Source: Croceivirga sp.
GTDB lineage: Bacteria > Bacteroidota > Bacteroidia > Flavobacteriales > Flavobacteriaceae
Assembly: GCA_028284935.1 (NCBI GenBank)
Contig: JANQQQ010000012.1
Location: 310,001 to 374,000 of the forward strand
Length of the DNA: 64,000 bases
Direction of reading: 5' to 3'
Position numbers and translations under genes: made by a program. Shown piece after piece: positions 1 to 64,000 of the stretch (position 1 is its first letter; each line of letters begins with the position of its first letter). A model generated the notes under the pieces. That model saw only the letters and a program-made list of their open reading frames with translations. It was not told the DNA's origin and did not search any database.

Positions 1-1
1 G

Positions 2-292
2 ATTTTGGGATTCTTTTTTGCCCCTATCCTTGGGGAAAACCTTAGTCCCGTTATTTTGATATTACTGGCCATTGGAATCTTGGTATCCGGGATTGCACTA
101 AAAAGCAATATCCTTATCCTATCGAGCTTCCTGATCAACATTGCAGGCATCCTATGTTTTAACGTGGACTGGCTGTACCAGCCTTTGGTATTGTCCGCGG
201 CATCTTTTGTAGCCGTAATGTTACCTGGAGTTTATTTATATATTCAATCAAAAAACAGAAATCGGCCCACGCGTACCATTCGCAATGCCTGA
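2..292 (+). CDS. Membrane protein, C-terminal part (truncated by window start)
   Basis: The reading frame is open to the left edge, so this is probably the end of a longer protein; a TTG at 5 is the first possible start inside the window. The visible 95 residues hold about three hydrophobic membrane-spanning segments (roughly residues 12-32, 35-52 and 58-80) and a basic tail (KNRNRPTRTIRN). The stop lies just before or inside the start region of the winged-helix regulator, so the two are probably co-transcribed. I do not recognise the family. It may be an inner-membrane partner of the regulator, but that is inference from position only. Confidence 0.6.
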   Translation: MLGFFFAPILGENLSPVILILLAIGILVSGIALKSNILILSSFLINIAGILCFNVDWLYQPLVLSAASFVAVMLPGVYLYIQSKNRNRPTRTIRNA

Positions 293-305
293 TACTGTCC
301 CAACC

Positions 306-599
306 ATGGAAAACAACAAATTCAAATTGCTCAATCCCATACTGCATTCGCAATTGCGACTGGCCGTTATTTCCTTTTTGGTAGGGAATGGACACTCCAA
401 TTTTAATGAGCTCAAAGAAGTGACGGCGGCCAGTAGTGGCAACCTTAGTGTGCAACTTAAAAAATTGGAGGAATGTGGCTACCTTAAAATTGAAAAGGGC
501 TTTTTGAACAATTACCAGCACACTAAGGTAAGCATTACCCCTACAGGACTGAAGGCGTTTGAGGACTATGTAAAGGTGCTGAAGGAATACATTGAATAA
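306..599 (+). CDS. Winged-helix transcriptional regulator (HTH_34/ArsR-like)
   Basis: This is a small DNA-binding protein of about 97 residues. Residues 10-90 have the pattern of the stand-alone winged-helix regulators common in Bacteroidota: LHSQLRLAVISFL, then a recognition helix region SSGNLSVQLKKLEECGYL and a wing with YQHTKVSITPTG. The ATG at 306 (MENNKFKLL) is preferred over the in-frame ATG at 285, which would overlap the preceding gene by 8 bp. The product probably controls its own transcription unit. A 9-bp perfect inverted repeat lies between its stop and the next gene, where an operator would be expected. The ligand or signal is unknown. Confidence 0.85.
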   Translation: MENNKFKLLNPILHSQLRLAVISFLVGNGHSNFNELKEVTAASSGNLSVQLKKLEECGYLKIEKGFLNNYQHTKVSITPTGLKAFEDYVKVLKEYIE

Positions 600-612
600 T
601 TTTTTTATCAAT

Positions 613-633
613 TTAGTTTATAAAATAAACTAA
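613..633. promoter_or_regulatory. Palindromic candidate operator upstream of the TPR lipoprotein gene
   Basis: TTAGTTTAT, a 3-nt AAA spacer, then ATAAACTAA form a perfect 9-bp inverted repeat ending 11 bp before the ATG of the lipoprotein gene. There is no T-run after it, so it does not look like a terminator. Its position directly after the winged-helix regulator gene makes it a candidate binding site for that protein. Confidence 0.5.
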
Positions 634-644
634 TTTATACTTCT

Positions 645-1430
645 ATGAAAAGAACCATTTTACTCTATCTCAGTGTCGCACTAATGTCCCTGAATTGTGC
701 CAATACCACTCCTGCGAGTCACGATATTTCACCGCTCAACGAACAGGACAAGGAATTGCTCAAAGGAATTCAAGGAAAAATCTTTGATGCCTTTGTCCAG
801 ACCAATATTCAAAAGAACCCCAAGACCCTCGTGGACCTTAAGGAAAAGCTCCAAAACCTCGCTGATACTAATTCCAATAATTTGGTCACCTATTGGCAAT
901 CGTATTTACAGTACTACCTGTCCATCAGTTACATGACCCAGAAAAACATGGAACAGGCGGAAGAGGAAATTGATACGGCCGTGGACCTTTTGGAGGGTAT
1001 GGAGAATAAAAACTCTGAGGACTATGCCCTCTTGGCCCTTGCCGAAAGCTTCAGCATCCAGTTCAAAGGGTTTAAGGCCATGTTTATTTCTAGCTCCGTT
1101 AAGAAAAATGGGAAACGGGCCATGGCTATGGAACCGAAAAACCTTAGGGCCTATTATGTGCTGGGCAGTAGTGACTTTTATACCCCTGAACAATACGGTG
1201 GTGGAGAAGAGGCGGAATCCCTGCTCTTAAAAGCCATTTCCCTTCCGGAACAACTCAACAAAAATCCTTATCTCCCCTCCTGGGGCAAGGCAGAATCCTA
1301 TGAGCTCTTGGTGAAGCACTATCTCAAAACCGAGGATAAAAGCAAGGCAAAAACCTATTGCAAAGAGGGGCTGGAACACTTTCCCAACAACTATGGCTTG
1401 GGAAAATTGGCCGTTCAACTTTTGGATTAA
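645..1430 (+). CDS. TPR-containing lipoprotein
   Basis: The 261-residue protein starts with a lipoprotein signal peptide (MKRTILLYLSVALMSLNC, putative lipidated Cys18). The rest is mostly helical with tetratricopeptide-like segments, for example WQSYLQYYLSISYMTQKNMEQAEEEI, KNLRAYYVLGSSDFY and SYELLVKHYLKTEDKSKAK. It should sit in the periplasm, anchored to the inner or outer membrane. The TonB-receptor gene starts 6 bp after its stop, so the two are almost certainly one operon, and the lipoprotein may help the receptor or the fate of its ligand. The substrate cannot be read from the sequence. Confidence 0.75.
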   Translation: MKRTILLYLSVALMSLNCANTTPASHDISPLNEQDKELLKGIQGKIFDAFVQTNIQKNPKTLVDLKEKLQNLADTNSNNLVTYWQSYLQYYLSISYMTQKNMEQAEEEIDTAVDLLEGMENKNSEDYALLALAESFSIQFKGFKAMFISSSVKKNGKRAMAMEPKNLRAYYVLGSSDFYTPEQYGGGEEAESLLLKAISLPEQLNKNPYLPSWGKAESYELLVKHYLKTEDKSKAKTYCKEGLEHFPNNYGLGKLAVQLLD

Positions 1431-1436
1431 TTCCCA

Positions 1437-3581
1437 ATGAACAAGGTCCTCCCCTTCCTTTTGGTGTGTTGCCTTCAACTGCCATCGCAAACCCTAATAA
1501 AGGGGGTGGTCAAAGATGGCAAAGACCCTGTGTTTGCTGCCAATGTATTTTTAAAATCCAACCCCGAACAGGGTACGACCACCGATTTTGATGGATCCTT
1601 TCAATTGGGTTTCATTTCAGAAAACGACACCTTAGTGGTCTCCTATATCGGATACAATACGCTGGAAGCACCTGTAAACCGTTTACAAAAAGTGCAGTTC
1701 AATACACTCCTATTGGCGCGTTCCGCACAAACCTTAGAGGAGGTCATCCTTGTGGGGACCGACCCCATTTCGGATAAATTTTCCGTCCAAAAACTGGAAA
1801 AATTGGACATTTACCTCAATCCCATTGCCCAAGGGGATCCCCTAAAGGCCATTACCATTCTACCGGCCTCCACCATTGATGATGAAACGGTCAATCCCTC
1901 CTTGCGGGGCAGCAGTTCCGATCGATCACGGGTGGTTTTCAATAATGTTCCCGTCTATAATCCCGTTCGGGCCAGCCAGTTGAACAATCAAGGTTTTTTT
2001 AGCCTTTTCAATACCGAACTCATTGATAAACAATACGTCTATGCCAGTAATCCCCCCCTCACCTATGGCAATACCAGTGCGGGCCTGGTGGAAATACAGA
2101 CCATTAAAGCTTTAAAGAACGACCAGTTAAAACTATCCAGCTCCTTGGCGAGCACGGGATTCTTTGCCTCCAAGCGGTTGAAAAAAGAAGGGAATTTTAT
2201 CCAACTCTACAGTAATTATCAATTTTCAGAAGCCTTTTTGGGCATCCAGGAAGAAAAATTGCCCGACCTCAATAACTTCAACACCTTTGATATTGGATTA
2301 AATACCAGGTTTCAACTCAGCAAAAAACTGTCCCTCAATAGTTTCTCTTACTTCATCGATGAGGATTTTTCAGGTTCCCGGGAGCAGTTCACCTACCGTG
2401 GGGATTTCAACTCGGCCAAAACCCGGGGTTTTACCATTAACAATTTGAATTATGCTTCTGAAAAGGGTCTTTTTACGATCAACTTTGGCTTTAATACGGA
2501 ATCCCAGGATTTCATGTTCGGGAATACAAATTCCGTCCAAAATACCAGCCAACTCTTTGCCTCACTGAACCATAAGACCAAATTGGGGTCCAACATAGCA
2601 CATCAAACGACCCTCGCTTGGGACCGTTTCGCAACGGACTTTGATAATGTGGTGCCTGAATTCTTTTATGCTCAATCTCCAGAATCCCCCAGTGTGGTTT
2701 CCAATTTTGATGGAACCAATACGCTACTGGAAATTGGTTCCTACACCAGTTGGGACGCGAAGGATGATTTATTGGTCTCGGTGGGATGGCGGACCAATAT
2801 TCCGAACAACGGTCAAGTGAACTATTGGAGCTACCAACTGGGATTACGGTATAAAATCAATGGGGAAAACACGCTATTGTTAAGCGGTGGAAAATACCAT
2901 AACTATACCACGCCCTCCTTTTTTATCCAGCAATACAACCTTTTGGACAGCGAACAGATCGCACTGGATTATACCTATACGTCGGAACGAACCAACATTA
3001 CTGCCGCATTGTACTACAAAAAGGAAGGAGGCCTGCAAACGGTCAATCAATTTCTTTTTTCTGACAACCTCACCACTGCAGGCGCGGAATTTTTCTTTCA
3101 ACAACAGCTCAATGACCGATTAAAGTTCTCCGTGGCCTACTCCTTTATCAATCAAAATACCACCTTAGGTGACACCACCTTTCCCGGACTGAGGGATTAC
3201 GATTACTTTATCAAATCCTCTTTGGAGTATACTCCCAAAAACTGGCCTTCTTTTTCCTTAAATTGGTTGGCACGACCAGGACAACGGTTCACCCCCATCA
3301 TCGATGGCACCTTTGATATTGATACCGGGTTCTATGAACCTAATTTCAGTGATGAATTTCTAAATAGTCGATATGGTCCCTACGTTCGTCTGGATTTAAG
3401 TGTCAGCAAATACATTAGTTGGAACAAACGGGAGTTGGTGCTATTTGCTTCGATTAATAATATCTTAAATCGCGCCAACCCACGTGAGGACATTTATACT
3501 AATGATTATTCCCAACGTCGTTTTGAACCCTACCAATTGCGGTTGTTGTATTTTGGGTTGGTGTATACCTTAAATAAATAG
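1437..3581 (+). CDS. TonB-dependent outer-membrane receptor
   Basis: The 714-residue protein has a signal peptide (about residues 1-18), a carboxypeptidase-regulatory-like domain (about 20-105, with TTTDFDGSF and VSYIGYNT), a plug domain (about 110-225, including PSLRGSSSDRSRVVFNNVPVYNP) and a C-terminal beta-barrel rich in aromatic strands. Such receptors import scarce nutrients (siderophores, cobalamin, oligosaccharides or peptides) across the outer membrane using TonB energy. No SusD-type partner is next to it; the only linked gene is the TPR lipoprotein just upstream. The ligand is unknown. Confidence 0.88.
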   Translation: MNKVLPFLLVCCLQLPSQTLIKGVVKDGKDPVFAANVFLKSNPEQGTTTDFDGSFQLGFISENDTLVVSYIGYNTLEAPVNRLQKVQFNTLLLARSAQTLEEVILVGTDPISDKFSVQKLEKLDIYLNPIAQGDPLKAITILPASTIDDETVNPSLRGSSSDRSRVVFNNVPVYNPVRASQLNNQGFFSLFNTELIDKQYVYASNPPLTYGNTSAGLVEIQTIKALKNDQLKLSSSLASTGFFASKRLKKEGNFIQLYSNYQFSEAFLGIQEEKLPDLNNFNTFDIGLNTRFQLSKKLSLNSFSYFIDEDFSGSREQFTYRGDFNSAKTRGFTINNLNYASEKGLFTINFGFNTESQDFMFGNTNSVQNTSQLFASLNHKTKLGSNIAHQTTLAWDRFATDFDNVVPEFFYAQSPESPSVVSNFDGTNTLLEIGSYTSWDAKDDLLVSVGWRTNIPNNGQVNYWSYQLGLRYKINGENTLLLSGGKYHNYTTPSFFIQQYNLLDSEQIALDYTYTSERTNITAALYYKKEGGLQTVNQFLFSDNLTTAGAEFFFQQQLNDRLKFSVAYSFINQNTTLGDTTFPGLRDYDYFIKSSLEYTPKNWPSFSLNWLARPGQRFTPIIDGTFDIDTGFYEPNFSDEFLNSRYGPYVRLDLSVSKYISWNKRELVLFASINNILNRANPREDIYTNDYSQRRFEPYQLRLLYFGLVYTLNK

Positions 3582-4032
3582 ACGGTAATTCTTATATGTA
3601 CAAAAGAAAAAGTGCGGAGCGCTACCAATTCAAAATTATGGGTGTATTTTAAATTTCTGGAAATCAGCTAGGACTTTTTGTTTAGTTCACTTCCTTTTCA
3701 ATTTAGGTTTTGGTGTTCGTTAATCTCCCTTGCTCAATTTCTTTTTTGGAAGATGCAAAAAAGAATAAACGTTCTATTCATTTCTTTGCTTGTCCAAAGA
3801 AACGAATCAAAGAAAGGACACTTTCTCCGCAGGAATTTTTGCTTTGCAAAACCGATGTCGAAACTCCGCCATCCCGACAATTCGTCGGGACGAGTACCAC
3901 CGGAGCTTTCTCCATCTATTTTCGGAGAAAGAAAGCCAATAATTAAACCAGTTTTGGATATGATATGGAAAAGTGCCGAGCGCTAGCAACCCGACACCTT
4001 CACACATCAAACCAACTTGAACAATTGTTCTT
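3582..4032. repeat. Non-coding gap with nested inverted repeats bracketed by near-identical 21-bp direct repeats
   Basis: No convincing gene is present. Two copies of a 21-bp sequence (AAAAGTGC(G/C)GAGCGCTA(C/G)CAA, 19 of 21 identical) lie at 3608-3628 and 3969-3989. Between them are several inverted repeats: TTCTTTG/CAAAGAA (3782-3788 and 3795-3801), TCCCGAC/GTCGGGA (3872-3878 and 3884-3890) and CTTTCTCC/GGAGAAAG (3906-3913 and 3924-3931). The layout resembles a repetitive palindromic or non-autonomous element. Overlapping short ORFs here (about 78-102 codons) show no recognisable protein features. The gap lies between two convergent transcription units. Confidence 0.55.
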
Positions 4033-4893
4033 TTATTCCTTAGCGCTGAACCCATCCTCCACAAAAGTGTAAGTCGTGCGATCCACTTCCGTTAAGCGGA
4101 AATACCCAAAGGCATAGTTATCCGGATTCGTTGTGTTAACTACGTTGCCTCTAACCGCAACGGGAGTGGTTTCAAAGATGCCCACTCCACCTATTTGGTC
4201 GACCAATATTTTGATATAGTCATAATAGGACCGGGAAATGCCATACATTTCGATATCCACCACATCCCCTGCTTGGAAAGGGGGGATATCCTCTTCATCC
4301 TCAATCTCGTACCACCATTCAATTTCATTGCCGTTGACAAATTCATCTTCAGCATACTCCAAGTCGGGCAGTAAATCCCCTTGGCGTTGGAATTTGAATA
4401 AATAGTTGTCCCCCTCGGTCTCTGGGTCGGTAAACACCACATTGACCTCCAAAATATCATCCTCAAAACCTTCTTCCCGCGATTGAAAGACGTTGGTGAT
4501 ATCCGTTACGGGGGTCATCGTCTCCTGGGCGGTGTAGACCTCCCCATTGTACTCAATCCTTAAGGAATACGATTGTCCCAAAACCGGCTGAAAACTGGTG
4601 GTTTGGTACGAACCGTCATTTTGGTCGGTAAAGACAAAATTGGTCCCACTACTATCATGGGTCACGGTCACGGAGGCTCCGGTGACGTCCAAAATAGTAT
4701 CCTCATCAAAGAAAGGGGTGGACTTTCGTAGGCGAATGGTCTGCACTCGGCCGTTGGTCCCTTTTTCCCAATCGATGGAAGCCTCTACCACCAAACGTTC
4801 GGGACCGCTCTGTACTTCCACGTCCACAACGTCGGTGCAGGAAGTAGCCATCACTAAAATCAAAATCGGTAGGTATCTTTTTATGCGTTTCAT
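4033..4893 (-). CDS. DUF4249 domain-containing lipoprotein
   Basis: The 286-residue protein has a lipoprotein signal (MKRIKRYLPILILVMATSC, Cys19) followed by the beta-rich DUF4249 fold (PERLVVEASIDWEKG, then segments such as SYSLRIEYNGEVYTA). This family occurs only in Bacteroidota, nearly always next to a TonB receptor, as here: the receptor gene ends 3 bp upstream. It is expected at the outer membrane as an accessory or ligand-binding subunit of that receptor, in the manner of SusD, but this has not been shown for the family as far as I know. Confidence 0.88.
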   Translation of the reverse strand: MKRIKRYLPILILVMATSCTDVVDVEVQSGPERLVVEASIDWEKGTNGRVQTIRLRKSTPFFDEDTILDVTGASVTVTHDSSGTNFVFTDQNDGSYQTTSFQPVLGQSYSLRIEYNGEVYTAQETMTPVTDITNVFQSREEGFEDDILEVNVVFTDPETEGDNYLFKFQRQGDLLPDLEYAEDEFVNGNEIEWWYEIEDEEDIPPFQAGDVVDIEMYGISRSYYDYIKILVDQIGGVGIFETTPVAVRGNVVNTTNPDNYAFGYFRLTEVDRTTYTFVEDGFSAKE

Positions 4894-4896
4894 GTC

Positions 4897-7302
4897 TTAG
4901 AATTTAAAGTTGTAAGTCAAGGATGGGACAATGCCAAAAATGGCGGTTCGCGTGGCTTCATTGGCCCCGGCTTCAATGTTCTGGCCAAAGGAAATGGCGG
5001 CGGCATTCCTCCGGTTATATAGGTTGTATACGCTCAACACCCACTCTCCCTTAAAGCGTTTGTCCCTGTATTTTTTTGGAATAAAGGTGATGGACGCATC
5101 AATACGATGATAGGCCGGCAATCGGTCCGAATTCCTTGGGGAATAACTGGCGATGGACAAATCCTCGTACAGATACTGGCCATTGGGAAAAGTCACGGGG
5201 CGACCTGTTTGAAAAATCAGATTGCTCCCAAAACTCCACTGGTCATTAAGTCGATAACTTCCCGAAATGGAAACATCGTGGGTGCGGTCAAAATTGGTGT
5301 TGTACCAGTCTCCATTATTAATACCCGGGCCACCTGCTGCCCCACCGGGCGTGCGTTGTTCCGATTTGGACAGCGTATAGGCAATCCATCCCGTTAAGTC
5401 CCCTTCGTTTTTGCGCAGTAACACTTCCAACCCATAGGCGCGCATTTCGCCATTCAGGATTTCCGTCTCAATGGTGTTTTGACCAATGAGCTCCGAACCG
5501 TCGATATAGTCAATGCGGTTGTCCACCGTTTTGTAATAGGTTTCCACTTCCAAAGAGTATTCCTTGTTCAAAAAATTACGAAAGTAGCCCAAGGCATACT
5601 GATTGGATACCTGCGGCTCAATAAAGGGGCCACTGGGCGTCCATACATCCAAGGGAGTGACCGATTCCGTGTTGCTCAACAAATGAATGTACTGCGCTGC
5701 CCGAGAGAATCCCGCTTTCACGGAAGAATCCTCGTTCAAGAGATAGGCCAAGGAAATCCGAGGTTCAAAATTGCCGTAGGTCTGGATGGATGCACTTCGG
5801 GCAAAATCGGTTTCCCCTATGGCTTCCCCACGTTCATAGATACCTAAGGCCGCATTGTATACTACCGGTTGTCCATTGGCATATTCCGTAATTGGTTGTC
5901 CGCCTAAACGGGAAAAGGCACTGTAGCGGAGCCCGTATTGGGCGGTCAGTCTATCCGTCAGTTTATGCTCTGCATTAAGGTACACCCCTCCTTCCAAGGC
6001 GCGCTTTTGATCCAATTGTAAGGGGTTTACCGGAGAACTTTCAGAGGTGGGCTGCACCTGCCCTGGGTCAAAATCATAGTAGATACCGTTTACCCCAAAA
6101 TCCAAGGAGAATTTATCATTGAGGTAGTACTTCACATCGTATTTTAAATTGTAATTGGTGATGGAGGACACCCATTCAAAATCATCCTGGTCAAAATTCA
6201 AGTCGTAATCATAGCGACTAAAAATGGCGGACAGGTTGGAAAACAAACGGTCGTTAAAAATATGGTTCCACCGAAGGTTGCCCGAACCGTTGCCATAGCT
6301 GTTTTGAAAAATTCCGGAAAAATCAAAGGCATCACGGCCAAAATATCCACTCAAAAAAAGTTTGTTGTTTCGGTTGATGCTGTAATTGGTCTTCAGGTTG
6401 AGATCGTAAAAAGAGACCCGATTATCCTCATTGGCAGCGGCCAAGATCAAATCTACATAGGAACGTCGCCCCGCGATCAAGAAGGAGCCCTTATCGCCAA
6501 ACACGGGCCCTTCCGCTGTCAAACGACTCGAGATGATCCCAATCCCCCCGGTAAGGGCATAGTTTTTTCGGTTCCCATCCTTTTGGCGAATATCCAGTAC
6601 AGAGGACACCCTGCCCCCAAAGCGTGCGGGAATACCGCCTTTGTAGAGTTTTACATCCTTTATGGCATCGGCATTAAAGACCGAAAAGAAACCAAACATA
6701 TGGGAGGTATTGTAAATAATGGCCTCATCGAGTAGCACTAGGTTTTGGTCCTGTGCGCCCCCGCGGACGTGGAAGCCGCCGGTTCCCTCCCCGTTGTTGG
6801 TAACCCCAGGCAAAAGCTGTAAGCTTTTGAGTACGTCGACCTCCCCTAGGACAACAGGCGTTTGTTTGATGGTCCCTACGTTCATTTTTACGACGCTCAT
6901 CTCCGGTTTTCGTAAAATGGCCCGTTCAGGTTCGTCCGCGGTGACCACCACTTCGTCGAGTTCGGTGGAAAACTCAGCAATTTCCACATCGCGTTTTAGG
7001 TCTTGATTCAAATTGATTTTCATGTTCACATCGGTATATCCCATATAGGAGATGTTAAGGATGTACTCCCCTGCCGGGGCGGTGATGCTATAGAACCCAT
7101 ACTCGTTGGTGACCCCGCCAACGGTGGTCCCGGTGAGGAATACAGAAGCCCCAAACAGGGTCTCTCCATTGCTTTTGTCGGTAATGGTCCCGCTAATGGT
7201 ATGGCTTTGTTGGCCTATTAATAGCATGCAGCCGGCAACATAAGCCCATAGCAAGCAGATGATGGTTTTGAATGGGGTTGTCTCCCCCCTTGTTCTGTTC
7301 AT
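4897..7302 (-). CDS. TonB-dependent receptor, partner of DUF4249 lipoprotein
   Basis: The 801-residue protein has a signal/anchor region (about residues 12-31), a carboxypeptidase-regulatory-like domain (about 34-120, with GTTVGGVTNEYGFYSI and SYMGYTDV), a plug domain (about 150-245, with GGFHVRGGAQDQNLVLLDEA and GGIPARFGGRVSSVLDI) and a 22-strand-type barrel ending in the aromatic residues YNFKF. It forms an operon with the DUF4249 lipoprotein downstream. The pair probably imports an unidentified nutrient. The 148-bp gap upstream separates it from a divergent gene and should hold its promoter. Confidence 0.9.
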   Translation of the reverse strand: MNRTRGETTPFKTIICLLWAYVAGCMLLIGQQSHTISGTITDKSNGETLFGASVFLTGTTVGGVTNEYGFYSITAPAGEYILNISYMGYTDVNMKINLNQDLKRDVEIAEFSTELDEVVVTADEPERAILRKPEMSVVKMNVGTIKQTPVVLGEVDVLKSLQLLPGVTNNGEGTGGFHVRGGAQDQNLVLLDEAIIYNTSHMFGFFSVFNADAIKDVKLYKGGIPARFGGRVSSVLDIRQKDGNRKNYALTGGIGIISSRLTAEGPVFGDKGSFLIAGRRSYVDLILAAANEDNRVSFYDLNLKTNYSINRNNKLFLSGYFGRDAFDFSGIFQNSYGNGSGNLRWNHIFNDRLFSNLSAIFSRYDYDLNFDQDDFEWVSSITNYNLKYDVKYYLNDKFSLDFGVNGIYYDFDPGQVQPTSESSPVNPLQLDQKRALEGGVYLNAEHKLTDRLTAQYGLRYSAFSRLGGQPITEYANGQPVVYNAALGIYERGEAIGETDFARSASIQTYGNFEPRISLAYLLNEDSSVKAGFSRAAQYIHLLSNTESVTPLDVWTPSGPFIEPQVSNQYALGYFRNFLNKEYSLEVETYYKTVDNRIDYIDGSELIGQNTIETEILNGEMRAYGLEVLLRKNEGDLTGWIAYTLSKSEQRTPGGAAGGPGINNGDWYNTNFDRTHDVSISGSYRLNDQWSFGSNLIFQTGRPVTFPNGQYLYEDLSIASYSPRNSDRLPAYHRIDASITFIPKKYRDKRFKGEWVLSVYNLYNRRNAAAISFGQNIEAGANEATRTAIFGIVPSLTYNFKF

Positions 7303-7450
7303 TTTTTTGATTTTTGATGGTTGTTAAACATTAACTACCACCAGAGACAGATCAAAAACGGAAGGGTTGCATGGAAGTTTACTTAGTCTCTATTTAAAAC
7401 AAACAGGATTAACTAATTTTAGAATACGATTCGAATTAAAATGTTAATAC

Positions 7451-7984
7451 ATGATTGAGAGAATATTGTTAGATCCAGAATTATTAATTGCTGCTGTTGC
7501 AGTTTTCATTTCATTTCTTTCAATATTAATTGGAGCACTGTCTCTAAGAATGCAAAGATCCCATAACAGAAAGTCAGTAAAACCAATTGGCAACATACTC
7601 TTTTCCGATTACGAAAATTTGATTGCTGTAAATATCAAAAACACAGGGATTGGGCCTTTAATTATCAAGAAGCTCGAAGTTACCAACAGCTCAAAATCAC
7701 CTAGGAATAACATAATTGATTGGATGCCACAACATCCAAAAGACTTAACTTGGTCTAATTTTTTGTCCATTGGCACCAATTTTGTTATTCCCCCTAATCA
7801 AAGTTTAAACATCATTGAATTGAAGACAGGCCAAAATATATCAAAGACATTTGCGGAGTTTCGTGATGAAATAAGGAAAGTTCTAAGTGATCTGACTATT
7901 GAATTGGTTTATGTTGATTTGTACAACAAAAAACAACCGGTTAACAGAAAGGAATTGCGTTGGTTTGGAAGAAATGTTAAGTAA
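7451..7984 (+). CDS. Hypothetical membrane-anchored protein
   Basis: The 177-residue protein has one N-terminal membrane helix (about residues 11-32) and a soluble part with ENLIAVNIKNTGIGPLIIKKLEV, a pattern seen in immunoglobulin-like or DUF-type beta domains of unknown role. Its codon use is visibly more A+T-rich than its neighbours, and it stands alone between two unrelated transcription units, so it may be a recent acquisition. No function can be assigned. Confidence 0.65.
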   Translation: MIERILLDPELLIAAVAVFISFLSILIGALSLRMQRSHNRKSVKPIGNILFSDYENLIAVNIKNTGIGPLIIKKLEVTNSSKSPRNNIIDWMPQHPKDLTWSNFLSIGTNFVIPPNQSLNIIELKTGQNISKTFAEFRDEIRKVLSDLTIELVYVDLYNKKQPVNRKELRWFGRNVK

Positions 7985-8058
7985 AAACGGATTTCTTGAT
8001 TCAAATCAATGGAAGCTGTCCCCTACTTCCTGAAATTTGTGATTCTAAGCATTAGCAA

Positions 8059-8826
8059 ATGAAAATACAGCACCTTAGAAATGCCACAATGGTCTTAGAA
8101 ACCAACGATAGTGTTCTTTTGATCGATCCCATGTTGGGTGCAAAGGGCAGCCTTCCCCCTTTTGCCTTTTTGAAGTCCAAACCCAAAAGAAATCCAACCG
8201 TGCCCCTACCCGAAAACAGTGGGGACGTATTGGAACGGGTGACGCATTGCCTCATTACCCATAAACATCCGGACCATATCGACAGGGATGCCATGCAGTA
8301 TTTGATTGCGAAGAACATTCCGGTCATCTGTAGTGTACTGGATGCCGCCTTTTTTAGAAAAAAAGGCTTAAACGTAACCCAAACCCTAGAGTATTGGCAA
8401 AAAACCGACTTTTTGGATGGGAAAATCGAGGGAATCCCAGCACGTCATGGCTATGGCTTTGTAGCGAAGCCTGCGGGCAACGTCATGGGCTTCTATTTGG
8501 AATTGCCCAACCAGCCTTCGGTGTACTTAAGCTCCGACACCATTTATACGGAGAATGTCGAAAAAGTGTTGCGGGACTACCAACCGGATATCAGTGTGGT
8601 GGCGGCCGGAAGTGCCCGTTTTGATCTTTTCAAACCGTTATTGATGACCGTAGCGGATGTTTTGCGATTTATCAAAGATGCTCCGGGAAAGGTGATTGCG
8701 AATCATATGGAGGCGGTCAACCATTGCCCAACAACACGGATGGAATTGGCTGCGCTGGTCGCCAAACAGGGTCTTGAGGATAAAATTCATATTCCCAAAG
8801 ATGGGGAGGTGATGGCGTTTGGCTAG
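8059..8826 (+). CDS. MBL-fold metallo-hydrolase (UlaG-like)
   Basis: This is a 255-residue cytoplasmic protein of the metallo-beta-lactamase superfamily. The metal motif HxHxDH is seen as HKHPDH (H68, H70, D72, H73); further candidate ligands are D20-region LIDPML, SSD around residue 155 and NHMEAVNH near residues 215-222. The N-terminus MKIQHLRNATMVLE matches the UlaG/L-ascorbate-6-P-lactonase-like branch, which hydrolyses varied esters and lactones. The substrate is not inferable. It precedes a Crp/Fnr-type regulator, but with a gap of about 110 bp. Confidence 0.85.
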   Translation: MKIQHLRNATMVLETNDSVLLIDPMLGAKGSLPPFAFLKSKPKRNPTVPLPENSGDVLERVTHCLITHKHPDHIDRDAMQYLIAKNIPVICSVLDAAFFRKKGLNVTQTLEYWQKTDFLDGKIEGIPARHGYGFVAKPAGNVMGFYLELPNQPSVYLSSDTIYTENVEKVLRDYQPDISVVAAGSARFDLFKPLLMTVADVLRFIKDAPGKVIANHMEAVNHCPTTRMELAALVAKQGLEDKIHIPKDGEVMAFG

Positions 8827-8937
8827 ACCGCGCGTGGAGAATCCCAAAAAACAAATCCCAAATTCCGAATCTCCAATTTCAGGGAATAAAGGTGTTGACT
8901 ATCTTTAGCCTAAGGTTTTAGTGCCCCATCTGAAAGC

Positions 8938-9522
8938 ATGCATCCCTTTAAAAAATACATTCTTAACTACAGCCCCCTAACGGAACAGGAATGGCAGGAC
9001 ATTGAACAATGCCTGGTTTGGAAGGTATATCACAAAGGGGATATCCTCTTGGAAGCGGGCCAGGTATGTCGCAAGCTGTATTTTTTGGAGACGGGTTTCT
9101 TGCGCTTTTTTATCTACAACAAGGGAAATGATGTCTCCAAGTTCTTTACGGAGCCTCCCTACTGTTTTACCTCCCAACGCAGTTTTACCACAAACATCCC
9201 CACGGAAGATACCATTGAGGTGCTGCAGGATTCCGTCATTTGGGAAATGAGCAAAACCGATGCATTTGACCTGCTACGCATTTTTCATTGGAGTGAGTTC
9301 ATTCGCAAATTGGTCCAGGAAGTACAGTTTTTTACGGAACAGATCTTAAAAGCGAGCCAAAACAAGACCGCGGAGGAACGCTACATACACATGTTGGAGC
9401 ATAATGACCCGATATTACTAAACGCACCGCTCAAGAACGTTGCGAGTTATCTGGGCATCGCCCCGCAATCCCTTAGTAGAATCCGAAAAAAATATTGGGT
9501 CGATCGGCAGAAGTTAACATAA
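8938..9522 (+). CDS. Crp/Fnr-family transcriptional regulator
   Basis: The 194-residue protein has an N-terminal cyclic-nucleotide-binding-like beta-roll (about residues 10-120; YHKGDILLEAGQVCRKLYFLETG) and a C-terminal helix-turn-helix (about 150-190; LKNVASYLGIAPQSLSRIRKK). It lacks the cysteines of Fnr. This subfamily is frequent in Flavobacteriaceae next to small oxidoreductase or hydrolase genes. It may regulate the SRPBCC and membrane-protein genes that follow on the same strand, which is an inference from order only. Confidence 0.88.
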   Translation: MHPFKKYILNYSPLTEQEWQDIEQCLVWKVYHKGDILLEAGQVCRKLYFLETGFLRFFIYNKGNDVSKFFTEPPYCFTSQRSFTTNIPTEDTIEVLQDSVIWEMSKTDAFDLLRIFHWSEFIRKLVQEVQFFTEQILKASQNKTAEERYIHMLEHNDPILLNAPLKNVASYLGIAPQSLSRIRKKYWVDRQKLT

Positions 9523-9565
9523 GTGCAGTGTTTTGGTGGTGGGAATCGTGAATTTTGAATCAAAA

Positions 9566-10066
9566 ATGAAACGATTGACCCTTTTATCACTGTTTATGTT
9601 TGGAATTACTTTAGCCCATTCCCAAGAGAAAACACCGACCAACAAACACTTTTGGTATACCCTGGAAACACAAGCCGCTCCTGAACGTATCTGGGCCGTT
9701 TGGACAGACGTCCCCAACTGGAAGAATTGGGACATCGGCCTTAAGGACGCCTCCAAGGAGGGTGAATTTAAGTCGGGCTCCAAGGGAAGAATCATTTCCT
9801 TGGAAGGAAGAACGTCAAAATTTAAAGTCGTAGCCTTCGTTGAGGGAAAATCCTATACCTACAAAACGAAATTACCCTTGGGCAGCCTTCATGTGAGGCG
9901 ATACCTCAAAACGGACAATGGAAAAACGACCTTCACCCATGAAGTGTGGTTTAAAGGGTTAACAGGTGGTGTATTTGCAAAGGCCTTTGGTGCTGAATTC
10001 CGGGAAATGCTTCCTACCGTACTTTCCAACGTAAAAGATCTTGCCGAGGCCAATGCTACCCATTAA
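9566..10066 (+). CDS. SRPBCC-family protein with signal peptide
   Basis: The chosen ATG gives a 166-residue protein beginning MKRLTLLSLFMFGITLAHSQ, a clear export signal; the in-frame TTG 33 bp upstream would bury it. The mature part is a START/polyketide-cyclase-like fold (ERIWAVWTDVPNWKNWDIGLKDA, then SKGRIISLEGRTSKFKV), which makes a hydrophobic pocket. Most SRPBCC proteins are cytoplasmic, so the signal peptide is unusual. The next gene overlaps the end of this one, so the pair is translationally coupled. The ligand is unknown. Confidence 0.78.
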   Translation: MKRLTLLSLFMFGITLAHSQEKTPTNKHFWYTLETQAAPERIWAVWTDVPNWKNWDIGLKDASKEGEFKSGSKGRIISLEGRTSKFKVVAFVEGKSYTYKTKLPLGSLHVRRYLKTDNGKTTFTHEVWFKGLTGGVFAKAFGAEFREMLPTVLSNVKDLAEANATH

Positions 10067-10433
10067 GATCGTTTATTTAGCAAACATTGTGGTGGCCGGT
10101 TATATTGGAATGAGTTCGCTGTTTCAACCGAAAACTTCTGCCATGACCGTTTTCTCCAATGCCTATGGGGAAACGGAGATCATTCGGTTGGTGGGTTGCC
10201 TATGGCTTGGTATCGTCCTCTTATCCCTATTGGGGCTTTGGAAGCCCATGACCTTTGCTCCTGTCCTATTGCTGCAAGTATTTTATAAAGGGACTTGGTT
10301 GCTAGCTGTGGCCTTACCGGCGATATTGAACGAAACACCCTATCCAAAAGGGTTGGCTGGCTTCTTTTTGGTCTGGTGCTTGTTGCTTCCTTTTATCATT
10401 CCATGGACAACTTGGTTTGAATCGGGTAGCTAA
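10053..10433 (+). CDS. Small four-helix membrane protein
   Basis: The 126-residue protein has four predicted membrane helices (about residues 5-25, 43-62, 65-88 and 98-118), a size and topology similar to DoxX-like proteins, although no diagnostic motif was recognised. The start ATG lies inside the end of the SRPBCC gene (14-bp overlap), so the two are probably made together. A TTG 12 bp upstream is a less likely alternative start. The function is unknown. Confidence 0.7.
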   Translation: MLPIKIVYLANIVVAGYIGMSSLFQPKTSAMTVFSNAYGETEIIRLVGCLWLGIVLLSLLGLWKPMTFAPVLLLQVFYKGTWLLAVALPAILNETPYPKGLAGFFLVWCLLLPFIIPWTTWFESGS

Positions 10434-10458
10434 CAAAAATAAAAGCCTTTGGTGCATG

Positions 10459-11088
10459 CTAGCGCTCCAAATAGGCCCAAGTAAAATTGGGATGATGCCT
10501 GTTAACCCGTACCATCTTGACCCAAAGTAAGGTCATATGCTCCAGATGGAGGGCTTGTGAAAGGTTGCCCGTATCCAAGGTGTTAAAACCTAAATCGGTA
10601 TTCAAAGTTTCCACTTGCTCTTTGGCTGTTGCCTCATTGCCAGCAATAAGCATAACCGGCTTTATATGATAATCGGGAAAGCTGGGGTTTTCCAAGTTTT
10701 CAAAGCCATAGATGGTGTAGGCCTTGACCACCTTGGCTGTCGGAGCCCACTCCTGCACCTTTTCAGCGCCAGAAATCTTGCTTTCGAGTCCGTGGGAGAT
10801 GCCCGGCCCGACGGGATTGGTACAGTCCACGAGGGTTTTCCCTGCGAAGTCCAAGGATAGTAAAATGGCCTCTGCCGCAGAAAAAGGAGTGGCCAAAAAG
10901 ATGACCTCCGAAGTGTTGATTGCCTCTTGGATGGACAGGGCCGAAAATGAGGAATTCCTTTTTTGTGCGCTTAACACGCTTTCGCTTTGGATGTTGTTAT
11001 GGGCAATGGTAATGTCATGCCCTTTTTGCTGTAAGTTGTTGGCCAAGGCAAAGCCTACTTGGCCAATTCCGATACATGCTAGTTTCAT
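10459..11088 (-). CDS. NAD(P)-binding protein, F420-dependent NADP reductase-like
   Basis: The 209-residue protein starts directly with a Rossmann dinucleotide-binding motif (MKLACIGIGQVGFALANNLQQKGHDITIAHNN) and continues with VIFLATPFSAAEAIL and LVDCTNPVG, as in the NADP-oxidoreductase coenzyme F420-dependent family and its non-F420 relatives in Bacteroidota. It is presumably a cytoplasmic redox enzyme acting on an unidentified small substrate. It is transcribed toward the 10041-10433 gene and is convergent with it. Confidence 0.82.
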   Translation of the reverse strand: MKLACIGIGQVGFALANNLQQKGHDITIAHNNIQSESVLSAQKRNSSFSALSIQEAINTSEVIFLATPFSAAEAILLSLDFAGKTLVDCTNPVGPGISHGLESKISGAEKVQEWAPTAKVVKAYTIYGFENLENPSFPDYHIKPVMLIAGNEATAKEQVETLNTDLGFNTLDTGNLSQALHLEHMTLLWVKMVRVNRHHPNFTWAYLER

Positions 11089-11099
11089 GATATGATTTT

Positions 11100-11195
11100 T
11101 GCTTGTTATGCTGAACCTCTTTCAGCGTCCCATCATTTTTATCCTTCAATTACTCTAGTTATGCGACCCTGAAACGAGCTCAGGGTGACAAACCT
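11100..11195. repeat. REP-like element with two small hairpins
   Basis: Two short stems occur in tandem: GCTGAA/TTCAGC (11110-11115 and 11121-11126) and ACCCTGA/TCAGGGT (11166-11172 and 11180-11186). Sequences of the type TGCTGAA...TTCAGC and CCCTGAAACGAG(C/T)TCAGGG recur between genes in many flavobacterial genomes. They sit between two genes on the minus strand. Copy number in this genome cannot be judged from one window. Confidence 0.45.
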
Positions 11196-11963
11196 CTATC
11201 TGTTTAACTGCTGCACCACCAAACGCGCTGCTGCTGTTCCCGAGTTTTGCTGTTGTCCTGTAATCAGATTGCCGTCTTGTATGGCGTAGGAACTAAAGGG
11301 GGTCGCCACCTTAAAATTAGTGTTAGGTAATTTTAGCGCCTCCTCCTCGATCCAATAGGGCTGTATCTTTTGTCCTACGGCCTCATCGGCAAAGGCTTCC
11401 TCGGCATTGGCAAAGCCCGTCCATGTTTTCCCATCCACCAATAAACTGCCATCGCTTTTTTTAGCCTCTAACAATAAAGTCGTGGAATGGCAGACGGCTG
11501 CACTGGGTTTTCCCGATTCATAAAAGTTTGCAAACAATTGTTCCAACTCTTGATTGCCACGGAAGGTATACATGGGACCCTGGCCGCCCACCAAGAAAAT
11601 GGCATCGTAGTCCTCGGCATTGACCTCACTGAGTTTTTTGGTATTCTCCAGGATCTCATCGAACCAATCCAATTCTAGATACCCCAGCGATATCACATCA
11701 TGGGCGGAATAACCACTTGGGTCCCTAGGATCCGAGTAACTATCCATTACTAGCTTCCCGCCCTCGGTAGAGGCAATTTCCACTTCATAGCCGGCCTCTT
11801 GAAACACATGTAGTGGGTGCGTCAATTCCGCTGCCCAAAATCCAATGGGCCAACCGGTTTGTTCTGAAACCGCCGGGCTACTCGCCACCATTAAAATTTT
11901 TCCCTTGAGGGGCATGCCATGAGCATGTATGTAGTGTTGCACTTCTTCTATGGTATTTGACAT
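11196..11963 (-). CDS. Type 1 glutamine amidotransferase-like protein (DJ-1/PfpI, Hsp31-like)
   Basis: With the ATG at 11963 the protein has 255 residues; the TTG 27 bp upstream is less likely. It belongs to the DJ-1/PfpI superfamily: the nucleophile elbow is AVCHSTT (Cys158, His159), a conserved acid is likely Glu46 (FWAAELTHP), and VGGQGPMYTF is the oxyanion loop. The size and the YSDPRDPSGYS insert fit the Hsp31-like branch, whose members act as glyoxalase III, deglycase or holding chaperone. The exact activity here is uncertain. Confidence 0.87.
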   Translation of the reverse strand: MSNTIEEVQHYIHAHGMPLKGKILMVASSPAVSEQTGWPIGFWAAELTHPLHVFQEAGYEVEIASTEGGKLVMDSYSDPRDPSGYSAHDVISLGYLELDWFDEILENTKKLSEVNAEDYDAIFLVGGQGPMYTFRGNQELEQLFANFYESGKPSAAVCHSTTLLLEAKKSDGSLLVDGKTWTGFANAEEAFADEAVGQKIQPYWIEEEALKLPNTNFKVATPFSSYAIQDGNLITGQQQNSGTAAARLVVQQLNR

Positions 11964-12087
11964 TTGTAATTGTTTTAATTGTGATACCAAAGTTGAATGA
12001 TTAACTTTCTAAAGTCAATATACTTACCCAAGAGAGCGATACTTACTTTTTGGAAAGTATCTGTGTTTACTAATGATAAATGGAAAG

Positions 12088-12508
12088 TTGAAAATGAAAA
12101 ATTAATTTAAGTAAATGGCTGAACGGAAAAATGTGATTAAAAAGAAATCGTATGATTTTGCCCTGGCTATCGTCCGGCTCTATAAAGATTTGGTGGAAAA
12201 TAAGCGGGAATTTGTGCTTTCTAAGCAGTTATTAAGAAGTGGAACTGCAGTTGGGGCGTTAATTCGCGAGGCGGAACATGCTGAATCAAAAAGGGACTTT
12301 TTACATAAGATGAACATTGCACTTAAGGAAGCCAATGAAACCGAGTATTGGTTGGAGCTTTTAAAAGATGGGGATTTCATATCCAAAGAAACTTCACAAA
12401 TCTATCTACCGCAGATATCTGAACTCATTAAAATACTGGCAAGTATTGTCAAATCAACAAAAGCAAGTCTTCAGCGCTAATTTTCAATTATCAATTCTTA
12501 ATTTTCAA
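12088..12508. repeat. Imperfect inverted repeats flanking the four-helix-bundle gene
   Basis: A 19-nt sequence at 12088-12106 (TTGAAAATGAAAAATTAAT) is matched in inverted orientation at 12490-12508, with 16 of 19 positions identical. They enclose only the four-helix-bundle gene, 8 bp before its start and 9 bp after its stop, giving a unit of about 420 bp. This looks like the boundary of a small stand-alone insert. Low base complexity makes part of the match easy to obtain by chance. Confidence 0.45.
12115..12480 (+). CDS. Four helix bundle protein (23S rRNA intervening-sequence type)
   Basis: The 121-residue protein matches the S23/IVS-encoded family: KSYDFALAIVRLYKDL, LSKQLLRSGTAVGALIREAEHAESKRDFLHKMNIALKEANETEYWLELL. 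Related proteins are encoded inside intervening sequences of 23S rRNA in some spirochaetes and proteobacteria, and also act as the Avd accessory of diversity-generating retroelements. In Bacteroidota they are commonly found alone between ordinary genes, as here; no rRNA or reverse transcriptase is nearby. The role is unknown. Confidence 0.9.
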   Translation: MAERKNVIKKKSYDFALAIVRLYKDLVENKREFVLSKQLLRSGTAVGALIREAEHAESKRDFLHKMNIALKEANETEYWLELLKDGDFISKETSQIYLPQISELIKILASIVKSTKASLQR

Positions 12509-12519
12509 TTCAACATTGT

Positions 12520-12873
12520 ATGCCAGATTTTATTTATAACAACAAGGTTTATTACAATCCCGTGGAGTTCGCCATGGATCGTATTGGGGGGACGTGGAAG
12601 ATGCCCATCCTGTGGCGTTTAAAAGAACGCGTATTCCGTTTTGGAGAGTTGAAAAAGGACATTCCCCACATTACCGATAAGATGCTGACCAGCCAATTGC
12701 GGCAATTGGAGGCCGAAGGTTTTATCCATCGCAAGGTCTATGCCGTAGTACCGCCCAAAGTGGAATACTCCATTACTGAAAAAGGCAAAACGGCTATTCC
12801 CATTATTGAGACGATTCGTAATTATGGGTTGGCATTAATGGAATTGGAGGGGATTCAACATAAAATGAAATGA
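12520..12873 (+). CDS. HxlR-family winged-helix regulator
   Basis: The 117-residue protein shows the HxlR pattern: FAMDRIGGTWKMPILWRLKE, RFGELKKDIPHITDKMLTSQLRQLEAEGFI and a wing PPKVEYSITEKGK. These are redox- or electrophile-sensing repressors/activators, often adjacent to the genes they control. The Pfpl-like protein and NADP-binding gene lie upstream on the opposite strand, and VOC proteins follow. Either could be a target. No Cys is present in the visible HTH core, unlike the classic YodB type. Confidence 0.88.
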   Translation: MPDFIYNNKVYYNPVEFAMDRIGGTWKMPILWRLKERVFRFGELKKDIPHITDKMLTSQLRQLEAEGFIHRKVYAVVPPKVEYSITEKGKTAIPIIETIRNYGLALMELEGIQHKMK

Positions 12874-12972
12874 CAAATTCCAAATCATAAATTCCAAGAT
12901 TCAAATTTCAAATTTCAAATCAAAACCTTCATTTGTTATCTTTAGGGAACGACCAAACCACTTTTAGACAAA
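12874..12972. repeat. A/T-rich short-period repeat in intergenic gap
   Basis: The gap contains tandem variants of AAATTCCAAAT and AATTTCAAATTTC (12875-12922). Such runs are a common feature of intergenic DNA in Flavobacteriaceae. A similar run (AAATCCCAAATTCCGAATC) lies at about 8850-8880. A TATCTTTAG sequence at about 12937 could be a weak -7 element for the VOC gene. Confidence 0.4.
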
Positions 12973-13410
12973 ATGAAAACAACCACATTCTTCACTTTTG
13001 TTGGCGACCAATGCGGTAAGGCCAAGGAAGCCATTGACTTTTACACGTCCATCTTTCCCAACTCGGAGATGAAAGAAACCATTCCCTATGCTGAGGGCGA
13101 AGGGGGAGGCACCCCTGAGCTTATCAAATTTGGCATTTTTACTTTGAACGGTATAGAGTACATGGTTTCCGAAAGCAATTATGACCACGCCTGGTCGTTC
13201 TCCCCGGCAGTTTCGATTTATATAGAATCAAGTGATGAAAATGAACTCCAGGGCTATTTTGAAAAACTCTCTGCCAATGGAGGAATGGTCATGGTGCCCT
13301 TTGACGGCTATGAAACGGGGGACTACGGTTTTGGTAAAAAATACGGCTGGTGTCAAGATACCTACGGTATCAATTGGCAATTTTTGCTTTCCGAACAGCA
13401 AGAGTATTGA
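12973..13410 (+). CDS. VOC-family protein (PhnB-like glyoxalase superfamily)
   Basis: The 145-residue protein has the PhnB/3-demethylubiquinone-methyltransferase-like variant of the vicinal oxygen chelate fold: two beta-alpha-beta-beta-beta modules with QCGKAKEAIDFYTSIFPNS, then VSIYIESSDENELQGYF and KKYGWCQDTYGINWQFL. It is cytoplasmic. Members of this family are widespread and mostly uncharacterised. A second VOC gene with a signal peptide starts 30 bp downstream, so the pair is probably an operon resulting from duplication. Confidence 0.85.
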   Translation: MKTTTFFTFVGDQCGKAKEAIDFYTSIFPNSEMKETIPYAEGEGGGTPELIKFGIFTLNGIEYMVSESNYDHAWSFSPAVSIYIESSDENELQGYFEKLSANGGMVMVPFDGYETGDYGFGKKYGWCQDTYGINWQFLLSEQQEY

Positions 13411-13440
13411 ACAAGAACATTATCCATAACAACACTACCC

Positions 13441-13941
13441 ATGAAAAAACATACGATTGCCCTTATTTTGGGGATACTCCTCTTTACTATTTCCAATGCT
13501 CAAAACGATAGCGAAATGACTGAATCCATAGATCAAAACAAGGCCAAAGGACAATTGCTGACCTTCTTGACCTTTCAAAAAGAAGACGCAGAACAGGCCA
13601 TGAACTTTTATGTAAGTCTGTTTGATAACTCCAAGGTACTTGAAGTAAAACGTTGGGGGCCAGGGATGCCTTCCAAAGAAGGAACCATTATGCATGCCAC
13701 CTTTCAATTGAATGGCAGTCTCTATATGTGTAGTGACAGTCCACCCATACACGAATGGGACTTTACCCCCGGAGTTTCCAATTTTGTGAATTGTTCCGAT
13801 GAGGCCGAACTGGAATTTTTGTTCGAAAAACTAGCTGAGAACGGTAAAGTACTCATGCCCTTGAACAATTATGGTTTTAGTCAAAAATTTGGTTTTGTGA
13901 CCGATCAGTTCGGGGTCTCCTGGCAATTGAATTTGCGGTGA
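13441..13941 (+). CDS. VOC-family protein with export signal
   Basis: The 166-residue protein begins with a signal peptide (MKKHTIALILGILLFTISNAQ), followed by a PhnB-like VOC domain (FLTFQKEDAEQAMNFYVSLFDNSKVL, FVNCSDEAELEFLFEKLAENG, FGFVTDQFGVSWQL). A VOC enzyme outside the cytoplasm is unusual; it is probably a periplasmic paralogue of the preceding protein. The next gene begins GTGA over its stop codon, so the three genes are coupled. The substrate is unknown. Confidence 0.82.
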   Translation: MKKHTIALILGILLFTISNAQNDSEMTESIDQNKAKGQLLTFLTFQKEDAEQAMNFYVSLFDNSKVLEVKRWGPGMPSKEGTIMHATFQLNGSLYMCSDSPPIHEWDFTPGVSNFVNCSDEAELEFLFEKLAENGKVLMPLNNYGFSQKFGFVTDQFGVSWQLNLR

Positions 13942-14417
13942 AACTAATGGATTCGTATCACGCCCAACAAACGATAAAACAACTCGAAAAACGAAAAGGG
14001 GGTTATTTCTACCTTAAAGTCGAGGCGGATATTGTAAACCAGTTTGAACACAAACGTTCTACACGAATAATTTGCACCCTTGATGATACGTTGTCATTTC
14101 GATGCGGATTAAATCATTTGGGTGATGGCAACTTTTTCATCATTGTTGCCACAAAATATCTGGAAAAACTAGAGAAAGTGTTGGGCGATACCGTTCGTTA
14201 CAAAATTGAAAAAGACCCCGATCAACTAGGTGTTGAAATGCCTGAAGTATTAACTGTGTTTCTGTCGCAAGAAGCCGAATATAAGGCGGTTTTTGACAAG
14301 CTCACCAATGGTAAAAAACGGAGTCTAATATACATCATTGTCAAGATTAAGGATATTGATAAACAGGTCAACAACATCATTGCTTTCTTGAATAAGGAGC
14401 GCATAAAGATGAGATAG
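13938..14417 (+). CDS. DUF1905 / YdeI-type domain protein
   Basis: The 159-residue protein has an N-terminal DUF1905 barrel (YFYLKVEADIVNQFEHKRSTRIICTLDDTLSFRCGLNHLGDGNFFI) and a C-terminal helical YdeI/OmpD-associated-like part (LSQEAEYKAVFDKLTNGKKRSLIYIIVKIK). The start is a GTG overlapping the previous stop; ATG at 13947 is the alternative. The family is found in many bacteria as stress-associated proteins without a defined biochemical activity. Confidence 0.78.
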   Translation: MKLMDSYHAQQTIKQLEKRKGGYFYLKVEADIVNQFEHKRSTRIICTLDDTLSFRCGLNHLGDGNFFIIVATKYLEKLEKVLGDTVRYKIEKDPDQLGVEMPEVLTVFLSQEAEYKAVFDKLTNGKKRSLIYIIVKIKDIDKQVNNIIAFLNKERIKMR

Positions 14418-14476
14418 GGACTTTGACTATGCCAAATACATTCTCATCATCTAATTCTTAAAAAAAATATTAAAAA

Positions 14477-15256
14477 GTGAACCTACTCGTTCGAAATAAT
14501 ATTTTTATCAGAACCAATCAAATTCAAGGTGAACGAGAATCTATCTGGTTGCTCCATGGATTTGGAGATTCCGGATTGGCCTATAAAGAGGTTTTTAAAT
14601 CGCCACTCAAGGAGGAATTCAACATCTATGTCGTCGACTTACCAGGGTTTGGGGTGAGTCCGGTACATCCCGATTATATTTCCATTAAAGCGCAGGCCGA
14701 TCTGTTATCCGAAATCATTGCGGAAGAAACGAAAAATCAGGGCCCTGTAAGTATCGTAGCACATTCCCTTGGAGGTCTTATCGGTACTTGGATCTGCAAA
14801 AACCTAGGGAAACGCATCCATTATTACTTTAATATTGAAGGGAACCTCACGGAAGCCGATAGTTATTTTTCGAGCAAACCCCTACAGTTTAACACCGCTC
14901 AAGAGTTTGCCGAATCATTCCAAGCCGAGCTATTCGAAATCGCCAAGTCCCAAGAGCGGTATAAACGCTACTATAGCAGTGTTCGTTTTGCAGAACCTGA
15001 AGGCATGCTGCATTGGAGTGTGACGAGCCAGAAGCACATAAAAGGCAACAAATGTGGCCAAGAGTTTATGGAACTAACCTGTAACAAAGTCTATATCTGG
15101 GGCGATGTGGATACCTCAAAGGAAACCCAAAAATTCATCCTCGAAAACGACATTCCAAATCGGTTATACCCTGGTGTTGGGCATTGGCAAATGGTGGAGA
15201 ATGCACAGCAGTTGTATAGAGATATCCATAAAAAGCTAAATGCCAAGGTGATGTAG
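14477..15256 (+). CDS. Alpha/beta hydrolase
   Basis: This 259-residue protein starts at a GTG. It has WLLHGFGDS (oxyanion loop, residues 24-32), DLPGFGVSP, the nucleophile elbow AHSLGG (Ser97) and a late GVGHWQ that supplies the catalytic His; the acid is likely in the WGDVDTSKE segment. These are features of the canonical serine hydrolase fold. The substrate could be an ester, lactone or C-C bond. It seems to be a single-gene unit. Confidence 0.85.
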   Translation: MNLLVRNNIFIRTNQIQGERESIWLLHGFGDSGLAYKEVFKSPLKEEFNIYVVDLPGFGVSPVHPDYISIKAQADLLSEIIAEETKNQGPVSIVAHSLGGLIGTWICKNLGKRIHYYFNIEGNLTEADSYFSSKPLQFNTAQEFAESFQAELFEIAKSQERYKRYYSSVRFAEPEGMLHWSVTSQKHIKGNKCGQEFMELTCNKVYIWGDVDTSKETQKFILENDIPNRLYPGVGHWQMVENAQQLYRDIHKKLNAKVM

Positions 15257-15417
15257 TAAACATGACCTTTTGATTCCGTAAGACAACATCCTTACCACCA
15301 TTGATTTTTTCCGGTTTCCCCATCCCTATAATGGAAATTTCAAATGCCAAAAAATCAAATCACAAACTGCTTTGCGTAACTTTATAGAGGGTTTGTAAAA
15401 ACAACTTAACGGACAAG

Positions 15418-15897
15418 ATGGAAATAGTTACCGCAGATCTTTGGGACGAACATGCTACAGCATTAAGAGTGTTCCCGCTGGAGTTAAAAAACTATGGAGG
15501 AAAAACCGCGTTTTATGGAGAGATTGTGACGCTTAAGGTCTATGAGGACAATTCGTATGTCAGAAAAACATTGCAGGAAAACGGTACCGGCAAAGTCCTG
15601 ATTGTCGATGGCGGTGGCTCCAAAAGATGTGCTTTATTAGGGGATAACATCGCAACCTTGGCAAATGGAAATGGATGGGAAGGAATTATCATCTACGGGT
15701 GTATACGGGATTCCAAAGTGATACGAACTATGGACGTTGGAGTAAAGGCCATAGGCACCTGCCCCGTAAAAAGTAGAAAGGAAAATGTTGGGGCAAAAGG
15801 TGGTACCTTGGTCATTGAGGGAACCGAAATTATTCATGGAACCTACGTATATTCCGATGAAGATGGGGTGTTGTTTTCGAAAGAAAAACTATGGTGA
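15418..15897 (+). CDS. RraA-family protein (HMG aldolase / RNase E regulator-like)
   Basis: The 159-residue protein matches the RraA/MenG-like family: LIVDGGGSKRCALLGDNIATLANGNGWEGIIIYGCIRDS and GTCPVKSRKENVGAKGGTL. The GDN and CIRDS segments form the divalent-metal and substrate site of 4-hydroxy-4-methyl-2-oxoglutarate/oxaloacetate decarboxylases. The same fold in enterobacteria inhibits RNase E. With the complete active-site motif (G...R...D), aldolase or oxaloacetate decarboxylase activity is the more likely role. Confidence 0.87.
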   Translation: MEIVTADLWDEHATALRVFPLELKNYGGKTAFYGEIVTLKVYEDNSYVRKTLQENGTGKVLIVDGGGSKRCALLGDNIATLANGNGWEGIIIYGCIRDSKVIRTMDVGVKAIGTCPVKSRKENVGAKGGTLVIEGTEIIHGTYVYSDEDGVLFSKEKLW

Positions 15898-15971
15898 GGC
15901 CGCGCTAAACAATAGAAGTAACCTGCAATAAAGCCGTATAGGGTTGGGCCCTAAATAGCGAATTAGGTCAT

Positions 15972-16796
15972 ATGAAATTTGAAAGTATACAGGCATTTAA
16001 TAGCTATACCAACATGCGCGCGCCTAAGGATGCGCTTATTGATATTGGCCAGTATTCTGAGGACTTCTTGTTAAAATCTCCTCCGGTGTATCCCAATTTC
16101 TATCGCATCTCCATCAAATACGGATTGGAAGACGCCAAGGAAAAGGGCTTTATGTATTTTTCAAGTCCAGGTCAACCTATCGAATGGAAGACAGACACTC
16201 CTTGGAGCGGCTATTTTATCAATATTGCTGGGGACCTTATTTCCAACCACCAACATCTGGAATATTCCTTCCTCAACTACGGCTTGCATGAACCCCTTTT
16301 TTTAAAAAAGGAGGAGGAAATTGTGGTTACCCACCACTACCAAGCCGCTTTGCAGGAGTACAACAAAGAAGCCTTTTCAAAAGACTTGCTTCTTGCCTAT
16401 TGCAATCTGATTTTTGCCCATGTTGCCCAATTTTACAAAAGACAGTTTGGGGAACGAAAAGAGCAGTACAGCCAATTGGTGGATAATTTTTTTGCACTGT
16501 TGGAAAACTATTATAAAAAAAATGGTCAAGCCGTTCAACCCTCCGTAAACCATTTTGCACAGCAATTAAATGTTACCCCCAATTATTTAAGTGATGTCAT
16601 CAAGTTTTACACGGGCAAACCTGCCTTGGAGCACATTCATCAACATATTGTGACCGTGGCGAAGCATTTATTGGGTCAAAAAAAATCCACGATTTCTGAA
16701 ATTGCCTATCAATTGGGGTTCGAATACCCCAACTATTTTTCCCGTCTCTTCCGCAAGGTGGCTGGAGTATCCCCTTCCCATTTTTCCAACCTGTAA
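15972..16796 (+). CDS. AraC-family transcriptional regulator
   Basis: The 274-residue protein has an N-terminal sensing domain (about 1-160) and a C-terminal double helix-turn-helix (about 175-274; FAQQLNVTPNYLSDVIKFYTG and ISEIAYQLGFEYPNYFSRLFRKVAGVSPSHF). This architecture is typical of AraC activators that respond to small molecules. It is followed on the same strand by an alpha/beta-hydrolase-like gene (88 bp later), which is its most likely target. Confidence 0.9.
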   Translation: MKFESIQAFNSYTNMRAPKDALIDIGQYSEDFLLKSPPVYPNFYRISIKYGLEDAKEKGFMYFSSPGQPIEWKTDTPWSGYFINIAGDLISNHQHLEYSFLNYGLHEPLFLKKEEEIVVTHHYQAALQEYNKEAFSKDLLLAYCNLIFAHVAQFYKRQFGERKEQYSQLVDNFFALLENYYKKNGQAVQPSVNHFAQQLNVTPNYLSDVIKFYTGKPALEHIHQHIVTVAKHLLGQKKSTISEIAYQLGFEYPNYFSRLFRKVAGVSPSHFSNL

Positions 16797-16884
16797 TTTG
16801 TATCCTATTTCCCTGAATTTGTTTTCAATGCTTTTCCACGAAGCGAAGGAAATTTGTAAACATAATCGGTAAAACGCAATCATC

Positions 16885-17901
16885 ATGTTTGAAAAAACAC
16901 TGGAGTATACCATCGACAACACGTTAAAAAGTAGAATGGGGGAAGAAGCCTATCAAAAAGCCTTGGAACAGCAAAAATCAATTTCTGAAGAGGCCTACGG
17001 TACCATAAAATATTTGGCTGAGTTTGCTGTGCGGCCGATGTTTAGGACTCCCGTCCATAAAACCCCAAAGGACCATGGCATGGAAACCTGGAAGGATATC
17101 CATTTCCCATCAAGTGATGGTACCTCTCTGGAGGGCTGGTACATTCCATCCGTTCAGGGAACCTCCAATAAACTGATTGTTATTAACCACCCCATGCCCA
17201 TGAGTCGTTCCGGATTTACCGGACACTTTGGAGAGCCGTTTTCTGGAGTGGATACCCTAGAAATCGATTTTGTGGCCCATATGGGACATTTATCGAGGGC
17301 CGGGTATAACATACTGGCTTACGACTTAAGGAACCACGGGAATAGTGGGGCGGCCAATGGCGGCATTTGCGGTATTGGTCGCTACGAGTGGCGTGATGTT
17401 GTGGGCGCACAGCAATACGTAAACAATCATCCTGAGTTGCGTCAAATGAAAACTGGATTGTATAACCGTTGTACCGGCGGTAACGCCGCTTATGAAGCCA
17501 TGTACAGGCGTCCTGAATTATTTAAGGACATCAAATGCTTCTTTGGTCCTTTAACCGTTTCCATGACGGCATTAATGACTTCTTTTGCAGGATTGATGGG
17601 TCTTAACCAGTACATGGAGTTGATGGATTTGGAGCAACTAAAATTGGGCGGTTTTACCAATGGGGAAATGCGACCCCAAGCGTATGCCCACGCCGTTAAC
17701 GTGCCCTACTTCATGGCCCAGGTCATCGATGATATTTGGACGGACAATCCCAAAGACGCCCAGGAGATTTTTGACAACATCGAATCGGAAGAAAAGGAAC
17801 TGTTCTGGATTGAAGGGACCAACCGCAGGTTTGATGGGTACAACTACTTTGGTATACATCCTGAAAAAATGCTGGCATTCTTTGACACGTACATGAAATA
17901 G
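16885..17901 (+). CDS. Alpha/beta-hydrolase-fold protein with Cys at nucleophile position
   Basis: The 338-residue protein has an N-terminal helical extension (about 1-70) and a hydrolase core: DGTSLEGWYIPS, LIVINHPMPMS, GYNILAYDLRNHGNSG and a nucleophile elbow GLYNRCTGGNAA. Residue 196 is Cys instead of Ser, and the preceding G-x position is Asn. Cys nucleophiles are known in dienelactone hydrolases. The late EGTNRRFDGYNYFGIHPEKM region may carry the acid and His. The AraC regulator gene just upstream is the likely regulator. The substrate is not known. Confidence 0.8.
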   Translation: MFEKTLEYTIDNTLKSRMGEEAYQKALEQQKSISEEAYGTIKYLAEFAVRPMFRTPVHKTPKDHGMETWKDIHFPSSDGTSLEGWYIPSVQGTSNKLIVINHPMPMSRSGFTGHFGEPFSGVDTLEIDFVAHMGHLSRAGYNILAYDLRNHGNSGAANGGICGIGRYEWRDVVGAQQYVNNHPELRQMKTGLYNRCTGGNAAYEAMYRRPELFKDIKCFFGPLTVSMTALMTSFAGLMGLNQYMELMDLEQLKLGGFTNGEMRPQAYAHAVNVPYFMAQVIDDIWTDNPKDAQEIFDNIESEEKELFWIEGTNRRFDGYNYFGIHPEKMLAFFDTYMK

Positions 17902-17925
17902 CCATCCGGGGAAGCGCATAAAAAT

Positions 17926-17957
17926 AACGGTTTGGATGCATACCTCAACCGTTTTTT
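17926..17957 (+). terminator. Rho-independent terminator of the hydrolase gene
   Basis: AACGGTT (17926-17932) pairs with AACCGTT (17947-17953) around a 14-nt loop. The second arm runs into six T residues. It begins 24 bp after the hydrolase stop codon and lies before the convergent PAP2 gene. Confidence 0.65.
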
Positions 17958-17983
17958 CCAATTTCTGCCGAAGGTCAGCGATT

Positions 17984-18859
17984 TCAGTTCCACTCCGCTT
18001 TCGCTGCGCTTAAATCCGCTTGAAAATCAGGATTCGTCCACATAGCTGTCAGCATGCCATGGGCCAGTACCCGTGCCGCTTCTTCATCACTGGGGTAATG
18101 AATGCCCATCACTTCACGAGACTCCCCTATTTCATAGGCTAAATCGAGAAATTGTTGGCGTTTTTTGGGCACTAACTCACTCCAGGTAAAAGCTTGAATA
18201 TAGGCCCAAAGGGTATGTCCACTAGCGAAGGAAGGGGAGCCCATGATCTGCAAGGGTTTCAGATTAGGTTCCAATACATAGGGTCGGGCACGTAGCAAAT
18301 GGTATTTTACGGTAAACTCCATAATGCGCATATCCTTGGTTACCCCCTGTAATAATTTAAAGGTAGCTGGGTAGTTGGCAGCCGTGCATTGTTTGCCCAG
18401 TACTTCCCTACCCTCGAACATCAGATCCCTTACATTTCCTTCATAACGTTCATGATTTTTCTTGGTGTCAACGTGTGGCCAATACCCAATAGGCGCCAAG
18501 ACCTTTGAGGTGCGATGTACTTGATCAGGAGTGCGTTTTTGCTGCCAGGCCAATAGAAAATCAAGTTCTGCCCTGGTTTGGTCAGAACTGTTGGCGGGAA
18601 AATGGACGCTGTTCTTCAAGTTGTAAACTTGCTCAGAAGTTAAATAAGCTGGGGCCATTAAGGTATAGGTCAAGGCCACCGAGTTGTATTGATCCGGTGT
18701 AAAGGAAAGCGCATCCAAGGAGCTTCGTTCGGGATTGGGTTGGGCGCTCAATTCTTGTAGTTCGAGATAATGATTTTTAACCGGTTCCAAAGGATGCAGG
18801 GCTTGGGTATAACCATAACCGGTCACAAGGATGGCAAAAAAGAAGATTACTTTTTTCAT
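17984..18859 (-). CDS. PAP2-family acid phosphatase, secreted
   Basis: The 291-residue protein has a signal peptide (about residues 1-19) and all three parts of the vanadate-phosphatase/PAP2 signature: KX6RP at K185-P193 (KYHLLRARP), SxSFASGH at 208-215, and SRX5HXXXD at S247-D258 (SREVMGIHYPSD). The layout resembles class A non-specific acid phosphatases, so it probably removes phosphate from organic monoesters in the periplasm. Its upstream region has an inverted repeat resembling the one before the neighbouring ArsR gene. Confidence 0.9.
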   Translation of the reverse strand: MKKVIFFFAILVTGYGYTQALHPLEPVKNHYLELQELSAQPNPERSSLDALSFTPDQYNSVALTYTLMAPAYLTSEQVYNLKNSVHFPANSSDQTRAELDFLLAWQQKRTPDQVHRTSKVLAPIGYWPHVDTKKNHERYEGNVRDLMFEGREVLGKQCTAANYPATFKLLQGVTKDMRIMEFTVKYHLLRARPYVLEPNLKPLQIMGSPSFASGHTLWAYIQAFTWSELVPKKRQQFLDLAYEIGESREVMGIHYPSDEEAARVLAHGMLTAMWTNPDFQADLSAAKAEWN

Positions 18860-18879
18860 GATAAGATTGCTTTATGCTC

Positions 18880-18905
18880 GATATATCGTTTATTAGCGAT
18901 ATACG
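18880..18905. promoter_or_regulatory. Inverted repeats upstream of the phosphatase gene (candidate ArsR site)
   Basis: CGATATATCG is a 10-bp palindrome (18880-18889). ATATCG-TTTATTAG-CGATAT forms an overlapping perfect 6-bp inverted repeat. The ATCGTTTATT core also appears upstream of the ArsR gene at 19291-19300, with CGATAT 10 bp later, which suggests a shared regulator. Confidence 0.45.
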
Positions 18906-18946
18906 AATTTAAAACTATCGTACGACTTAGAAAACACTTTAAGAAA

Positions 18947-19285
18947 TCATTGGGAACCGTTTAACGCTCCAACCGCAGCAGCAAACTTTTGTAACAACAT
19001 GTAATTCAACTCGTAGTGGATGAACTTATCATGTTGCTCCGTAAGAAAGAGTCTTGCTTCCTTCAAAATCTTTACATGTTGGGAAATAGTGGACTGGGAA
19101 TAATGGAACATATCCACCAAGTCCTTGTTGCAGGTAACATTGTCCACCCCACGTCCGTTGTTTTTCTCAGATAAATAGCGTACCAAAGCCACCCGAACGG
19201 GATGTGCCAAGGCATCCGAAATTTGGGCCATCCAGTAATCCGTTTCATTGATGTATTTACTGGAAATCTTCGAACGTATACGCAT
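18947..19285 (-). CDS. ArsR-family winged-helix regulator
   Basis: With the ATG at 19285 the protein has 112 residues; the ATG at 19321 would place the candidate operator inside the gene. The pattern is ArsR: ISDALAHPVRVALVRYLSE, then NVTCNKDLVDMFHYSQSTISQHVKILKEARLF with the recognition helix. It has one Cys (CNKDL), not the ELCVCDL metal site. It is probably an autoregulated repressor, and a related motif upstream of the PAP2 phosphatase gene suggests a second target. Confidence 0.85.
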   Translation of the reverse strand: MRIRSKISSKYINETDYWMAQISDALAHPVRVALVRYLSEKNNGRGVDNVTCNKDLVDMFHYSQSTISQHVKILKEARLFLTEQHDKFIHYELNYMLLQKFAAAVGALNGSQ

Positions 19286-19290
19286 TTTGA

Positions 19291-19316
19291 ATCGTTTATT
19301 GCAAATGTACGATATC
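19291..19316. promoter_or_regulatory. Candidate operator before the ArsR gene
   Basis: ATCGTTTATT (19291-19300) followed by TACGATAT (19308-19315) sits immediately upstream of the preferred ArsR start. The same elements occur upstream of the PAP2 gene. The spacing differs slightly between the two sites. Confidence 0.4.
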
Positions 19317-19380
19317 TTCATTTTACCCCCTAAGTCATAGGTTACCCTGCAAAACCTTTACATTTTTTCCTTCTCCTTGT

Positions 19381-19405
19381 AACCCTTTGACTTTTTTGTT
19401 GTCTT
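19381..19405 (+). promoter_or_regulatory. Candidate ECF-sigma promoter before the DUF2268 gene
   Basis: AACCCTTT, 9 bp, GTTGTCTT. The same two boxes with the same spacing are found upstream of the ECF sigma gene at 20290-20314. The motif ends 72 bp before the DUF2268 start. Sharing of both boxes and spacing suggests control by the neighbouring sigma factor. Confidence 0.5.
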
Positions 19406-19477
19406 CAGTACCAAATCATTTAATGATCCAATTTTCAACGTTATGATATCCTAACGGTATCGTCTATTATAAAAAAT

Positions 19478-20224
19478 ATGATGTCTTTGTCTAAAAATTT
19501 GATAGTTTACATTGTCGTAGTAGTAACCCTAGCGTGCAATTTCAATCAAAATAAAATGGAAACCAGCACTTTGCATCTCGTCTTTCAAGAACAAAAAGAG
19601 CCCTTTAGCCCATCTGAAAAAGAACTGATTTACGAGTATTTAAGGGATTCGGAGAAAGAGGTACGAAGTCTTTTGCCATATTTACCAGATAGCATTCAGG
19701 TAGCATTTGAAATTGTGGATTGGAACCTGGAAAGTGTCGGTGGTGTAACCGGACGTGCAGAATCCAATTCCCCGCCCCTGGTTTTGATTCAAATCTCCAA
19801 TACCTTTCAAGGTGGTATTTCTGCAGCAATACAGACAGGTTTAAAATCTACGGTATATCACGAGTTTCACCATTTGGCCAGAGGTTGGGCCATAAAAGAC
19901 AATACATTCGGTCCTGGTATTGATATCGCCATGGTCAATGAGGGGCTGGCCGAAGTCTTTGCGGAGTATTATACCGGCGAAGTGTATGAAGCCAACCAGA
20001 TGCCAAGCGATGTCAACGCCAGTGATTGGGTGAACGAGATTCTTGCGTTATCAAAGGATGCCAATTATTACGAATGGATGTTCGAACATCCCGATGGCAG
20101 AAATTCCGTTGGCTATCGCACCGGAAACTATTTGATAAAAAAAGTGATGGAAACATCCGGTAAAACCATTTTGGAGTTAAGTGAACTTTCTCCCGAAGAA
20201 ATTATAAGACTTGCAGGGTATTAA
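19478..20224 (+). CDS. DUF2268-type putative zinc protease lipoprotein
   Basis: The 248-residue protein has a lipoprotein signal (VVVVTLAC, lipidation at Cys20). The zinc-protease motif HExxH is seen as HEFHH (H128-H132), with a downstream glutamate in NEGLAEVFAEYY (E155/E159) as in gluzincin-like DUF2268 proteins. It should be a periplasmic or outer-membrane anchored peptidase. A candidate ECF-sigma promoter precedes it, and the ECF sigma gene itself lies 117 bp downstream on the same strand. Confidence 0.83.
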   Translation: MMSLSKNLIVYIVVVVTLACNFNQNKMETSTLHLVFQEQKEPFSPSEKELIYEYLRDSEKEVRSLLPYLPDSIQVAFEIVDWNLESVGGVTGRAESNSPPLVLIQISNTFQGGISAAIQTGLKSTVYHEFHHLARGWAIKDNTFGPGIDIAMVNEGLAEVFAEYYTGEVYEANQMPSDVNASDWVNEILALSKDANYYEWMFEHPDGRNSVGYRTGNYLIKKVMETSGKTILELSELSPEEIIRLAGY

Positions 20225-20289
20225 AGTATAAGCAGGGGCATAACTGTCCTGTTTTATTCTTCTTTGCGCTTTTTTTCTTTCCCAAGTGC

Positions 20290-20314
20290 AACCCTTTACT
20301 TTTGCGGTTGTCTT
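20290..20314 (+). promoter_or_regulatory. Candidate ECF-sigma autoregulatory promoter
   Basis: AACCCTTT-N9-GTTGTCTT, 27 bp before the putative TTG start of the sigma factor. It is the second copy of the motif at 19381-19405. ECF sigma factors commonly transcribe their own operon from a promoter of this bipartite kind. Confidence 0.5.
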
Positions 20315-20341
20315 TTATTACAGCACATCAACCTTTAATCG

Positions 20342-20881
20342 TTGGAAACCGACATTCGATTCACGCATCAAACCCTGGTGGAACAATGCAAGACCGGCAA
20401 CTCCAGTTCGCAATATGAGCTGTACGGCCTGTATGTAGATGCCATGTTCAACGTAGGACTTCGGTTTTTAGGGAACAAGGAAGATGCCGAGGACATCGTG
20501 CAAGACAGTTTTGTCGATGCCTTTAAAAAATTGCACAGTTTTAAGTACGAAAGCAGTTTTGGGGCTTGGCTCAAGCGTATTGTCATCAACAAAAGTATTA
20601 ATCACCTCAGGGCCAAGAAGGTGTCCGTAGTACCAATGGATGACCATGAGTTTCATCTCACTGATGAAGAACCCGAAGCGGCCGAGGTAGTGGACATCAA
20701 AAAGGTACAACTCGGCATGGCACAATTGCCCGATGGGTACCGACAGATCATCAACCTCTATTTGATTGAGGGCTATGACCATGTGGAGATTGGGGAGATA
20801 CTGGACATTTCAACAAGTACTTCCAAATCCCAGTACCACAGGGCCAAAAAGAAATTATTGGAAATCATAAGCGAATTGTAA
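20342..20881 (+). CDS. ECF RNA polymerase sigma factor
   Basis: The 179-residue protein has sigma region 2 (about 12-80; YVDAMFNVGLRFLGNKEDAEDIVQDSFVDAF) and region 4 (about 115-175; LPDGYRQIINLYLIEGYDHVEIGEIL and a helix-turn-helix with SKSQYHRAKKKL). The start appears to be TTG; no in-frame ATG is available before region 2 begins. It overlaps the next gene by one base (TAATGG), typical of sigma/anti-sigma pairs. It should direct transcription of envelope-related genes, including its own operon. Confidence 0.92.
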   Translation: METDIRFTHQTLVEQCKTGNSSSQYELYGLYVDAMFNVGLRFLGNKEDAEDIVQDSFVDAFKKLHSFKYESSFGAWLKRIVINKSINHLRAKKVSVVPMDDHEFHLTDEEPEAAEVVDIKKVQLGMAQLPDGYRQIINLYLIEGYDHVEIGEILDISTSTSKSQYHRAKKKLLEIISEL

Positions 20882-21420
20882 TGGACAATTTTGAAAAACA
20901 TATTCGGGAAAATGCTTCCCAGTTTGACACCCAGAAGGCCGACCGTGCGAAACTATGGGCAAACATCTCGGCGGAGTTGCAGAAAGCCGAACCCAAGGTC
21001 ATCCCGCTTTGGAAACGACCGATGCTGCGCATTGCCGCCAGTGTGGTGCTGTTTTTGGGCATTGCCAGTTTTATTGGTTTGTCCATTTACGGAGGAGGCA
21101 TTATCGAAACCCAATACGTCTCCAAGGAGCTATTGGACATTGACCAACACTATCAAGGCTTGGTTTCCTATCAGGTGGAACTAGTTAAAAACAGTCCACA
21201 CCTAACGGCTATGGATAAGGAAGAGTTCCTGTCCTTTATGGATGAACTGGATGTGGAATATGAAACCCTTCGTACAGAAATACGCACAAATTTGGACAAT
21301 GAGCGGGTGTTGGAGGCCATTGTAGCCAACTACAAAAAGCGTATTGAGCTCATTGAAAAATTATTACAACAAATCAACGATGCTAAAAAATCCGATGAAG
21401 ATTATGGCTACACTTTATAA
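20881..21420 (+). CDS. Putative anti-sigma factor, membrane protein
   Basis: The 179-residue protein has a cytoplasmic N-terminal part (about 1-50, DFEKH/AKLWANISAEL), one membrane helix (about 55-75; IAASVVLFLGIASFIGLSIYG) and a periplasmic coiled-coil-like tail with KNSPHLTAMDKEEFLSFMDELDVEYETL. This topology and the direct overlap with the ECF sigma gene indicate an anti-sigma factor that holds the sigma factor at the membrane until a signal arrives. It lacks an obvious zinc-binding ASD motif, so it is of an unassigned type. Confidence 0.8.
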   Translation: MDNFEKHIRENASQFDTQKADRAKLWANISAELQKAEPKVIPLWKRPMLRIAASVVLFLGIASFIGLSIYGGGIIETQYVSKELLDIDQHYQGLVSYQVELVKNSPHLTAMDKEEFLSFMDELDVEYETLRTEIRTNLDNERVLEAIVANYKKRIELIEKLLQQINDAKKSDEDYGYTL

Positions 21421-22489
21421 AACAATCCTGTGTTTGGCCTTTGTGCTATTCGCAGTACACATCAGTACCGCCCAGGAGCGGGTATCAAAATCCGTGGAAG
21501 AATATTTTCCGCTCACGGATGCGGGAACCCTACAACTCGAAAACAAATATGGAAACATTACCGTAAACGGTTGGGATAAAGACGAGGTTTCCGTAAAAAT
21601 CGACATTGTGGTCAATCGCCGTAAGCGGGATGATGCCCGAGACCTTTTGAGTCGCATTAGTCCGAATATTAAATCCAGTCGGGATTTGGTTTCCATAACC
21701 TCTGAAGTGGCCAAAAAGAACACAGGATGGTTTGCCGATTTCTTTAATCGCACCAATCCTATTGATTTGGACCGTAGTAGAGTGCAGATCAATTATACGG
21801 TTTTTCTGCCCAAAAAAGCAAATCTCAAAGTGACCAACCGTTTTGGTGATGTGATTCTTGAGGACTGGAGCGGAGAACTGAACTCCCTAATTGAACATGG
21901 CGACCTTTGGATAAGTGAAGATTTGAGCAGGGCGGATATCATCTTGAAATTTGGAAAAGTAAAGGCTAGAAACCTGAATTACGCCAGTCTCAACCTTAAA
22001 AATGGGGAATTGGATATGGAAAACGCCAAGAGTCTTCGAATTAATGGTAGTGGCACGGAAATGAAATTGGCCAGCGTAAACGCCCTGGAACTTTATTCCA
22101 ATAAAGATGATATCGACATCCAGGAAATCGGAACAGTTTATGGAAACCTAAAGTTCACTACGCTGCATATGGAACGACTTTCACAAGATGTAGATCTATC
22201 CATGAAAATTGCAGACTTCCGGATACGACAAATTACCAACCCGGACGCTGAAATCAATATCGAACAGGAATCCTCAGATATCAATGTGACCGTTACCGAT
22301 TTCTCCCACCGTTTTGATGCTACCTTGGAGCAGGGTGTGGTGCGTTTGCCCAAATCCTTTGAAAATGTGGATTCTAAGCTATTGGATAAGGGAAGCAGGC
22401 TACGGGAGATACGAGCCACATACGGTAAAGCCAAAACCGGCCGAATATCCATTACCGGAGTTAAGGGAATTGTAACATTAAACGATTAA
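21395..22489 (+). CDS. DUF4097-like putative adhesin/envelope protein
   Basis: Start MKIMATLYKTILCLAFVLFAVHISTAQ gives a clear signal peptide; two in-frame ATGs (21380 and 21395) are possible, and the start lies inside the end of the anti-sigma gene. The mature part is repetitive and beta-helix-like (LQLENKYGNITVNGWDKDEV, LKVTNRFGDVILEDWSG, IEHGDLWISEDLSRADI), the pattern of DUF4097 putative adhesins. These proteins are frequent downstream of ECF sigma operons in Bacteroidota. Its role is unknown; it probably belongs to the sigma factor's regulon. Confidence 0.75.
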   Translation: MKIMATLYKTILCLAFVLFAVHISTAQERVSKSVEEYFPLTDAGTLQLENKYGNITVNGWDKDEVSVKIDIVVNRRKRDDARDLLSRISPNIKSSRDLVSITSEVAKKNTGWFADFFNRTNPIDLDRSRVQINYTVFLPKKANLKVTNRFGDVILEDWSGELNSLIEHGDLWISEDLSRADIILKFGKVKARNLNYASLNLKNGELDMENAKSLRINGSGTEMKLASVNALELYSNKDDIDIQEIGTVYGNLKFTTLHMERLSQDVDLSMKIADFRIRQITNPDAEINIEQESSDINVTVTDFSHRFDATLEQGVVRLPKSFENVDSKLLDKGSRLREIRATYGKAKTGRISITGVKGIVTLND

Positions 22490-22562
22490 AAAAACTAAGA
22501 TGATGCAACCAATAAAAATATCGGTTGTCCTTAAAGGAAATCAATCAAAAGAACCTAAGCAT

Positions 22563-23228
22563 ATGAACCATCAAAAAACAACAGTCTTTTTAATTGCCCT
22601 ACTCTCAGGGCTCTTCTCCTTTGCCCAACAGGATGATGAGGACTACATCACCTTCAATGACCGTAGAAACGTGGTCCACGGTGTTTATGTGGGCATCGGC
22701 ATGGGTTATGGAGAAATTGAGGGCGAGGATACCTACATTGGTACTTTTAAGGTGGCCTATGTGGCCAATCAACAATTTGAAGTCGGTTTTTTAGCCCGGG
22801 GACTCTATTCCAGACAGAACATTTTTAATCCACGTTCAGGGGATAATGACGATCTATTTGCGGGTTACGCCGGATTCCATTTGGAACCCATTTTATTTGG
22901 AAAGTCATTGGTCAGTCTTTCGTTTCCCGTGTTTATCGGTGGTGGTGCCGTGGGTTATGTGGACCGTGATGTCATTGTAAACGAGGAGGATTTTGACTTT
23001 GAAGACGACGATTTGGATGCTGTTTTTGTCTTGGAACCGGGGGTCAGCGCCCTTTTTAATATTTCTCGTTATGTGCAATTGGAAGCGGGCGTACGTTATC
23101 GCTTCTCTAGCAAAATTGAACTCACGGACAGCCCCATTGATCGTATTAACGGGTTCTCCGGAGGTATTGGTATCAAGCTGGGAATTTTCAATATGGGGCG
23201 AAACCGCTATAGAAAACAGCTAAATTAA
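22563..23228 (+). CDS. Outer-membrane beta-barrel protein
   Basis: The ATG at 22563 (MNHQKTTVFLIALLSGLFSFAQQ) gives a good signal peptide; the ORF could start 63 bp earlier at 22500. The mature protein (about 200 residues) alternates short strands with glycine and aromatic residues (YVGIGMGYGEIEG, AYVANQQFEVGFLARGLY, LEAGVRYRF) and ends in an aromatic-rich strand, indicating an 8- to 10-strand barrel of the outer membrane. It lies in the sigma-factor operon, 73 bp after the DUF4097-like gene. Confidence 0.75.
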   Translation: MNHQKTTVFLIALLSGLFSFAQQDDEDYITFNDRRNVVHGVYVGIGMGYGEIEGEDTYIGTFKVAYVANQQFEVGFLARGLYSRQNIFNPRSGDNDDLFAGYAGFHLEPILFGKSLVSLSFPVFIGGGAVGYVDRDVIVNEEDFDFEDDDLDAVFVLEPGVSALFNISRYVQLEAGVRYRFSSKIELTDSPIDRINGFSGGIGIKLGIFNMGRNRYRKQLN

Positions 23229-23267
23229 TAGAGTTCGTCATTAGTTAATCAATCAAAAACAAACATC

Positions 23268-23405
23268 ATGGAAGCATTAATCAAAAAACAAACCATCGAT
23301 ACCGTTCGGGTATTTACTGAAAACAATCAGGTGTATACCACGAAGGGAAAGTACCAACGTCATCATGTTCCGTTGCGATGGATTCCCGTTCATATTCCCA
23401 AATAG
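23268..23405 (+). CDS. Small hypothetical protein (45 residues)
   Basis: An uninterrupted reading frame of 46 codons (starts MEALIKKQTIDTV and ends PVHIPK) lies in the 304-bp gap between the barrel and GIN-domain genes, on the same strand. It is basic and lacks membrane or signal segments. The position in the operon and the A-rich upstream region (AATCAAAAACAAACATC) support it weakly. It matches nothing I recognise and may not be expressed. Confidence 0.4.
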   Translation: MEALIKKQTIDTVRVFTENNQVYTTKGKYQRHHVPLRWIPVHIPK

Positions 23406-23532
23406 GGAATAGCAGTGACTTGCCCAACTTTTGGCTTGGAAAGGCTGCAGGTTCAGAGTACTTCATTGCTACGGGAGGCTTGGTGCATTTGTACTAAAAA
23501 GCGATACAAAACCTTTTAAATAACAATCAATA

Positions 23533-24252
23533 ATGAAATCAAAAAAATTATTGGGCCTTTTGGCCATAGTTCTGGTATTGACCTCATGCGAAAATGATAG
23601 CATACGTGCCTCTGGGGAAGTGATCTCAAGGGACTTTACCTTCTCAGGATATCGTGCCCTGGAAGTTGGGGGTGCTTTTGAGGTCTTTGTTCGATTTTCG
23701 GATACCGAAGAATCCGTTCGGATTGACGCCAATGAAAACCTACAGGACAGACTGGTCGTCCGCGTCAACGGAAATACTCTCGAAATTCGGCCCGAGAATA
23801 ATTTGAATATACGCGGCAATGCTACATTAAGGGCGTTTATTACCACCCGCAACCTTTTGGGTATTAATCTCTCCGGTGCCAGCACACTTACCCTTGAAGA
23901 TGAATGGGTTGTTGGCAATGGAAGTCTTCGACTATCAGGAGCTTCCAATCTTACCGGGGAGGTGACCGCTACACAACTGGAAATTTGTGCTAGTGGGGCA
24001 TCTGATATAGATCTATTTGGCACCGCGGACGAACTTGACGTTGATTTATCAGGAAGTAGTGATTTAAAGGATTTTGATTTGCAAGTACAGCGATTGAATA
24101 TTGATCTGTCTGGATCAAGCGATGCTTATCTTTCGATCAATGAATCCATTGAAATAGATGCTTCCGGCTCCAGTAGTCTCAACTACCGCGGTAATCCTGA
24201 GATTCTGAGACAGAACCTATCCGGAAGTTCCGAACTGAATCGACGGAACTAA
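23533..24252 (+). CDS. GIN-domain (DUF2807) lipoprotein
   Basis: The 239-residue protein has a lipoprotein signal (MKSKKLLGLLAIVLVLTSC) and a head-GIN-domain right-handed beta-helix: repeated short motifs LSGASTLTLE, LRLSGASNLTGE, CASGASDIDLFG and LSGSSDLKDFD, each turn of about 18-20 residues with G-A-S or G-S-S. It should be anchored in the outer membrane. These proteins are common near sigma/anti-sigma operons; the function is unknown. It is the last gene of this cluster; the next gene runs in the opposite direction. Confidence 0.85.
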   Translation: MKSKKLLGLLAIVLVLTSCENDSIRASGEVISRDFTFSGYRALEVGGAFEVFVRFSDTEESVRIDANENLQDRLVVRVNGNTLEIRPENNLNIRGNATLRAFITTRNLLGINLSGASTLTLEDEWVVGNGSLRLSGASNLTGEVTATQLEICASGASDIDLFGTADELDVDLSGSSDLKDFDLQVQRLNIDLSGSSDAYLSINESIEIDASGSSSLNYRGNPEILRQNLSGSSELNRRN

Positions 24253-24257
24253 AAACC

Positions 24258-25205
24258 CTATTGCTCAGGAGAAGCATTATAGATTACTTTTTTAATTTTT
24301 AAGGTTCCTTCCGTTGGCATAAAGACGAATAGGTTTTTAGTTCTGAACGCAACGGAAGGGGCTTTATCCTTGGGATAAAATGTCCCCGTTACTTGACCCC
24401 GCATGAGCACCACATGCCCAAAGGATTCCAATTCCATGATTTCATGTGTCATTTTGGCTTTACCGTATGCGCGTTGCTCCCTTAAGTAGTTGCCCAATGC
24501 CTCTTTTCCCAAATGGACCTCACTTCCGGGTGCCATATGTACCACATCATCTGCATACACATGAAGTTGTTCTTCCACAGGAATGGAGTTATCATCAAGA
24601 ACGTATAGAATAGAGGCGATTTGCGTTCTCAGGGTTCTTTCCTCTTTGATCAGACGCACAAAGGTACCCTCATAAAACAATCCTGTGGGTTGATCATTGA
24701 AATCATATTGCACCGATTTCATATGGTATTCATCTTGGTTGACCCATGTATAGGTATAGATTCTGTAGGTCTCCTTGGGTTCTCCTTCGAAGGAAATTTT
24801 CAGGGTTACATCTCCATTTTCTGAAACACTTCCTTCGCCAACTCCGGCTCTTAACGCTCCAAAACTTGACAAATGATGAACCATTTTGGAGACCGGATTA
24901 TAGGACCAGAAAATATGTCCGTTGGGCTGTGGCCCATCAATAATGGAAAATAGTGTATTTGCAGTATTAATTTGAGTGGATACGGTATGATGCTTCGGAA
25001 TTTTTATGGTTTCCGTTTCCCCGCCCCAGTTTTGTATCCAGCTGTCATTTTTAAGTGTCCATTCCCCAATAAAATTTTGGAAGGGGTTTTTAACAATCAA
25101 ACTGTCCAACCCATTGGTTTCAAAGCTGATGGATGCCTGTTGTGCCAAGGTCAAAGAGGAGGCCAAGCCAAAAAGTAGCAAGACAGTACTGTACTTGATA
25201 TTCAT
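24258..25205 (-). CDS. Secreted protein with SnoaL/NTF2-like domain
   Basis: The 315-residue protein has a signal peptide (about 1-21; MNIKYSTVLLLFGLASSLTLAQQ), a DUF1579-like N-terminal half (about 30-190; PFQNFIGEWTLKNDSWIQNWGG and HIFWSYNPVSKMVHHLSSFG) and a C-terminal NTF2/SnoaL-like fold (about 195-315; QLHVYADDVVHMAPGSEVHLGKEALGNYLREQR and GHVVLMRGQVTGTF). Such domains bind small hydrophobic ligands or act as steroid-isomerase-like enzymes. It is convergent with the GIN gene. Confidence 0.75.
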   Translation of the reverse strand: MNIKYSTVLLLFGLASSLTLAQQASISFETNGLDSLIVKNPFQNFIGEWTLKNDSWIQNWGGETETIKIPKHHTVSTQINTANTLFSIIDGPQPNGHIFWSYNPVSKMVHHLSSFGALRAGVGEGSVSENGDVTLKISFEGEPKETYRIYTYTWVNQDEYHMKSVQYDFNDQPTGLFYEGTFVRLIKEERTLRTQIASILYVLDDNSIPVEEQLHVYADDVVHMAPGSEVHLGKEALGNYLREQRAYGKAKMTHEIMELESFGHVVLMRGQVTGTFYPKDKAPSVAFRTKNLFVFMPTEGTLKIKKVIYNASPEQ

Positions 25206-25245
25206 GATTTTCGTTTTTTGATGATACTGCTGAGAAAGTAAGAAC

Positions 25246-25842
25246 TTAATGTCTGGATTCCAAGGTCTTTACCACATCATTAAGTTCAAAACCTTTAGCC
25301 CTAAGCAGAATTAATAAGTGAAAAAGGAGATCTGCGCTTTCGTTTAGGAACAGGTCGTCATTGTTATCCTTGGCCTCAATGACCGTTTCTACAGCCTCCT
25401 CGCCCACCTTTTGGGCAATTTTATTAATGCCCTTTCGAAATAGCGATGCTACATAACTATTTTCATCTTCTTTATTTGCTTGACGCGTGGCAATAATGCT
25501 TTCCAATGTGGTAAGAAACCCAAATTCCTGTGTATTGTCTTCAAACCAACAGGTATCGGTTCCCGTATGGCAAGTGGGGCCCATGGGATTGGCTCGTACC
25601 AAAACGGTATCGTAGTCGCAATCCACCTTTAAATCCACCAACTCCAAAAAATTGCCACTGGTCTCCCCTTTTGTCCATAACCGTTGCTTACTCCTGCTAA
25701 AGAATGTCACCTTTCTGGTTTCTTGGGTCTTTAGAAAGGCTTCTTCATTCATATAGCCCAACATTAAAACATTCTTTGTTTTGGCATCCTGTATAATAGC
25801 GGGTATCAAACCATCTGAATTCTTGGTAAAATCTACTTTCAT
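25246..25842 (-). CDS. hisIE: Histidine biosynthesis bifunctional protein HisIE
   Basis: The 198-residue protein fuses phosphoribosyl-AMP cyclohydrolase (residues about 1-105; metal-binding DCDYDTVLVRANPMGPTCHTGTDTCW) with phosphoribosyl-ATP pyrophosphatase (about 110-198; NSYVASLFRKGINKIAQKVGEEAVETVIEAKDN). These carry out steps 2 and 3 of histidine synthesis. It ends the his operon, 22 bp after a cupin-domain gene. The next gene downstream is an unrelated secreted protein. Confidence 0.97.
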   Translation of the reverse strand: MKVDFTKNSDGLIPAIIQDAKTKNVLMLGYMNEEAFLKTQETRKVTFFSRSKQRLWTKGETSGNFLELVDLKVDCDYDTVLVRANPMGPTCHTGTDTCWFEDNTQEFGFLTTLESIIATRQANKEDENSYVASLFRKGINKIAQKVGEEAVETVIEAKDNNDDLFLNESADLLFHLLILLRAKGFELNDVVKTLESRH

Positions 25843-25864
25843 TTTTTACTAATTGTAATCATGA

Positions 25865-26203
25865 TTAAAGGATTACTTTATCGTTGTGGGAGTGTGGTTG
25901 CGAAATCACCAAAAACTCCAAATCAAGATTTGTTTCATTTTTAATTTGATGTGCTTGGTTCTTTTGCACATGTATTCCTTGGTTTTCCTGAAGGGTATGA
26001 AGCTGTCCCCCCAGTTCAAAAGTAGCCTCCCCCTTGAGTACAAAGAAGAATTGTTGCGAATACAGATGTTTATGCCTCACCTCAGAGGTTCTTGGAGGCA
26101 TCAATTCTTGTATGACGCTCAATTCTTGACTGTTTACCAAGTGCCAGCCCAAACAATTAGCACCCCAAACGTATTCTTCGCTGTTTTCTTTGGTCGTCTT
26201 CAT
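25865..26203 (-). CDS. Cupin-domain protein in the his operon
   Basis: The 112-residue protein is a single small cupin barrel: MPPRTSEVRHKHLYSQQFFFVLKGEATFEL with GX5HXHX-like metal ligands (H of RHKH), then GIHVQKNQAHQIKNETN. It is not a histidine enzyme. It sits 13 bp after hisF and 22 bp before hisIE. Its role may be to bind a pathway intermediate or a metal, but this is speculation. It may simply be a passenger. Confidence 0.8.
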   Translation of the reverse strand: MKTTKENSEEYVWGANCLGWHLVNSQELSVIQELMPPRTSEVRHKHLYSQQFFFVLKGEATFELGGQLHTLQENQGIHVQKNQAHQIKNETNLDLEFLVISQPHSHNDKVIL

Positions 26204-26216
26204 ACCGTATTATATG

Positions 26217-26972
26217 CTATATCCGCATCAGAATTCCTTTTGATTTTAATTCTTCCTTTAGGTCTTTTATTTCAATCTCCTTAAAATGGAAAACACTGGC
26301 AGCTAGTGCTGCATCCGCTTTTCCGTCCTTAAAGGTATCCGTAAAATGATGCATTTCCCCTGCCCCGCCGGAAGCTATTACCGGAATATTAACTAGGGCT
26401 GATAAATGGGCCAGGGCCTCATTGGCAAAGCCATTTTTGGTGCCGTCATGATCCATACTGGTAAATAGAATTTCACCAGCACCCCGTTCCTCTACTTCTT
26501 TTGCCCATTCAAAGAGATCGATTTCTGTAGGAACTTTGCCCCCCACCAAATGCACCTTCCATTCTCCAGCAATATATTTGGCATCAATGGCGACCACAAT
26601 ACATTGGGAACCAAACTTTGCAACCAATTCATTGATCAATTCCGGTCTTTTGACCGCAGAGGAATTTATGGAAACCTTGTCGGCCCCATTTTTCAGTAAA
26701 ACATCCACATCTTCAACGGAAGAAATACCACCCCCAACTGTAAAAGGGATATTCAACTTCTCCGCTACATGGTATACCAATTCGGCCAGCGTTTTTCGCT
26801 TTTGTTCCGTTGCCGAAATGTCCAGAAATACCAATTCATCGGCCCCTTCCTGGGCATAGCGTTGTGCCAATTCAACAGGGTCACCAGCATCTCGTAAATC
26901 AACAAAATTGATGCCTTTGACCGTTCGGCCGTCTTTAATATCCAAGCATGGTATGATTCGTTTTGTCAGCAT
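26217..26972 (-). CDS. hisF: Imidazole glycerol phosphate synthase, cyclase subunit HisF
   Basis: The protein (251 residues with the ATG at 26972) is a TIM barrel with [19 protein letters not shown] (catalytic Asp11), [22 protein letters not shown] (second catalytic Asp near residue 130) and [11 protein letters not shown]. It joins PRFAR with ammonia from HisH to make imidazole glycerol phosphate and AICAR. The start ATG overlaps the stop of the DinB gene by one base. A TTG one codon upstream is the alternative start. Confidence 0.97.
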
Positions 26973-27490
26973 CAATCTTCGTTTTTGGTATTCAAATCAT
27001 GACCTTCGTAAAAGCCCAACTGCTCATTGTTCAACTGTTTCACCCAAAAGGCAATCTGTCCGGTATGATATGAGAAATGCTCTACCACATGAATGATATT
27101 CCCAATGCCCGAAAACTCAAAACCTTGAACCTGCTTTAACGCTAATAGTCTTTCCAAAGAAACATTTTGCAATGTAGCTTTTACTTTAGTAATGGTCGAT
27201 TCCAACTTTTCCAAGAGTTCTTCTTTGGTGTAACCGCCACCCGTTGAAAATTCCAAATCTCTTTTACGCTCATCCTCAATCTCATTTAAGGACGCCATAC
27301 CGTATTGCGTCATATTACCACATAAATGCAAAATCAAGTTGCCTATACTATTTAACGAAGTATTCGGTTTCTGCCAGAGCTGTTCTTCAGAAATCTTGGT
27401 CAATGAAATTTTTACCATCCGCAGGCTTTCGTCCATCCGGTAACAACTGTTTTCAATAAATTCCGATTGAAACCTACTTAAATTATCCAT
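26972..27490 (-). CDS. DinB-family protein in the his operon
   Basis: The 172-residue protein is a four-helix bundle of the DinB/YfiT-like type ([62 protein letters not shown], then [15 protein letters not shown]). His residues in LILHLCGN and HFSYHTGQ are the likely metal ligands. Family members can be thiol-transferases or of unknown function. It overlaps the end of hisA by 8 bp and the start of hisF by 1 base, so it is translated with them. Confidence 0.82.
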
Positions 27491-28262
27491 TTCTCAAAAT
27501 GTAATTTTCCAATTGTTTTAGACTGATTCGGTTTTCATAAATGGCTTTCCCAATAATAACCCCTTCGCATCCCAACTCCTTTAGTTTTGGCAACTCATCA
27601 AATGTGGAGATTCCACCACTGGCAATCAACTTAATTCCATTTTCTTCGATATCGATTACCCCACTGCCACCGATTTCCGTCCGAACCACCCGCGTTTCCC
27701 TTAACAACTTTTTATAGAGGGAAAATGAAGGTCCTTCCAACATACCATCTTTGGAGATGTCCGTGCAAATGACGTATTGGATTCCATCTTTTTGATACTT
27801 TTTTACAAAAGGAATCAATTCCAATTCCGATTCCTCCTGCCAGCCCGAAACGGCTATTTTTTCATCTTTGGCATCCGCACCGAGGATTATCTTGTTGGCA
27901 CCATAGGCGCTTAACCAACTCAAAAAGGTGGTTTTGTCTTTCACCGCTATACTCCCGCCGGTAACTTGATTTGCTCCACTTTCAAAGGCAATGTGTAGAT
28001 CTTCATCCGACTTTAGCCCACCTCCAAAATCAATTTTTAAATCGGTCTTGGAAGCGATTTGTTCCAGAACCTTATGGTTGATGATTCGTTTTGATTTGGC
28101 ACCATCCAAATCTACCAAGTGCAGGTACTGAATTCCATGATCCTCAAACTGCTTGGCGATTTCCAAGGGATGCTCATTGTAGACTTTTTTTGTATCGTAA
28201 TCCCCTTTTGAGAGTCGGACGCATTTCCCTTCAATGGTGTCTATCGCAGGAATTATTCGCAT
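27483..28262 (-). CDS. hisA: ProFAR isomerase HisA
   Basis: With the ATG at 28262 the protein has 259 residues; the TTG/ATG-rich upstream extension is not conserved in the family. The TIM barrel shows [22 protein letters not shown] (catalytic Asp8), [21 protein letters not shown], and [14 protein letters not shown] (second Asp). It is the Amadori isomerase acting before HisF. It follows the GNAT gene with a 1-bp gap. Confidence 0.97.
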
Positions 28263-28263
28263 A

Positions 28264-28686
28264 TCAATCCAATTTTGCGTTATCAATGGCCATCCAAAGG
28301 TCTGAATTGCCTACTGGTTCAAATCCATACTTTTCATAGAAGGCATGGGCATCCTTGGTTTTTAGGCAAATGGTCAAAACGTCTTTCATCCTAGAATCTT
28401 TCAAAATGTGTTCTACTAGCTTCTTGCCTATACCTTGTCCTTTGAATTCTTCAAAAATGATGACATCCATGATATGGGCGAAAACCACTTCATCAGTCAA
28501 AACCCTTGCAAAACCTATCTGCTCCTTTGAACGGTATACCCCATAACAAATAGAGTTTTCAATGGTTTTTTTGGTTTGTTCCACAGAGCGATAACTCCCC
28601 CAATATGCATTTTTAATTGCCCTATGTACCTTGTCAACATTCAAAAGGGATTTGTCACTTGAGATTTGAATCGCTGCATCCATCAT
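28264..28686 (-). CDS. GNAT-family N-acetyltransferase in the his operon
   Basis: The 140-residue protein has the GNAT fold: [35 protein letters not shown], then [28 protein letters not shown] with the acetyl-CoA binding motif (Q/RxxGxG/A: KGQGIG) and [14 protein letters not shown]. It overlaps the hisH stop and ends 1 bp before hisA. It is not required for histidine synthesis. The substrate is unknown. Confidence 0.85.
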
Positions 28687-29261
28687 AATTCCAAGAAATT
28701 TTGCAAGATTTTTGCACCATATGCCCCCGACTTTTCGGGATGGAATTGAACCCCATAAAAATTGTCCTTTTGTAAGGCTGCGCTATACTCAATGCCATAA
28801 GTGCTTGTAGCGATAGCCTCATCCGATTTTGGCGCATAAAAACTATGAACAAGATAGATAAAGTCCTCATTTAGCCCTTCAAACAAATCACCTTGTAGAT
28901 TTTCAATTTTGTTCCAGCCAATTTGTGGCACTTTCAAACCAGAATTAAACTTAACCACATCCGTATTAAATATGCCCAGTCCTTTGGTATCACCCTCTTC
29001 AGATGAATTGCACATCAATTGCATGCCCAAACAAATTCCGAGTACCGGTTGTCTTAGATCGGCAATGACATCGTGCAATCCGCTTTCCCAAAGTTTTGCC
29101 ATAGCACTACTGGCCTCCCCGACCCCAGGAAAGATTACATTGTCGGCATTTAATATTTCTTCGGCATTACGAGTGAGCACTGCTTCGATACCCAATCGTT
29201 GAAAGGCGAATCTGATGCTTTGAATATTGCCTGCACCGTAATCAATAATAACGAGCTTCAT
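28683..29261 (-). CDS. hisH: Imidazole glycerol phosphate synthase, glutaminase subunit HisH
   Basis: The 192-residue type-1 glutamine amidotransferase shows [31 protein letters not shown], the nucleophile elbow [11 protein letters not shown] (Cys near residue 78) and a C-terminal [10 protein letters not shown] (catalytic His and Glu). It supplies ammonia to HisF. ATGA overlaps couple it to hisB upstream, and the GNAT gene starts over its stop codon. Confidence 0.97.
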
Positions 29262-30394
29262 AGCAATCCTTTGGTTGATGGTAAAATCATTTTCTCCGTA
29301 TCCCGTTTTATGCTCATTTTAATGGCTTTGGCGAAGGCCTTAAAAATCGACTCAATCTTATGGTGTTCATTGGTTCCTTCCACCTTGATATTCAAATTTG
29401 CCTTTGCCCCATCACTAAAAGACTTAAAGAAATGATGGAACATTTCGGTTGGCATGTCCCCAACCATTTCCCTATTAAATTCAGCTTCCCAGACCAACCA
29501 GTTACGTCCGCCAAAATCAATGGCAACTTGAGCCAAGCAATCATCCATAGGTAGACAAAAACCATAGCGTTCAATGCCCAATTTATCTCCCAAAGCCTGA
29601 TAAAAGGCCTCTCCCAATGCAATTCCCGTATCCTCAATGGTGTGGTGCTCATCTACTTCCAAATCGCCATCAACCTTAATCAATACATCCATCTGGCCAT
29701 GACGCGCCAGCTGATTCAACATATGATCAAAAAACTTGAGTCCCGTATCTATGTTAGCCATGCCCATTCCATCCAAATTCAATTCAATATGGATATCCGT
29801 TTCTTTTGTCTTTCTATGGATTTTTCCGACGCGATTTGAAAGTTTAAGAAAGTCATAGATGTTCTCCCAATCATTGGTTTCCAGTGCAATGTAGGCAGAA
29901 AGGTCAGTCTTTTTTACGGTTATTTCGTCAGTCCCTAAATGCGTCTCGTCGTTGATAAAAATACCTTTTGCCCCTAAATTCTTTGCCAATTCCATGTCTG
30001 TTAGGCGATCTCCGATGACATAGGAATGGGTAAGGTCATATTCTTCAGTCAGAAAACGTTGCAACAATCCTGTATTTGGTTTTCGAGTTGGTGCGTTATC
30101 CTTGGCAAAGGTCCGATCAATCAATACTTCATTGAATACCACCCCTTCATTTTCAAAGGATTGTAGCAACAAATTGTGTACGGGCCAAAAGGTTGCTTCA
30201 GGAAAAGAATCAGTGCCCAAGCCATCCTGATTGGTCACCATCACCATTTCAAAATCCAATTCTCTTGCAATCTTACCTAGATAGGTGAAGACTTTTGGGT
30301 AAAAAACCAACTTCTCGAAAGCATCCAGTTGTTCATCACCTGGTTCTTTGGCCAAAGTGCCATCCCTATCAATAAAAAGTACTCTTTTAGCCAT
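29258..30394 (-). CDS. hisB: Bifunctional histidinol-phosphatase/imidazoleglycerol-phosphate dehydratase
   Basis: The 378-residue fusion has an HAD-type histidinol-phosphate phosphatase (about 1-165; DRDGT with Asp9/Asp11, then [11 protein letters not shown] and [15 protein letters not shown]) and an IGP dehydratase (about 190-378; [53 protein letters not shown]). This is the E. coli-like bifunctional architecture. The gene overlaps hisC by 8 bp and hisH by 4 bp. Confidence 0.97.
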
Positions 30395-31442
30395 TGTCCA
30401 ATTCCGTTAATGCCGTTATCAACTTAGTATTCTCTTTGCTGGTTCCCACCGTAAACCGAAGGGTATTCCCACATAAAGGCTGCGTGCTACGATTCCGAAT
30501 TACGATTCCCTTGGAAATCAATTGTTGGTATCGAAGATGGGCATCATCGACACGTACCAAAATAAAATTGGCATCACTGGGAAATATTTTTTCGATAAAA
30601 CCTATCGATATAAGGGACTTCTTAAGGTTCTCCCTCCCCGAAAGGATTTTCTTCACTTCTTGCGCCACTGAATCCCTATCCACAACCCGTTCCATTGCCT
30701 TTTGTTGCGTAAGTTCGTTAACGTTATAGGGTGGTTTTATTTTATTCAGGATTTGTATGATCTCTTCGGAAGCATACGAAATCCCTAACCGAATTCCTGC
30801 CATACCATAGGCTTTGGACAGGGTCTGGGTGACTATTAAGTTTGGAAACTGGGAAAGTCGACCGACCCAGGAGGCTTCTTCAGAAAAATCTATATATGCC
30901 TCATCAATAACTACCATTCCATTAAACGTTTTTAAAAGTTTTTCGACACGGGAAGCCTTAAAAGTATTCGCAGTAGGATTATTTGGGGAACAAATAAAAA
31001 TGAGTTTGGTCGCTGAATTTACCTGATTTAAAACAGCAGCTACATCGGGTTCAAAGTCCTGGGTCAAAAGCACCTCAATATTCTCCACGGCATTGGTTTC
31101 CGCCAGCACCTTGTACATGCCATAGGTTGGTGGTAACGTGATAATATTATCCACATGGGGCTCACAAAAAGCCCGAAATATCAAATCCAAGACTTCATCA
31201 CTGCCATTTCCCAATAGCACTTGACTGGTCTTCACCCCCCTTTGTTCTGCCAAGATGGCCTTGAGATTGCGCTGTTGTGGGTCGGGATACCGATTTACGC
31301 CATTCTCGAATGGGTTTTCGTTGGCATCCATAAACACCATATCCGACTTGAAATCCTTGAATTCGTCCCGCGCCGAAGAATAGGGTTTTAGGGATTTCAC
31401 GTTTACCCGGACCAAGTTTTGTATGTCGAATTCTTTATTCAT
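30387..31442 (-). CDS. hisC: Histidinol-phosphate aminotransferase
   Basis: The 351-residue PLP enzyme of fold type I has [18 protein letters not shown] (substrate-binding N-terminal motif), the phosphate/PLP-binding [16 protein letters not shown], an Asp/Tyr segment [11 protein letters not shown], and [12 protein letters not shown] with the PLP Lys (TLSKAYG). It makes histidinol phosphate from imidazole-acetol phosphate. It overlaps hisD and hisB by 8 bp each. Confidence 0.97.
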
Positions 31443-32721
31443 TTATCGCTTTTAACCGCAATGTAACCGCATTTTTATGCGCCTGTAATCCTTCAGCTTC
31501 TGCCATCAGTTCAACGGCATTGCCTATAGTCTTCATTCCATTTTTAGAAATCTTTTGAAACGTCATGCTCTTCATAAAGCTGTCCAGGTTCACCCCACTA
31601 TATTGTTTGGCATAGCCGTTGGTTGGTAGGGTATGATTGGTCCCAGAAGCATAATCCCCGGCACTTTCAGGAGTATAATTTCCAATAAAAACCGAACCCG
31701 CATTGACCGTATGCTGCACATAAAACGCTTCATTCTCCACACAAACAATGTAGTGTTCCGGACCATAGGCATTGATGATCTCGAGTGCGGTTGTATCATT
31801 CTCAACATAAATCAAGCGGCTGTTGGCCATAGCTTGTGTCGCAATGTCCTTGCGAGGCAATGCGCCAAGTTGATTCCCTATTTCCAATTCCACTTTTGAA
31901 ATCAGTTCCTTGGAGGTGGACACTAAAACCACCTGACTATCCACCCCGTGTTCGGCCTGGCTCAATAAATCGGAAGCCACAAACGCGGCATCGGCAGAGT
32001 CATCGGCAACAACAAGCAATTCGCTGGGTCCTGCGGGCATGTCAATGGCCACTCCCAGTTTTGTTGCCCATTGTTTGGCCACTGTAACGTATTGATTTCC
32101 AGGCCCAAAAATCTTATAGACCTTGGGAATTGTTTCCGTACCATAGGTCATTCCTGCTATTGCCTGTATCCCCCCTACTTTAAATATTTGGGTTACACCA
32201 CACAACTGTGCGGTATACAAAATAGCCGGGTCCAAATTTCCTTCTCCATCCGGAGGGCTGCAAAGAACAATCTCTTTACAACCTGCCAATACCGCAGGAA
32301 TAGCCAACATTAAAATGGTGGAGAATAAAGGAGCCGTTCCTCCAGGGATATACAGCCCCACCTTTTGAATTGCTCGTTTTTCTTGCCAGCACTCCACCCC
32401 AGGCATCGTTTCAACAACAACCTTCTCAGTTTTTTGGGCACCATGGAACTTTTTAATATTTGACTTGGCCAATTGAATAGCTTCCTTTAAATCTCCAGAG
32501 ACTTTACCTACAGCCTTAGAAATCTCAGCGTTGGAAACCTTGAAATCCAAAAGTTCAATGCCATCAAATTTTGCTGTGTACCTTTTTATTGCGACATCAC
32601 CTTGTTTCCCTACTTCATCAAAAACCTCCCTTACGATGGGCTCAATGGCTTCGAAAGACTGCGTGGGCCTTGATAGTATTTCTGACCATCTTGATTTATT
32701 TGGATTGAAATACCTTTTCAT
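31435..32721 (-). CDS. hisD: Histidinol dehydrogenase
   Basis: With the ATG at 32721 the enzyme has 428 residues; the upstream extension is an artefact. It shows YIPGGTAPLFSTILMLAIPAVLAGC, GNQYVTVAKQWA and AGPSELLVVAD (NAD and Zn site), LSQAEHGVDSQVVLV with the zinc-binding QAEH, and GPEHYIVCVEN with the second His. It oxidises histidinol to histidine in two steps. The start overlaps the hisG stop by one base (TAATG). Confidence 0.97.
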   Translation of the reverse strand: MKRYFNPNKSRWSEILSRPTQSFEAIEPIVREVFDEVGKQGDVAIKRYTAKFDGIELLDFKVSNAEISKAVGKVSGDLKEAIQLAKSNIKKFHGAQKTEKVVVETMPGVECWQEKRAIQKVGLYIPGGTAPLFSTILMLAIPAVLAGCKEIVLCSPPDGEGNLDPAILYTAQLCGVTQIFKVGGIQAIAGMTYGTETIPKVYKIFGPGNQYVTVAKQWATKLGVAIDMPAGPSELLVVADDSADAAFVASDLLSQAEHGVDSQVVLVSTSKELISKVELEIGNQLGALPRKDIATQAMANSRLIYVENDTTALEIINAYGPEHYIVCVENEAFYVQHTVNAGSVFIGNYTPESAGDYASGTNHTLPTNGYAKQYSGVNLDSFMKSMTFQKISKNGMKTIGNAVELMAEAEGLQAHKNAVTLRLKAINE

Positions 32722-33578
32722 TACAGTACCATCTTTTCTATTGGACAAACCAGAATGCCTTCTGCCCCAGCCATCTTTAATTCATCAATGACCTCCCAAA
32801 AAGTGTCCTTGTTAATTACGGTATGGACCGAACTCCAACGGTCTTCTGCCAAAGGGAGTACCGTAGGGCTTCGCATTCCAGGTAGGATTTCAATTACTTT
32901 TTCAAGGTTATCGTTCGGTACGTTCATTAACACATAGCGATTTTTCCTTGCCTGCAGAACGGATTGAATTCGGAATTGGAATCTTTTGAGAATTTGGCTC
33001 CGGTCCTCGTTTATTTTTGGCGATATGGCCAATACCGCCTCACTTTTCAATAGTACCTCTACCTCTTTCAAGTTGTTTTTAAAAAGCGTACTCCCGCTGG
33101 AAACGATATCGCAAATGGCATCTGCCAGACCAATATTGGGAGCAATTTCCACGGAACCATTAATAATATGGATATCGGCATTAATTCCCTGTTTGTCCAA
33201 AAACTGTTGAACCGTTCGTGGATAGGACGTGGCGATTCTTTTACCTTCAAAATCCGCAAGTGAAGTATAATCCTTCGATTTCGGAATGGCCATGGACACT
33301 TTGCACTTGGAAAACCCTAGTTTTTCGGCCACGTCAATACCCTCGCCTTTTTCAAAAAGAATGTTTTCGCCAATAATCGCGATGTCCACTACGCCATCCT
33401 TTAAATACTGTGGAATATCGCCATTCCGCAGATAAAACACTTCCATTGGAAAGTTTCTGGAACTTGCTTTTAATTGGTCCTTCCCATTGTCAATGGAAAT
33501 GCCACATTCCTTCAAAATTTTTAGGGAATCTTCATTTAGGCGGCCACTCTTTTGGATTGCTATTCGAATCTTAGTCAT
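32721..33578 (-). CDS. hisG: ATP phosphoribosyltransferase, long form
   Basis: The 285-residue enzyme begins MTKIRIAIQKSGRLNEDSLKILKECGISID and has the HisG catalytic core (GDIPQYLKDGVVDIAIIGENIL, then PNIGLADAICDIVSSGSTL for PRPP binding), plus a C-terminal ACT-like regulatory domain (about 210-285) typical of the long form, which is feedback-inhibited by histidine. It is the first enzyme and the first gene of the operon, preceded by an attenuator with a His-rich leader peptide. Confidence 0.97.
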   Translation of the reverse strand: MTKIRIAIQKSGRLNEDSLKILKECGISIDNGKDQLKASSRNFPMEVFYLRNGDIPQYLKDGVVDIAIIGENILFEKGEGIDVAEKLGFSKCKVSMAIPKSKDYTSLADFEGKRIATSYPRTVQQFLDKQGINADIHIINGSVEIAPNIGLADAICDIVSSGSTLFKNNLKEVEVLLKSEAVLAISPKINEDRSQILKRFQFRIQSVLQARKNRYVLMNVPNDNLEKVIEILPGMRSPTVLPLAEDRWSSVHTVINKDTFWEVIDELKMAGAEGILVCPIEKMVL

Positions 33579-33596
33579 GTATCGTAGTAATGAATT

Positions 33597-33625
33597 AAAA
33601 AACCCGCTTGATTGCTCAAACGGGT
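33597..33625 (-). terminator. his operon attenuator terminator
   Basis: On the minus strand ACCCGTTTGA (33625-33616) pairs with TCAAGCGGGT (33611-33602) around GCAA, a 10-bp stem with one G-U pair, followed by TTTTTT. It lies between the leader peptide stop and hisG, so transcription through it is a decision point. A 9-nt part of its 5' arm can pair instead with the leader-peptide coding region. Confidence 0.9.
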
Positions 33626-33654
33626 CTTATTATTTTGAAATACACAAAATACAG

Positions 33655-33708
33655 CTACCTCGCCTGAGCGATACTTGCAGTATGATGATGTGTATGAAGG
33701 TTTCTCAT
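33655..33708 (-). CDS. hisL: Histidine-rich leader peptide of the his operon
   Basis: The 17-codon ORF reads MRNLHTHHHTASIAQAR and has four His codons within five residues (positions 5, 7, 8 and 9). It ends 29 bp before the terminator hairpin. The segment GCTCAGGCG (codons 14-16) is complementary to CGTTTGAGC in the 5' arm of the terminator (two G-U pairs). A ribosome stalled at His9 would leave this segment free, so the antiterminator forms; a ribosome reaching the stop would cover it. That is classical transcription attenuation. It is too short for automatic gene callers. Confidence 0.9.
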   Translation of the reverse strand: MRNLHTHHHTASIAQAR

Positions 33709-33754
33709 TTCGGTCTCGAAGTTAAAACTAAATTTTAATACGAAAAAAAGAAAT

Positions 33755-34570
33755 TTAGTTATTTCCTAAAATTAAAGGAAGTCCATCATCACCAGAACCG
33801 ACCACGACCACCTTGGCATTTGGGGACTGCGACAACTTTAATGTGGCTTCAATCCCCTTATCCTGCAAAATTTTATCCGTAAGTGATGCACTTAAAATTC
33901 TATTGGCATCGGCCTTTCCTTGTGCTTCTATCCGTTGGCGCTCTGCTTCCTTTTCGGCCGTGACCAATCGAAACTCGTATTCCAGGGACTCCTGCTCTTG
34001 CTTCAGTTTACGTTCTATCGCTTCTTTAATGGTCGGTGGTAAGGTAACATCACGTACCAATATTTCATCAAGAACAATGTGCTGATCTTCCACAATTTTC
34101 TTGGTCTCCTCAAAAATCTCTGCCTGAATGGCATCCCGTTTACTGGAGTACAATTGTTCGGGAGTGTACCGTCCTACAACGGAACGCGCTGCCGAACGTA
34201 TGGTTGGCAATAGAATCCGATCCAGATACCCCTCACCAATTTCCTGGTGGAGTTGTCCCAATTCATCGTACTGGGGCATGTACCAAGCCGAGGCATCCAA
34301 TTGGATATCCAAACCATTGGAGGAAAGTACTTTCATTTTTTCAAAAACTTCTTGTCGCCGTACCTCGTATACATACACTTTATTCCATGGTAGAACAAAG
34401 TGAAATCCTTCACCTAAGGGCGACTCGTCCGTGACGACCCCTCCCCCAAAACGTTTCCAAAGCACTCCTGCCTCACCAGCGCTGATATTTACAGCTGATT
34501 TGGAAATCAAAATGAATAAAATAATAACTGCAACTACAATAGGTAAACCTATCCTGGGTAATCGATCCAT
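33755..34570 (-). CDS. Prohibitin/SPFH-domain membrane protein
   Basis: The 271-residue protein has an N-terminal membrane helix (about 8-27) and an SPFH/Band 7 domain (about 30-230; GVLWKRFGGGVVTDESPLGEGFHFVLPW, SSKRDAIQAEIFEETKKIVEDQHIVLDEILVRDVTLPPTIKEAIERKL), followed by a coiled coil (EQESLEYEFRLVTAEKEAERQRIEAQG). Prohibitin-like proteins form large membrane rings that organise proteases or lipid domains. It is the last gene before the his leader and is 13 bp after the VWA gene. Confidence 0.9.
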   Translation of the reverse strand: MDRLPRIGLPIVVAVIILFILISKSAVNISAGEAGVLWKRFGGGVVTDESPLGEGFHFVLPWNKVYVYEVRRQEVFEKMKVLSSNGLDIQLDASAWYMPQYDELGQLHQEIGEGYLDRILLPTIRSAARSVVGRYTPEQLYSSKRDAIQAEIFEETKKIVEDQHIVLDEILVRDVTLPPTIKEAIERKLKQEQESLEYEFRLVTAEKEAERQRIEAQGKADANRILSASLTDKILQDKGIEATLKLSQSPNAKVVVVGSGDDGLPLILGNN

Positions 34571-34583
34571 AAGTGTTACTCTT

Positions 34584-36614
34584 TTAAATTAAACCGTTGT
34601 ATTTTCTAATAAACCATTCCGATGCAAGTGCCAGTACCATAATGCCCAACACTATCCTAAAATCTATTAAAGATACTACATTCCGCGTGCTTTTTTGAAT
34701 AGGAATGAAGTCATTGTCATTCATTAATTTCCGTATCAATTGATCGGTCTGGTCAGGGTAATATATATCACCTGAATTCCTCCTTGCCAGACGCTCCAGT
34801 TTTATATGATTTGAGCTCATGAACTGCTTCTCCAAATCAAAATCAAGAATTCTGAATTGACCGGATTTTGAAATTCGCTCTGTGGTCTCTGCAACGGTAA
34901 AGGAGTATTCCCCCTCCTCCAAATCACTTAAGTCAACTTGGTAGGTATCTCCTGACAGAAGCATGGGTATGTCCCTTACCAAACCATTTTCACCAGTAAG
35001 ATGAAGATTTAGGTTGGCATCCCTTTCAAAATCATAGGCCTTATTAAAAAATGAGGCCCGTATCAATGCTTCTGAAGCATTTTCATAGACATTCTCATAC
35101 TCCAATCGTAAACGTTCTTTTTTTCCGGAACTGGAAAGAAAAAAAATGAGCTTTCCAATGAGTGCATCAAAACTGGAAAAATCTTGATTGTTCCGATAGG
35201 TACTCAATCTCCATTTCCAAATATTTTCACCTAGAAGAAAAGCTTGTTTGTTACTTTCATCGTCGTCCAAAACAAAAAATAATGGTTCCTGAAGATTGAC
35301 ACCACGGATTTTTTGATACGCCAGTACCTTAGGGTCTGCAATAATGTTAAGTTCACCCAATTCCCCTTGAAGTGGAGGGAAACCATCCATAGTAAAACTT
35401 GAAATATCAAAGATTTCAAAAGCTTCGTTCTTGAGAGGAAGAACTTCTTCTTCCTGACCAAATCCGTCCAAGGTAACTCTTTGGAGCTCATCATTCAAAA
35501 AACTCCAATCTGTTTGAGTGCCCGCGATAATAAAACTTCCTCCTCCCCGTTGCTTTAAAAAATTATAGATGTTCCCAAATTCCACATTGGGCTGGTAAAG
35601 AACAAAAATATCGACCTTCTCCAATGCCTCATTCGACGCTAGCGGCGACAAAACTACCACCTGTCTTTGCTCGTTGGATTCTATCGCCTTTTTTAAGGCT
35701 CCAATATCAGGGTGCTTAAAGGATGAAACGATGCCGACCACCGTTCTTTCATCAATAATCTCAATGGCAATTTCCTTGCTGTTGTTTTGGGTATTTTTTT
35801 CTCCTTCCAATTCCCCCAACACAATTCCAATCGTTTTAATACCCGTGGATTGGGCCTCAATATTGGTACTTAGGGTGTGGGAACGCTTATTAGGGGTAAA
35901 CTCCAAAGATTCTTGATGTACCATTCTTCCATCCATAAATACTTTGGCTATGACACTTGCCTCCGACTTCCCAGAATATAGGGTTTGTACTTCCAAAGGA
36001 AATTGATTGTCCAAAAAGGCATATCTATTGCTGTTAACCATTCCAACGGCCACATCTTGGTAAGAAGTTGTGTCCCCAACGACAATGGTATTCAACACCG
36101 ATGGATTATTTACATCAAAATACTCATAGTCCCGGCCATAGGTTTGATTGCCATCAGTTATCAAAACAATGGCATTATTGGTGTTGGAAAACGTTTCCTT
36201 TACCGTTTGCAGACCTGTAAATATATCCGTCGAATTTCCCTGAAAAGAGATACTGTCCAAGGGTTGAATATCTCTTGAAAATGCATAGGGATGAATTGAG
36301 AATTTATCTTGAAGCTCTATACCTTGCGTAAACGCTTCAACCAAGTTTGCAACGTCCCCTTCCCCACCAAGATCACGCATGGAGGAGGATTCGTCCACCA
36401 ATAGGATGAGATTTGCTTTCTTGGTATGATAGGTGTTTTTTGAGAACTCCGGATTAATGAGCAATACCAATCCGGAAAACAGGGATACAAAACGTAGGAA
36501 GGTCAATAGTACTTGATAGTTCAGACTCGCTTTAGAACGGTAATAATGAAAGGTTGCAGCTCCCAAAGCCAATAGAAAAGCTGCCAGAATGAGTAAAACA
36601 GTCTGAATTTGCAT
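34584..36614 (-). CDS. VWA-domain membrane protein
   Basis: The 676-residue protein has N-terminal membrane helices (about 5-22 and 36-56), a von Willebrand A domain (about 68-220; ANLILLVDESSSMRDLGG, MIDAS residues D74-x-S76-x-S78, then LITDGNQTYGRD) and a C-terminal membrane helix (about 650-668). It resembles BatA-type and related membrane VWA proteins of Bacteroidota but without the MoxR/DUF58 neighbours. The domain binds a protein partner through a metal ion. It sits between fabG and the prohibitin gene in one transcription unit. Confidence 0.82.
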   Translation of the reverse strand: MQIQTVLLILAAFLLALGAATFHYYRSKASLNYQVLLTFLRFVSLFSGLVLLINPEFSKNTYHTKKANLILLVDESSSMRDLGGEGDVANLVEAFTQGIELQDKFSIHPYAFSRDIQPLDSISFQGNSTDIFTGLQTVKETFSNTNNAIVLITDGNQTYGRDYEYFDVNNPSVLNTIVVGDTTSYQDVAVGMVNSNRYAFLDNQFPLEVQTLYSGKSEASVIAKVFMDGRMVHQESLEFTPNKRSHTLSTNIEAQSTGIKTIGIVLGELEGEKNTQNNSKEIAIEIIDERTVVGIVSSFKHPDIGALKKAIESNEQRQVVVLSPLASNEALEKVDIFVLYQPNVEFGNIYNFLKQRGGGSFIIAGTQTDWSFLNDELQRVTLDGFGQEEEVLPLKNEAFEIFDISSFTMDGFPPLQGELGELNIIADPKVLAYQKIRGVNLQEPLFFVLDDDESNKQAFLLGENIWKWRLSTYRNNQDFSSFDALIGKLIFFLSSSGKKERLRLEYENVYENASEALIRASFFNKAYDFERDANLNLHLTGENGLVRDIPMLLSGDTYQVDLSDLEEGEYSFTVAETTERISKSGQFRILDFDLEKQFMSSNHIKLERLARRNSGDIYYPDQTDQLIRKLMNDNDFIPIQKSTRNVVSLIDFRIVLGIMVLALASEWFIRKYNGLI

Positions 36615-36627
36615 CTAGAGCAACCCT

Positions 36628-37374
36628 TTACGTCAACATACCGCCGTCAACATTTAAAACTTGTCCGGTGACGTAAGCAGAAAGGTCAGAGGCCAAGTAC
36701 AAACAGGCATTTGCTACATCTTCCGGGGACCCCCCTCGCTTTAAAGGAATGGCATCTCGCCAACCCTGCACCGTTTTTTCATCCAATTTATCGGTCATTT
36801 CCGTCTCAATAAATCCCGGGGCAATGGCATTACAGCGAATGTTTCTGGAACCCAATTCCAACGCCACGGATTTTGTGAAGCCGATCATTCCGGCCTTCGA
36901 TGCCGCATAATTGGTTTGACCCGCATTACCTTTAACCCCTACCACGCTGCTCATATTGATGATGGAACCGGACCTTTGTTTCAATAGGGTACGTTGCACC
37001 GCTTTGGTCATATTAAAAACAGATTTTAGGTTAACTTCAATTACTTTGTCAAAGTCTTCCTCGCCCATGCGCATTAATAAATTGTCCTTGGTGATTCCCG
37101 CATTATTGATCAATACATCAATTCCTCCAAAATCCTCCAATACCGAAGAAACGAGCTGTTCAGCCTCTTCAAAACTTGCAGCATTGCTTTTGTAGGCCTT
37201 TGCCTTTACTCCAAGCGCACTTAATTCCTGCTCCAATTCCAAAGCGGGTCCCTCACTGGAGCTAAAGGTAAAAGCTACATTGGCCCCGTGATGGGCAAAT
37301 ACCTGGGCAATCCCCTTTCCTATACCACGACTTGCGCCTGTAATAATGACATTTTTACTTTCTAAAAGTCCCAT
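36628..37374 (-). CDS. fabG: 3-oxoacyl-[acyl-carrier-protein] reductase
   Basis: The 248-residue short-chain dehydrogenase has the TGASRGIGKGIAQ Rossmann motif, NNAGIT, the catalytic Ser (NMSSVVG), and YAASKAG (Tyr and Lys). It is of the length and sequence typical of FabG, reducing 3-oxoacyl-ACP with NADPH in type II fatty acid synthesis. It heads a transcription unit with the VWA and prohibitin genes. A TATATTTG box lies about 26 bp upstream of the start. Confidence 0.93.
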   Translation of the reverse strand: MGLLESKNVIITGASRGIGKGIAQVFAHHGANVAFTFSSSEGPALELEQELSALGVKAKAYKSNAASFEEAEQLVSSVLEDFGGIDVLINNAGITKDNLLMRMGEEDFDKVIEVNLKSVFNMTKAVQRTLLKQRSGSIINMSSVVGVKGNAGQTNYAASKAGMIGFTKSVALELGSRNIRCNAIAPGFIETEMTDKLDEKTVQGWRDAIPLKRGGSPEDVANACLYLASDLSAYVTGQVLNVDGGMLT

Positions 37375-37400
37375 ATGTTATTCTTTAGGTTGGTAAACTT

Positions 37401-37408
37401 CAAATATA
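37401..37408 (-). promoter_or_regulatory. Bacteroidota-type -7 promoter box for fabG
   Basis: The minus-strand sequence TATATTTG matches TAnnTTTG exactly and ends 26 bp before the fabG ATG. A clear TTTG -33 element at the usual distance was not seen. Confidence 0.5.
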
Positions 37409-37431
37409 GGATTTGTGAAACGATCGCCCCA

Positions 37432-37459
37432 TAAAAAAATCCCAGCAAAGCCGGGATTT
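37432..37459 (-). terminator. Rho-independent terminator after sucD
   Basis: On the minus strand AAATCCCGGC pairs with GCTGGGATTT around TTT (one G-U pair), followed by a run of T. It lies 22 bp downstream of the sucD stop codon and before the fabG promoter. Confidence 0.8.
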
Positions 37460-37481
37460 AGTATTGTTTTAACGCATTCGG

Positions 37482-38354
37482 TTACCCCATTACTTCCTTA
37501 ACCTTCCTGCCAATTTCAGCAGGGGAGTCTACGACATGGATACCACACTCCCTCATAATCCGTTTTTTGGCTTGGGCCGTATCATCACTTCCGCCAACGA
37601 TGGCTCCCGCATGTCCCATAGTCCGACCAGCTGGAGCGGTTTCACCAGCAATAAATCCAATAATAGGCTTATTACTGCCGCTTTCTTTATACCAGCGGGC
37701 TGCATCCGGTTCCAATTGCCCTCCAATCTCTCCAATCATCACTACACATTCAGTATCTGAATCATTTATAAGGAGTTCCACCGCCTGTTTCGTTGTGGTA
37801 CCAATAATGGGATCACCACCAATTCCTATGGCAGTAGTTATTCCCAATCCTTGACGGACGACCTGATCGGCAGCTTCGTAGGTTAGCGTTCCAGACTTAG
37901 AAACAATACCCACGTTGCCCGCCTTGAAAACAAATCCAGGCATGATGCCCACTTTGGCCTCACCTGGAGTGATTACCCCGGGGCAGTTAGGGCCAATCAA
38001 TGTGCAATTCAAATCCTTGATGTAATTATTGGCCTTCACCATATCGGCAACCGGAATGCCTTCGGTAATTGTTATGATAACTTTGATTCCTGCATTGGCA
38101 GCTTCCATTATGGCATCGGCGGCAAAAGCTGGGGGTACAAAAATAATAGTAGTATCCGCACCTACCTTTTCCACAGCTTCCTCAACCGTATTGAATACCG
38201 GCTTTCCCAAATGTTCCTGTCCTCCTTTTCCCGGAGTAACGCCTCCCACAACATTGGTTCCATAATCAATCATTTGTTCCGCATGAAAAGTACCCTCACT
38301 ACCGGTAAAACCTTGTACTATAATCTTGGAATCTTTGTTTACTAAAACACTCAT
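37482..38354 (-). CDS. sucD: Succinate-CoA ligase, ADP-forming, alpha subunit
   Basis: With the ATG at 38354 ([16 protein letters not shown]) the protein has 290 residues. It shows the CoA-binding domain [30 protein letters not shown] and GIGGDPIIG, and the phosphorylated active-site His in GHAGAIVGG. It makes succinate and ATP from succinyl-CoA in the citric acid cycle together with SucC, which is not in this window. The start codon was chosen over an upstream ATG that has no conserved sequence. Confidence 0.96.
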
Positions 38355-38419
38355 TCTATTCTGTTTGTTAGCGTGCACAAAAATAGCGTATTGCCACTAT
38401 CTAAAATGCTATTCGGTGT

Positions 38420-39343
38420 TTAATTTTTTACGTTCTCGGCCATGTTTTTAATTGCGGCCAATTCCTTCATCTTTTTTCGGGCTTCTTCGGCAGGGCTACC
38501 AAAATAGGTTTTCCCACCGGGCAAGGATTTACTTACACCGGATTGTGCATGAACCACAGCACCTTTCCCAATGGTTATTCCACTAATTACACCTACCTGG
38601 CCCCAAAGGGTCACTTCGTCTTCAATAACAGTGCACCCTGCAATACCACATTGGGAAGCAATTAGGCATTTTTTACCAATAACCGTATCATGGCCCACTT
38701 GAATTTGGTTATCCAATTTACTTCCCTCCCGGATGGTAGTATCGCCCGTGACACCCCTATCAATAGTACACCCCGCCCCGATTTCAACATCATCCTCGAT
38801 GATTACTCGTCCACCTGACAAGAACTTATCCCATTTACCATTGCGCTTGCTGTAATAAAAAGCGTCACCACCCAGTACAGTCCCTGAGTGTATAATGACA
38901 TTGTTCCCTATCACACAGTTATTATTAATGGCCACGTTTGAATGAATTAAGCAATTCTCTCCTATTGTGACTTGGTTCCCAACAAATACATTGGGTTGAA
39001 TAATCGTACCCTTACCAATGGTGGCCGTATCCATTATACTTTTTGAGGCGGACTGAAAAGGTCTAAAATAAGTGGTTAGTGCATTGAAGTCACGAAATGG
39101 GTCGTCCGAAATCAACAGGGCCTTTCCTTCCGGACAATCAACCCTCTTATTGATCAATACAATGGTTGCGGCCGAATCCAAGGCTTTGGAGTAGTACTTC
39201 GGATGGTCCACAAATACAATGTCCCCATCTTCCACCACATGAATCTCATTCATCCCCTTGACAGGAAACTCTGGCTGCCCAACGTACTCCACTTGAAGCA
39301 TTTTGGCAATCTCCTCCAGTTTATATATCCGTGGAAACTTCAT
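38420..39343 (-). CDS. LpxD-like UDP-3-O-acylglucosamine N-acyltransferase homologue
   Basis: The 307-residue protein is a left-handed parallel beta-helix of hexapeptide repeats (IGKGTIIQPNVFVGNQVTIGENCLIHSNVAINNNCVIGNNVIIHSGTVLGGDAF) with an N-terminal UDP-binding-like domain (about 1-105), the same plan as LpxD. The classical lpxD gene is at 42093-43130 in the same locus, so this is a second, diverged copy. It may acylate a different acceptor or chain. It ends the lpx/efp operon. Confidence 0.88.
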   Translation of the reverse strand: MKFPRIYKLEEIAKMLQVEYVGQPEFPVKGMNEIHVVEDGDIVFVDHPKYYSKALDSAATIVLINKRVDCPEGKALLISDDPFRDFNALTTYFRPFQSASKSIMDTATIGKGTIIQPNVFVGNQVTIGENCLIHSNVAINNNCVIGNNVIIHSGTVLGGDAFYYSKRNGKWDKFLSGGRVIIEDDVEIGAGCTIDRGVTGDTTIREGSKLDNQIQVGHDTVIGKKCLIASQCGIAGCTVIEDEVTLWGQVGVISGITIGKGAVVHAQSGVSKSLPGGKTYFGSPAEEARKKMKELAAIKNMAENVKN

Positions 39344-39349
39344 CTGCCG

Positions 39350-39916
39350 CTATTCTTTGGCGCGTTCTTGATAGGATGAGGTCGCGGTATCTATTTTGAT
39401 TTTGTCACCTTCATTAATGAACAACGGCACATTGATTCTAGCCCCGGTCTCGACCGTGGCAGGTTTCGTGGCATTGGTAGCGGTATTGCCTTTAACCCCA
39501 GGCTCGGTATGGGTGACTTCCAGGACGACACTGGCTGGCATTTCAACCGATAAAGGCATTTGGTCTTCGGTGTTGAAAATAATGGTCACTACTTCTCCTT
39601 CCTTCAGTAGGTCAGGCGTATCCAAGGCATCTTTCTGCAACGCAATTTGATTGTAGTCATCCGTATTCATAAAATGGAAGGTATCACCTTCGGGATATAA
39701 ATATTGATAGGATCGGGTTTCCACACGTACGTCCTCAATCTTATGACCCGCAGAAAACGTATTGTCAATAACCTTGCCCGTAGTGACGCTTTTCAGTTTG
39801 GTGCGCACAAAAGCTGGGCCTTTCCCTGGTTTTACATGTAGGAATTCCACAATTTTATAAATGTCGTTATTGTACTTGATGCACAATCCTTTTCTAATAT
39901 CCGAAGTGTTTGCCAT
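39350..39916 (-). CDS. efp: Translation elongation factor P
   Basis: The 188-residue protein has the three EF-P domains: KOW-like (about 1-65; VKPGKGPAFVRTKL with Lys32 as the usual modification site), OB (about 70-130) and C-terminal OB (about 131-188; GDKIKIDTATSSYQERA). It stimulates peptide-bond formation at polyproline stretches. It overlaps functionally nothing in its operon, which contains the lpx genes, but this order is common in Bacteroidota. Confidence 0.96.
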   Translation of the reverse strand: MANTSDIRKGLCIKYNNDIYKIVEFLHVKPGKGPAFVRTKLKSVTTGKVIDNTFSAGHKIEDVRVETRSYQYLYPEGDTFHFMNTDDYNQIALQKDALDTPDLLKEGEVVTIIFNTEDQMPLSVEMPASVVLEVTHTEPGVKGNTATNATKPATVETGARINVPLFINEGDKIKIDTATSSYQERAKE

Positions 39917-39918
39917 AC

Positions 39919-40704
39919 TTAATTATTGCTAAAATATCCTTTCATAATACCTCGCTGCGAATCCCTTATAAATTGAAGGATTTCATCACGCTCGGGAGTG
40001 GCTTCCATCTCTGCTTCTATAATTTCTGCAGCTTGGGAATTGTTGTACTGTCTTTGGTATAAAAGACGGTAAATGTTTTGGATTTCCCGGATTTTCTCGG
40101 AAGGAAACCCTCTACGCCTCAAACCTACCGAATTGATCCCCACATAGGAAAGCGGTTCCCTTGCGGCTTTTACAAAGGGGGGTACGTCCTTACGTACCAA
40201 GGAACCTCCCGTTACAAAGGCGTGTCTTCCCACCGATACAAATTGATGCACCGCCACCATGCCGGCCAAAACCACATTTTCCCCTATGGTCACGTGGCCC
40301 GCCAAAGTGGAGTTGTTACTGAAAATACATCCATCCCCAATAAAACAATCATGGGCGATATGGCTGTAGGCCATAATAAGGCAATTATTGCCAATTACCG
40401 TTTTCATGCGGTCCTCCGTACCTTTGTTTATGGTCGCACATTCACGAATGGTGGTGTTATTTCCAATATGGACCGTGGTTTCTTCCCCCTTATATTTTAA
40501 ATCCTGAGGGATGGCAGAAATGACCGCTCCAGGATATATATTACAATTTTTACCGATTCTAGCGCCCTCCATTATGGTAACATTAGATCCTATCCATGTG
40601 CCTTCTCCAATGGTTACATTGTTATGTATGGTAGTGAACGGTTCAATCACGACATTTTTGGCGATTTTAGCTCCCGGATGGACATAAGCCAAAGGTTGAT
40701 TCAT
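39919..40704 (-). CDS. lpxA: Acyl-ACP-UDP-N-acetylglucosamine O-acyltransferase
   Basis: The 261-residue hexapeptide-repeat enzyme has IHNNVTIGEGTWIGSNVTIMEGARIG and the active-site region LIMAYSHIAHDCFIGDGCIFSNNSTLAGHV, then VSVGRHAFVTGGSLVRKDVPPFVKAAREPL. The length is standard. It catalyses the first step of lipid A synthesis and lies 1 bp downstream of the lpxC/fabZ gene. Confidence 0.96.
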   Translation of the reverse strand: MNQPLAYVHPGAKIAKNVVIEPFTTIHNNVTIGEGTWIGSNVTIMEGARIGKNCNIYPGAVISAIPQDLKYKGEETTVHIGNNTTIRECATINKGTEDRMKTVIGNNCLIMAYSHIAHDCFIGDGCIFSNNSTLAGHVTIGENVVLAGMVAVHQFVSVGRHAFVTGGSLVRKDVPPFVKAAREPLSYVGINSVGLRRRGFPSEKIREIQNIYRLLYQRQYNNSQAAEIIEAEMEATPERDEILQFIRDSQRGIMKGYFSNN

Positions 40705-40705
40705 A

Positions 40706-42112
40706 TTAGTTTCCTTTTACTTTGGTGATTTGAGCCATGATTTCCGCTTCAGAAACCAAACGACCATTGGCATAGGCCCTGGCTTGCATTTGACATATAC
40801 CCCGTCGGATTGGGGATATTAAATCCAACTTAAAAATCAAAGTGTCCCCAGGTACCACTTGGTGTTTGTACCTAACGTTATCAATTTTCAATAGATAGGT
40901 TAAATAGTTTTCTGGATCCGGAACAGTACTAAGAACCAATATGCCTCCCGTTTGTGCCATAGCCTCAATTTGCAGAACTCCTGGCATTACAGGTGCGCCC
41001 GGAAAATGACCAACAAAGAAGGGCTCGTTCATGGTCACGTTTTTGATACCAATGACATGCTCTTCCGTAAGTTCCAAAATACGGTCCACCAACAAAAATG
41101 GTGGACGATGCGGAAGCATCTCCATAATTTGATTGATGTCTTTCACCGGGGGGGCATGCAAATCAACATCAGGAACGTAATTTCGCCTTTCCTGTTTTAT
41201 GATTTTTTGAAGCTTCTTGGCAAATTGGGTATTTACAAAGTGCCCAGGTTTATTGGCAATCACTTTTCCCTTGATCCTTGTCCCCGTCAAAGCTAAATCC
41301 CCTATGACATCCAATAGTTTGTGCCTTGCCGCTTCATTGGGGTGATGCAGGGTAAGGTTATCCAATATTCCATTCGGTTTTACGGAAAGCTTTTTCTTTT
41401 TGAAGGCCTTTTCCAGCCGTTTCATGGTGGATTCTGAAATCTCCTTATCCACATACACAATGGCATTGTTCAAATCACCACCTTTGATTAAACCGTGTTC
41501 CAGAAGCATTTCCAATTCATGCAGGAAACTAAAGGTTCGCGCATTGGCTATTTCAGATTTGAAATCGCTCATATGGTCCAAGGTGGCATTTTGGGTTCCC
41601 AAGACTTTAGTGCCAAAATCAACCATGGTGGTCACCTGATACTCTTGGGAAGGAATAACGGTTATCTCGCTTCCAGTGGCCTCATCCTTATAGGAAATAA
41701 CATCTTTGACAATGTATTCATCCCTGTCCATTTCCTGTTCCACAAAACCGGCCTCCTCCAAGGCCTCAACAAAAAACTTGGAAGATCCATCCATTATCGG
41801 TGGCTCCGGAGCATTGAGTTCCACGAGAACATTGTCCAAATCCATTCCTATCAAAGCAGCAAGAACATGTTCCGAAGTTTGGATTTTAACACCATTCTTC
41901 TCAAGATTGGTTCCCCTTTGCGTGTTGACCACGTAAGAAGCATTGGCCTCTATCACCGGTTCCCCTTCCAAATCCACCCGCTTAAAAGCAAAGCCGTGGT
42001 TTTCTTTTGCCGGAACAAAGGTCATGGTTACATCTTCACCTGTATGAAGACCCACACCTTTTAAAGTAACTGACTTAGCAATGGTTTTTTGCTTAGTGCT
42101 GTTGGCTTTCAT
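40706..42112 (-). CDS. lpxC/fabZ: Bifunctional LpxC/FabZ fusion
   Basis: The 468-residue protein fuses UDP-3-O-acyl-GlcNAc deacetylase (about 1-300; TLKGVGLHTGEDVTMTF, TSEHVLAALIGMDLDNV with zinc His, then HHPNEAARHKLLDVIGDLAL with further ligands) to (3R)-hydroxyacyl-ACP dehydratase (about 320-468; IMEMLPHRPPFLLVDRI and EPFFVGHFPGAPVMPGVLQIEAMAQ). The fusion is a hallmark of Bacteroidota. It couples lipid A synthesis with fatty acid elongation. The start overlaps the lpxD end. Confidence 0.97.
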   Translation of the reverse strand: MKANSTKQKTIAKSVTLKGVGLHTGEDVTMTFVPAKENHGFAFKRVDLEGEPVIEANASYVVNTQRGTNLEKNGVKIQTSEHVLAALIGMDLDNVLVELNAPEPPIMDGSSKFFVEALEEAGFVEQEMDRDEYIVKDVISYKDEATGSEITVIPSQEYQVTTMVDFGTKVLGTQNATLDHMSDFKSEIANARTFSFLHELEMLLEHGLIKGGDLNNAIVYVDKEISESTMKRLEKAFKKKKLSVKPNGILDNLTLHHPNEAARHKLLDVIGDLALTGTRIKGKVIANKPGHFVNTQFAKKLQKIIKQERRNYVPDVDLHAPPVKDINQIMEMLPHRPPFLLVDRILELTEEHVIGIKNVTMNEPFFVGHFPGAPVMPGVLQIEAMAQTGGILVLSTVPDPENYLTYLLKIDNVRYKHQVVPGDTLIFKLDLISPIRRGICQMQARAYANGRLVSEAEIMAQITKVKGN

Positions 42113-43130
42113 GGTTTAATTTCTTTTCCAGTTCGTTAACTTGATTGACTAGTTTTGGTAAGTTTTTAAAATGAACATAAGACTTGTTGTAGTCGCCGTA
42201 GTTCAATGCAGGACTTCCCTGCAGGACTTCATCATCTTTAATATTTCTTCCGATGCCTGACTGTGCTTGAATCCGCACCCGGTCACCAATGGTAATATGA
42301 CCAACAATGCCCACTTGCCCCCCAATTAAACAATGCTTTCCAATTTTGGTGGAACCTGCTATGCCCGTCTGCGCTGCAATAGCCGTGTGTTCCCCTATTT
42401 CAACATTGTGCGCTATCTGTATTTGGTTATCGAGTTTGACGCCTTTTCTTAAAATGGTGGACCCTAACGTTGCCCTATCGATCGTGGTTCCGGCGCCCAC
42501 ATCAACAAAATCCTCTAAAATAACATTACCGGTTTGTGGAACTTTGCTATACTCTCCCTTTTCATTTGGGGTAAACCCAAAACCATCGGCTCCGATTATG
42601 GCTCCACTATGGACCACGCAACTATTTCCGATAATGGATTCCGAATAGATTTTTGAACCGGCAAAGATGGTACAATCATTTCCAATGGTTACATTATCAC
42701 CTATATAGACATTGGGGTATACCTTAACATTGTTACCGATAACCACATTGTCCCCCAAATAGGAAAAAGCCCCAAAATAGAAGCCCTCGCCATAGGTGGC
42801 GGTCTTTGAAATAAACGAAGGGCTCTCAATGCCGACCTTGTTGTTTTTTACCTGATTGTAGTATTCCAATAGTTTTGAAAATGACTTGTAGGCATCGTCT
42901 ACCTTAATTAAGGTGGTCGTCAATGTTTGCTCAGGAACAAAATCCTTGTTTACAATGGTAATTGAGGCCGAGGTGGTGTAAATAAAAGAGGTATACTTTG
43001 GATTGGCCAAAAAGGTTAAACTGCCTCTTTCCCCTTCTTCTATTTTAGAGAGTTTATGTACGGTAATCTCAGGGTTTCCCTCAATTTCTCCCCCTAAAAT
43101 ACCGGCAATTTGGGTAGCAGTAAACTTCAT
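42093..43130 (-). CDS. lpxD: UDP-3-O-(3-hydroxyacyl)glucosamine N-acyltransferase
   Basis: With the ATG at 43130 (MKFTATQIAGILGG) the protein has 345 residues. It shows an N-terminal nucleotide-binding domain (about 1-105) and left-handed beta-helix hexapeptide repeats (VVIGNNVKVYPNVYIGDNVTIGNDCTIFAG, then GVKLDNQIQIAHNVEIGEHTAIAAQTGIAGSTKIG with the catalytic His). It adds the N-linked acyl chain in lipid A synthesis. It precedes the LpxC/FabZ fusion, which overlaps it by 20 bp. Confidence 0.95.
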   Translation of the reverse strand: MKFTATQIAGILGGEIEGNPEITVHKLSKIEEGERGSLTFLANPKYTSFIYTTSASITIVNKDFVPEQTLTTTLIKVDDAYKSFSKLLEYYNQVKNNKVGIESPSFISKTATYGEGFYFGAFSYLGDNVVIGNNVKVYPNVYIGDNVTIGNDCTIFAGSKIYSESIIGNSCVVHSGAIIGADGFGFTPNEKGEYSKVPQTGNVILEDFVDVGAGTTIDRATLGSTILRKGVKLDNQIQIAHNVEIGEHTAIAAQTGIAGSTKIGKHCLIGGQVGIVGHITIGDRVRIQAQSGIGRNIKDDEVLQGSPALNYGDYNKSYVHFKNLPKLVNQVNELEKKLNHESQQH

Positions 43131-43153
43131 TCCGGCAAAAGTAAGAAAATTTG

Positions 43154-44377
43154 TCAAACGCTTGCCTTGGGGTAGCAAACATAGTATTTCACCACTTTCT
43201 TGGAAAGTGCCTTAAGACTAAAATGATCGGAGGCCTTGGCAACATCGACCAGCTTGCCATTCTTTGTCAAAATATGGATATTCTGATGGGCCGTGTTATA
43301 GGCTTGGTTGCTGATTTCGCCATCGAACACATAGTATCCCACTTCTGAATCCTCAATGGGATAGTTGGTTTTTACCCAAGTTTTCTTTTGTTCCAATTTA
43401 TCTTGATGTATGGGCTTGTCCTTTAGCTTCACTTTTAAAAGTTCCCTGTTCAAAAGTCGTTTGGAAAGATCGGAAAGGATGAAATCGTCATGATGTTTCC
43501 ATTCTTTTAGGGCAGATAGGATATCTACGTCATCCAAGTGGGCAAACTGTTCCAGATGGTCCTTCCCAAAACTGCCGTAGGTATTCCTAAGAAATAGCAT
43601 CAGCGCAGCAGATCCCCCCAAATCTTTTCCTTGTTCTACCAATTGTTTCGCCCGTTGCATCAGCTTGATCAAAAGGACCTCGGCAACAAGACTTGTTTTA
43701 TGCAGGTACACTTGCCAATACATAAATCGCCTTGCCATTAAAAACTTTTCCACGGGATACAGGCCCTTTTCCTCCACTACCAGTTCATTATCGGCTACAT
43801 TCAACATGGTAAGAAGGCGTTCTGCACTGATATTCCCTTCGGCAACCCCGGTATAGAAGCTGTCGCGCTTTAGATAGTCCAAGCGGTCCATGTCCAACTG
43901 ACTGGAGACCAATTGATTCAAATACTTCTTGGGATGTTCCCCCTTGAAAATCTGTAGGCCCATTTCCAGTTGTCCGTCAAACGCTTCATTTAATTGCTCC
44001 ATAAACAGTAAGGAAATTTGTTCATGGCTAAAATCGGGAATCAATGAATGCTCCAACGCATGGGAAAAGGGTCCGTGTCCGATGTCGTGTAGTAAAATGG
44101 CACAGAGTAGCCCATTTTCTTCTTCTTCCGTAATCGCCACATCCTTATACTTTAGAATATGTATGGCCCTTTGCATCAGGTACATACTCCCCAATGCATG
44201 ATGAAAACGGGTGTGATGCGCCCCTGGGTATACCAAATAGGAAAGTCCCATTTGGGAAATGCGACGTAACCTTTGAAAATAGGGGTGGGCAATAAGATTA
44301 AAAATCAATTCATTGGGTGTCCCAATAAATCCATAGATAGGATCGTTAAATATTTTGAGCTTGTTGGTCTGCGACAA
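43154..44377 (-). CDS. HD-domain phosphohydrolase
   Basis: The preferred start is a TTG at 44377 (MSQTNKLKIFNDPIYGFIG), because longer versions would run past the divergent porX start. The protein (about 407 residues) has the HD motif: MHHA..., ARFHHALGSMYLMQRAI, then AILLHDIGHGPFSHALEHSLI (HD pair) and QLDMDRLDYLKRDSFYTG. It resembles the dGTPase/SAMHD1-like HD superfamily of Bacteroidota. It is divergent from porX and follows with lpxD on its strand. Confidence 0.85.
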   Translation of the reverse strand: MSQTNKLKIFNDPIYGFIGTPNELIFNLIAHPYFQRLRRISQMGLSYLVYPGAHHTRFHHALGSMYLMQRAIHILKYKDVAITEEEENGLLCAILLHDIGHGPFSHALEHSLIPDFSHEQISLLFMEQLNEAFDGQLEMGLQIFKGEHPKKYLNQLVSSQLDMDRLDYLKRDSFYTGVAEGNISAERLLTMLNVADNELVVEEKGLYPVEKFLMARRFMYWQVYLHKTSLVAEVLLIKLMQRAKQLVEQGKDLGGSAALMLFLRNTYGSFGKDHLEQFAHLDDVDILSALKEWKHHDDFILSDLSKRLLNRELLKVKLKDKPIHQDKLEQKKTWVKTNYPIEDSEVGYYVFDGEISNQAYNTAHQNIHILTKNGKLVDVAKASDHFSLKALSKKVVKYYVCYPKASV

Positions 44378-44412
44378 GTGGCCTATTTTGAGAACGCAAA
44401 GATAATCACTGT

Positions 44413-45957
44413 ATGAAAAAGATTTCCATCCTTTGGGTCGATGATGAGATTGACCTTTTAAAACCACATATCCTTTTTTTGGAAAGCAAGGGCTACCGGC
44501 TGACTACCGCTCAGGGAGGTCAAGAAGCCCTGGATGAAGTGGAACAACATCCTTTTGACATTGTTTTTTTGGATGAAAACATGCCGGGACTTTCCGGATT
44601 GGAAACCCTATCAGAGATCAAACAACGGGATGCTTCGCTGCCCGTGGTCATGATTACCAAAAGTGAGGAAGAGTATATTATGGAAGAGGCCATTGGCAGT
44701 AAGATTGCGGATTACCTCATAAAACCGGTCAATCCCCATCAAATACTACTTTCCTTAAAAAAGAACCTGGACAATTCCAGACTGGTTTCCGAGCGTACCA
44801 CGGCCAACTATCAGCAGGAGTTTCGGAAGATTGCCATGGACCTTTCCACGGTCAATAGTTATGAGGAATGGACGGAACTCTATAAAAAACTAATGTATTG
44901 GGAGCTGCAATTGGAAGAGATTGAGGACCAGAGCATGTTTGAAATACTGGAATCACAGAAGGTTGAGGCCAACTCACAGTTCAGTAAGTTCGTGGATAGG
45001 CATTACCGCTCTTGGTTTCAAGATGGTACGGGACCTGTGCTGTCCCACTCCCTGTTTAAAAAAATGATTCTGCCCGAACTAAAGGGTTCCAAGACCCTTT
45101 TGGTGGTGATCGACAATTTACGGTATGACCAATGGTTGGCCTTTGAGGATGTCATCTCCAATTTTTATCGCAAAAAATCGGAGGAGGCCTATTTTAGTAT
45201 CCTACCCACGGCAACGCAATATGCCCGAAATGCCATTTTCTCAGGGCTTACTCCCTTGGATATGGAAAAGCGCCATCCCGATTGGTGGAAGAATGACACG
45301 GATGAAGGGGGCAAAAACCTTTTTGAAGCGGAATTCCTGGGCGCCCAATTAAAGCGCCTTGGATTGAACCTGAACTGGGAATACCATAAAATAAGCAGTT
45401 TAAAACAGGGCAAACAGCTGGCCCAAAATTTCAATGCCCAGAAGGACAATGATTTGACGGCCATTGTGTACAATTTTGTGGATATGCTCTCCCACTCCAA
45501 AACGGAAATGGAGGTGATCAAAGAACTCGCCAGCAATGACAAGGCCTATCGCTCGTTGACCTTGAGCTGGTTCAAGAACTCCCCGCTGTTGGAGATTATT
45601 CAAAAAGCGCAAGTTTTGGGGATGAAATTAATCATTACCACCGATCATGGCACCATTAATGTGAAGCAACCTTCCAAGGTCATTGGGGATCGGGAAACCA
45701 GTTTAAACTTGAGATATAAGACGGGCCGCAGCCTTTCCTACAATGATAAGGAGGTACTGGCGGCCAAAGATCCCGCCAAAGTGCATTTACCGAGTATCAC
45801 CATGAGCAGTTCCTATATTTTTGCCAAAAACGATCTGTTTTTTGCCTACCCCAACAATTATAACCACTATGTAAGCTATTACCGCAACACCTATCAGCAT
45901 GGCGGTATTTCATTGGAAGAGATGATCATCCCCTTTGTGGTGTTGGAGGCGAAGTAA
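44413..45957 (+). CDS. porX: PorX-type response regulator with PglZ-like domain
   Basis: The 514-residue protein has a receiver domain (about 1-120; phosphorylation site Asp54 in VFLDENMPG, plus K102-region KPVNPHQ) and a C-terminal alkaline-phosphatase-superfamily PglZ-like domain (about 200-514; VVIDNLRYDQW, TATQYARNAIFSGL, IVYNFVDMLSH, IITTDHGTINV with metal-binding residues). PorX works with the PorY kinase and an ECF sigma factor in control of the type IX secretion system. Downstream in relatives, tsaE and ald usually follow; here a segment of about 7.5 kb intervenes. Confidence 0.93.
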   Translation: MKKISILWVDDEIDLLKPHILFLESKGYRLTTAQGGQEALDEVEQHPFDIVFLDENMPGLSGLETLSEIKQRDASLPVVMITKSEEEYIMEEAIGSKIADYLIKPVNPHQILLSLKKNLDNSRLVSERTTANYQQEFRKIAMDLSTVNSYEEWTELYKKLMYWELQLEEIEDQSMFEILESQKVEANSQFSKFVDRHYRSWFQDGTGPVLSHSLFKKMILPELKGSKTLLVVIDNLRYDQWLAFEDVISNFYRKKSEEAYFSILPTATQYARNAIFSGLTPLDMEKRHPDWWKNDTDEGGKNLFEAEFLGAQLKRLGLNLNWEYHKISSLKQGKQLAQNFNAQKDNDLTAIVYNFVDMLSHSKTEMEVIKELASNDKAYRSLTLSWFKNSPLLEIIQKAQVLGMKLIITTDHGTINVKQPSKVIGDRETSLNLRYKTGRSLSYNDKEVLAAKDPAKVHLPSITMSSSYIFAKNDLFFAYPNNYNHYVSYYRNTYQHGGISLEEMIIPFVVLEAK

Positions 45958-46039
45958 ATTATCTTATGAATAAGTCATGGATGTTACTATTTCAGGGCTT
46001 ATCAGGCGATAAAAAAGTTTTGACCCTTAAAATCAATGC

Positions 46040-46906
46040 TCATTCTCCAAGACGACTTGAGATTTGAGAAGTTTTCCTTCTTCTTTCGTAATATAACGTA
46101 AGACAAATGATTAAGATTATTTGAATTAATACAGAAAAAATGGAACCTTCAAAACCAAAATCCCCTCCGTTGATAAGGTTTTTGTCAAGGGTCTGAAATT
46201 CAATCAGAGAATAGGAATCCTGACCGCTAACATTATAGCCAAATAGGGATTGAAAAAAATTCCAACTAAAATGAAGGGAGATTGGAAACCATAAATTTTT
46301 GTTGAAAAGGTAGGGTATTCCCAAAAGCAATCCTGCCAAGAAAAGATTGACAAGTCCAATTAGATTAATACTGGGATTAAAACCATGCATTATTGAAAAG
46401 CAGATTGCTGAAATGATTAGTGCAAGGTATGGACTAAAAGACAAGGTCAAGTTTCGCAGAACGTAACCTCGAAACAGAGTTTCCTCTGTAAAGGCGATAA
46501 GCGCAAATAAAATGATCGAAAGGAGGATTTTTGAACCTGAAAAGTTTATCCCATCAATTTGTATATGTCCATATTCCAGAGTAATCAGAAGTCCGAATGA
46601 CAAAGCAATAAAACCCATGAAGAACCCAATAAAAGCTGAATAATAAATATTTTGGTTTCGAAATCCCAATTCGATAAATGGTCTTTCATCGACAAAATTC
46701 ATGAACAACAAGATGACGGAGAGGGTGCCAATCGAACCGAAAAAAGCTAATACAACAGATTGTAAAACTGAGGGGGAAGGTGGCAAATCATTCTCGATTC
46801 CCAAGATGAAATGTCCAATGTATTGGAATATTCCAACAAAGAAAAAATACGGAAGAACGAATAAAACAAGACGTTTCCAGCCTTTATTGCTTAACACATC
46901 TTCCAT
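46040..46906 (-). CDS. CPBP-family intramembrane protease (candidate immunity/processing protein 1)
   Basis: The 288-residue protein has about eight membrane helices and the three CPBP/Abi motifs: EETLFR (E141, E142, R146), FSIMH (F170, H174) and HFSWN (H212, N216). Family members cleave prenylated or signal peptides in the membrane, and in Gram-positive bacteriocin loci they confer self-immunity. It lies directly downstream of the double-glycine peptide genes on the same strand, separated by a hairpin terminator, so it is probably expressed by read-through. A second CPBP protein lies on the other side of the peptides. Confidence 0.88.
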   Translation of the reverse strand: MEDVLSNKGWKRLVLFVLPYFFFVGIFQYIGHFILGIENDLPPSPSVLQSVVLAFFGSIGTLSVILLFMNFVDERPFIELGFRNQNIYYSAFIGFFMGFIALSFGLLITLEYGHIQIDGINFSGSKILLSIILFALIAFTEETLFRGYVLRNLTLSFSPYLALIISAICFSIMHGFNPSINLIGLVNLFLAGLLLGIPYLFNKNLWFPISLHFSWNFFQSLFGYNVSGQDSYSLIEFQTLDKNLINGGDFGFEGSIFSVLIQIILIICLTLYYERRRKTSQISSRLGE

Positions 46907-46937
46907 ATGATTACAAACATAATGGAATCATTAAAAC

Positions 46938-46965
46938 AAAAAAGGGTGCTTGAGCACCCTTTTTT
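46938..46965. terminator. Strong bidirectional hairpin terminator after the peptide genes
   Basis: AAAAAAGGGTGC (46938-46949), loop TTGA, then GCACCCTTTTTT (46954-46965). With an A-run on one side and a T-run on the other it can stop transcription on either strand. On the minus strand it follows the two peptide genes (52 bp after the second stop) and lies only 32 bp before the CPBP start. Confidence 0.85.
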
Positions 46966-47016
46966 CTTATTTTGGAGAATAAAAAAGTTTCTCGTAATTC
47001 AAAGAATAAAAGTAAT

Positions 47017-47184
47017 CTATTTCATTTCGACAGCCATTTCTACTGTGTTGACAATGATTCCAAGTGCAAAACCAATAGCAAAACCTACCGCTTCACCAAC
47101 AGCTGCTCCAGCTTCCCTAGGTCCTCCCCCATTAATTTCTAGGTATTCCTCAAAGGTCAAATCCTTAATTCGTAATGTTTCCAT
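47017..47184 (-). CDS. Double-glycine leader peptide with glycine zipper (peptide A)
   Basis: A 55-codon gene: residues 1-20 are a leader (L9, T10, E13, I17, N18, G19, G20) that fits the L-x3-E-x3-I-x-G-G pattern of C39-processed peptides, ending in GGG. The predicted 35-residue core (from about residue 21) starts GPREAG and has Gly at 26, 30, 34, 38 and 42, an unbroken G-x3-G series in a hydrophobic helix, then IIVNTVEMAVEMK. It has four Glu and one Arg and one Lys, net about -2. It follows peptide B by 28 bp. It is missing from automatic ORF lists because it is short. Confidence 0.85.
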   Translation of the reverse strand: METLRIKDLTFEEYLEINGGGPREAGAAVGEAVGFAIGFALGIIVNTVEMAVEMK

Positions 47185-47212
47185 AATATATTTCTTTTAT
47201 TTGTCAATTTTT

Positions 47213-47383
47213 CTACTTGACGGGTCTGGCTGCATCATAACCTGATTGAATAGCACTTCCAACAGTACTAAAAAAGCCTATGCCAAATTGAACAAAATCT
47301 GCTTGAAAAGCTCCCCAATTCATTCCACCATTGATATCTATTGATTCTCCGATGGATAAATCAACTAAATTTATTTTTTCCAT
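47213..47383 (-). CDS. Double-glycine leader peptide (peptide B)
   Basis: A 56-codon gene: leader residues 1-20 (MEKINLVDLS..., L9, S10, E13, I17, N18, G19, G20) fit the same consensus as peptide A and are the same length. The 36-residue core starts MNWGAFQADF, has hydrophobic FVQFGIGFFSTVGSAIQSG with small-residue spacing (S39/S43, A44/G48), and ends GYDAARPVK. Net charge is about 0. It is the first gene after a 137-bp region with nested palindromes. The pairing of two such genes in tandem is typical of two-peptide (class IIb-like) bacteriocins. Confidence 0.85.
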   Translation of the reverse strand: MEKINLVDLSIGESIDINGGMNWGAFQADFVQFGIGFFSTVGSAIQSGYDAARPVK

Positions 47384-47520
47384 TTTATGAAATTTTAATT
47401 AAACACTCTATTATACAATCAAAACCAGAAATTTCTGTGCGCGCTGTTTTGATTACATAGTAAAGATCATGATTATGACTCTCATAAAATGAGAGTTGTC
47501 AAATTTTGTAGGTGAAAAAA
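47384..47520. promoter_or_regulatory. Regulatory region before the peptide genes with three inverted repeats
   Basis: ACTCTCAT-AAA-ATGAGAGT (47478-47496) is a perfect 8-bp inverted repeat. AATCAAAAC (47417-47425) is mirrored by GTTTTGATT (47446-47454), and the palindrome CAGAAATTTCTG (47426-47437) lies directly inside it. On the minus strand TATAAT occurs about 30 bp before peptide B. No exact TAnnTTTG box was found. The region is the natural control region for the peptide genes and may bind the nearby HTH protein. Confidence 0.5.
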
Positions 47521-48252
47521 TTATACAATCTCCCGTGTGGCAATTAGCAAGGCCAATACAGACAAGTTATTAATCATATGCATAATGCTACCAAATGTAA
47601 ATCCATGTTTGAGTCTTGCAAAACCAAAAATTAAGGCACTAAAAAAATGTGGTAGAACAACCAGTATTGCAATCAAAAACGTAGAATTATACGTTACTAT
47701 ATGATAATTATTAAGATGTAGCAAGGCAAAAAGAACCCCTGATGAATAAAATATTATTGCAAAGTTGTTACTCCAAAATTTGAGAATATTTTTTGATTTA
47801 TTGACCGCAAGTCTATAAACCAGAAGTCCTAATAAAATTGAAACTAAAAGCCTAATTATACAATTTGAATTAATTTGAAAGTAAAAAAGACTTTCTATCC
47901 CCAGAAATTTTGTTAGCGAAAAATAAGTAATTGAAAATGAAGCAACACCAATATTGGTAGCTCTGGGATTTAAAGCTAATCTGAAGAGCGATTCTTCAAA
48001 TATTGGAATTAAAATCGATCCATATACCAGAAGCCTAAATGGGTGCCACTGTTCTAAGACTTCGTAAACAGCACGGTTTTCTACTGAAAAAAACGAATGG
48101 ATTATTGTCGCCAAAATCAGTGACCCAATCAAATTTAAGGCAAAAAGCCAAAAAAAGCTGGTGACTGTTTCACGAAAACTTTTTTTCTCCCGAATGTCCC
48201 AACCAGGAGACTTAATAAACAGTAAGAGGTTTTGTATTAGAGTTTTCAACAA
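47521..48252 (-). CDS. CPBP-family intramembrane protease (candidate immunity/processing protein 2)
   Basis: The 243-residue multi-pass membrane protein has CPBP motifs EESLFR (E86, E87, R91), FALLH (F175, H179) and HMINN (H225, N229). It is only distantly like the first CPBP protein (46040-46906). Codon use is A+T-rich. It follows the HTH gene by 13 bp and precedes the peptide genes, so it is likely part of the export operon. The active-site residues are intact, so it may also process something. Confidence 0.85.
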   Translation of the reverse strand: MLKTLIQNLLLFIKSPGWDIREKKSFRETVTSFFWLFALNLIGSLILATIIHSFFSVENRAVYEVLEQWHPFRLLVYGSILIPIFEESLFRLALNPRATNIGVASFSITYFSLTKFLGIESLFYFQINSNCIIRLLVSILLGLLVYRLAVNKSKNILKFWSNNFAIIFYSSGVLFALLHLNNYHIVTYNSTFLIAILVVLPHFFSALIFGFARLKHGFTFGSIMHMINNLSVLALLIATREIV

Positions 48253-48265
48253 AATCTTCGACTAT

Positions 48266-48577
48266 TCAAAACCCAGTTAAGGTTGTTAAGTTGCCAAAAC
48301 AATGTCCACCGGATAGGTTCTTGCTAGTTTCATCGTCAATTTCTTCAACAAAGAAACCACATTTAAACTTTGTTTTCACTGAATAAGCATAACTACCGCA
48401 AGACCAGTCATAGTATACAGGTGCTTTCAATTCCTTCATGGTTTCAATCATTCGAAAGACTGTCGCTTCTGAGACTTCCAGTTTGTCAGCCAATTTTTTA
48501 GGCCTTCCAGTAGCCTTTAAACGTATCAATTGGTCCACACGTTCCAATAATGCAATTTGTTTTGTTAGTTGTCTCAT
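48266..48577 (-). CDS. Small HTH regulator of the peptide cluster
   Basis: The 103-residue protein has an N-terminal winged helix-turn-helix (about 8-65; LIRLKATGRPKKLADKLEVSEATVFRMIETMKEL, then VYYDWSCGSYAY). Its C-terminus is ETSKNLSGGHCFGNLTTLTGF, with a Gly-Gly at 90-91 that resembles a processing site of the exporter. It is encoded between the ABC exporter and CPBP genes. It probably controls the cluster. Whether the GG is functional is not known. Confidence 0.78.
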   Translation of the reverse strand: MRQLTKQIALLERVDQLIRLKATGRPKKLADKLEVSEATVFRMIETMKELKAPVYYDWSCGSYAYSVKTKFKCGFFVEEIDDETSKNLSGGHCFGNLTTLTGF

Positions 48578-48594
48578 ATGGTGGGGTGTTTAGT

Positions 48595-50772
48595 TTAACT
48601 CGCTGATTTTAGTTTAAATGTGATCCGTGGTAACTGTTGCCGCCATAGTTTATAATAAGCGCCTTTCTCTGCATACAACGACTCATGGGAACCTTGTTCC
48701 ATGACCTTGCCCTTTTCCAATACGACAATGGTATTGGCACTCATCACCGTGCTCAAGCGGTGGGCAATAACGATAATGGTCTTGTTCTGCTCCCGAAACC
48801 GATTGACTGTTTTTTGCACAAAGGTTTCCGAACCACTATCCAAGGATGAGGTGGCCTCATCCAACACCAAAATCTCGGGCTTTTTATAAAAAGCCCGAGC
48901 AATGGCAATACGTTGCTTTTGGCCCCCTGATAGGGCGGCACCATTCTCTCCGAGATAGGTACCAAACCCATTGGGCAGGCCTTCGATGAACTCTAAAATG
49001 CCAATTTGAGTGCAGATTTCAATAATGAATTCCATATCAGGCTCCAACTCGCCAACGGCGATGTTTTCAACGACATTACCAGCAAATAGATCGATTTTTT
49101 GGGGAACCACGGCTACCAATTGGCGTAGGCTTTCATTGTCCAGATAGTTAAGGTTAGTGTTTCCGATACTTATACTCCCCTTGTTTATGGGATAGATATT
49201 CTGGAGCAATGAAACCAAAGTTGATTTACCCGATCCACTTTCACCTACGAAAGCCGTGATTTCCCCTTTTTTTATTCGAAGGTTAAAGTCTTTAAATACC
49301 TCAACCCGTGTACCGTAGCTAAAACCGACGTTTTCAAAAACTATGTCCCCTATTTTGTCTTTTGTCAATGTTATTTTTTCACCTTGTTCTTCCCGTTCCA
49401 AATCCAAAATCTCAAAAAGTCGGTCGGCAGCAATCAAAGCATTTTGAATTTCCTTGTTTGCCCCAATCAAACTCACCAAAGGTCCTGTGAAATAGCCTAC
49501 AATCGCATAAAATGAAAGCAATTCCCCAGGGGTAATTTCTTGGTCTATGACAAAGCCAGAGCCTACCCACAAAAGGATAATCACAAAAACCTGAGATATG
49601 GTATTTGACGAGGTGCTGGAAAAAATCGAGTTTAGTGCCGATTTGTATCCCGTATTCAATAATTTAATGAACCTGGTCTCCGTTTTTATATTGGCAAATG
49701 CTTCAAGCCCAAACCTTTTAATCGTTCCCACCGCCTGTAACGATTCTACCAACTGGCTCTCCAAATCCGCAGCATCTTCCATAACCTTGCGTTCTACTTT
49801 TTTATTCCATCGGTTGACCATTATATAAATCACCACATATATGGGGATAATGATTGTCATAATCAAGGCCAACTTCCAGTAATAAGTGAACATCAATGCA
49901 AAAGAGAACATCACAATCAAAATATTGACGACCAAAGAAAGGGCTACCCCATTAATAAAACTGCGTATTTTGACGGCATCCCCTATTCTGGAAATGACTT
50001 CTCCTACCCGCATGGTATCGAAAAAACGCTGGGGAAGTTTTAAAAGATGTTTATAATACCCCAATATCAATTGGGCATCAATCTGTTGGCCGGTTTTTGT
50101 CAAAAAAACATCTTTGAAAGCACCTACAAGAACCTTTACCCCTAAAAGGATGATCATGATGATGCTCAATAGGTTTAGGAGCTTGGCGCTACCATCCACT
50201 AAGACGTAGTCGGTTATTTTTTGAATGTAAATGGAGGTTGAAAACCCTAATAATGTATAGAAAACCGCTCCAATAAAAGCTTGTATCAGTACCGTTTTAT
50301 GGGGTTGTAACAAGAACCAAAAACGTCTAAGATTGGATACTTTCTCATTGCCTTCTTTAAAGTCTTGATTGGGCACCAAAAGAACGAGTACGCCTGTCCA
50401 TTCTTTTTTAAAGACCTCGTGACTTCGTTTTTCCAGTTTCCCCTTACCTGGATCCATGATAAGAACATGGTTTTTAGTGATACCGTAAATGACCACATAA
50501 TGATGCAGCCTTTCCTTTACAATAACATGGGCGATTGCTGGCTTGGGTATCTTAAACAAACTTTCAAAGTCGCCACGGACTCCTTTGCCATCAAAGCCCA
50601 ATTTTTCAGCCGCTTTTATCAATCCAAATACATTGGTACCTTTTTTGTCGGTTCCTGCATATTGCCGGATACGGGCAATAGGAAAATGAAGTTTGTAATG
50701 GGCAGAAATTGAAGCGAGACAAGCGGCTCCACAATCGGTAATATCATGTTGTTTGATTGTTTTCTTAGCCAT
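48595..50772 (-). CDS. Peptidase C39-containing ABC exporter
   Basis: The protein (725 residues with ATG at 50772; an upstream GTG gives two more) has an N-terminal C39 peptidase (about 1-140; catalytic Cys14 in DCGAACL, His91 in HHYVVIYG, Asp107 in DPGKG), six membrane helices (about 160-440) and an ABC ATPase with Walker A GESGSGKST near residue 515 and signature LSGGQKQR near 617. It cleaves double-glycine leaders and exports the mature peptide. It is 2-4 bp downstream of the HlyD adaptor gene. The nearest substrates are peptides A and B. Confidence 0.95.
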   Translation of the reverse strand: MAKKTIKQHDITDCGAACLASISAHYKLHFPIARIRQYAGTDKKGTNVFGLIKAAEKLGFDGKGVRGDFESLFKIPKPAIAHVIVKERLHHYVVIYGITKNHVLIMDPGKGKLEKRSHEVFKKEWTGVLVLLVPNQDFKEGNEKVSNLRRFWFLLQPHKTVLIQAFIGAVFYTLLGFSTSIYIQKITDYVLVDGSAKLLNLLSIIMIILLGVKVLVGAFKDVFLTKTGQQIDAQLILGYYKHLLKLPQRFFDTMRVGEVISRIGDAVKIRSFINGVALSLVVNILIVMFSFALMFTYYWKLALIMTIIIPIYVVIYIMVNRWNKKVERKVMEDAADLESQLVESLQAVGTIKRFGLEAFANIKTETRFIKLLNTGYKSALNSIFSSTSSNTISQVFVIILLWVGSGFVIDQEITPGELLSFYAIVGYFTGPLVSLIGANKEIQNALIAADRLFEILDLEREEQGEKITLTKDKIGDIVFENVGFSYGTRVEVFKDFNLRIKKGEITAFVGESGSGKSTLVSLLQNIYPINKGSISIGNTNLNYLDNESLRQLVAVVPQKIDLFAGNVVENIAVGELEPDMEFIIEICTQIGILEFIEGLPNGFGTYLGENGAALSGGQKQRIAIARAFYKKPEILVLDEATSSLDSGSETFVQKTVNRFREQNKTIIVIAHRLSTVMSANTIVVLEKGKVMEQGSHESLYAEKGAYYKLWRQQLPRITFKLKSAS

Positions 50773-50774
50773 AA

Positions 50775-51941
50775 TCACTCATTTTGTGAAATAATACCTT
50801 TATGACCAGGATTCAACCAATCGTCCATCTTATCGTACAATAATTGGTAAGCCGTCCGTTCCGTAAGATGGAACCGGGCGTTGATGGTCATGCCCTTTCC
50901 CAAATTGCCGGCATGCCCATTTTTTAGATACAGTGTTTTATTTGGTATGGAGGTTTGAACCCGATAAAAAGGTTGACCATCCATAAATTCAACATCATTG
51001 GAAATTGATGCTATTTTTCCGTATGCAAATCCCCATTGGTTATAATTAAAGGCATCTATCTGTAGCTTTACTTCCTTTTTTTGATCAATTAGGGCAATAT
51101 CCTTTGGGGAAATGTAGCATTCAGCGATAAGCTCATCATCAGGTGTAATTTCACCCAACACCTTTCCAGCCGTAATAAATCCCCCAACCTGAAGGCCTTC
51201 TTTGATTATGAGCCAACCGTCCATGGGGGCTTTAATTACATAGCCCGATTTTGTCCCCAACGCTTGTCTAGAACTGTTTTTTAATTCCTCCAAGTGGGTA
51301 TTCCTCTCGGTTAAATCGGCCTGCCAGGAGTTGATGCTTTGCTTTTTAAACTGATACAGGGCGTTCTCCGCCAGATGGTATTCCAATTTGATGTTATCAA
51401 ACTCTACCTTGGCGATTACCCCTTTTGAAAAGAGTTTTTCATTTCGATGGAAGTCTTCTTTGAGTTTCTTGATTTTAGTATGGTGCTCAGCTAAAACTGC
51501 ATGGTAACGTACCAACTCCTTCTGATAAGTTGCCGTTCTAATATCTTCAAAAACTGGCTGTTTACTGGAGATCAATAGGTTGAGATCCTCTGTCTCACGA
51601 ATCAATTTTTCAATCTTTCTTTGGTTAAGGTCCAACTGTTCATCAATTCCTACAGTCTCCAAGATTAGTAAGGTATCCCCCTCAAGGACCTTTTGTCCAT
51701 TGTTAAGATGTAGGTAGCCAATTTTCCCAGAGTTGATATTTACTAGTGGCAGTCGCTCGGTATTGGACTTAATAATACCCCTTGCAGCAGTATAAATGGG
51801 TATTGATATAATGTGCATACTTGCCAAACCCAGTCCAAGCACTATCAAAATGGATGCATAGATCAACTTACTTCGTACCGTGTTCTTTGGAATGAAGTAT
51901 TGGGTAGTGAATTCCAATATTTCTTTAGGAAAGATTTTCAT
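50775..51941 (-). CDS. HlyD-family membrane-fusion adaptor
   Basis: The 388-residue protein has one N-terminal membrane helix (about 27-48), a lipoyl/barrel-sandwich half (NSGKIGYLHLNNGQKVLEGDTLLILE), a long coiled coil (about 105-215) and a second beta domain (YVIKAPMDGWLIIKEGLQVGG). With the C39 ABC exporter it should span the periplasm and dock with a TolC-like outer-membrane channel encoded elsewhere. It is the first gene of the cluster; the region upstream is divergent from an XRE regulator. Confidence 0.93.
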   Translation of the reverse strand: MKIFPKEILEFTTQYFIPKNTVRSKLIYASILIVLGLGLASMHIISIPIYTAARGIIKSNTERLPLVNINSGKIGYLHLNNGQKVLEGDTLLILETVGIDEQLDLNQRKIEKLIRETEDLNLLISSKQPVFEDIRTATYQKELVRYHAVLAEHHTKIKKLKEDFHRNEKLFSKGVIAKVEFDNIKLEYHLAENALYQFKKQSINSWQADLTERNTHLEELKNSSRQALGTKSGYVIKAPMDGWLIIKEGLQVGGFITAGKVLGEITPDDELIAECYISPKDIALIDQKKEVKLQIDAFNYNQWGFAYGKIASISNDVEFMDGQPFYRVQTSIPNKTLYLKNGHAGNLGKGMTINARFHLTERTAYQLLYDKMDDWLNPGHKGIISQNE

Positions 51942-51962
51942 TGTAAATGCTATAAATCAAAT

Positions 51963-51978
51963 ATAGAATATTTTCTAT
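51963..51978. promoter_or_regulatory. Inverted repeat in the divergent HlyD/XRE intergenic region
   Basis: ATAGAA-TATT-TTCTAT forms a perfect 6-bp inverted repeat in an A/T-rich 150-bp gap. It may serve as an operator for the XRE protein or the export genes. It is short enough to arise by chance. Confidence 0.35.
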
Positions 51979-52058
51979 TATAAAGATTAATTTCTCTAAT
52001 AAAAACTCAAAAGTTCATAAATCCCATATTTTTTATGAAGGAAAACCCCAAAAAAGAG

Positions 52059-52066
52059 TATATTTG
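52059..52066 (+). promoter_or_regulatory. Bacteroidota-type -7 box before the XRE gene
   Basis: TATATTTG matches TAnnTTTG exactly and lies 28 bp before the ATG at 52095. It is downstream of the longer alternative start at 52035, which supports the shorter protein. Confidence 0.5.
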
Positions 52067-52094
52067 CTATGCTAGCCGTAAGAAAAAAACACAT

Positions 52095-52478
52095 ATGCTG
52101 AAAACAGTCGACCGACTCATCCAATTCATCGAATACGCAGGACTTAGTGCACGGCAATTTGATCTTTCCATAGGGACAAGTAATGGCTATACCTTACGAA
52201 TGAAGAAAAACCACGCCTCCATTGGAAGTGATGTGATTGAGACCATTATCAAGACCTATCCACAGCTTAATTTGATTTGGCTTATGACCGGGGAAGGGGA
52301 AATGCTTAACCCTGACAAAGAAGTCTTAAGAACAGGAAAACTGCCCCAAGCGCAATTGGAGGAAATAGAACGTATCGTAGAGGCTAAAATCAAAGAACGG
52401 CAGGAAAGGGAACTCAGGGAAATGTTGGCGGAAATTACCGAGGAAATTGCCAAAAGGAAAGATTTTGGCGGTCAGTGA
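52095..52478 (+). CDS. XRE-like DNA-binding protein (phage-repressor type N-terminus)
   Basis: The 127-residue protein has an XRE-type helix-turn-helix (about 3-72; IQFIEYAGLSARQFDLSIGTSNGYTLRMKKN, NLIWLMTGEGEML) and a charged coiled-coil tail (QLEEIERIVEAKIKERQERELREMLAEITEEIAKRK). The WLMTGEG sequence also occurs, as WLLYGQG, in the XRE gene at 60638. The shorter start is supported by a promoter box. It is divergent from the hlyD gene and may control it, or be a separate locus inserted with it. Confidence 0.8.
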   Translation: MLKTVDRLIQFIEYAGLSARQFDLSIGTSNGYTLRMKKNHASIGSDVIETIIKTYPQLNLIWLMTGEGEMLNPDKEVLRTGKLPQAQLEEIERIVEAKIKERQERELREMLAEITEEIAKRKDFGGQ

Positions 52479-52515
52479 TGTCCCTTTAGAATTTTGTTAC
52501 TAAACCGGGGAAACT

Positions 52516-53553
52516 TTAAATACGTTTAAGGTGATTTTCCAGTTCCTTTTTTAAATCGAGAAGTTCGGTAGGGTCAACGCTGGAATGATTGGATTTTAAG
52601 TGCTCAATTTTTTCTTTTATTTCCTTTATTCTGTGGCTTCTCTTATCGTATTTTTTTGATATGTGTCTCTCCATCCTATGCATCGTTTCATTATATAATG
52701 CCTGAAAATAATATTGATTCTTGGCATTTTTTGAAAGCATTGTAAGTATTAGTACCACCAAAGCAAAAAGTGGTAGTGCATTTAAAAATTCAAGTTCATC
52801 AAAAAAGGATTCATTGGGAGTCAACGTAATCCTGATTTGGTGGAAAGTGACTAAAATAGGGCTAAGGAGAGCATATCGCCACCAACGCTTTTCACTAAAA
52901 AACCACCATATAACTATTGACAAAAATGAAATTTTAAATCCTAACACCCAAAGAAATGACTCAATATCAGGAAAACCAAAGCTTCTCATAGTAAAAAATG
53001 GTAGTTCCAAAGTTTGTTTGTCTACAAAAATGGAAAAATTATGGCTAAGTAATAAGACTGCTACTACTCCGAAAATCAAATAGTTCAAAATCATTTTACG
53101 GTGTGAGAAAATTAATCTCTTGGTATTAAATCTGAATTTTAAGTCGTTCAAAAAGGGAGAGAAATAATAAATAATCATACTGACCAATAAAGCCGCAGAA
53201 TCTACCATTGTACTAGTTGTCAATTCCTTAATGACATATAGCCAGTAATCAAATAAATCAAAAGTATTTAGGAAGAATAAAATGCCTAAAAGAGATTTGG
53301 CCTTATTATTAGACGAACCATAAAAGAGCAAACAATAAATGGCAAAAACCAAACGCCTGAAAAAGTCCCAAAAAAATAACTGCTGTGTATGCCATGTATC
53401 ATTAAAGGTTAAACCAAAAAACTTGAAACTTGGGATGGAGGTATGAGGAAATAGTAAATGTAATAAAGGCAGAAAAGGTAGTGTAAACAGAACAAGAGCA
53501 AAGAGCACTTCCCTTCGATGTACCTCTTTTAGTTTTATCTTGCCCTTGTGCAT
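52516..53553 (-). CDS. Multi-pass membrane protein with C-terminal coiled coil
   Basis: The 345-residue protein has about seven membrane helices and a C-terminal charged coiled coil (about 285-345; RHISKKYDKRSHRIKEIKEKIEHLKSNHSS). A segment WWRYALLSPILVTFHQI...ELEFLNALPLFALVVLIL resembles KHWWYHILLIPIVMYAFQI...ENLLWLLPICVVLIPFV in the smaller protein at 54385-54942, so the two are probably related. The function is unknown. It is divergent from tsaE with only 17 bp between. Confidence 0.7.
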   Translation of the reverse strand: MHKGKIKLKEVHRREVLFALVLFTLPFLPLLHLLFPHTSIPSFKFFGLTFNDTWHTQQLFFWDFFRRLVFAIYCLLFYGSSNNKAKSLLGILFFLNTFDLFDYWLYVIKELTTSTMVDSAALLVSMIIYYFSPFLNDLKFRFNTKRLIFSHRKMILNYLIFGVVAVLLLSHNFSIFVDKQTLELPFFTMRSFGFPDIESFLWVLGFKISFLSIVIWWFFSEKRWWRYALLSPILVTFHQIRITLTPNESFFDELEFLNALPLFALVVLILTMLSKNAKNQYYFQALYNETMHRMERHISKKYDKRSHRIKEIKEKIEHLKSNHSSVDPTELLDLKKELENHLKRI

Positions 53554-53570
53554 ACCTAAATATAATAAAA

Positions 53571-53975
53571 TTGAAGAAAATTGACTACACCCTAAAGGAT
53601 ATTTTCGATATTTCTTTAGATTTAATAAAGGAACATCAAGTTTTCTGTTTGTACGGCCCTATGGGGGCGGGTAAAACGACTTTGATCAAGGCTATGCTCC
53701 AGCATCTTGGCGCCGTGGACCAAGGAAGTAGTCCTACGTTTGGCTTGGTCAATGAATACCATAATTCGGATGGGGAACTCGTAGCCTATCATTTTGATTT
53801 TTATCGAATCAATTCCTTGGAAGAGGCCTTGGATATAGGATTGGAGGACTATTTTGCAAGCGATGTCCCTATTTTTATCGAATGGCCGGAGAACATTGAA
53901 GCCCTGTTGCCAGAGGATTACCACTCCGTTTCCCTGTACTTTGTCGATGAAACTACCCGTCGTATCGAATATTAG
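53571..53975 (+). CDS. tsaE: tRNA threonylcarbamoyladenosine biosynthesis ATPase TsaE
   Basis: The 134-residue protein has a P-loop (GPMGAGKTTLIKAM), the switch-like FGLVNEYH and a DFYRINSLEEALDIGLEDYF motif, all typical of TsaE. It supports TsaB/TsaD in making t6A37 in ANN-decoding tRNAs. The only start compatible with family length is TTG at 53571. In many flavobacteria tsaE directly follows porX and precedes ald. Confidence 0.93.
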   Translation: MKKIDYTLKDIFDISLDLIKEHQVFCLYGPMGAGKTTLIKAMLQHLGAVDQGSSPTFGLVNEYHNSDGELVAYHFDFYRINSLEEALDIGLEDYFASDVPIFIEWPENIEALLPEDYHSVSLYFVDETTRRIEY

Positions 53976-54057
53976 GACTACAAATGCCTTCCTAACATTT
54001 CGTTTTCTATCTTCAATGTAAAGTTCCTTCAGCCGATAAAAAGGTTAAAATTTCAGA

Positions 54058-54086
54058 TGAAATGCAAAATACTTCGGTGAAATGCA
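54058..54086. promoter_or_regulatory. Direct repeat TGAAATGCA x2 with palindrome
   Basis: TGAAATGCA occurs at 54058-54066 and again at 54078-54086, 20 bp apart (two helical turns). The second copy is part of the palindrome AAATGCATTT. It is upstream of the small secreted protein's promoter box, where an activator could bind. Confidence 0.35.
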
Positions 54087-54107
54087 TTTTCATACGTTTT
54101 CTTTTCC

Positions 54108-54115
54108 TACATTTG
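54108..54115 (+). promoter_or_regulatory. Bacteroidota-type -7 box before the small secreted protein
   Basis: TACATTTG matches TAnnTTTG and ends 41 bp before the ATG at 54157. Confidence 0.5.
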
Positions 54116-54156
54116 TAGCTGAATGAATTCATTTATTAACCAAAAATTTTAGTACG

Positions 54157-54294
54157 ATGAACACTAAAAAACTAATTTTTGGTATTCTGGCTTGTTTAAC
54201 TTTGATGGCCGCCTCAGCTGCACCTTATGTAACTGCAGACGAAAATCAAGAACTTGGAGTTGACAAGAGAAAAGTGAAAATTCCTAGGAAATAA
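54157..54294 (+). CDS. Small secreted protein (45 residues)
   Basis: The gene encodes a signal peptide (MNTKKLIFGILACLTLMAASA, cleaved near residues 20-22) and a 24-residue mature part ending GVDKRKVKIPRK. Small exported proteins with a VDKxKIKIP-type end are present in the same position in other Flavobacteriaceae, so it is probably a real and conserved gene. It has its own -7 box and a strong terminator 24 bp after the stop. The role is unknown. Confidence 0.75.
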   Translation: MNTKKLIFGILACLTLMAASAAPYVTADENQELGVDKRKVKIPRK

Positions 54295-54318
54295 CAAGTC
54301 GGAATTCGAATCACAATG

Positions 54319-54348
54319 AAAAGGGCAATACTATATTGCCCTTTTTTT
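54319..54348 (+). terminator. Strong terminator after the small secreted protein
   Basis: AAAAGGGCAATA (54319-54330), loop CTA, TATTGCCCTTTT (54334-54345), then more T. The 12-bp perfect stem and T-run make it one of the best terminators in the window. It overlaps the apparent ATG at 54316 of the next ORF, showing that this ATG is not the true start. Confidence 0.92.
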
Positions 54349-54384
54349 CGTTATAGGCTATACCTATTGATAGCTTGCCAACTT

Positions 54385-54942
54385 ATGCGAAGGACTAAGA
54401 CCGAAAAAGGCCAGAAGGCAAAAAAGCGGATTCTAATAGAATCAACCGTTGTGTTTTGCATTATACTTGCACCCTTCCTTTTAAAAATTTATGAATTGTT
54501 TCCCAGCGATTCGCAGTTTACAACCGTTTTAGGGATTGAGATTGGTAGTAACAATTGGAACGACGTTTCAACCTATATGTGGTTTGTTTTTCAAAAGGTT
54601 GTTCCCTTGTATCTTATGTTTATTTGGTTTATGACCTGTAAGCATTGGTGGTATCATATCCTATTAATTCCCATTGTCATGTATGCCTTCCAAATTTTTG
54701 AGGATGTGTTTGACAATGATTATATAGTAGATACTGAAAACCTCCTTTGGCTTCTACCTATTTGTGTCGTCTTAATCCCATTCGTTTATTTTATCCGTTT
54801 AAAACTCTATGACAAGCATGTACATGGTATCGATCTTGAAGCCATGGACGAGGAATTACGCATTTTAAAGGAGAAAGAGGCCTTGCGTAAAGAGCGCCAA
54901 AAGCTAGAGCAACGCCAGACCACCCTTTCAAAAAAAATGTAA
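54385..54942 (+). CDS. Membrane protein of unknown function, between tsaE and ald
   Basis: With the ATG at 54385 (MRRTKTEKGQKAKKRIL) the protein has 185 residues; the longer ORF begins inside a terminator hairpin. It has three or four membrane helices (about 18-37, 62-82, 85-102 and 118-138) and a C-terminal charged coiled coil (EAMDEELRILKEKEALRKERQKLEQRQTTL). It resembles part of the membrane protein at 52516-53553. It is co-directional with ald and probably cotranscribed. Confidence 0.72.
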   Translation: MRRTKTEKGQKAKKRILIESTVVFCIILAPFLLKIYELFPSDSQFTTVLGIEIGSNNWNDVSTYMWFVFQKVVPLYLMFIWFMTCKHWWYHILLIPIVMYAFQIFEDVFDNDYIVDTENLLWLLPICVVLIPFVYFIRLKLYDKHVHGIDLEAMDEELRILKEKEALRKERQKLEQRQTTLSKKM

Positions 54943-54968
54943 CTTTGAGGTAAAGACCGCACAACTTA

Positions 54969-56168
54969 ATGGACCAACCGTCTTCACCGTTTAGCAAACA
55001 ACAACTTTTACCCCAAGAAGAGACCCTTGAAATCCTAAAGCAAAAAGGGGAACTTTTTATAGGCATTCCCAAGGAAAACCAATACCAAGAAAAACGGATT
55101 TGCCTCACTCCGGATGCCGTCAATGCCATTACCTCCAACGGACATCGGGTATTGATGGAGGCCGGTGCAGGGGAAGGCGCCAATTATTCCGATAAGGATT
55201 ATACCGAGGCGGGAGCTGAAATCTCCAAGGATACCAAAAAGGTATTTTCCTGCCCCCTAATACTAAAAGTGGAACCCCCTACCCTAGCGGAAATTGACAT
55301 GCTAAATCCCCAAGCCACCATTATTTCGGCCTTGCAGATAAAGACGCAATCCAAAAAGTATTTTGAACAACTCGCCAAAAAACGGATTACGGCCATTGCC
55401 TTTGAATATATTAGGGATGATGACGGAAAGTTTCCTGCCGTACGTTCTTTAAGCGAGATTGCAGGGATTTCTTCCATCCTCATTGCCTCTGAAATCATGG
55501 CGGTGACCAACAAGGGCAACGGTTTGATGTTTGGCAACATTAGCGGTGTTCCCCCGGTAGAAGTCGTTATCATCGGAGCGGGTACAGTCGGGGAGTTTGC
55601 CGCACGCTCTGCCTTGGGATTGGGGGCCAATATTAAGATATTCGACAATTCCATTACCAAGTTGCGCAATATCCAAACCAACTTGAACCAAACGGTGTAC
55701 ACCTCTACGCTTCAGCCCAAAAACTTAGTAAAGGCCTTAAAGCGATGCGATGTTGCCATTGGTGCTGTGCGAGGACAAGATCGTTCCCCCATAGTGGTGT
55801 CCACGACCATGGTGGAACACATGAAAAAAGGGGCCGTGATCATTGATGTGAGTATTGATATGGGTGGTTGTTTTGAAACTTCGGAAGTGACCGATCACGA
55901 TCGACCTACCGTTGAAAAATATGGGGTGATTCACTACGGGGTGCCCAACATCCCCTCCCGCTACCCAAGAACATCCACCATTTCCATAAGCAATATCTTT
56001 ACCCCCTACCTGCTAAAAATTGGGGAGGATGGTGGTCTGGAAAATTCCCTGCGTTTTGACAAAGGCCTTAGAAATGGACTCTATATGTACCATGGGATTT
56101 TGACCAACAAATCCGTCGGGGATTGGTTTGGACTGTCCTATAATGATATTAACTTTTTGATATTTTGA
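54969..56168 (+). CDS. ald: Alanine dehydrogenase
   Basis: The 399-residue protein has the alanine dehydrogenase/PNT N-terminal domain (about 25-160; PKENQYQEKRICLTPDAVNAI, ILKVEPPTLAEIDML) and an NAD-binding domain (about 165-340; VIIGAGTVGEFAARSALGLGANIKIFDN, VIDVSIDMGGCFETSE). It interconverts L-alanine and pyruvate. The next gene starts TTGA over its stop codon. Confidence 0.93.
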   Translation: MDQPSSPFSKQQLLPQEETLEILKQKGELFIGIPKENQYQEKRICLTPDAVNAITSNGHRVLMEAGAGEGANYSDKDYTEAGAEISKDTKKVFSCPLILKVEPPTLAEIDMLNPQATIISALQIKTQSKKYFEQLAKKRITAIAFEYIRDDDGKFPAVRSLSEIAGISSILIASEIMAVTNKGNGLMFGNISGVPPVEVVIIGAGTVGEFAARSALGLGANIKIFDNSITKLRNIQTNLNQTVYTSTLQPKNLVKALKRCDVAIGAVRGQDRSPIVVSTTMVEHMKKGAVIIDVSIDMGGCFETSEVTDHDRPTVEKYGVIHYGVPNIPSRYPRTSTISISNIFTPYLLKIGEDGGLENSLRFDKGLRNGLYMYHGILTNKSVGDWFGLSYNDINFLIF

Positions 56169-56533
56169 TCAATAGCGGATTTTTTAAGCGTTTGGGATGG
56201 TACTTGGTTGGCTTTTCCATTGGGTTGGTTTTTTTGGTATTTTTTGTGAAAAAGAAATCCGGAGAAACCGGCATTGAACTTTGCTACTTTCCCAATTGCC
56301 GGGTATTGAAGGATATTCGCTCCAAACCCATTTCCTATGCCAATGGTCTCGAAACCCGGTTTTCCAATGATTCCATCCTTTGGCATTCTTTTTTTAAGGA
56401 AGGAAACATTGATTTTGGTTCCAGCGATACCAAAAGCGAACCCTGTAAGACCTATCTTATTACCAATGATAAAAATAGGCGTATTTCCCTCAAAAATTGT
56501 CCTGATAAGGCGGTGGTAGAGTCTTTGGATTAG
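56165..56533 (+). CDS. Small membrane-anchored protein (DUF4258-like)
   Basis: The 122-residue protein has one N-terminal membrane helix (about 9-29; LGWYLVGFSIGLVFLVFFV) and a short soluble part with CYFPNCRVLKDIRSKPISY. Proteins of this form occur next to ald and proline dehydrogenase in other flavobacteria and are annotated as DUF4258. Its start is TTG, overlapping the ald stop. It is convergent with the proline dehydrogenase gene with 2 bp between stops. Confidence 0.75.
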   Translation: MINSGFFKRLGWYLVGFSIGLVFLVFFVKKKSGETGIELCYFPNCRVLKDIRSKPISYANGLETRFSNDSILWHSFFKEGNIDFGSSDTKSEPCKTYLITNDKNRRISLKNCPDKAVVESLD

Positions 56534-56535
56534 AC

Positions 56536-57702
56536 CTAAACCTTTCTTCTTGCCTTTTCCTTTTTCAACAATTCCAACTCCCTGGATGTTTGTCCCGCAA
56601 CCGATGTATTTTCCTCCGCTCTGCGTATGAGATAGGGCATTACATCACGAACCGGTCCATAGGGAAGGTACTTGGCAACGTTGTACCCTTTCCGCGCCAT
56701 GTTAAAACTAATATGGTCGCTCATTCCAAACAATTGTCCAAACCAAAGACGGTTGTCATTGTGGGCCATTCCTTTCGCATCAATTAATTCCATAAACTTG
56801 TAGGAACTCTCCTCGTTATGGGTTCCGGCAAAAATGGAGAAGGTATCCATATGGGCTGCCATATAAACAATCGCCTCATCAAAGTTTCTATCCGTAGCCA
56901 GTTTAGAGGCACAAATAGGGCTTTGATACCCCATTTCCTCCGCTCGGGTATTCTCTTTCTCCATATAAGCCCCCCTAACGGCTTTTATTCCCACCTTAAA
57001 GCCCTCCTTCTTTCCAGTCTTGTGCAACTCCTTAAGAAAATCCAATCGGTCCCAGCGGTACAGTTGGGCGGTATTGAAGACAACGGCCCGTTCTTTGTTG
57101 TATCTTCTCATCATCTGCAGAGCAAGTTCATCAGCCGCATCCTGGATCCAGCTTTCCTCGGCATCGATCAGTAGGGAAACGTCCAGATCAAAGGCCTTTT
57201 TGCAGGCAGTATCATATCGGTTTACGATCCTATCCCATTCGGCTTTTTCATCTGCATCAAGTGCTGCGCCGCTACTTTTCTTTTCCAAAAGCCCGAAGCG
57301 ACCAAAAGCCGTGGGTTTAAAAACCGCAAAGGGAATGGCGTCTTTTTCCTTTACAAAATCCAACACCCTTAAAATATTTTCAAGGGCCCCATCCAACCGA
57401 TTCTCCATTTGCTGCCCCTCCACGCTATAGTCCAATATAGAACACACCCCCTTTTGGAACATCTTATCAATAATAGGTAAGCAGTCCTCCTCATTGACCC
57501 CACCACAGAAATGGTCGAAGACCGTTGCCCTAATCAAACCCTCCACGGGCAAACGGGCATTTATGGCAAAATTGGTTACCGCGGTTCCAATCCTGACCAA
57601 AGGTTCATTGGATATTAATTTGAAGAGAAAATAAGCGCGCTCCAGTTCAGAATCACTTTTTAATGCAAAAGCCGTTGCAGTATCCTCAAAGATTTGTTTC
57701 AT
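56536..57702 (-). CDS. Proline dehydrogenase
   Basis: With the ATG at 57702 (MKQIFEDTATAFALKSD) the protein has 388 residues. It shows the FAD/TIM-barrel core: PVEGLIRATVFDHFCGGVNEED, KVGIKAVRGAYMEKE, IFAGTHNEESSYKF and RLWFGQLFGMSDHISFNMARKG, then a C-terminal YLIRRAEEN. It oxidises proline to pyrroline-5-carboxylate. It is the stand-alone PRODH of Bacteroidota (PutA domain is not fused). Confidence 0.93.
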   Translation of the reverse strand: MKQIFEDTATAFALKSDSELERAYFLFKLISNEPLVRIGTAVTNFAINARLPVEGLIRATVFDHFCGGVNEEDCLPIIDKMFQKGVCSILDYSVEGQQMENRLDGALENILRVLDFVKEKDAIPFAVFKPTAFGRFGLLEKKSSGAALDADEKAEWDRIVNRYDTACKKAFDLDVSLLIDAEESWIQDAADELALQMMRRYNKERAVVFNTAQLYRWDRLDFLKELHKTGKKEGFKVGIKAVRGAYMEKENTRAEEMGYQSPICASKLATDRNFDEAIVYMAAHMDTFSIFAGTHNEESSYKFMELIDAKGMAHNDNRLWFGQLFGMSDHISFNMARKGYNVAKYLPYGPVRDVMPYLIRRAEENTSVAGQTSRELELLKKEKARRKV

Positions 57703-57793
57703 ATTTAGCAAATTCTCAGCCGGACAAAGATAAGCAGGCGACAAATATTCTTTTTATCAATTTATAGCTTTCTTTGATCTATATTAGAAATGT

Positions 57794-58855
57794 ATGGAAC
57801 CTGTGCGTGACACTACACATGAAATTCATTTTGGAGAAGTGGCCATGGCCGTTTTGAACCAACGGCTGGACCAAAAGCACTATTCAAAAGTCTTTGTCTT
57901 GGTAGACGAGAACACTAACATCCACTGCCTTCCCCACTTTAAAACCCTGTGCCAGTGCCCATTTGATGAAATTATATCGATTAAGGCCGGAGAGGTGCAT
58001 AAGACGATTGATACCTGCACCCAGGTTTGGAGACAATTATCGCAGATAGGTGGCGATCGTAAAAGTTTGCTGATCAATCTTGGAGGGGGTGTTGTCACGG
58101 ATTTAGGTGGATTTGTAGCCGCAACTTTTAAAAGGGGGATTGATTTTATTAATGTTCCCACAACCCTTTTGGCTATGGTGGATGCCTCGGTAGGCGGCAA
58201 GACCGGTGTGGATTTAGGAAGTTTAAAAAATCAGGTAGGGGTTATCGCACAACCGGAGATCGTTCTAATTTTTCCTGAGTTTTTACAAACCTTGGAGCAA
58301 CGACAGTTAAAAAGCGGGTTTGCGGAAATGTTGAAACACGGATTGATCATGGATCAAAACTATTGGAACCACCTCTGTACTTCGCCAGACAACAGCTACC
58401 AACAACATAACATACAGGCTTCCATTAAAATCAAGGGTGAGATTGTTGCCCAAGACCCAACGGAAAAAAGCATTCGGAAAAAATTGAATTTTGGACACAC
58501 CCTAGGGCATGCCATTGAATCCTATTTTTTGGAAGCCACCGATCGTGATGTCCTCCTACATGGAGAGGCCATCGCCATTGGAATGGTCCTTGAAAGTTAC
58601 CTTTCGCACAAATTAACAGGTCTATCCAAGATTGAACTGGACGAGATTAAGCGAAATTTTAGCATCCATTTTGAACCTGTAAAGTTTTCCAGGCGGGAAA
58701 TTGAGACGATTTTGGAATTGTTGAAACACGACAAAAAAAATGAACACGGAAATATCAACTTCGTGCTTTTGAGCAGTATCGGAAACGCTGTGATTGATAT
58801 CAAAGTTTCTCCCGAATTTTTGAAGGAATCTTTCCTTTACTACATGGAACGGTAG
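57794..58855 (+). CDS. aroB: 3-dehydroquinate synthase
   Basis: The 353-residue protein has the NAD and DAHP site: GEVHKTIDTCTQVWRQL, GGGVVTDLGGFVAATFKRGIDFINVPTTLLAMVDASVGGKTGVD, GFAEMLKHG (metal ligand Glu), and FGHTLGHAIES with zinc His, then HGEAIAIGMV. The second step of the shikimate pathway. It is a stand-alone gene divergent from the proline dehydrogenase. Confidence 0.96.
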   Translation: MEPVRDTTHEIHFGEVAMAVLNQRLDQKHYSKVFVLVDENTNIHCLPHFKTLCQCPFDEIISIKAGEVHKTIDTCTQVWRQLSQIGGDRKSLLINLGGGVVTDLGGFVAATFKRGIDFINVPTTLLAMVDASVGGKTGVDLGSLKNQVGVIAQPEIVLIFPEFLQTLEQRQLKSGFAEMLKHGLIMDQNYWNHLCTSPDNSYQQHNIQASIKIKGEIVAQDPTEKSIRKKLNFGHTLGHAIESYFLEATDRDVLLHGEAIAIGMVLESYLSHKLTGLSKIELDEIKRNFSIHFEPVKFSRREIETILELLKHDKKNEHGNINFVLLSSIGNAVIDIKVSPEFLKESFLYYMER

Positions 58856-58952
58856 CTTCATATACTAAAATTTGGTATTGACAACTCTTGATGGCTTCGA
58901 CATCAAACTTTTTATAGTTTTAGTTGAGGTATCTAACCAAAACAAACCTACT

Positions 58953-59273
58953 ATGAGAAGAGTCATTATAGATTACAAAAGGCTTGACCATAAAATCGCT
59001 TCTCTTTTGATCGACCTTTATCCCCATGGCTATGGTGATGATGACATCATCATACTAAAGAAACCCAATGGTGAATTAATTGAAGCCGTGGAGGTACGGA
59101 CGGATGATACCATATTTTTGGTGAAAATCAGTCAGAGTTTATCCAATTTCATATCCAACTTCGACGAGAATATGGAAAAGGAGCTAGAGAACGGTTCCGA
59201 ATCAAAAGAAGCTGCCGATGTTCACTCTGAATTGGAGTCCGGTCATCCTCTTGAAGCCGATGACAGCGAATAA
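58953..59273 (+). CDS. Hypothetical protein, acidic C-terminus
   Basis: With the ATG at 58953 (MRRVIIDYKRLDHKIASLL) the protein has 106 residues. The first part, about 70 residues, is a compact alpha/beta segment (DLYPHGYGDDDIIILKKPNGELIEAVEVRTDDTIFLVKIS) and the C-terminus is a long acidic tail (EKELENGSESKEAADVHSELE). Similar small proteins follow aroB in Bacteroidota. The function is unknown. Confidence 0.72.
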   Translation: MRRVIIDYKRLDHKIASLLIDLYPHGYGDDDIIILKKPNGELIEAVEVRTDDTIFLVKISQSLSNFISNFDENMEKELENGSESKEAADVHSELESGHPLEADDSE

Positions 59274-59276
59274 ACG

Positions 59277-59795
59277 TTAGGCCAAATAGCGCTCCTTTAA
59301 AATTTGAAAATGGTGTGCTTGGTGGCCACAAATAACAAATCCTAAAGCCCTAACACTCATTGGGGTTCCGTTTGCGCTACCCATTCTTTTTAACTGGTCT
59401 TCTTCCAATGAACCAAAAAGTGCGAGGCTAGAGTTCCTAACTGAACTGAACTCCTGGAGCAAATTCATTTTGCTTCTTTTGTTCGCCAAACTTTGCGGGA
59501 CATAAAAATCTTGGTCAAACCCTTGGAGTTCTGTGGTATCGTTCCTTGCAAAACGAAGGGCCCTATACTGAAAGACCCGTTCGGCATCAATCAAATGAAC
59601 CAATACTTCTGCCATCGACCATTTGCCATCAGCGTAAGAAAAATTCATTTTAGCATCAGGGATTTGAGGGATGAAATTAGAAATGTCATCCAAGCCATCG
59701 TTAAGGGCCTCCATCAAGTGAACGTCTCCCAAAGCCCTTATGTACGGTTGGTAATAGGAATGGTATTCTGCGGAACTAAGCTCGGTTACTTTCAA
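59277..59795 (-). CDS. DinB-family protein
   Basis: The 172-residue protein has the DinB/YfiT-like four-helix bundle (WSMAEVLVHLIDAERVFQYRALRFARND, GFVICGHQAHHFQILKERYL). The His residues in VLVHLID and GHQAHH are the likely metal site. It is the second DinB-like protein in the window (the first is in the his operon). It follows the Lrp/AsnC gene on its strand by 7 bp. Confidence 0.85.
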   Translation of the reverse strand: MKVTELSSAEYHSYYQPYIRALGDVHLMEALNDGLDDISNFIPQIPDAKMNFSYADGKWSMAEVLVHLIDAERVFQYRALRFARNDTTELQGFDQDFYVPQSLANKRSKMNLLQEFSSVRNSSLALFGSLEEDQLKRMGSANGTPMSVRALGFVICGHQAHHFQILKERYLA

Positions 59796-59802
59796 GTCTG
59801 GA

Positions 59803-60282
59803 CTACAACTCGTTAAAGATGGTATGCATCAGGCGTTTCTTATCGTTGATGCTTTCTTCCAAGGAAATCATGGTCTCCGTCCTGCTTATCCCATCGATGT
59901 CATCAATTTTAAAGATGATATTCTTGGCATGGGTGGTATCCCTCGCCCTAATTTTACAGAAAATATTGAATTTTCCTGTAGTGATGTGAGCAACAGTAAC
60001 GTACGGTATTTGTGTAAGGCGCTCCAATACAAATTTGGTCTGATGGGTTTTTTCAAGAAAGATGCCCACATAGGCGATGAAGGAATATCCCAACTTCACA
60101 TAATCCAACGTCAACGAAGAACCCTTAATGATTCCTGCCTCTTCCATTTTTTTTACCCGAACGTGCACCGTACCGGCAGAAATCAACAGTTTCTTGGCAA
60201 TATCCGTAAAAGGAGTACGGGTATTGTCAATCAACATATCCAATATCTGATGGTCTATTTCGTCTAGCTTTACCTTGGCCAT
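59803..60282 (-). CDS. Lrp/AsnC-family transcriptional regulator
   Basis: The ATG at 60282 (MAKVKLDEIDHQILDML) gives 159 residues. An N-terminal helix-turn-helix (about 5-60; TPFTDIAKKLLISAGTVHVRVKKMEEAGII) is followed by a RAM ligand-binding domain (about 70-150; YSFIAYVGIFLEKTHQTKFVLERLTQIPYVTVAHITTGKFNIFCKI). It is a local amino-acid-responsive regulator. It lies 7 bp upstream of the DinB gene on the same strand. Confidence 0.9.
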   Translation of the reverse strand: MAKVKLDEIDHQILDMLIDNTRTPFTDIAKKLLISAGTVHVRVKKMEEAGIIKGSSLTLDYVKLGYSFIAYVGIFLEKTHQTKFVLERLTQIPYVTVAHITTGKFNIFCKIRARDTTHAKNIIFKIDDIDGISRTETMISLEESINDKKRLMHTIFNEL

Positions 60283-60637
60283 TGCAAAAGAATTTTCAGT
60301 AAAATTAAGCAATTAAGAATTATAATGTAATCAAAGGCTTAGTTTTTTAAAAATAACGTAAGAAAAGTATTAGGACAGTTTTAAGCCCCAGAGACCAACC
60401 ATAGGCACTCAAATCCGAACGCACCCCTTACCACTTTTAAAACCAAACTATTTACATATGTAAACCACGTTTCACAAACCTAATTTTATATTTTTTTATG
60501 TAACATATACTATTTATTATCAATGGTTTATTTGTCATTACAGGAAGTATTATTTCACATATTTCAATGTAATGCCTAAAAATCCATATAGGCGATTTTA
60601 TCTTTTGTTACATCGATGGATTACATTTGTAATTCTT
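60283..60637. promoter_or_regulatory. 355-bp divergent control region with repeated TTACA/TGTAA motifs
   Basis: A perfect 14-bp palindrome TTTACATATGTAAA lies at 60451-60464. ATTACA-TT-TGTAAT (60620-60633) is a perfect 6-bp inverted repeat ending 4 bp before the XRE start and containing a TACATTTG box (60622-60629). Further copies are CATTACA (60536-60542) paired with TGTAATG (60568-60574), and TGTTACA (60606-60612). The XRE protein is a likely binder. No gene is seen in this gap. Confidence 0.55.
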
Positions 60638-61009
60638 ATGATACTTGAGCGCTTAAAAACAATTTTATCACACTTTAAGCTCACACCTTCTGCATTTGCA
60701 GACACCATAGGTGTGCCGCGTTCCAGTATTTCACATCTGCTATCTGGGAGAAACAAACCCAGTTTGGATTTTGTACTTAAACTTGTAGGCAAATTTCCAG
60801 AAGTGGATCTCTATTGGCTTTTGTATGGCCAAGGGCAGTTCCCTCCCACCGAGGATATTTCAAATGAAAAAGGAAGTGCAATTGAACACACTATGGATTT
60901 CAAGACGGGTACCAAGGCTCCCCCTTCCCCATCAGAAGATCGAAGGATTTCCAAGATTGCCGTCTTTTACGAAGATGGTACCTTCGAAACCTTCCGACCC
61001 AAAAAATAG
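60638..61009 (+). CDS. XRE-type DNA-binding regulator
   Basis: The ATG at 60638 (MILERLKTILSHF) gives 123 residues. The N-terminal helix-turn-helix (about 3-62; KLTPSAFADTIGVPRSSISHLLSGRNKPSLDFVLKLVGKFPEVDLYWLLYGQG) is similar to the one at 52095. The C-terminal part (about 63-123) is a short disordered region. It is preceded by a promoter box and an inverted repeat that directly abut its start, so it is probably autoregulated. Confidence 0.85.
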   Translation: MILERLKTILSHFKLTPSAFADTIGVPRSSISHLLSGRNKPSLDFVLKLVGKFPEVDLYWLLYGQGQFPPTEDISNEKGSAIEHTMDFKTGTKAPPSPSEDRRISKIAVFYEDGTFETFRPKK

Positions 61010-61024
61010 GAGTATTTTTGCCCC

Positions 61025-61420
61025 ATGCGAAAGACTTTTTCAGGCTTATCTTTTACCATTACCTTTTCCATTGTTTTAATTCTAGTAGGATGCCAAGAGC
61101 CGCCACAACGCAACTGTTCTGAATTTAAAAATGGAAAATTCAGTTTCTCCACGGTTGTGGAAGGGGATACCTTGACCACCATTTTTATGAGGGACGGAAA
61201 TATCGAAGTAGAATACTTCAATGGAAGGCAAGATACTTCTTCAGTACGCTGGATCAACGACTGCGAGTACATCCTTAAAAAATTGAACCCCAAGAACAGA
61301 GCGGAAGAAAAATCCGTTCACATAAAAATATTGACAACAACCGATAGTTCCTATACATTTGAATTTAGCGCTGTGGACGAACCCAAAAAATTAAAGGGCA
61401 CGGCTTTTAAAACACACTGA
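61025..61420 (+). CDS. Small lipoprotein
   Basis: The 131-residue protein has a lipoprotein signal (MRKTFSGLSFTITFSIVLILVGC, Cys23) and a beta-rich mature part (CSEFKNGKFSFSTVVEGDTLTTIFMRDGNIEVEYFNGRQDTSSVRWINDCEYILKKLN). Homologues are sometimes misannotated as DNA topoisomerase. It starts 15 bp after the XRE gene and 2 bp before terC, so it may be cotranscribed with both. The role is unknown. Confidence 0.75.
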   Translation: MRKTFSGLSFTITFSIVLILVGCQEPPQRNCSEFKNGKFSFSTVVEGDTLTTIFMRDGNIEVEYFNGRQDTSSVRWINDCEYILKKLNPKNRAEEKSVHIKILTTTDSSYTFEFSAVDEPKKLKGTAFKTH

Positions 61421-61422
61421 CC

Positions 61423-62244
61423 ATGTTCGAAATCTTTTCTAGTCCAGATGCCTGGATGGCCTTGTTGACGTTGACCTTTTTAGAGATTATCCTTGGGATA
61501 GACAACATTATTTTCATAACCATAGCAGCCGGTAAGTTGGAAAAGAACGACCGCAAAAAAGCGACCAACCTTGGTTTGGTACTGGCCATGGCCCTTAGAA
61601 TCATACTTTTATTTGGAATCACTTGGCTGGTTTCCTTAAAGAAGCCGTTTTGGGTATTGAATGAATCTTGGATTCACGGTGGTATCAGTTGGCAAGCCTT
61701 GATTTTGTTTTTAGGAGGGTTGTTCCTGCTCTACAAGAGCACCAAAGAAATTCATGAAAAAATAGAGGATCGTGGACATGATGAACGTGAAGTAAAAAAA
61801 GGAAGGTCCTCCTCCCTATCCAATGCCATTGTTCAGATAACGGTCATTAACATCGTTTTCTCCTTTGATTCCATTTTAACGGCGATTGGAATGACCAACG
61901 GTATTTCCCCAAACCCGAATGATGCCTTGATTTTAATGATTGTTGCCGTGGTAATTTCGGTCATTATCATGTTACTCTTTGCCAATCCTGTTGGGGAGTT
62001 TGTAAATCGCCATCCTTCCATTCAAGTGTTGGGGCTGTCATTTTTGATCTTAATTGGCTTTATGTTGATCGCAGAAGCGGCCCACTTATCACACCTTGTT
62101 GTCTTTGACAATGAAGTAGGCTCCATCCCTAAAGGCTATCTTTATTTTGCCATCGCCTTTTCCTTAATGGTGGAATTCTTTGATATGCGAATGATGCGCA
62201 ATAAAAAGAGGAAAAGAGCTGCCGAGGAAGTAGTGAAAGACTAA
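61423..62244 (+). CDS. TerC-family membrane protein
   Basis: The 273-residue protein has seven membrane helices and the TerC pattern: LTFLEIILGIDNIIFITIAAGKL, IVFSFDSILTAIGMTNG (acidic residues within membrane helices), and VEFFDMRMMRNKKRKR. TerC proteins are linked with manganese export and metal loading of secreted proteins. It is 2 bp downstream of the lipoprotein gene. Confidence 0.9.
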   Translation: MFEIFSSPDAWMALLTLTFLEIILGIDNIIFITIAAGKLEKNDRKKATNLGLVLAMALRIILLFGITWLVSLKKPFWVLNESWIHGGISWQALILFLGGLFLLYKSTKEIHEKIEDRGHDEREVKKGRSSSLSNAIVQITVINIVFSFDSILTAIGMTNGISPNPNDALILMIVAVVISVIIMLLFANPVGEFVNRHPSIQVLGLSFLILIGFMLIAEAAHLSHLVVFDNEVGSIPKGYLYFAIAFSLMVEFFDMRMMRNKKRKRAAEEVVKD

Positions 62245-62245
62245 T

Positions 62246-63205
62246 TTAATTTGGCCGTTCAAAAGCAAGTCCAGGCTCTTTTTGCTTTTGTTTTTCAAAC
62301 AGCGCTTGCTGTTGTTTGACAGTGAGGGTGCTCCCATCATGGCTCCATCCCGGAGGCCCAAAAATATACATGAGCTTGTGGGATAATTTGTCCACTTTTT
62401 TTACATCCCTCCAAATGTCCTTGAACTCATGGGTCAAAATAACAATGGGATTATACGATTCAGGCGAGTGGATAACCCCATACTTCACATCGACTTTATT
62501 GTCCAGTTCTTTCCAAGTACCAAAAACTTTATCAAAAATATTCAGTATTCCCCCGTGGTTTTTGTCCAAATATTCCACATTTTGGGAATGGTGCACTTGA
62601 TGCATCGTGTGGGTATTTAAAATTTTCTCCAAAAATCCAAGTTTGGGTATATAGACGGAATGCAACTGAAATTGCCATAAAGCCTCAATCCCCAAGCAGA
62701 CCAAAACCATTTCAGGTGGGAATCCCAATGCCGGCATCCACATGTAAAACAAAGGTTTATATAGAATAGTGAACCAACCGTTCCGTACTGCAGTCCCGAG
62801 GTTAAAATTATCAGAGGAATGATGCACAATATGCGCTGCCCATAGAATGCGAATTTCATGATTGGCCCTATGGAACCAATAATAGGTAAAATCATCGGCA
62901 AGCATGCAAAACAACCAAACATACCATTGATAGCCAAAAGATTCAAATCCCAGAAAGTTTCTTCTTACCCCCTCTTCGACCAATGGATTACAAAGCTCAT
63001 ATACTCCTTCAAAGAGCACAATCGCAAAGATTACCTTAAAAAGTGGTCCAAGAAGTGCTGAACCTACACCCATAAAGCCACTGGCAGCCAAGTCCTTCCA
63101 GTCGTACAAATGCTCATCGCCATGTGTTTTACTATAGGTCAATTCCAGTAAAATAAAAGCAATAAATGCAGGCACGCCATAGACTAGCGGGTTGGTAAAA
63201 TCCAT
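62246..63205 (-). CDS. Sterol desaturase/fatty acid hydroxylase-family membrane protein
   Basis: The 319-residue protein has four to five membrane helices and the di-iron His-box pattern: FHRANHE, HIVHHSSDNFN, HTMHQVHHSQN and KNHGG. Members hydroxylate or desaturate lipid-linked substrates at the membrane. Homologues in Flavobacteriaceae are of unknown substrate. It is convergent with terC, with 1 bp between the stops. Confidence 0.9.
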   Translation of the reverse strand: MDFTNPLVYGVPAFIAFILLELTYSKTHGDEHLYDWKDLAASGFMGVGSALLGPLFKVIFAIVLFEGVYELCNPLVEEGVRRNFLGFESFGYQWYVWLFCMLADDFTYYWFHRANHEIRILWAAHIVHHSSDNFNLGTAVRNGWFTILYKPLFYMWMPALGFPPEMVLVCLGIEALWQFQLHSVYIPKLGFLEKILNTHTMHQVHHSQNVEYLDKNHGGILNIFDKVFGTWKELDNKVDVKYGVIHSPESYNPIVILTHEFKDIWRDVKKVDKLSHKLMYIFGPPGWSHDGSTLTVKQQQALFEKQKQKEPGLAFERPN

Positions 63206-63265
63206 AAATCTTTGATTAATTTTTCAAGGCAACTTTTAAAGAGGGTAAGATAAGGTTTAAAAAGT

Positions 63266-64000
63266 TTAAAACAAGGTCGGTTGGTCAGATTCGTCTTTTT
63301 CCGGAGAGGAATCAACTTCATTGGTGGTAAGGGGCTCTTCATCCACCACCTCAATCTCAGCCACGGGTTGTTCTTCCGGTTCCGTGTAAGGCAAAGGGTC
63401 CAAGGCATTGATGTTCCTAACTTTTAATGAAGTAACTTGATTGCCCAATGCCTTTATCCCTTTGATGGCAATAAAATTTTCCACGTCTATATGCTCGTTG
63501 GGTTTTTGGTCCTTCCCACGTTGTTTTGCAAATTCTATCTCCACCACGGGCCGCCAATCCGTTGACATCAACTCCAACTGCGATTTTGGATGCTCGGTAA
63601 TGATCAACTCTTCCTTGTTCGGGTTTTCAATCAAAAAACGTTTGGTGTAATAGCGTTCTTTTTCGCCTTCATAGTATATCACAGAAATGGGTTTCTTGGG
63701 GTTCCACTTCTCCAACACAATCATATCATCATCAAAACGTGTGTTCAAATCGGGCAGAATGGTCTTGACAACACCCCTTTGGTTGGCCACTAACAACATA
63801 TCCTCTGCCCTGAACTCTCCCAGCAACTCCCCACGTTCATCTACATTCAATCGTTGGACCACCTCATCAAACCATATTTTTCTTGGCTTTAAGGTTGAAA
63901 GGCCTTTTTCTTTTAATTCAACACGTTTGACCGGGTATTTGGTGACAATATTTCCTTTGGACGCCCTCCCTTTTATGAGTACATCGGCGAAATCCAAATC
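63266..64000 (-). CDS. parC: DNA topoisomerase IV subunit A, C-terminal part (truncated by window end)
   Basis: The reading frame is open to the right edge; 245 codons of the 3' end are visible. The sequence has beta-pinwheel repeats of the GyrA/ParC C-terminal domain (GRASKGNIVTKYPVKRVELKEKG, EDMLLVANQRGVVKTILPDLNTRF) and an acidic end (EEPLTTNEVDSSPEKDESDQPTLF). The full protein decatenates chromosomes with ParE. The N-terminal catalytic part lies beyond the window. Confidence 0.88.
   Translation of the reverse strand, partial: DLDFADVLIKGRASKGNIVTKYPVKRVELKEKGLSTLKPRKIWFDEVVQRLNVDERGELLGEFRAEDMLLVANQRGVVKTILPDLNTRFDDDMIVLEKWNPKKPISVIYYEGEKERYYTKRFLIENPNKEELIITEHPKSQLELMSTDWRPVVEIEFAKQRGKDQKPNEHIDVENFIAIKGIKALGNQVTSLKVRNINALDPLPYTEPEEQPVAEIEVVDEEPLTTNEVDSSPEKDESDQPTLF

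What the first reader, a model, noticed from the sequence alone, without database searches (positions are those of the whole stretch)
47017..47184. Peptide A core is an uninterrupted glycine zipper with net negative charge
Gly occurs at residues 26, 30, 34, 38 and 42, four consecutive G-x3-G steps, in a hydrophobic helix. Such zippers drive helix-helix packing in membrane pores, and class IIb peptides use GxxxG pairs. Four Glu and only two basic residues make the core acidic, whereas most class II bacteriocins are cationic. The target or mode of action may thus differ.
Basis: partly seen in the sequence, partly recalled or inferred. Interest (0 to 1): 0.75.

Follow-up and report, generated by a model that had tools for sequence, protein, structure and literature searches.

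The report
Glycine-zipper peptide of a flavobacterial bacteriocin pair
The small protein carries a real, conserved row of evenly spaced glycines and is probably one half of a secreted two-peptide antibacterial toxin of a flavobacterium, which makes it a new member of a known kind of bacteriocin and not a new mechanism.

Summary
Peptide A (55 aa, 47017-47184, minus strand) has Gly at 26, 30, 34, 38 and 42, and its core after the double-glycine site has four Glu and two basic residues. The zipper exceeds chance: 89 of 300,000 shuffles of the core give five in a row. In the closest orthologue pair (Croceivirga MAG) all five Gly persist, three with synonymous codon changes, while only 3 of 12 residues between them persist. 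More distant relatives keep three or four. In 49 cores linked to C39 exporters in the family, only the i,i+4 Gly spacing is strongly enriched (59 seen, 28 expected). Acidity is not conserved in A (core charges -2, 0, +1, -4), although the four compared pairs are each net negative and the survey median is -1.

The locus encodes a C39 peptidase-ABC exporter, HlyD adaptor, winged-helix regulator, two CPBP proteins and peptides B and A. Best reading: a class IIb-like two-peptide bacteriocin in which A is the membrane-spanning zipper helix. GxxxG motifs define class IIb, and extended zippers are known from Caulobacter Cdz. It is a new member of a known kind.

The unusual element is elsewhere: the cassette's regulator ends in a leader-like GG site plus a short tail, a possible exporter-processed regulator.

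The parts
47017..47184 (-). Peptide A precursor, 55 aa: 20-aa GG leader + 35-aa core with zipper G26/G30/G34/G38/G42
   Evidence: orthologue in G008 keeps all five Gly; AF2 helix 22-54
47213..47383 (-). Peptide B precursor, 56 aa: GG leader + 36-aa core, no GxxxG but GxxxG-like pairs (G24/A28, A44/G48)
   Evidence: 55% identity to B' of G008; AF2 helix 23-52
46938..46965 (.). Terminator-like 13-bp inverted repeat between A and CPBP1 (AAAAAAGGGTGCT CA AGCACCCTTTTTT)
46040..46906 (-). CPBP1, Rce1-like/Abi intramembrane protease homologue with EETLFR, FSIMH, HFSWN motifs; candidate immunity or processing protein
47521..48252 (-). CPBP2, Rce1-like/Abi homologue with EESLFR, FALLH, HMINN motifs; homologue of the CPBP gene beside A' in G008; candidate immunity protein
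48266..48577 (-). Winged-helix (HTH_11-like) regulator ending in a leader-like GG site: EEIDDETSKNLSGG|HCFGNLTTLTGF
48595..50778 (-). C39 peptidase-ABC exporter (PCAT), TIGR01193 above its cut-off; expected to cleave GG leaders and export the cores
50775..51941 (-). HlyD-type periplasmic adaptor of the exporter
47478..47496 (.). Operator-like palindrome ACTCTCAT-TTT-ATGAGAGT upstream of B; matching palindrome in G185 and G358, near-matches in G008 and G377
47417..47454 (-). Conserved inverted repeat AATCAAAAC(AGCGCGCACAGAAATTTCTG)GTTTTGATT upstream of B
   Evidence: no Rfam match here

Best explanation
A and B are the two precursors of a class IIb-like, unmodified two-peptide bacteriocin. The neighbouring C39-ABC exporter removes the leader after INGG and, with HlyD and an unlinked TolC-like channel, secretes both cores. 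Outside, A becomes a long hydrophobic helix whose Gly stripe packs against B (or other copies of A), giving a membrane-spanning dimer or oligomer that permeabilises related bacteria. One or both CPBP proteins protect the producer or process the peptides. Shown: ORFs, leaders, exporter type, pair conservation, Gly conservation, predicted helices. Inferred: cleavage, secretion, pairing of A with B, membrane target, killing, immunity role.
For: GG leaders beside a C39-ABC exporter that passes TIGR01193, with HlyD. The same pair, order and CPBP gene in G008 next to the same porX-like gene. Zipper Gly 5/5 kept against 3/12 between (Fisher p 0.009), with synonymous changes at three Gly codons, so the ORF is probably translated and selected. 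i,i+4 Gly enrichment across 49 exporter-linked cores, also after reduction to 36. Relatives at homologous loci pass NCBI's class IIb lactobin A/cerein 7B model. AF2 helices for both. Abi/CPBP immunity precedents SkkI, PlnI, PlnL (PMC8538875). G002 keeps an intact CPBP beside a decayed A-like gene and has no C39 match at the threshold used, as expected of a leftover immunity gene.
Against: No activity data. A and B themselves pass no curated bacteriocin model. B lacks a strict GxxxG. Some CPBP proteins act in processing and not immunity (SilX, PMC9298176). Exported GG peptides can also be signals. The G002 case is a single example. The homologous loci carry one to four peptides, so a strict two-peptide unit is not universal in this group.
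Confidence: 0.72

Rival explanations
1. A Cdz-like contact-dependent toxin: A (with B) aggregates on the producer's surface through its zipper and kills on contact instead of diffusing.
For: GG leader, type I/C39 exporter, two small peptides, extended GxxxGxxxG, Gram-negative host, as in Cdz (PMC5380434).
Against: Published Cdz-like criteria ask for 60-151 residues and a zipper not interrupted by charged residues; A has 55 residues and E31 inside the zipper. B has no zipper. Acidic residues would oppose aggregation (inference).
Confidence: 0.12
2. The peptides are exported signals (pheromones) or act in another cell-cell role, and the HTH protein is the output.
For: A regulator gene lies in the cassette; GG-leader peptides in Gram-positives include pheromones; CPBP protease SilX may act in pheromone maturation.
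Against: 35-aa hydrophobic helical cores with zippers are unlike short pheromones; no histidine kinase in the cassette; linked peptides number one to four per locus and have very divergent cores, as expected for toxins.
Confidence: 0.1
3. A and B are two independent single-peptide bacteriocins sharing one exporter, not a pair.
For: Peptide number varies from one to four across homologous loci; the B-type partners of G185 and G358 are unlike B of the window; two CPBP genes could serve one peptide each.
Against: In window and G008 both A and B are conserved together, 28 nt apart in the window, in the same order, B 55% identical.
Confidence: 0.2

Closest known systems
Class IIb two-peptide bacteriocins (plantaricin EF/JK/S, lactococcin G); NCBIfam TIGR03949 lactobin A/cerein 7B
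   Same: GG leader, C39-ABC exporter, two adjacent short precursors, helical cores with GxxxG or GxxxG-like motifs, Abi/CPBP gene nearby; relatives in G358, G326 and G013 pass TIGR03949
   Different: Gram-negative host with HlyD; four consecutive GxxxG steps; net acidic core; A and B pass no curated model; no activity shown
Cdz (CdzC/CdzD) of Caulobacter crescentus
   Same: Gram-negative, two small GG peptides, type I exporter, extended glycine zipper
   Different: A is 55 aa (Cdz proteins 84-86), has Glu in the zipper, B has none, CPBP genes in place of a CdzI-type gene
Class II microcins (MccV and relatives)
   Same: GG leader and type I secretion in Gram-negatives (general knowledge; PMC9746304 abstract)
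   Different: validated members come mostly from Escherichia coli (PMC9746304 abstract) and act as single peptides (general knowledge); sequence comparison not run here

Membership tests
Class IIb two-peptide bacteriocin | Double-glycine leader with a C39-ABC exporter nearby | tested here: met
   INGG in both precursors, TIGR01193 545 bits against cut-off 524
Class IIb two-peptide bacteriocin | Two adjacent, co-conserved precursor genes | tested here: met
   A'-B' in the same order in G008
Class IIb two-peptide bacteriocin | GxxxG or GxxxG-like motif in each peptide | tested here: met
   A: four GxxxG steps; B: only GxxxG-like pairs
Class IIb two-peptide bacteriocin | Helical cores | tested here: met
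   single-sequence AF2 predictions only
Class IIb two-peptide bacteriocin | Activity needs both peptides | not testable with these tools
   needs synthetic peptides
NCBIfam TIGR03949 (lactobin A/cerein 7B) | Score above curated cut-off 21.5 bits | tested here: not met
   A and B give no hit; relatives in G358, G326, G013 pass
Pfam PF10439 Bacteriocin_IIc | Score above gathering cut-off 27.1 | tested here: not met
   no hit for A or B; best relative 25.2 bits
Cdz-like system | 60-151 residues, zipper not interrupted by proline or charge | tested here: not met
   A is 55 aa with E31 in the zipper; criteria from PMC5380434
Cdz-like system | Contact-dependent killing, surface aggregates | not testable with these tools
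   needs experiment

The most novel reading that the evidence does not exclude
The cassette's winged-helix regulator is itself a substrate or docking partner of the peptide exporter: it ends in a leader-like GG site followed by a short tail (12 aa in the window's clade), so the C39 domain could cleave off or bind the tail, tying bacteriocin transcription to exporter occupancy or releasing the tail as a signal.
Probability: 0.12. Interest if true: 0.7.

Novelty: new member of a known kind. Interest (0 to 1): 0.36.

Why it matters
It gives an unannotated, testable two-peptide system from a flavobacterium in which a five-Gly stripe is under visible selection, and shows that i,i+4 Gly spacing is a general property of exporter-linked peptides in this family (Flavobacteriaceae, judged from the Croceivirga relative) while positive charge is not. 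That argues that helix packing, not cationic attraction, is the shared requirement. Class II bacteriocins in Bacteroidota are already predicted to be common (PMC12648078), so the concept is not new.

Tried and rejected
Single-sequence scan of genome contigs with A found nothing, and A1 was too diverse for that tool; B+B' found only the Croceivirga orthologue. Chance ORF rejected: orthologue with synonymous Gly codon changes. Acidic charge as a defining trait rejected: not conserved in the orthologue. RNA-structure reading of the conserved upstream repeat not supported: no compensatory pairs among five sequences, no Rfam match there. PDB profile search of A: best hit plantaricin K, 2keg, E 0.9, not significant. 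Romo1 (E 0.043) and lactococcin G-alpha (E 0.12) hits to A are below cut-off.

Full report
Observation. Peptide A lies at 47017-47184 on the minus strand and reads METLRIKDLTFEEYLEINGG|GPREAGAAVGEAVGFAIGFALGIIVNTVEMAVEMK. Gly 26, 30, 34, 38, 42 and the four-Glu/two-basic core are as stated. Shuffling the core reaches a run of five i,i+4 Gly in 89 of 300,000 cases, and the matching DNA pattern occurs once in the window.

Gene context. On the minus strand: HlyD 50775-51941, C39-ABC exporter 48595-50778 (TIGR01193 above cut-off), winged-helix protein 48266-48577, CPBP2 47521-48252, B 47213-47383, A 47017-47184, a terminator-like repeat 46938-46965, CPBP1 46040-46906. Both CPBP proteins keep EExxxR, FxxxH and HxxxN. 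Among the named cassette proteins there is no recognised peptide-modifying enzyme.

Relatives. Its A' core is GPRDWGEDVGHAVGYGAGAVFGLFMNTVKLATKLLA: all five Gly are kept, three with synonymous codon changes, against 3 of 12 intervening residues (Fisher p 0.009). G185 keeps four Gly, G358 three, and a decayed copy with two TAG codons in G002 four, beside an intact CPBP gene and in a genome with no C39 match at E 1e-20. The cassette sits beside the same response-regulator/PglZ gene (porX-like, identification from memory) in window, G008, G185, G358 and G377.

Survey. In 49 GG-peptide cores taken from C39-exporter loci of the same bacterial family, G-x3-G pairs number 59 against 28 expected, with 0 of 2000 shuffles reaching it; spacings 2, 3, 5, 6 and 7 are not enriched and spacing 8 only mildly. 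After reduction at 40% identity it is 40 against 19 for 36 cores, and 33 against 18 without the A family. Core charge has median -1, with 26 negative, 10 zero, 13 positive. The core list was picked by hand from the candidates, so it is not an exhaustive census. Charges of the four compared pairs A+B are -2, -2, -3, -7; A alone is -2, 0, +1, -4.

Structure. AF2 on single sequences gives one helix for the core of A (22-54) and one for B (23-52). The best 19-residue hydropathy of A is 2.07, compatible with a membrane span. No complex could be modelled here.

Mechanism. The most likely reading is a class IIb-like two-peptide bacteriocin: leader removal and export by the C39-ABC/HlyD machine, helix formation at the target membrane, packing of A through its Gly stripe with B or itself, permeabilisation; CPBP proteins as immunity or processing factors. 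GxxxG or GxxxG-like motifs occur in all characterised class IIb peptides (PMC8538875, PMC6382864), and extended zippers occur in Cdz (PMC5380434). A fails two published Cdz-like criteria (length, charge in zipper).

Regulator. The winged-helix protein ends EEIDDETSKNLSGG|HCFGNLTTLTGF. A position matrix made only from peptide leaders places C-terminal sites of this regulator family at ranks 2-10, 12, 13, 15 and 16 among 569 GG sites in 509 ORFs of 85 aa or more. GG is present in 18 of 22 exporter-linked homologues and 5 of 17 without exporter genes within 1.5 kb (hand tally; Fisher p 0.0025, phylogeny not corrected). Because some unlinked copies also end in FGGSYL, the GG may be an ancestral structural turn. 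This is why the exporter-processed-regulator reading gets a low probability.

Verdict. The finding is real and conserved, with the zipper supported and the charge argument not. It is a new member of a known kind.

Noticed in passing
48266-48577 (-): Winged-helix regulator of the cassette ends in a leader-like double-glycine site plus a 12-aa tail; homologues in exporter-linked loci share it (18/22), unlinked ones less (5/17).
   Followed up: partly
47417-47496: Conserved stretch upstream of B in five genomes: palindrome ACTCTCA-N5-TGAGAGT and repeat AATCAAAACAGCGCGC...GTTTTGATT; operator-like, no covariation, no Rfam match.
   Followed up: partly
L014:8040-9012 (G002): Decayed A-like gene with two TAG codons next to an intact CPBP gene, shortly downstream of a tRNA-like sequence (by eye), not at the porX-like site.
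   Followed up: partly
L094:11908-13039 (G306): Four paralogous GG peptides, two with GLLGGLLGG ends and repeated GVV/GTV units, upstream of a C39 exporter gene.
   Followed up: no
L080:12442-16757 (G371): Array of KTQ-type GG peptides near a C39 exporter, including two identical 46-aa copies; a different peptide kind from A/B.
   Followed up: no
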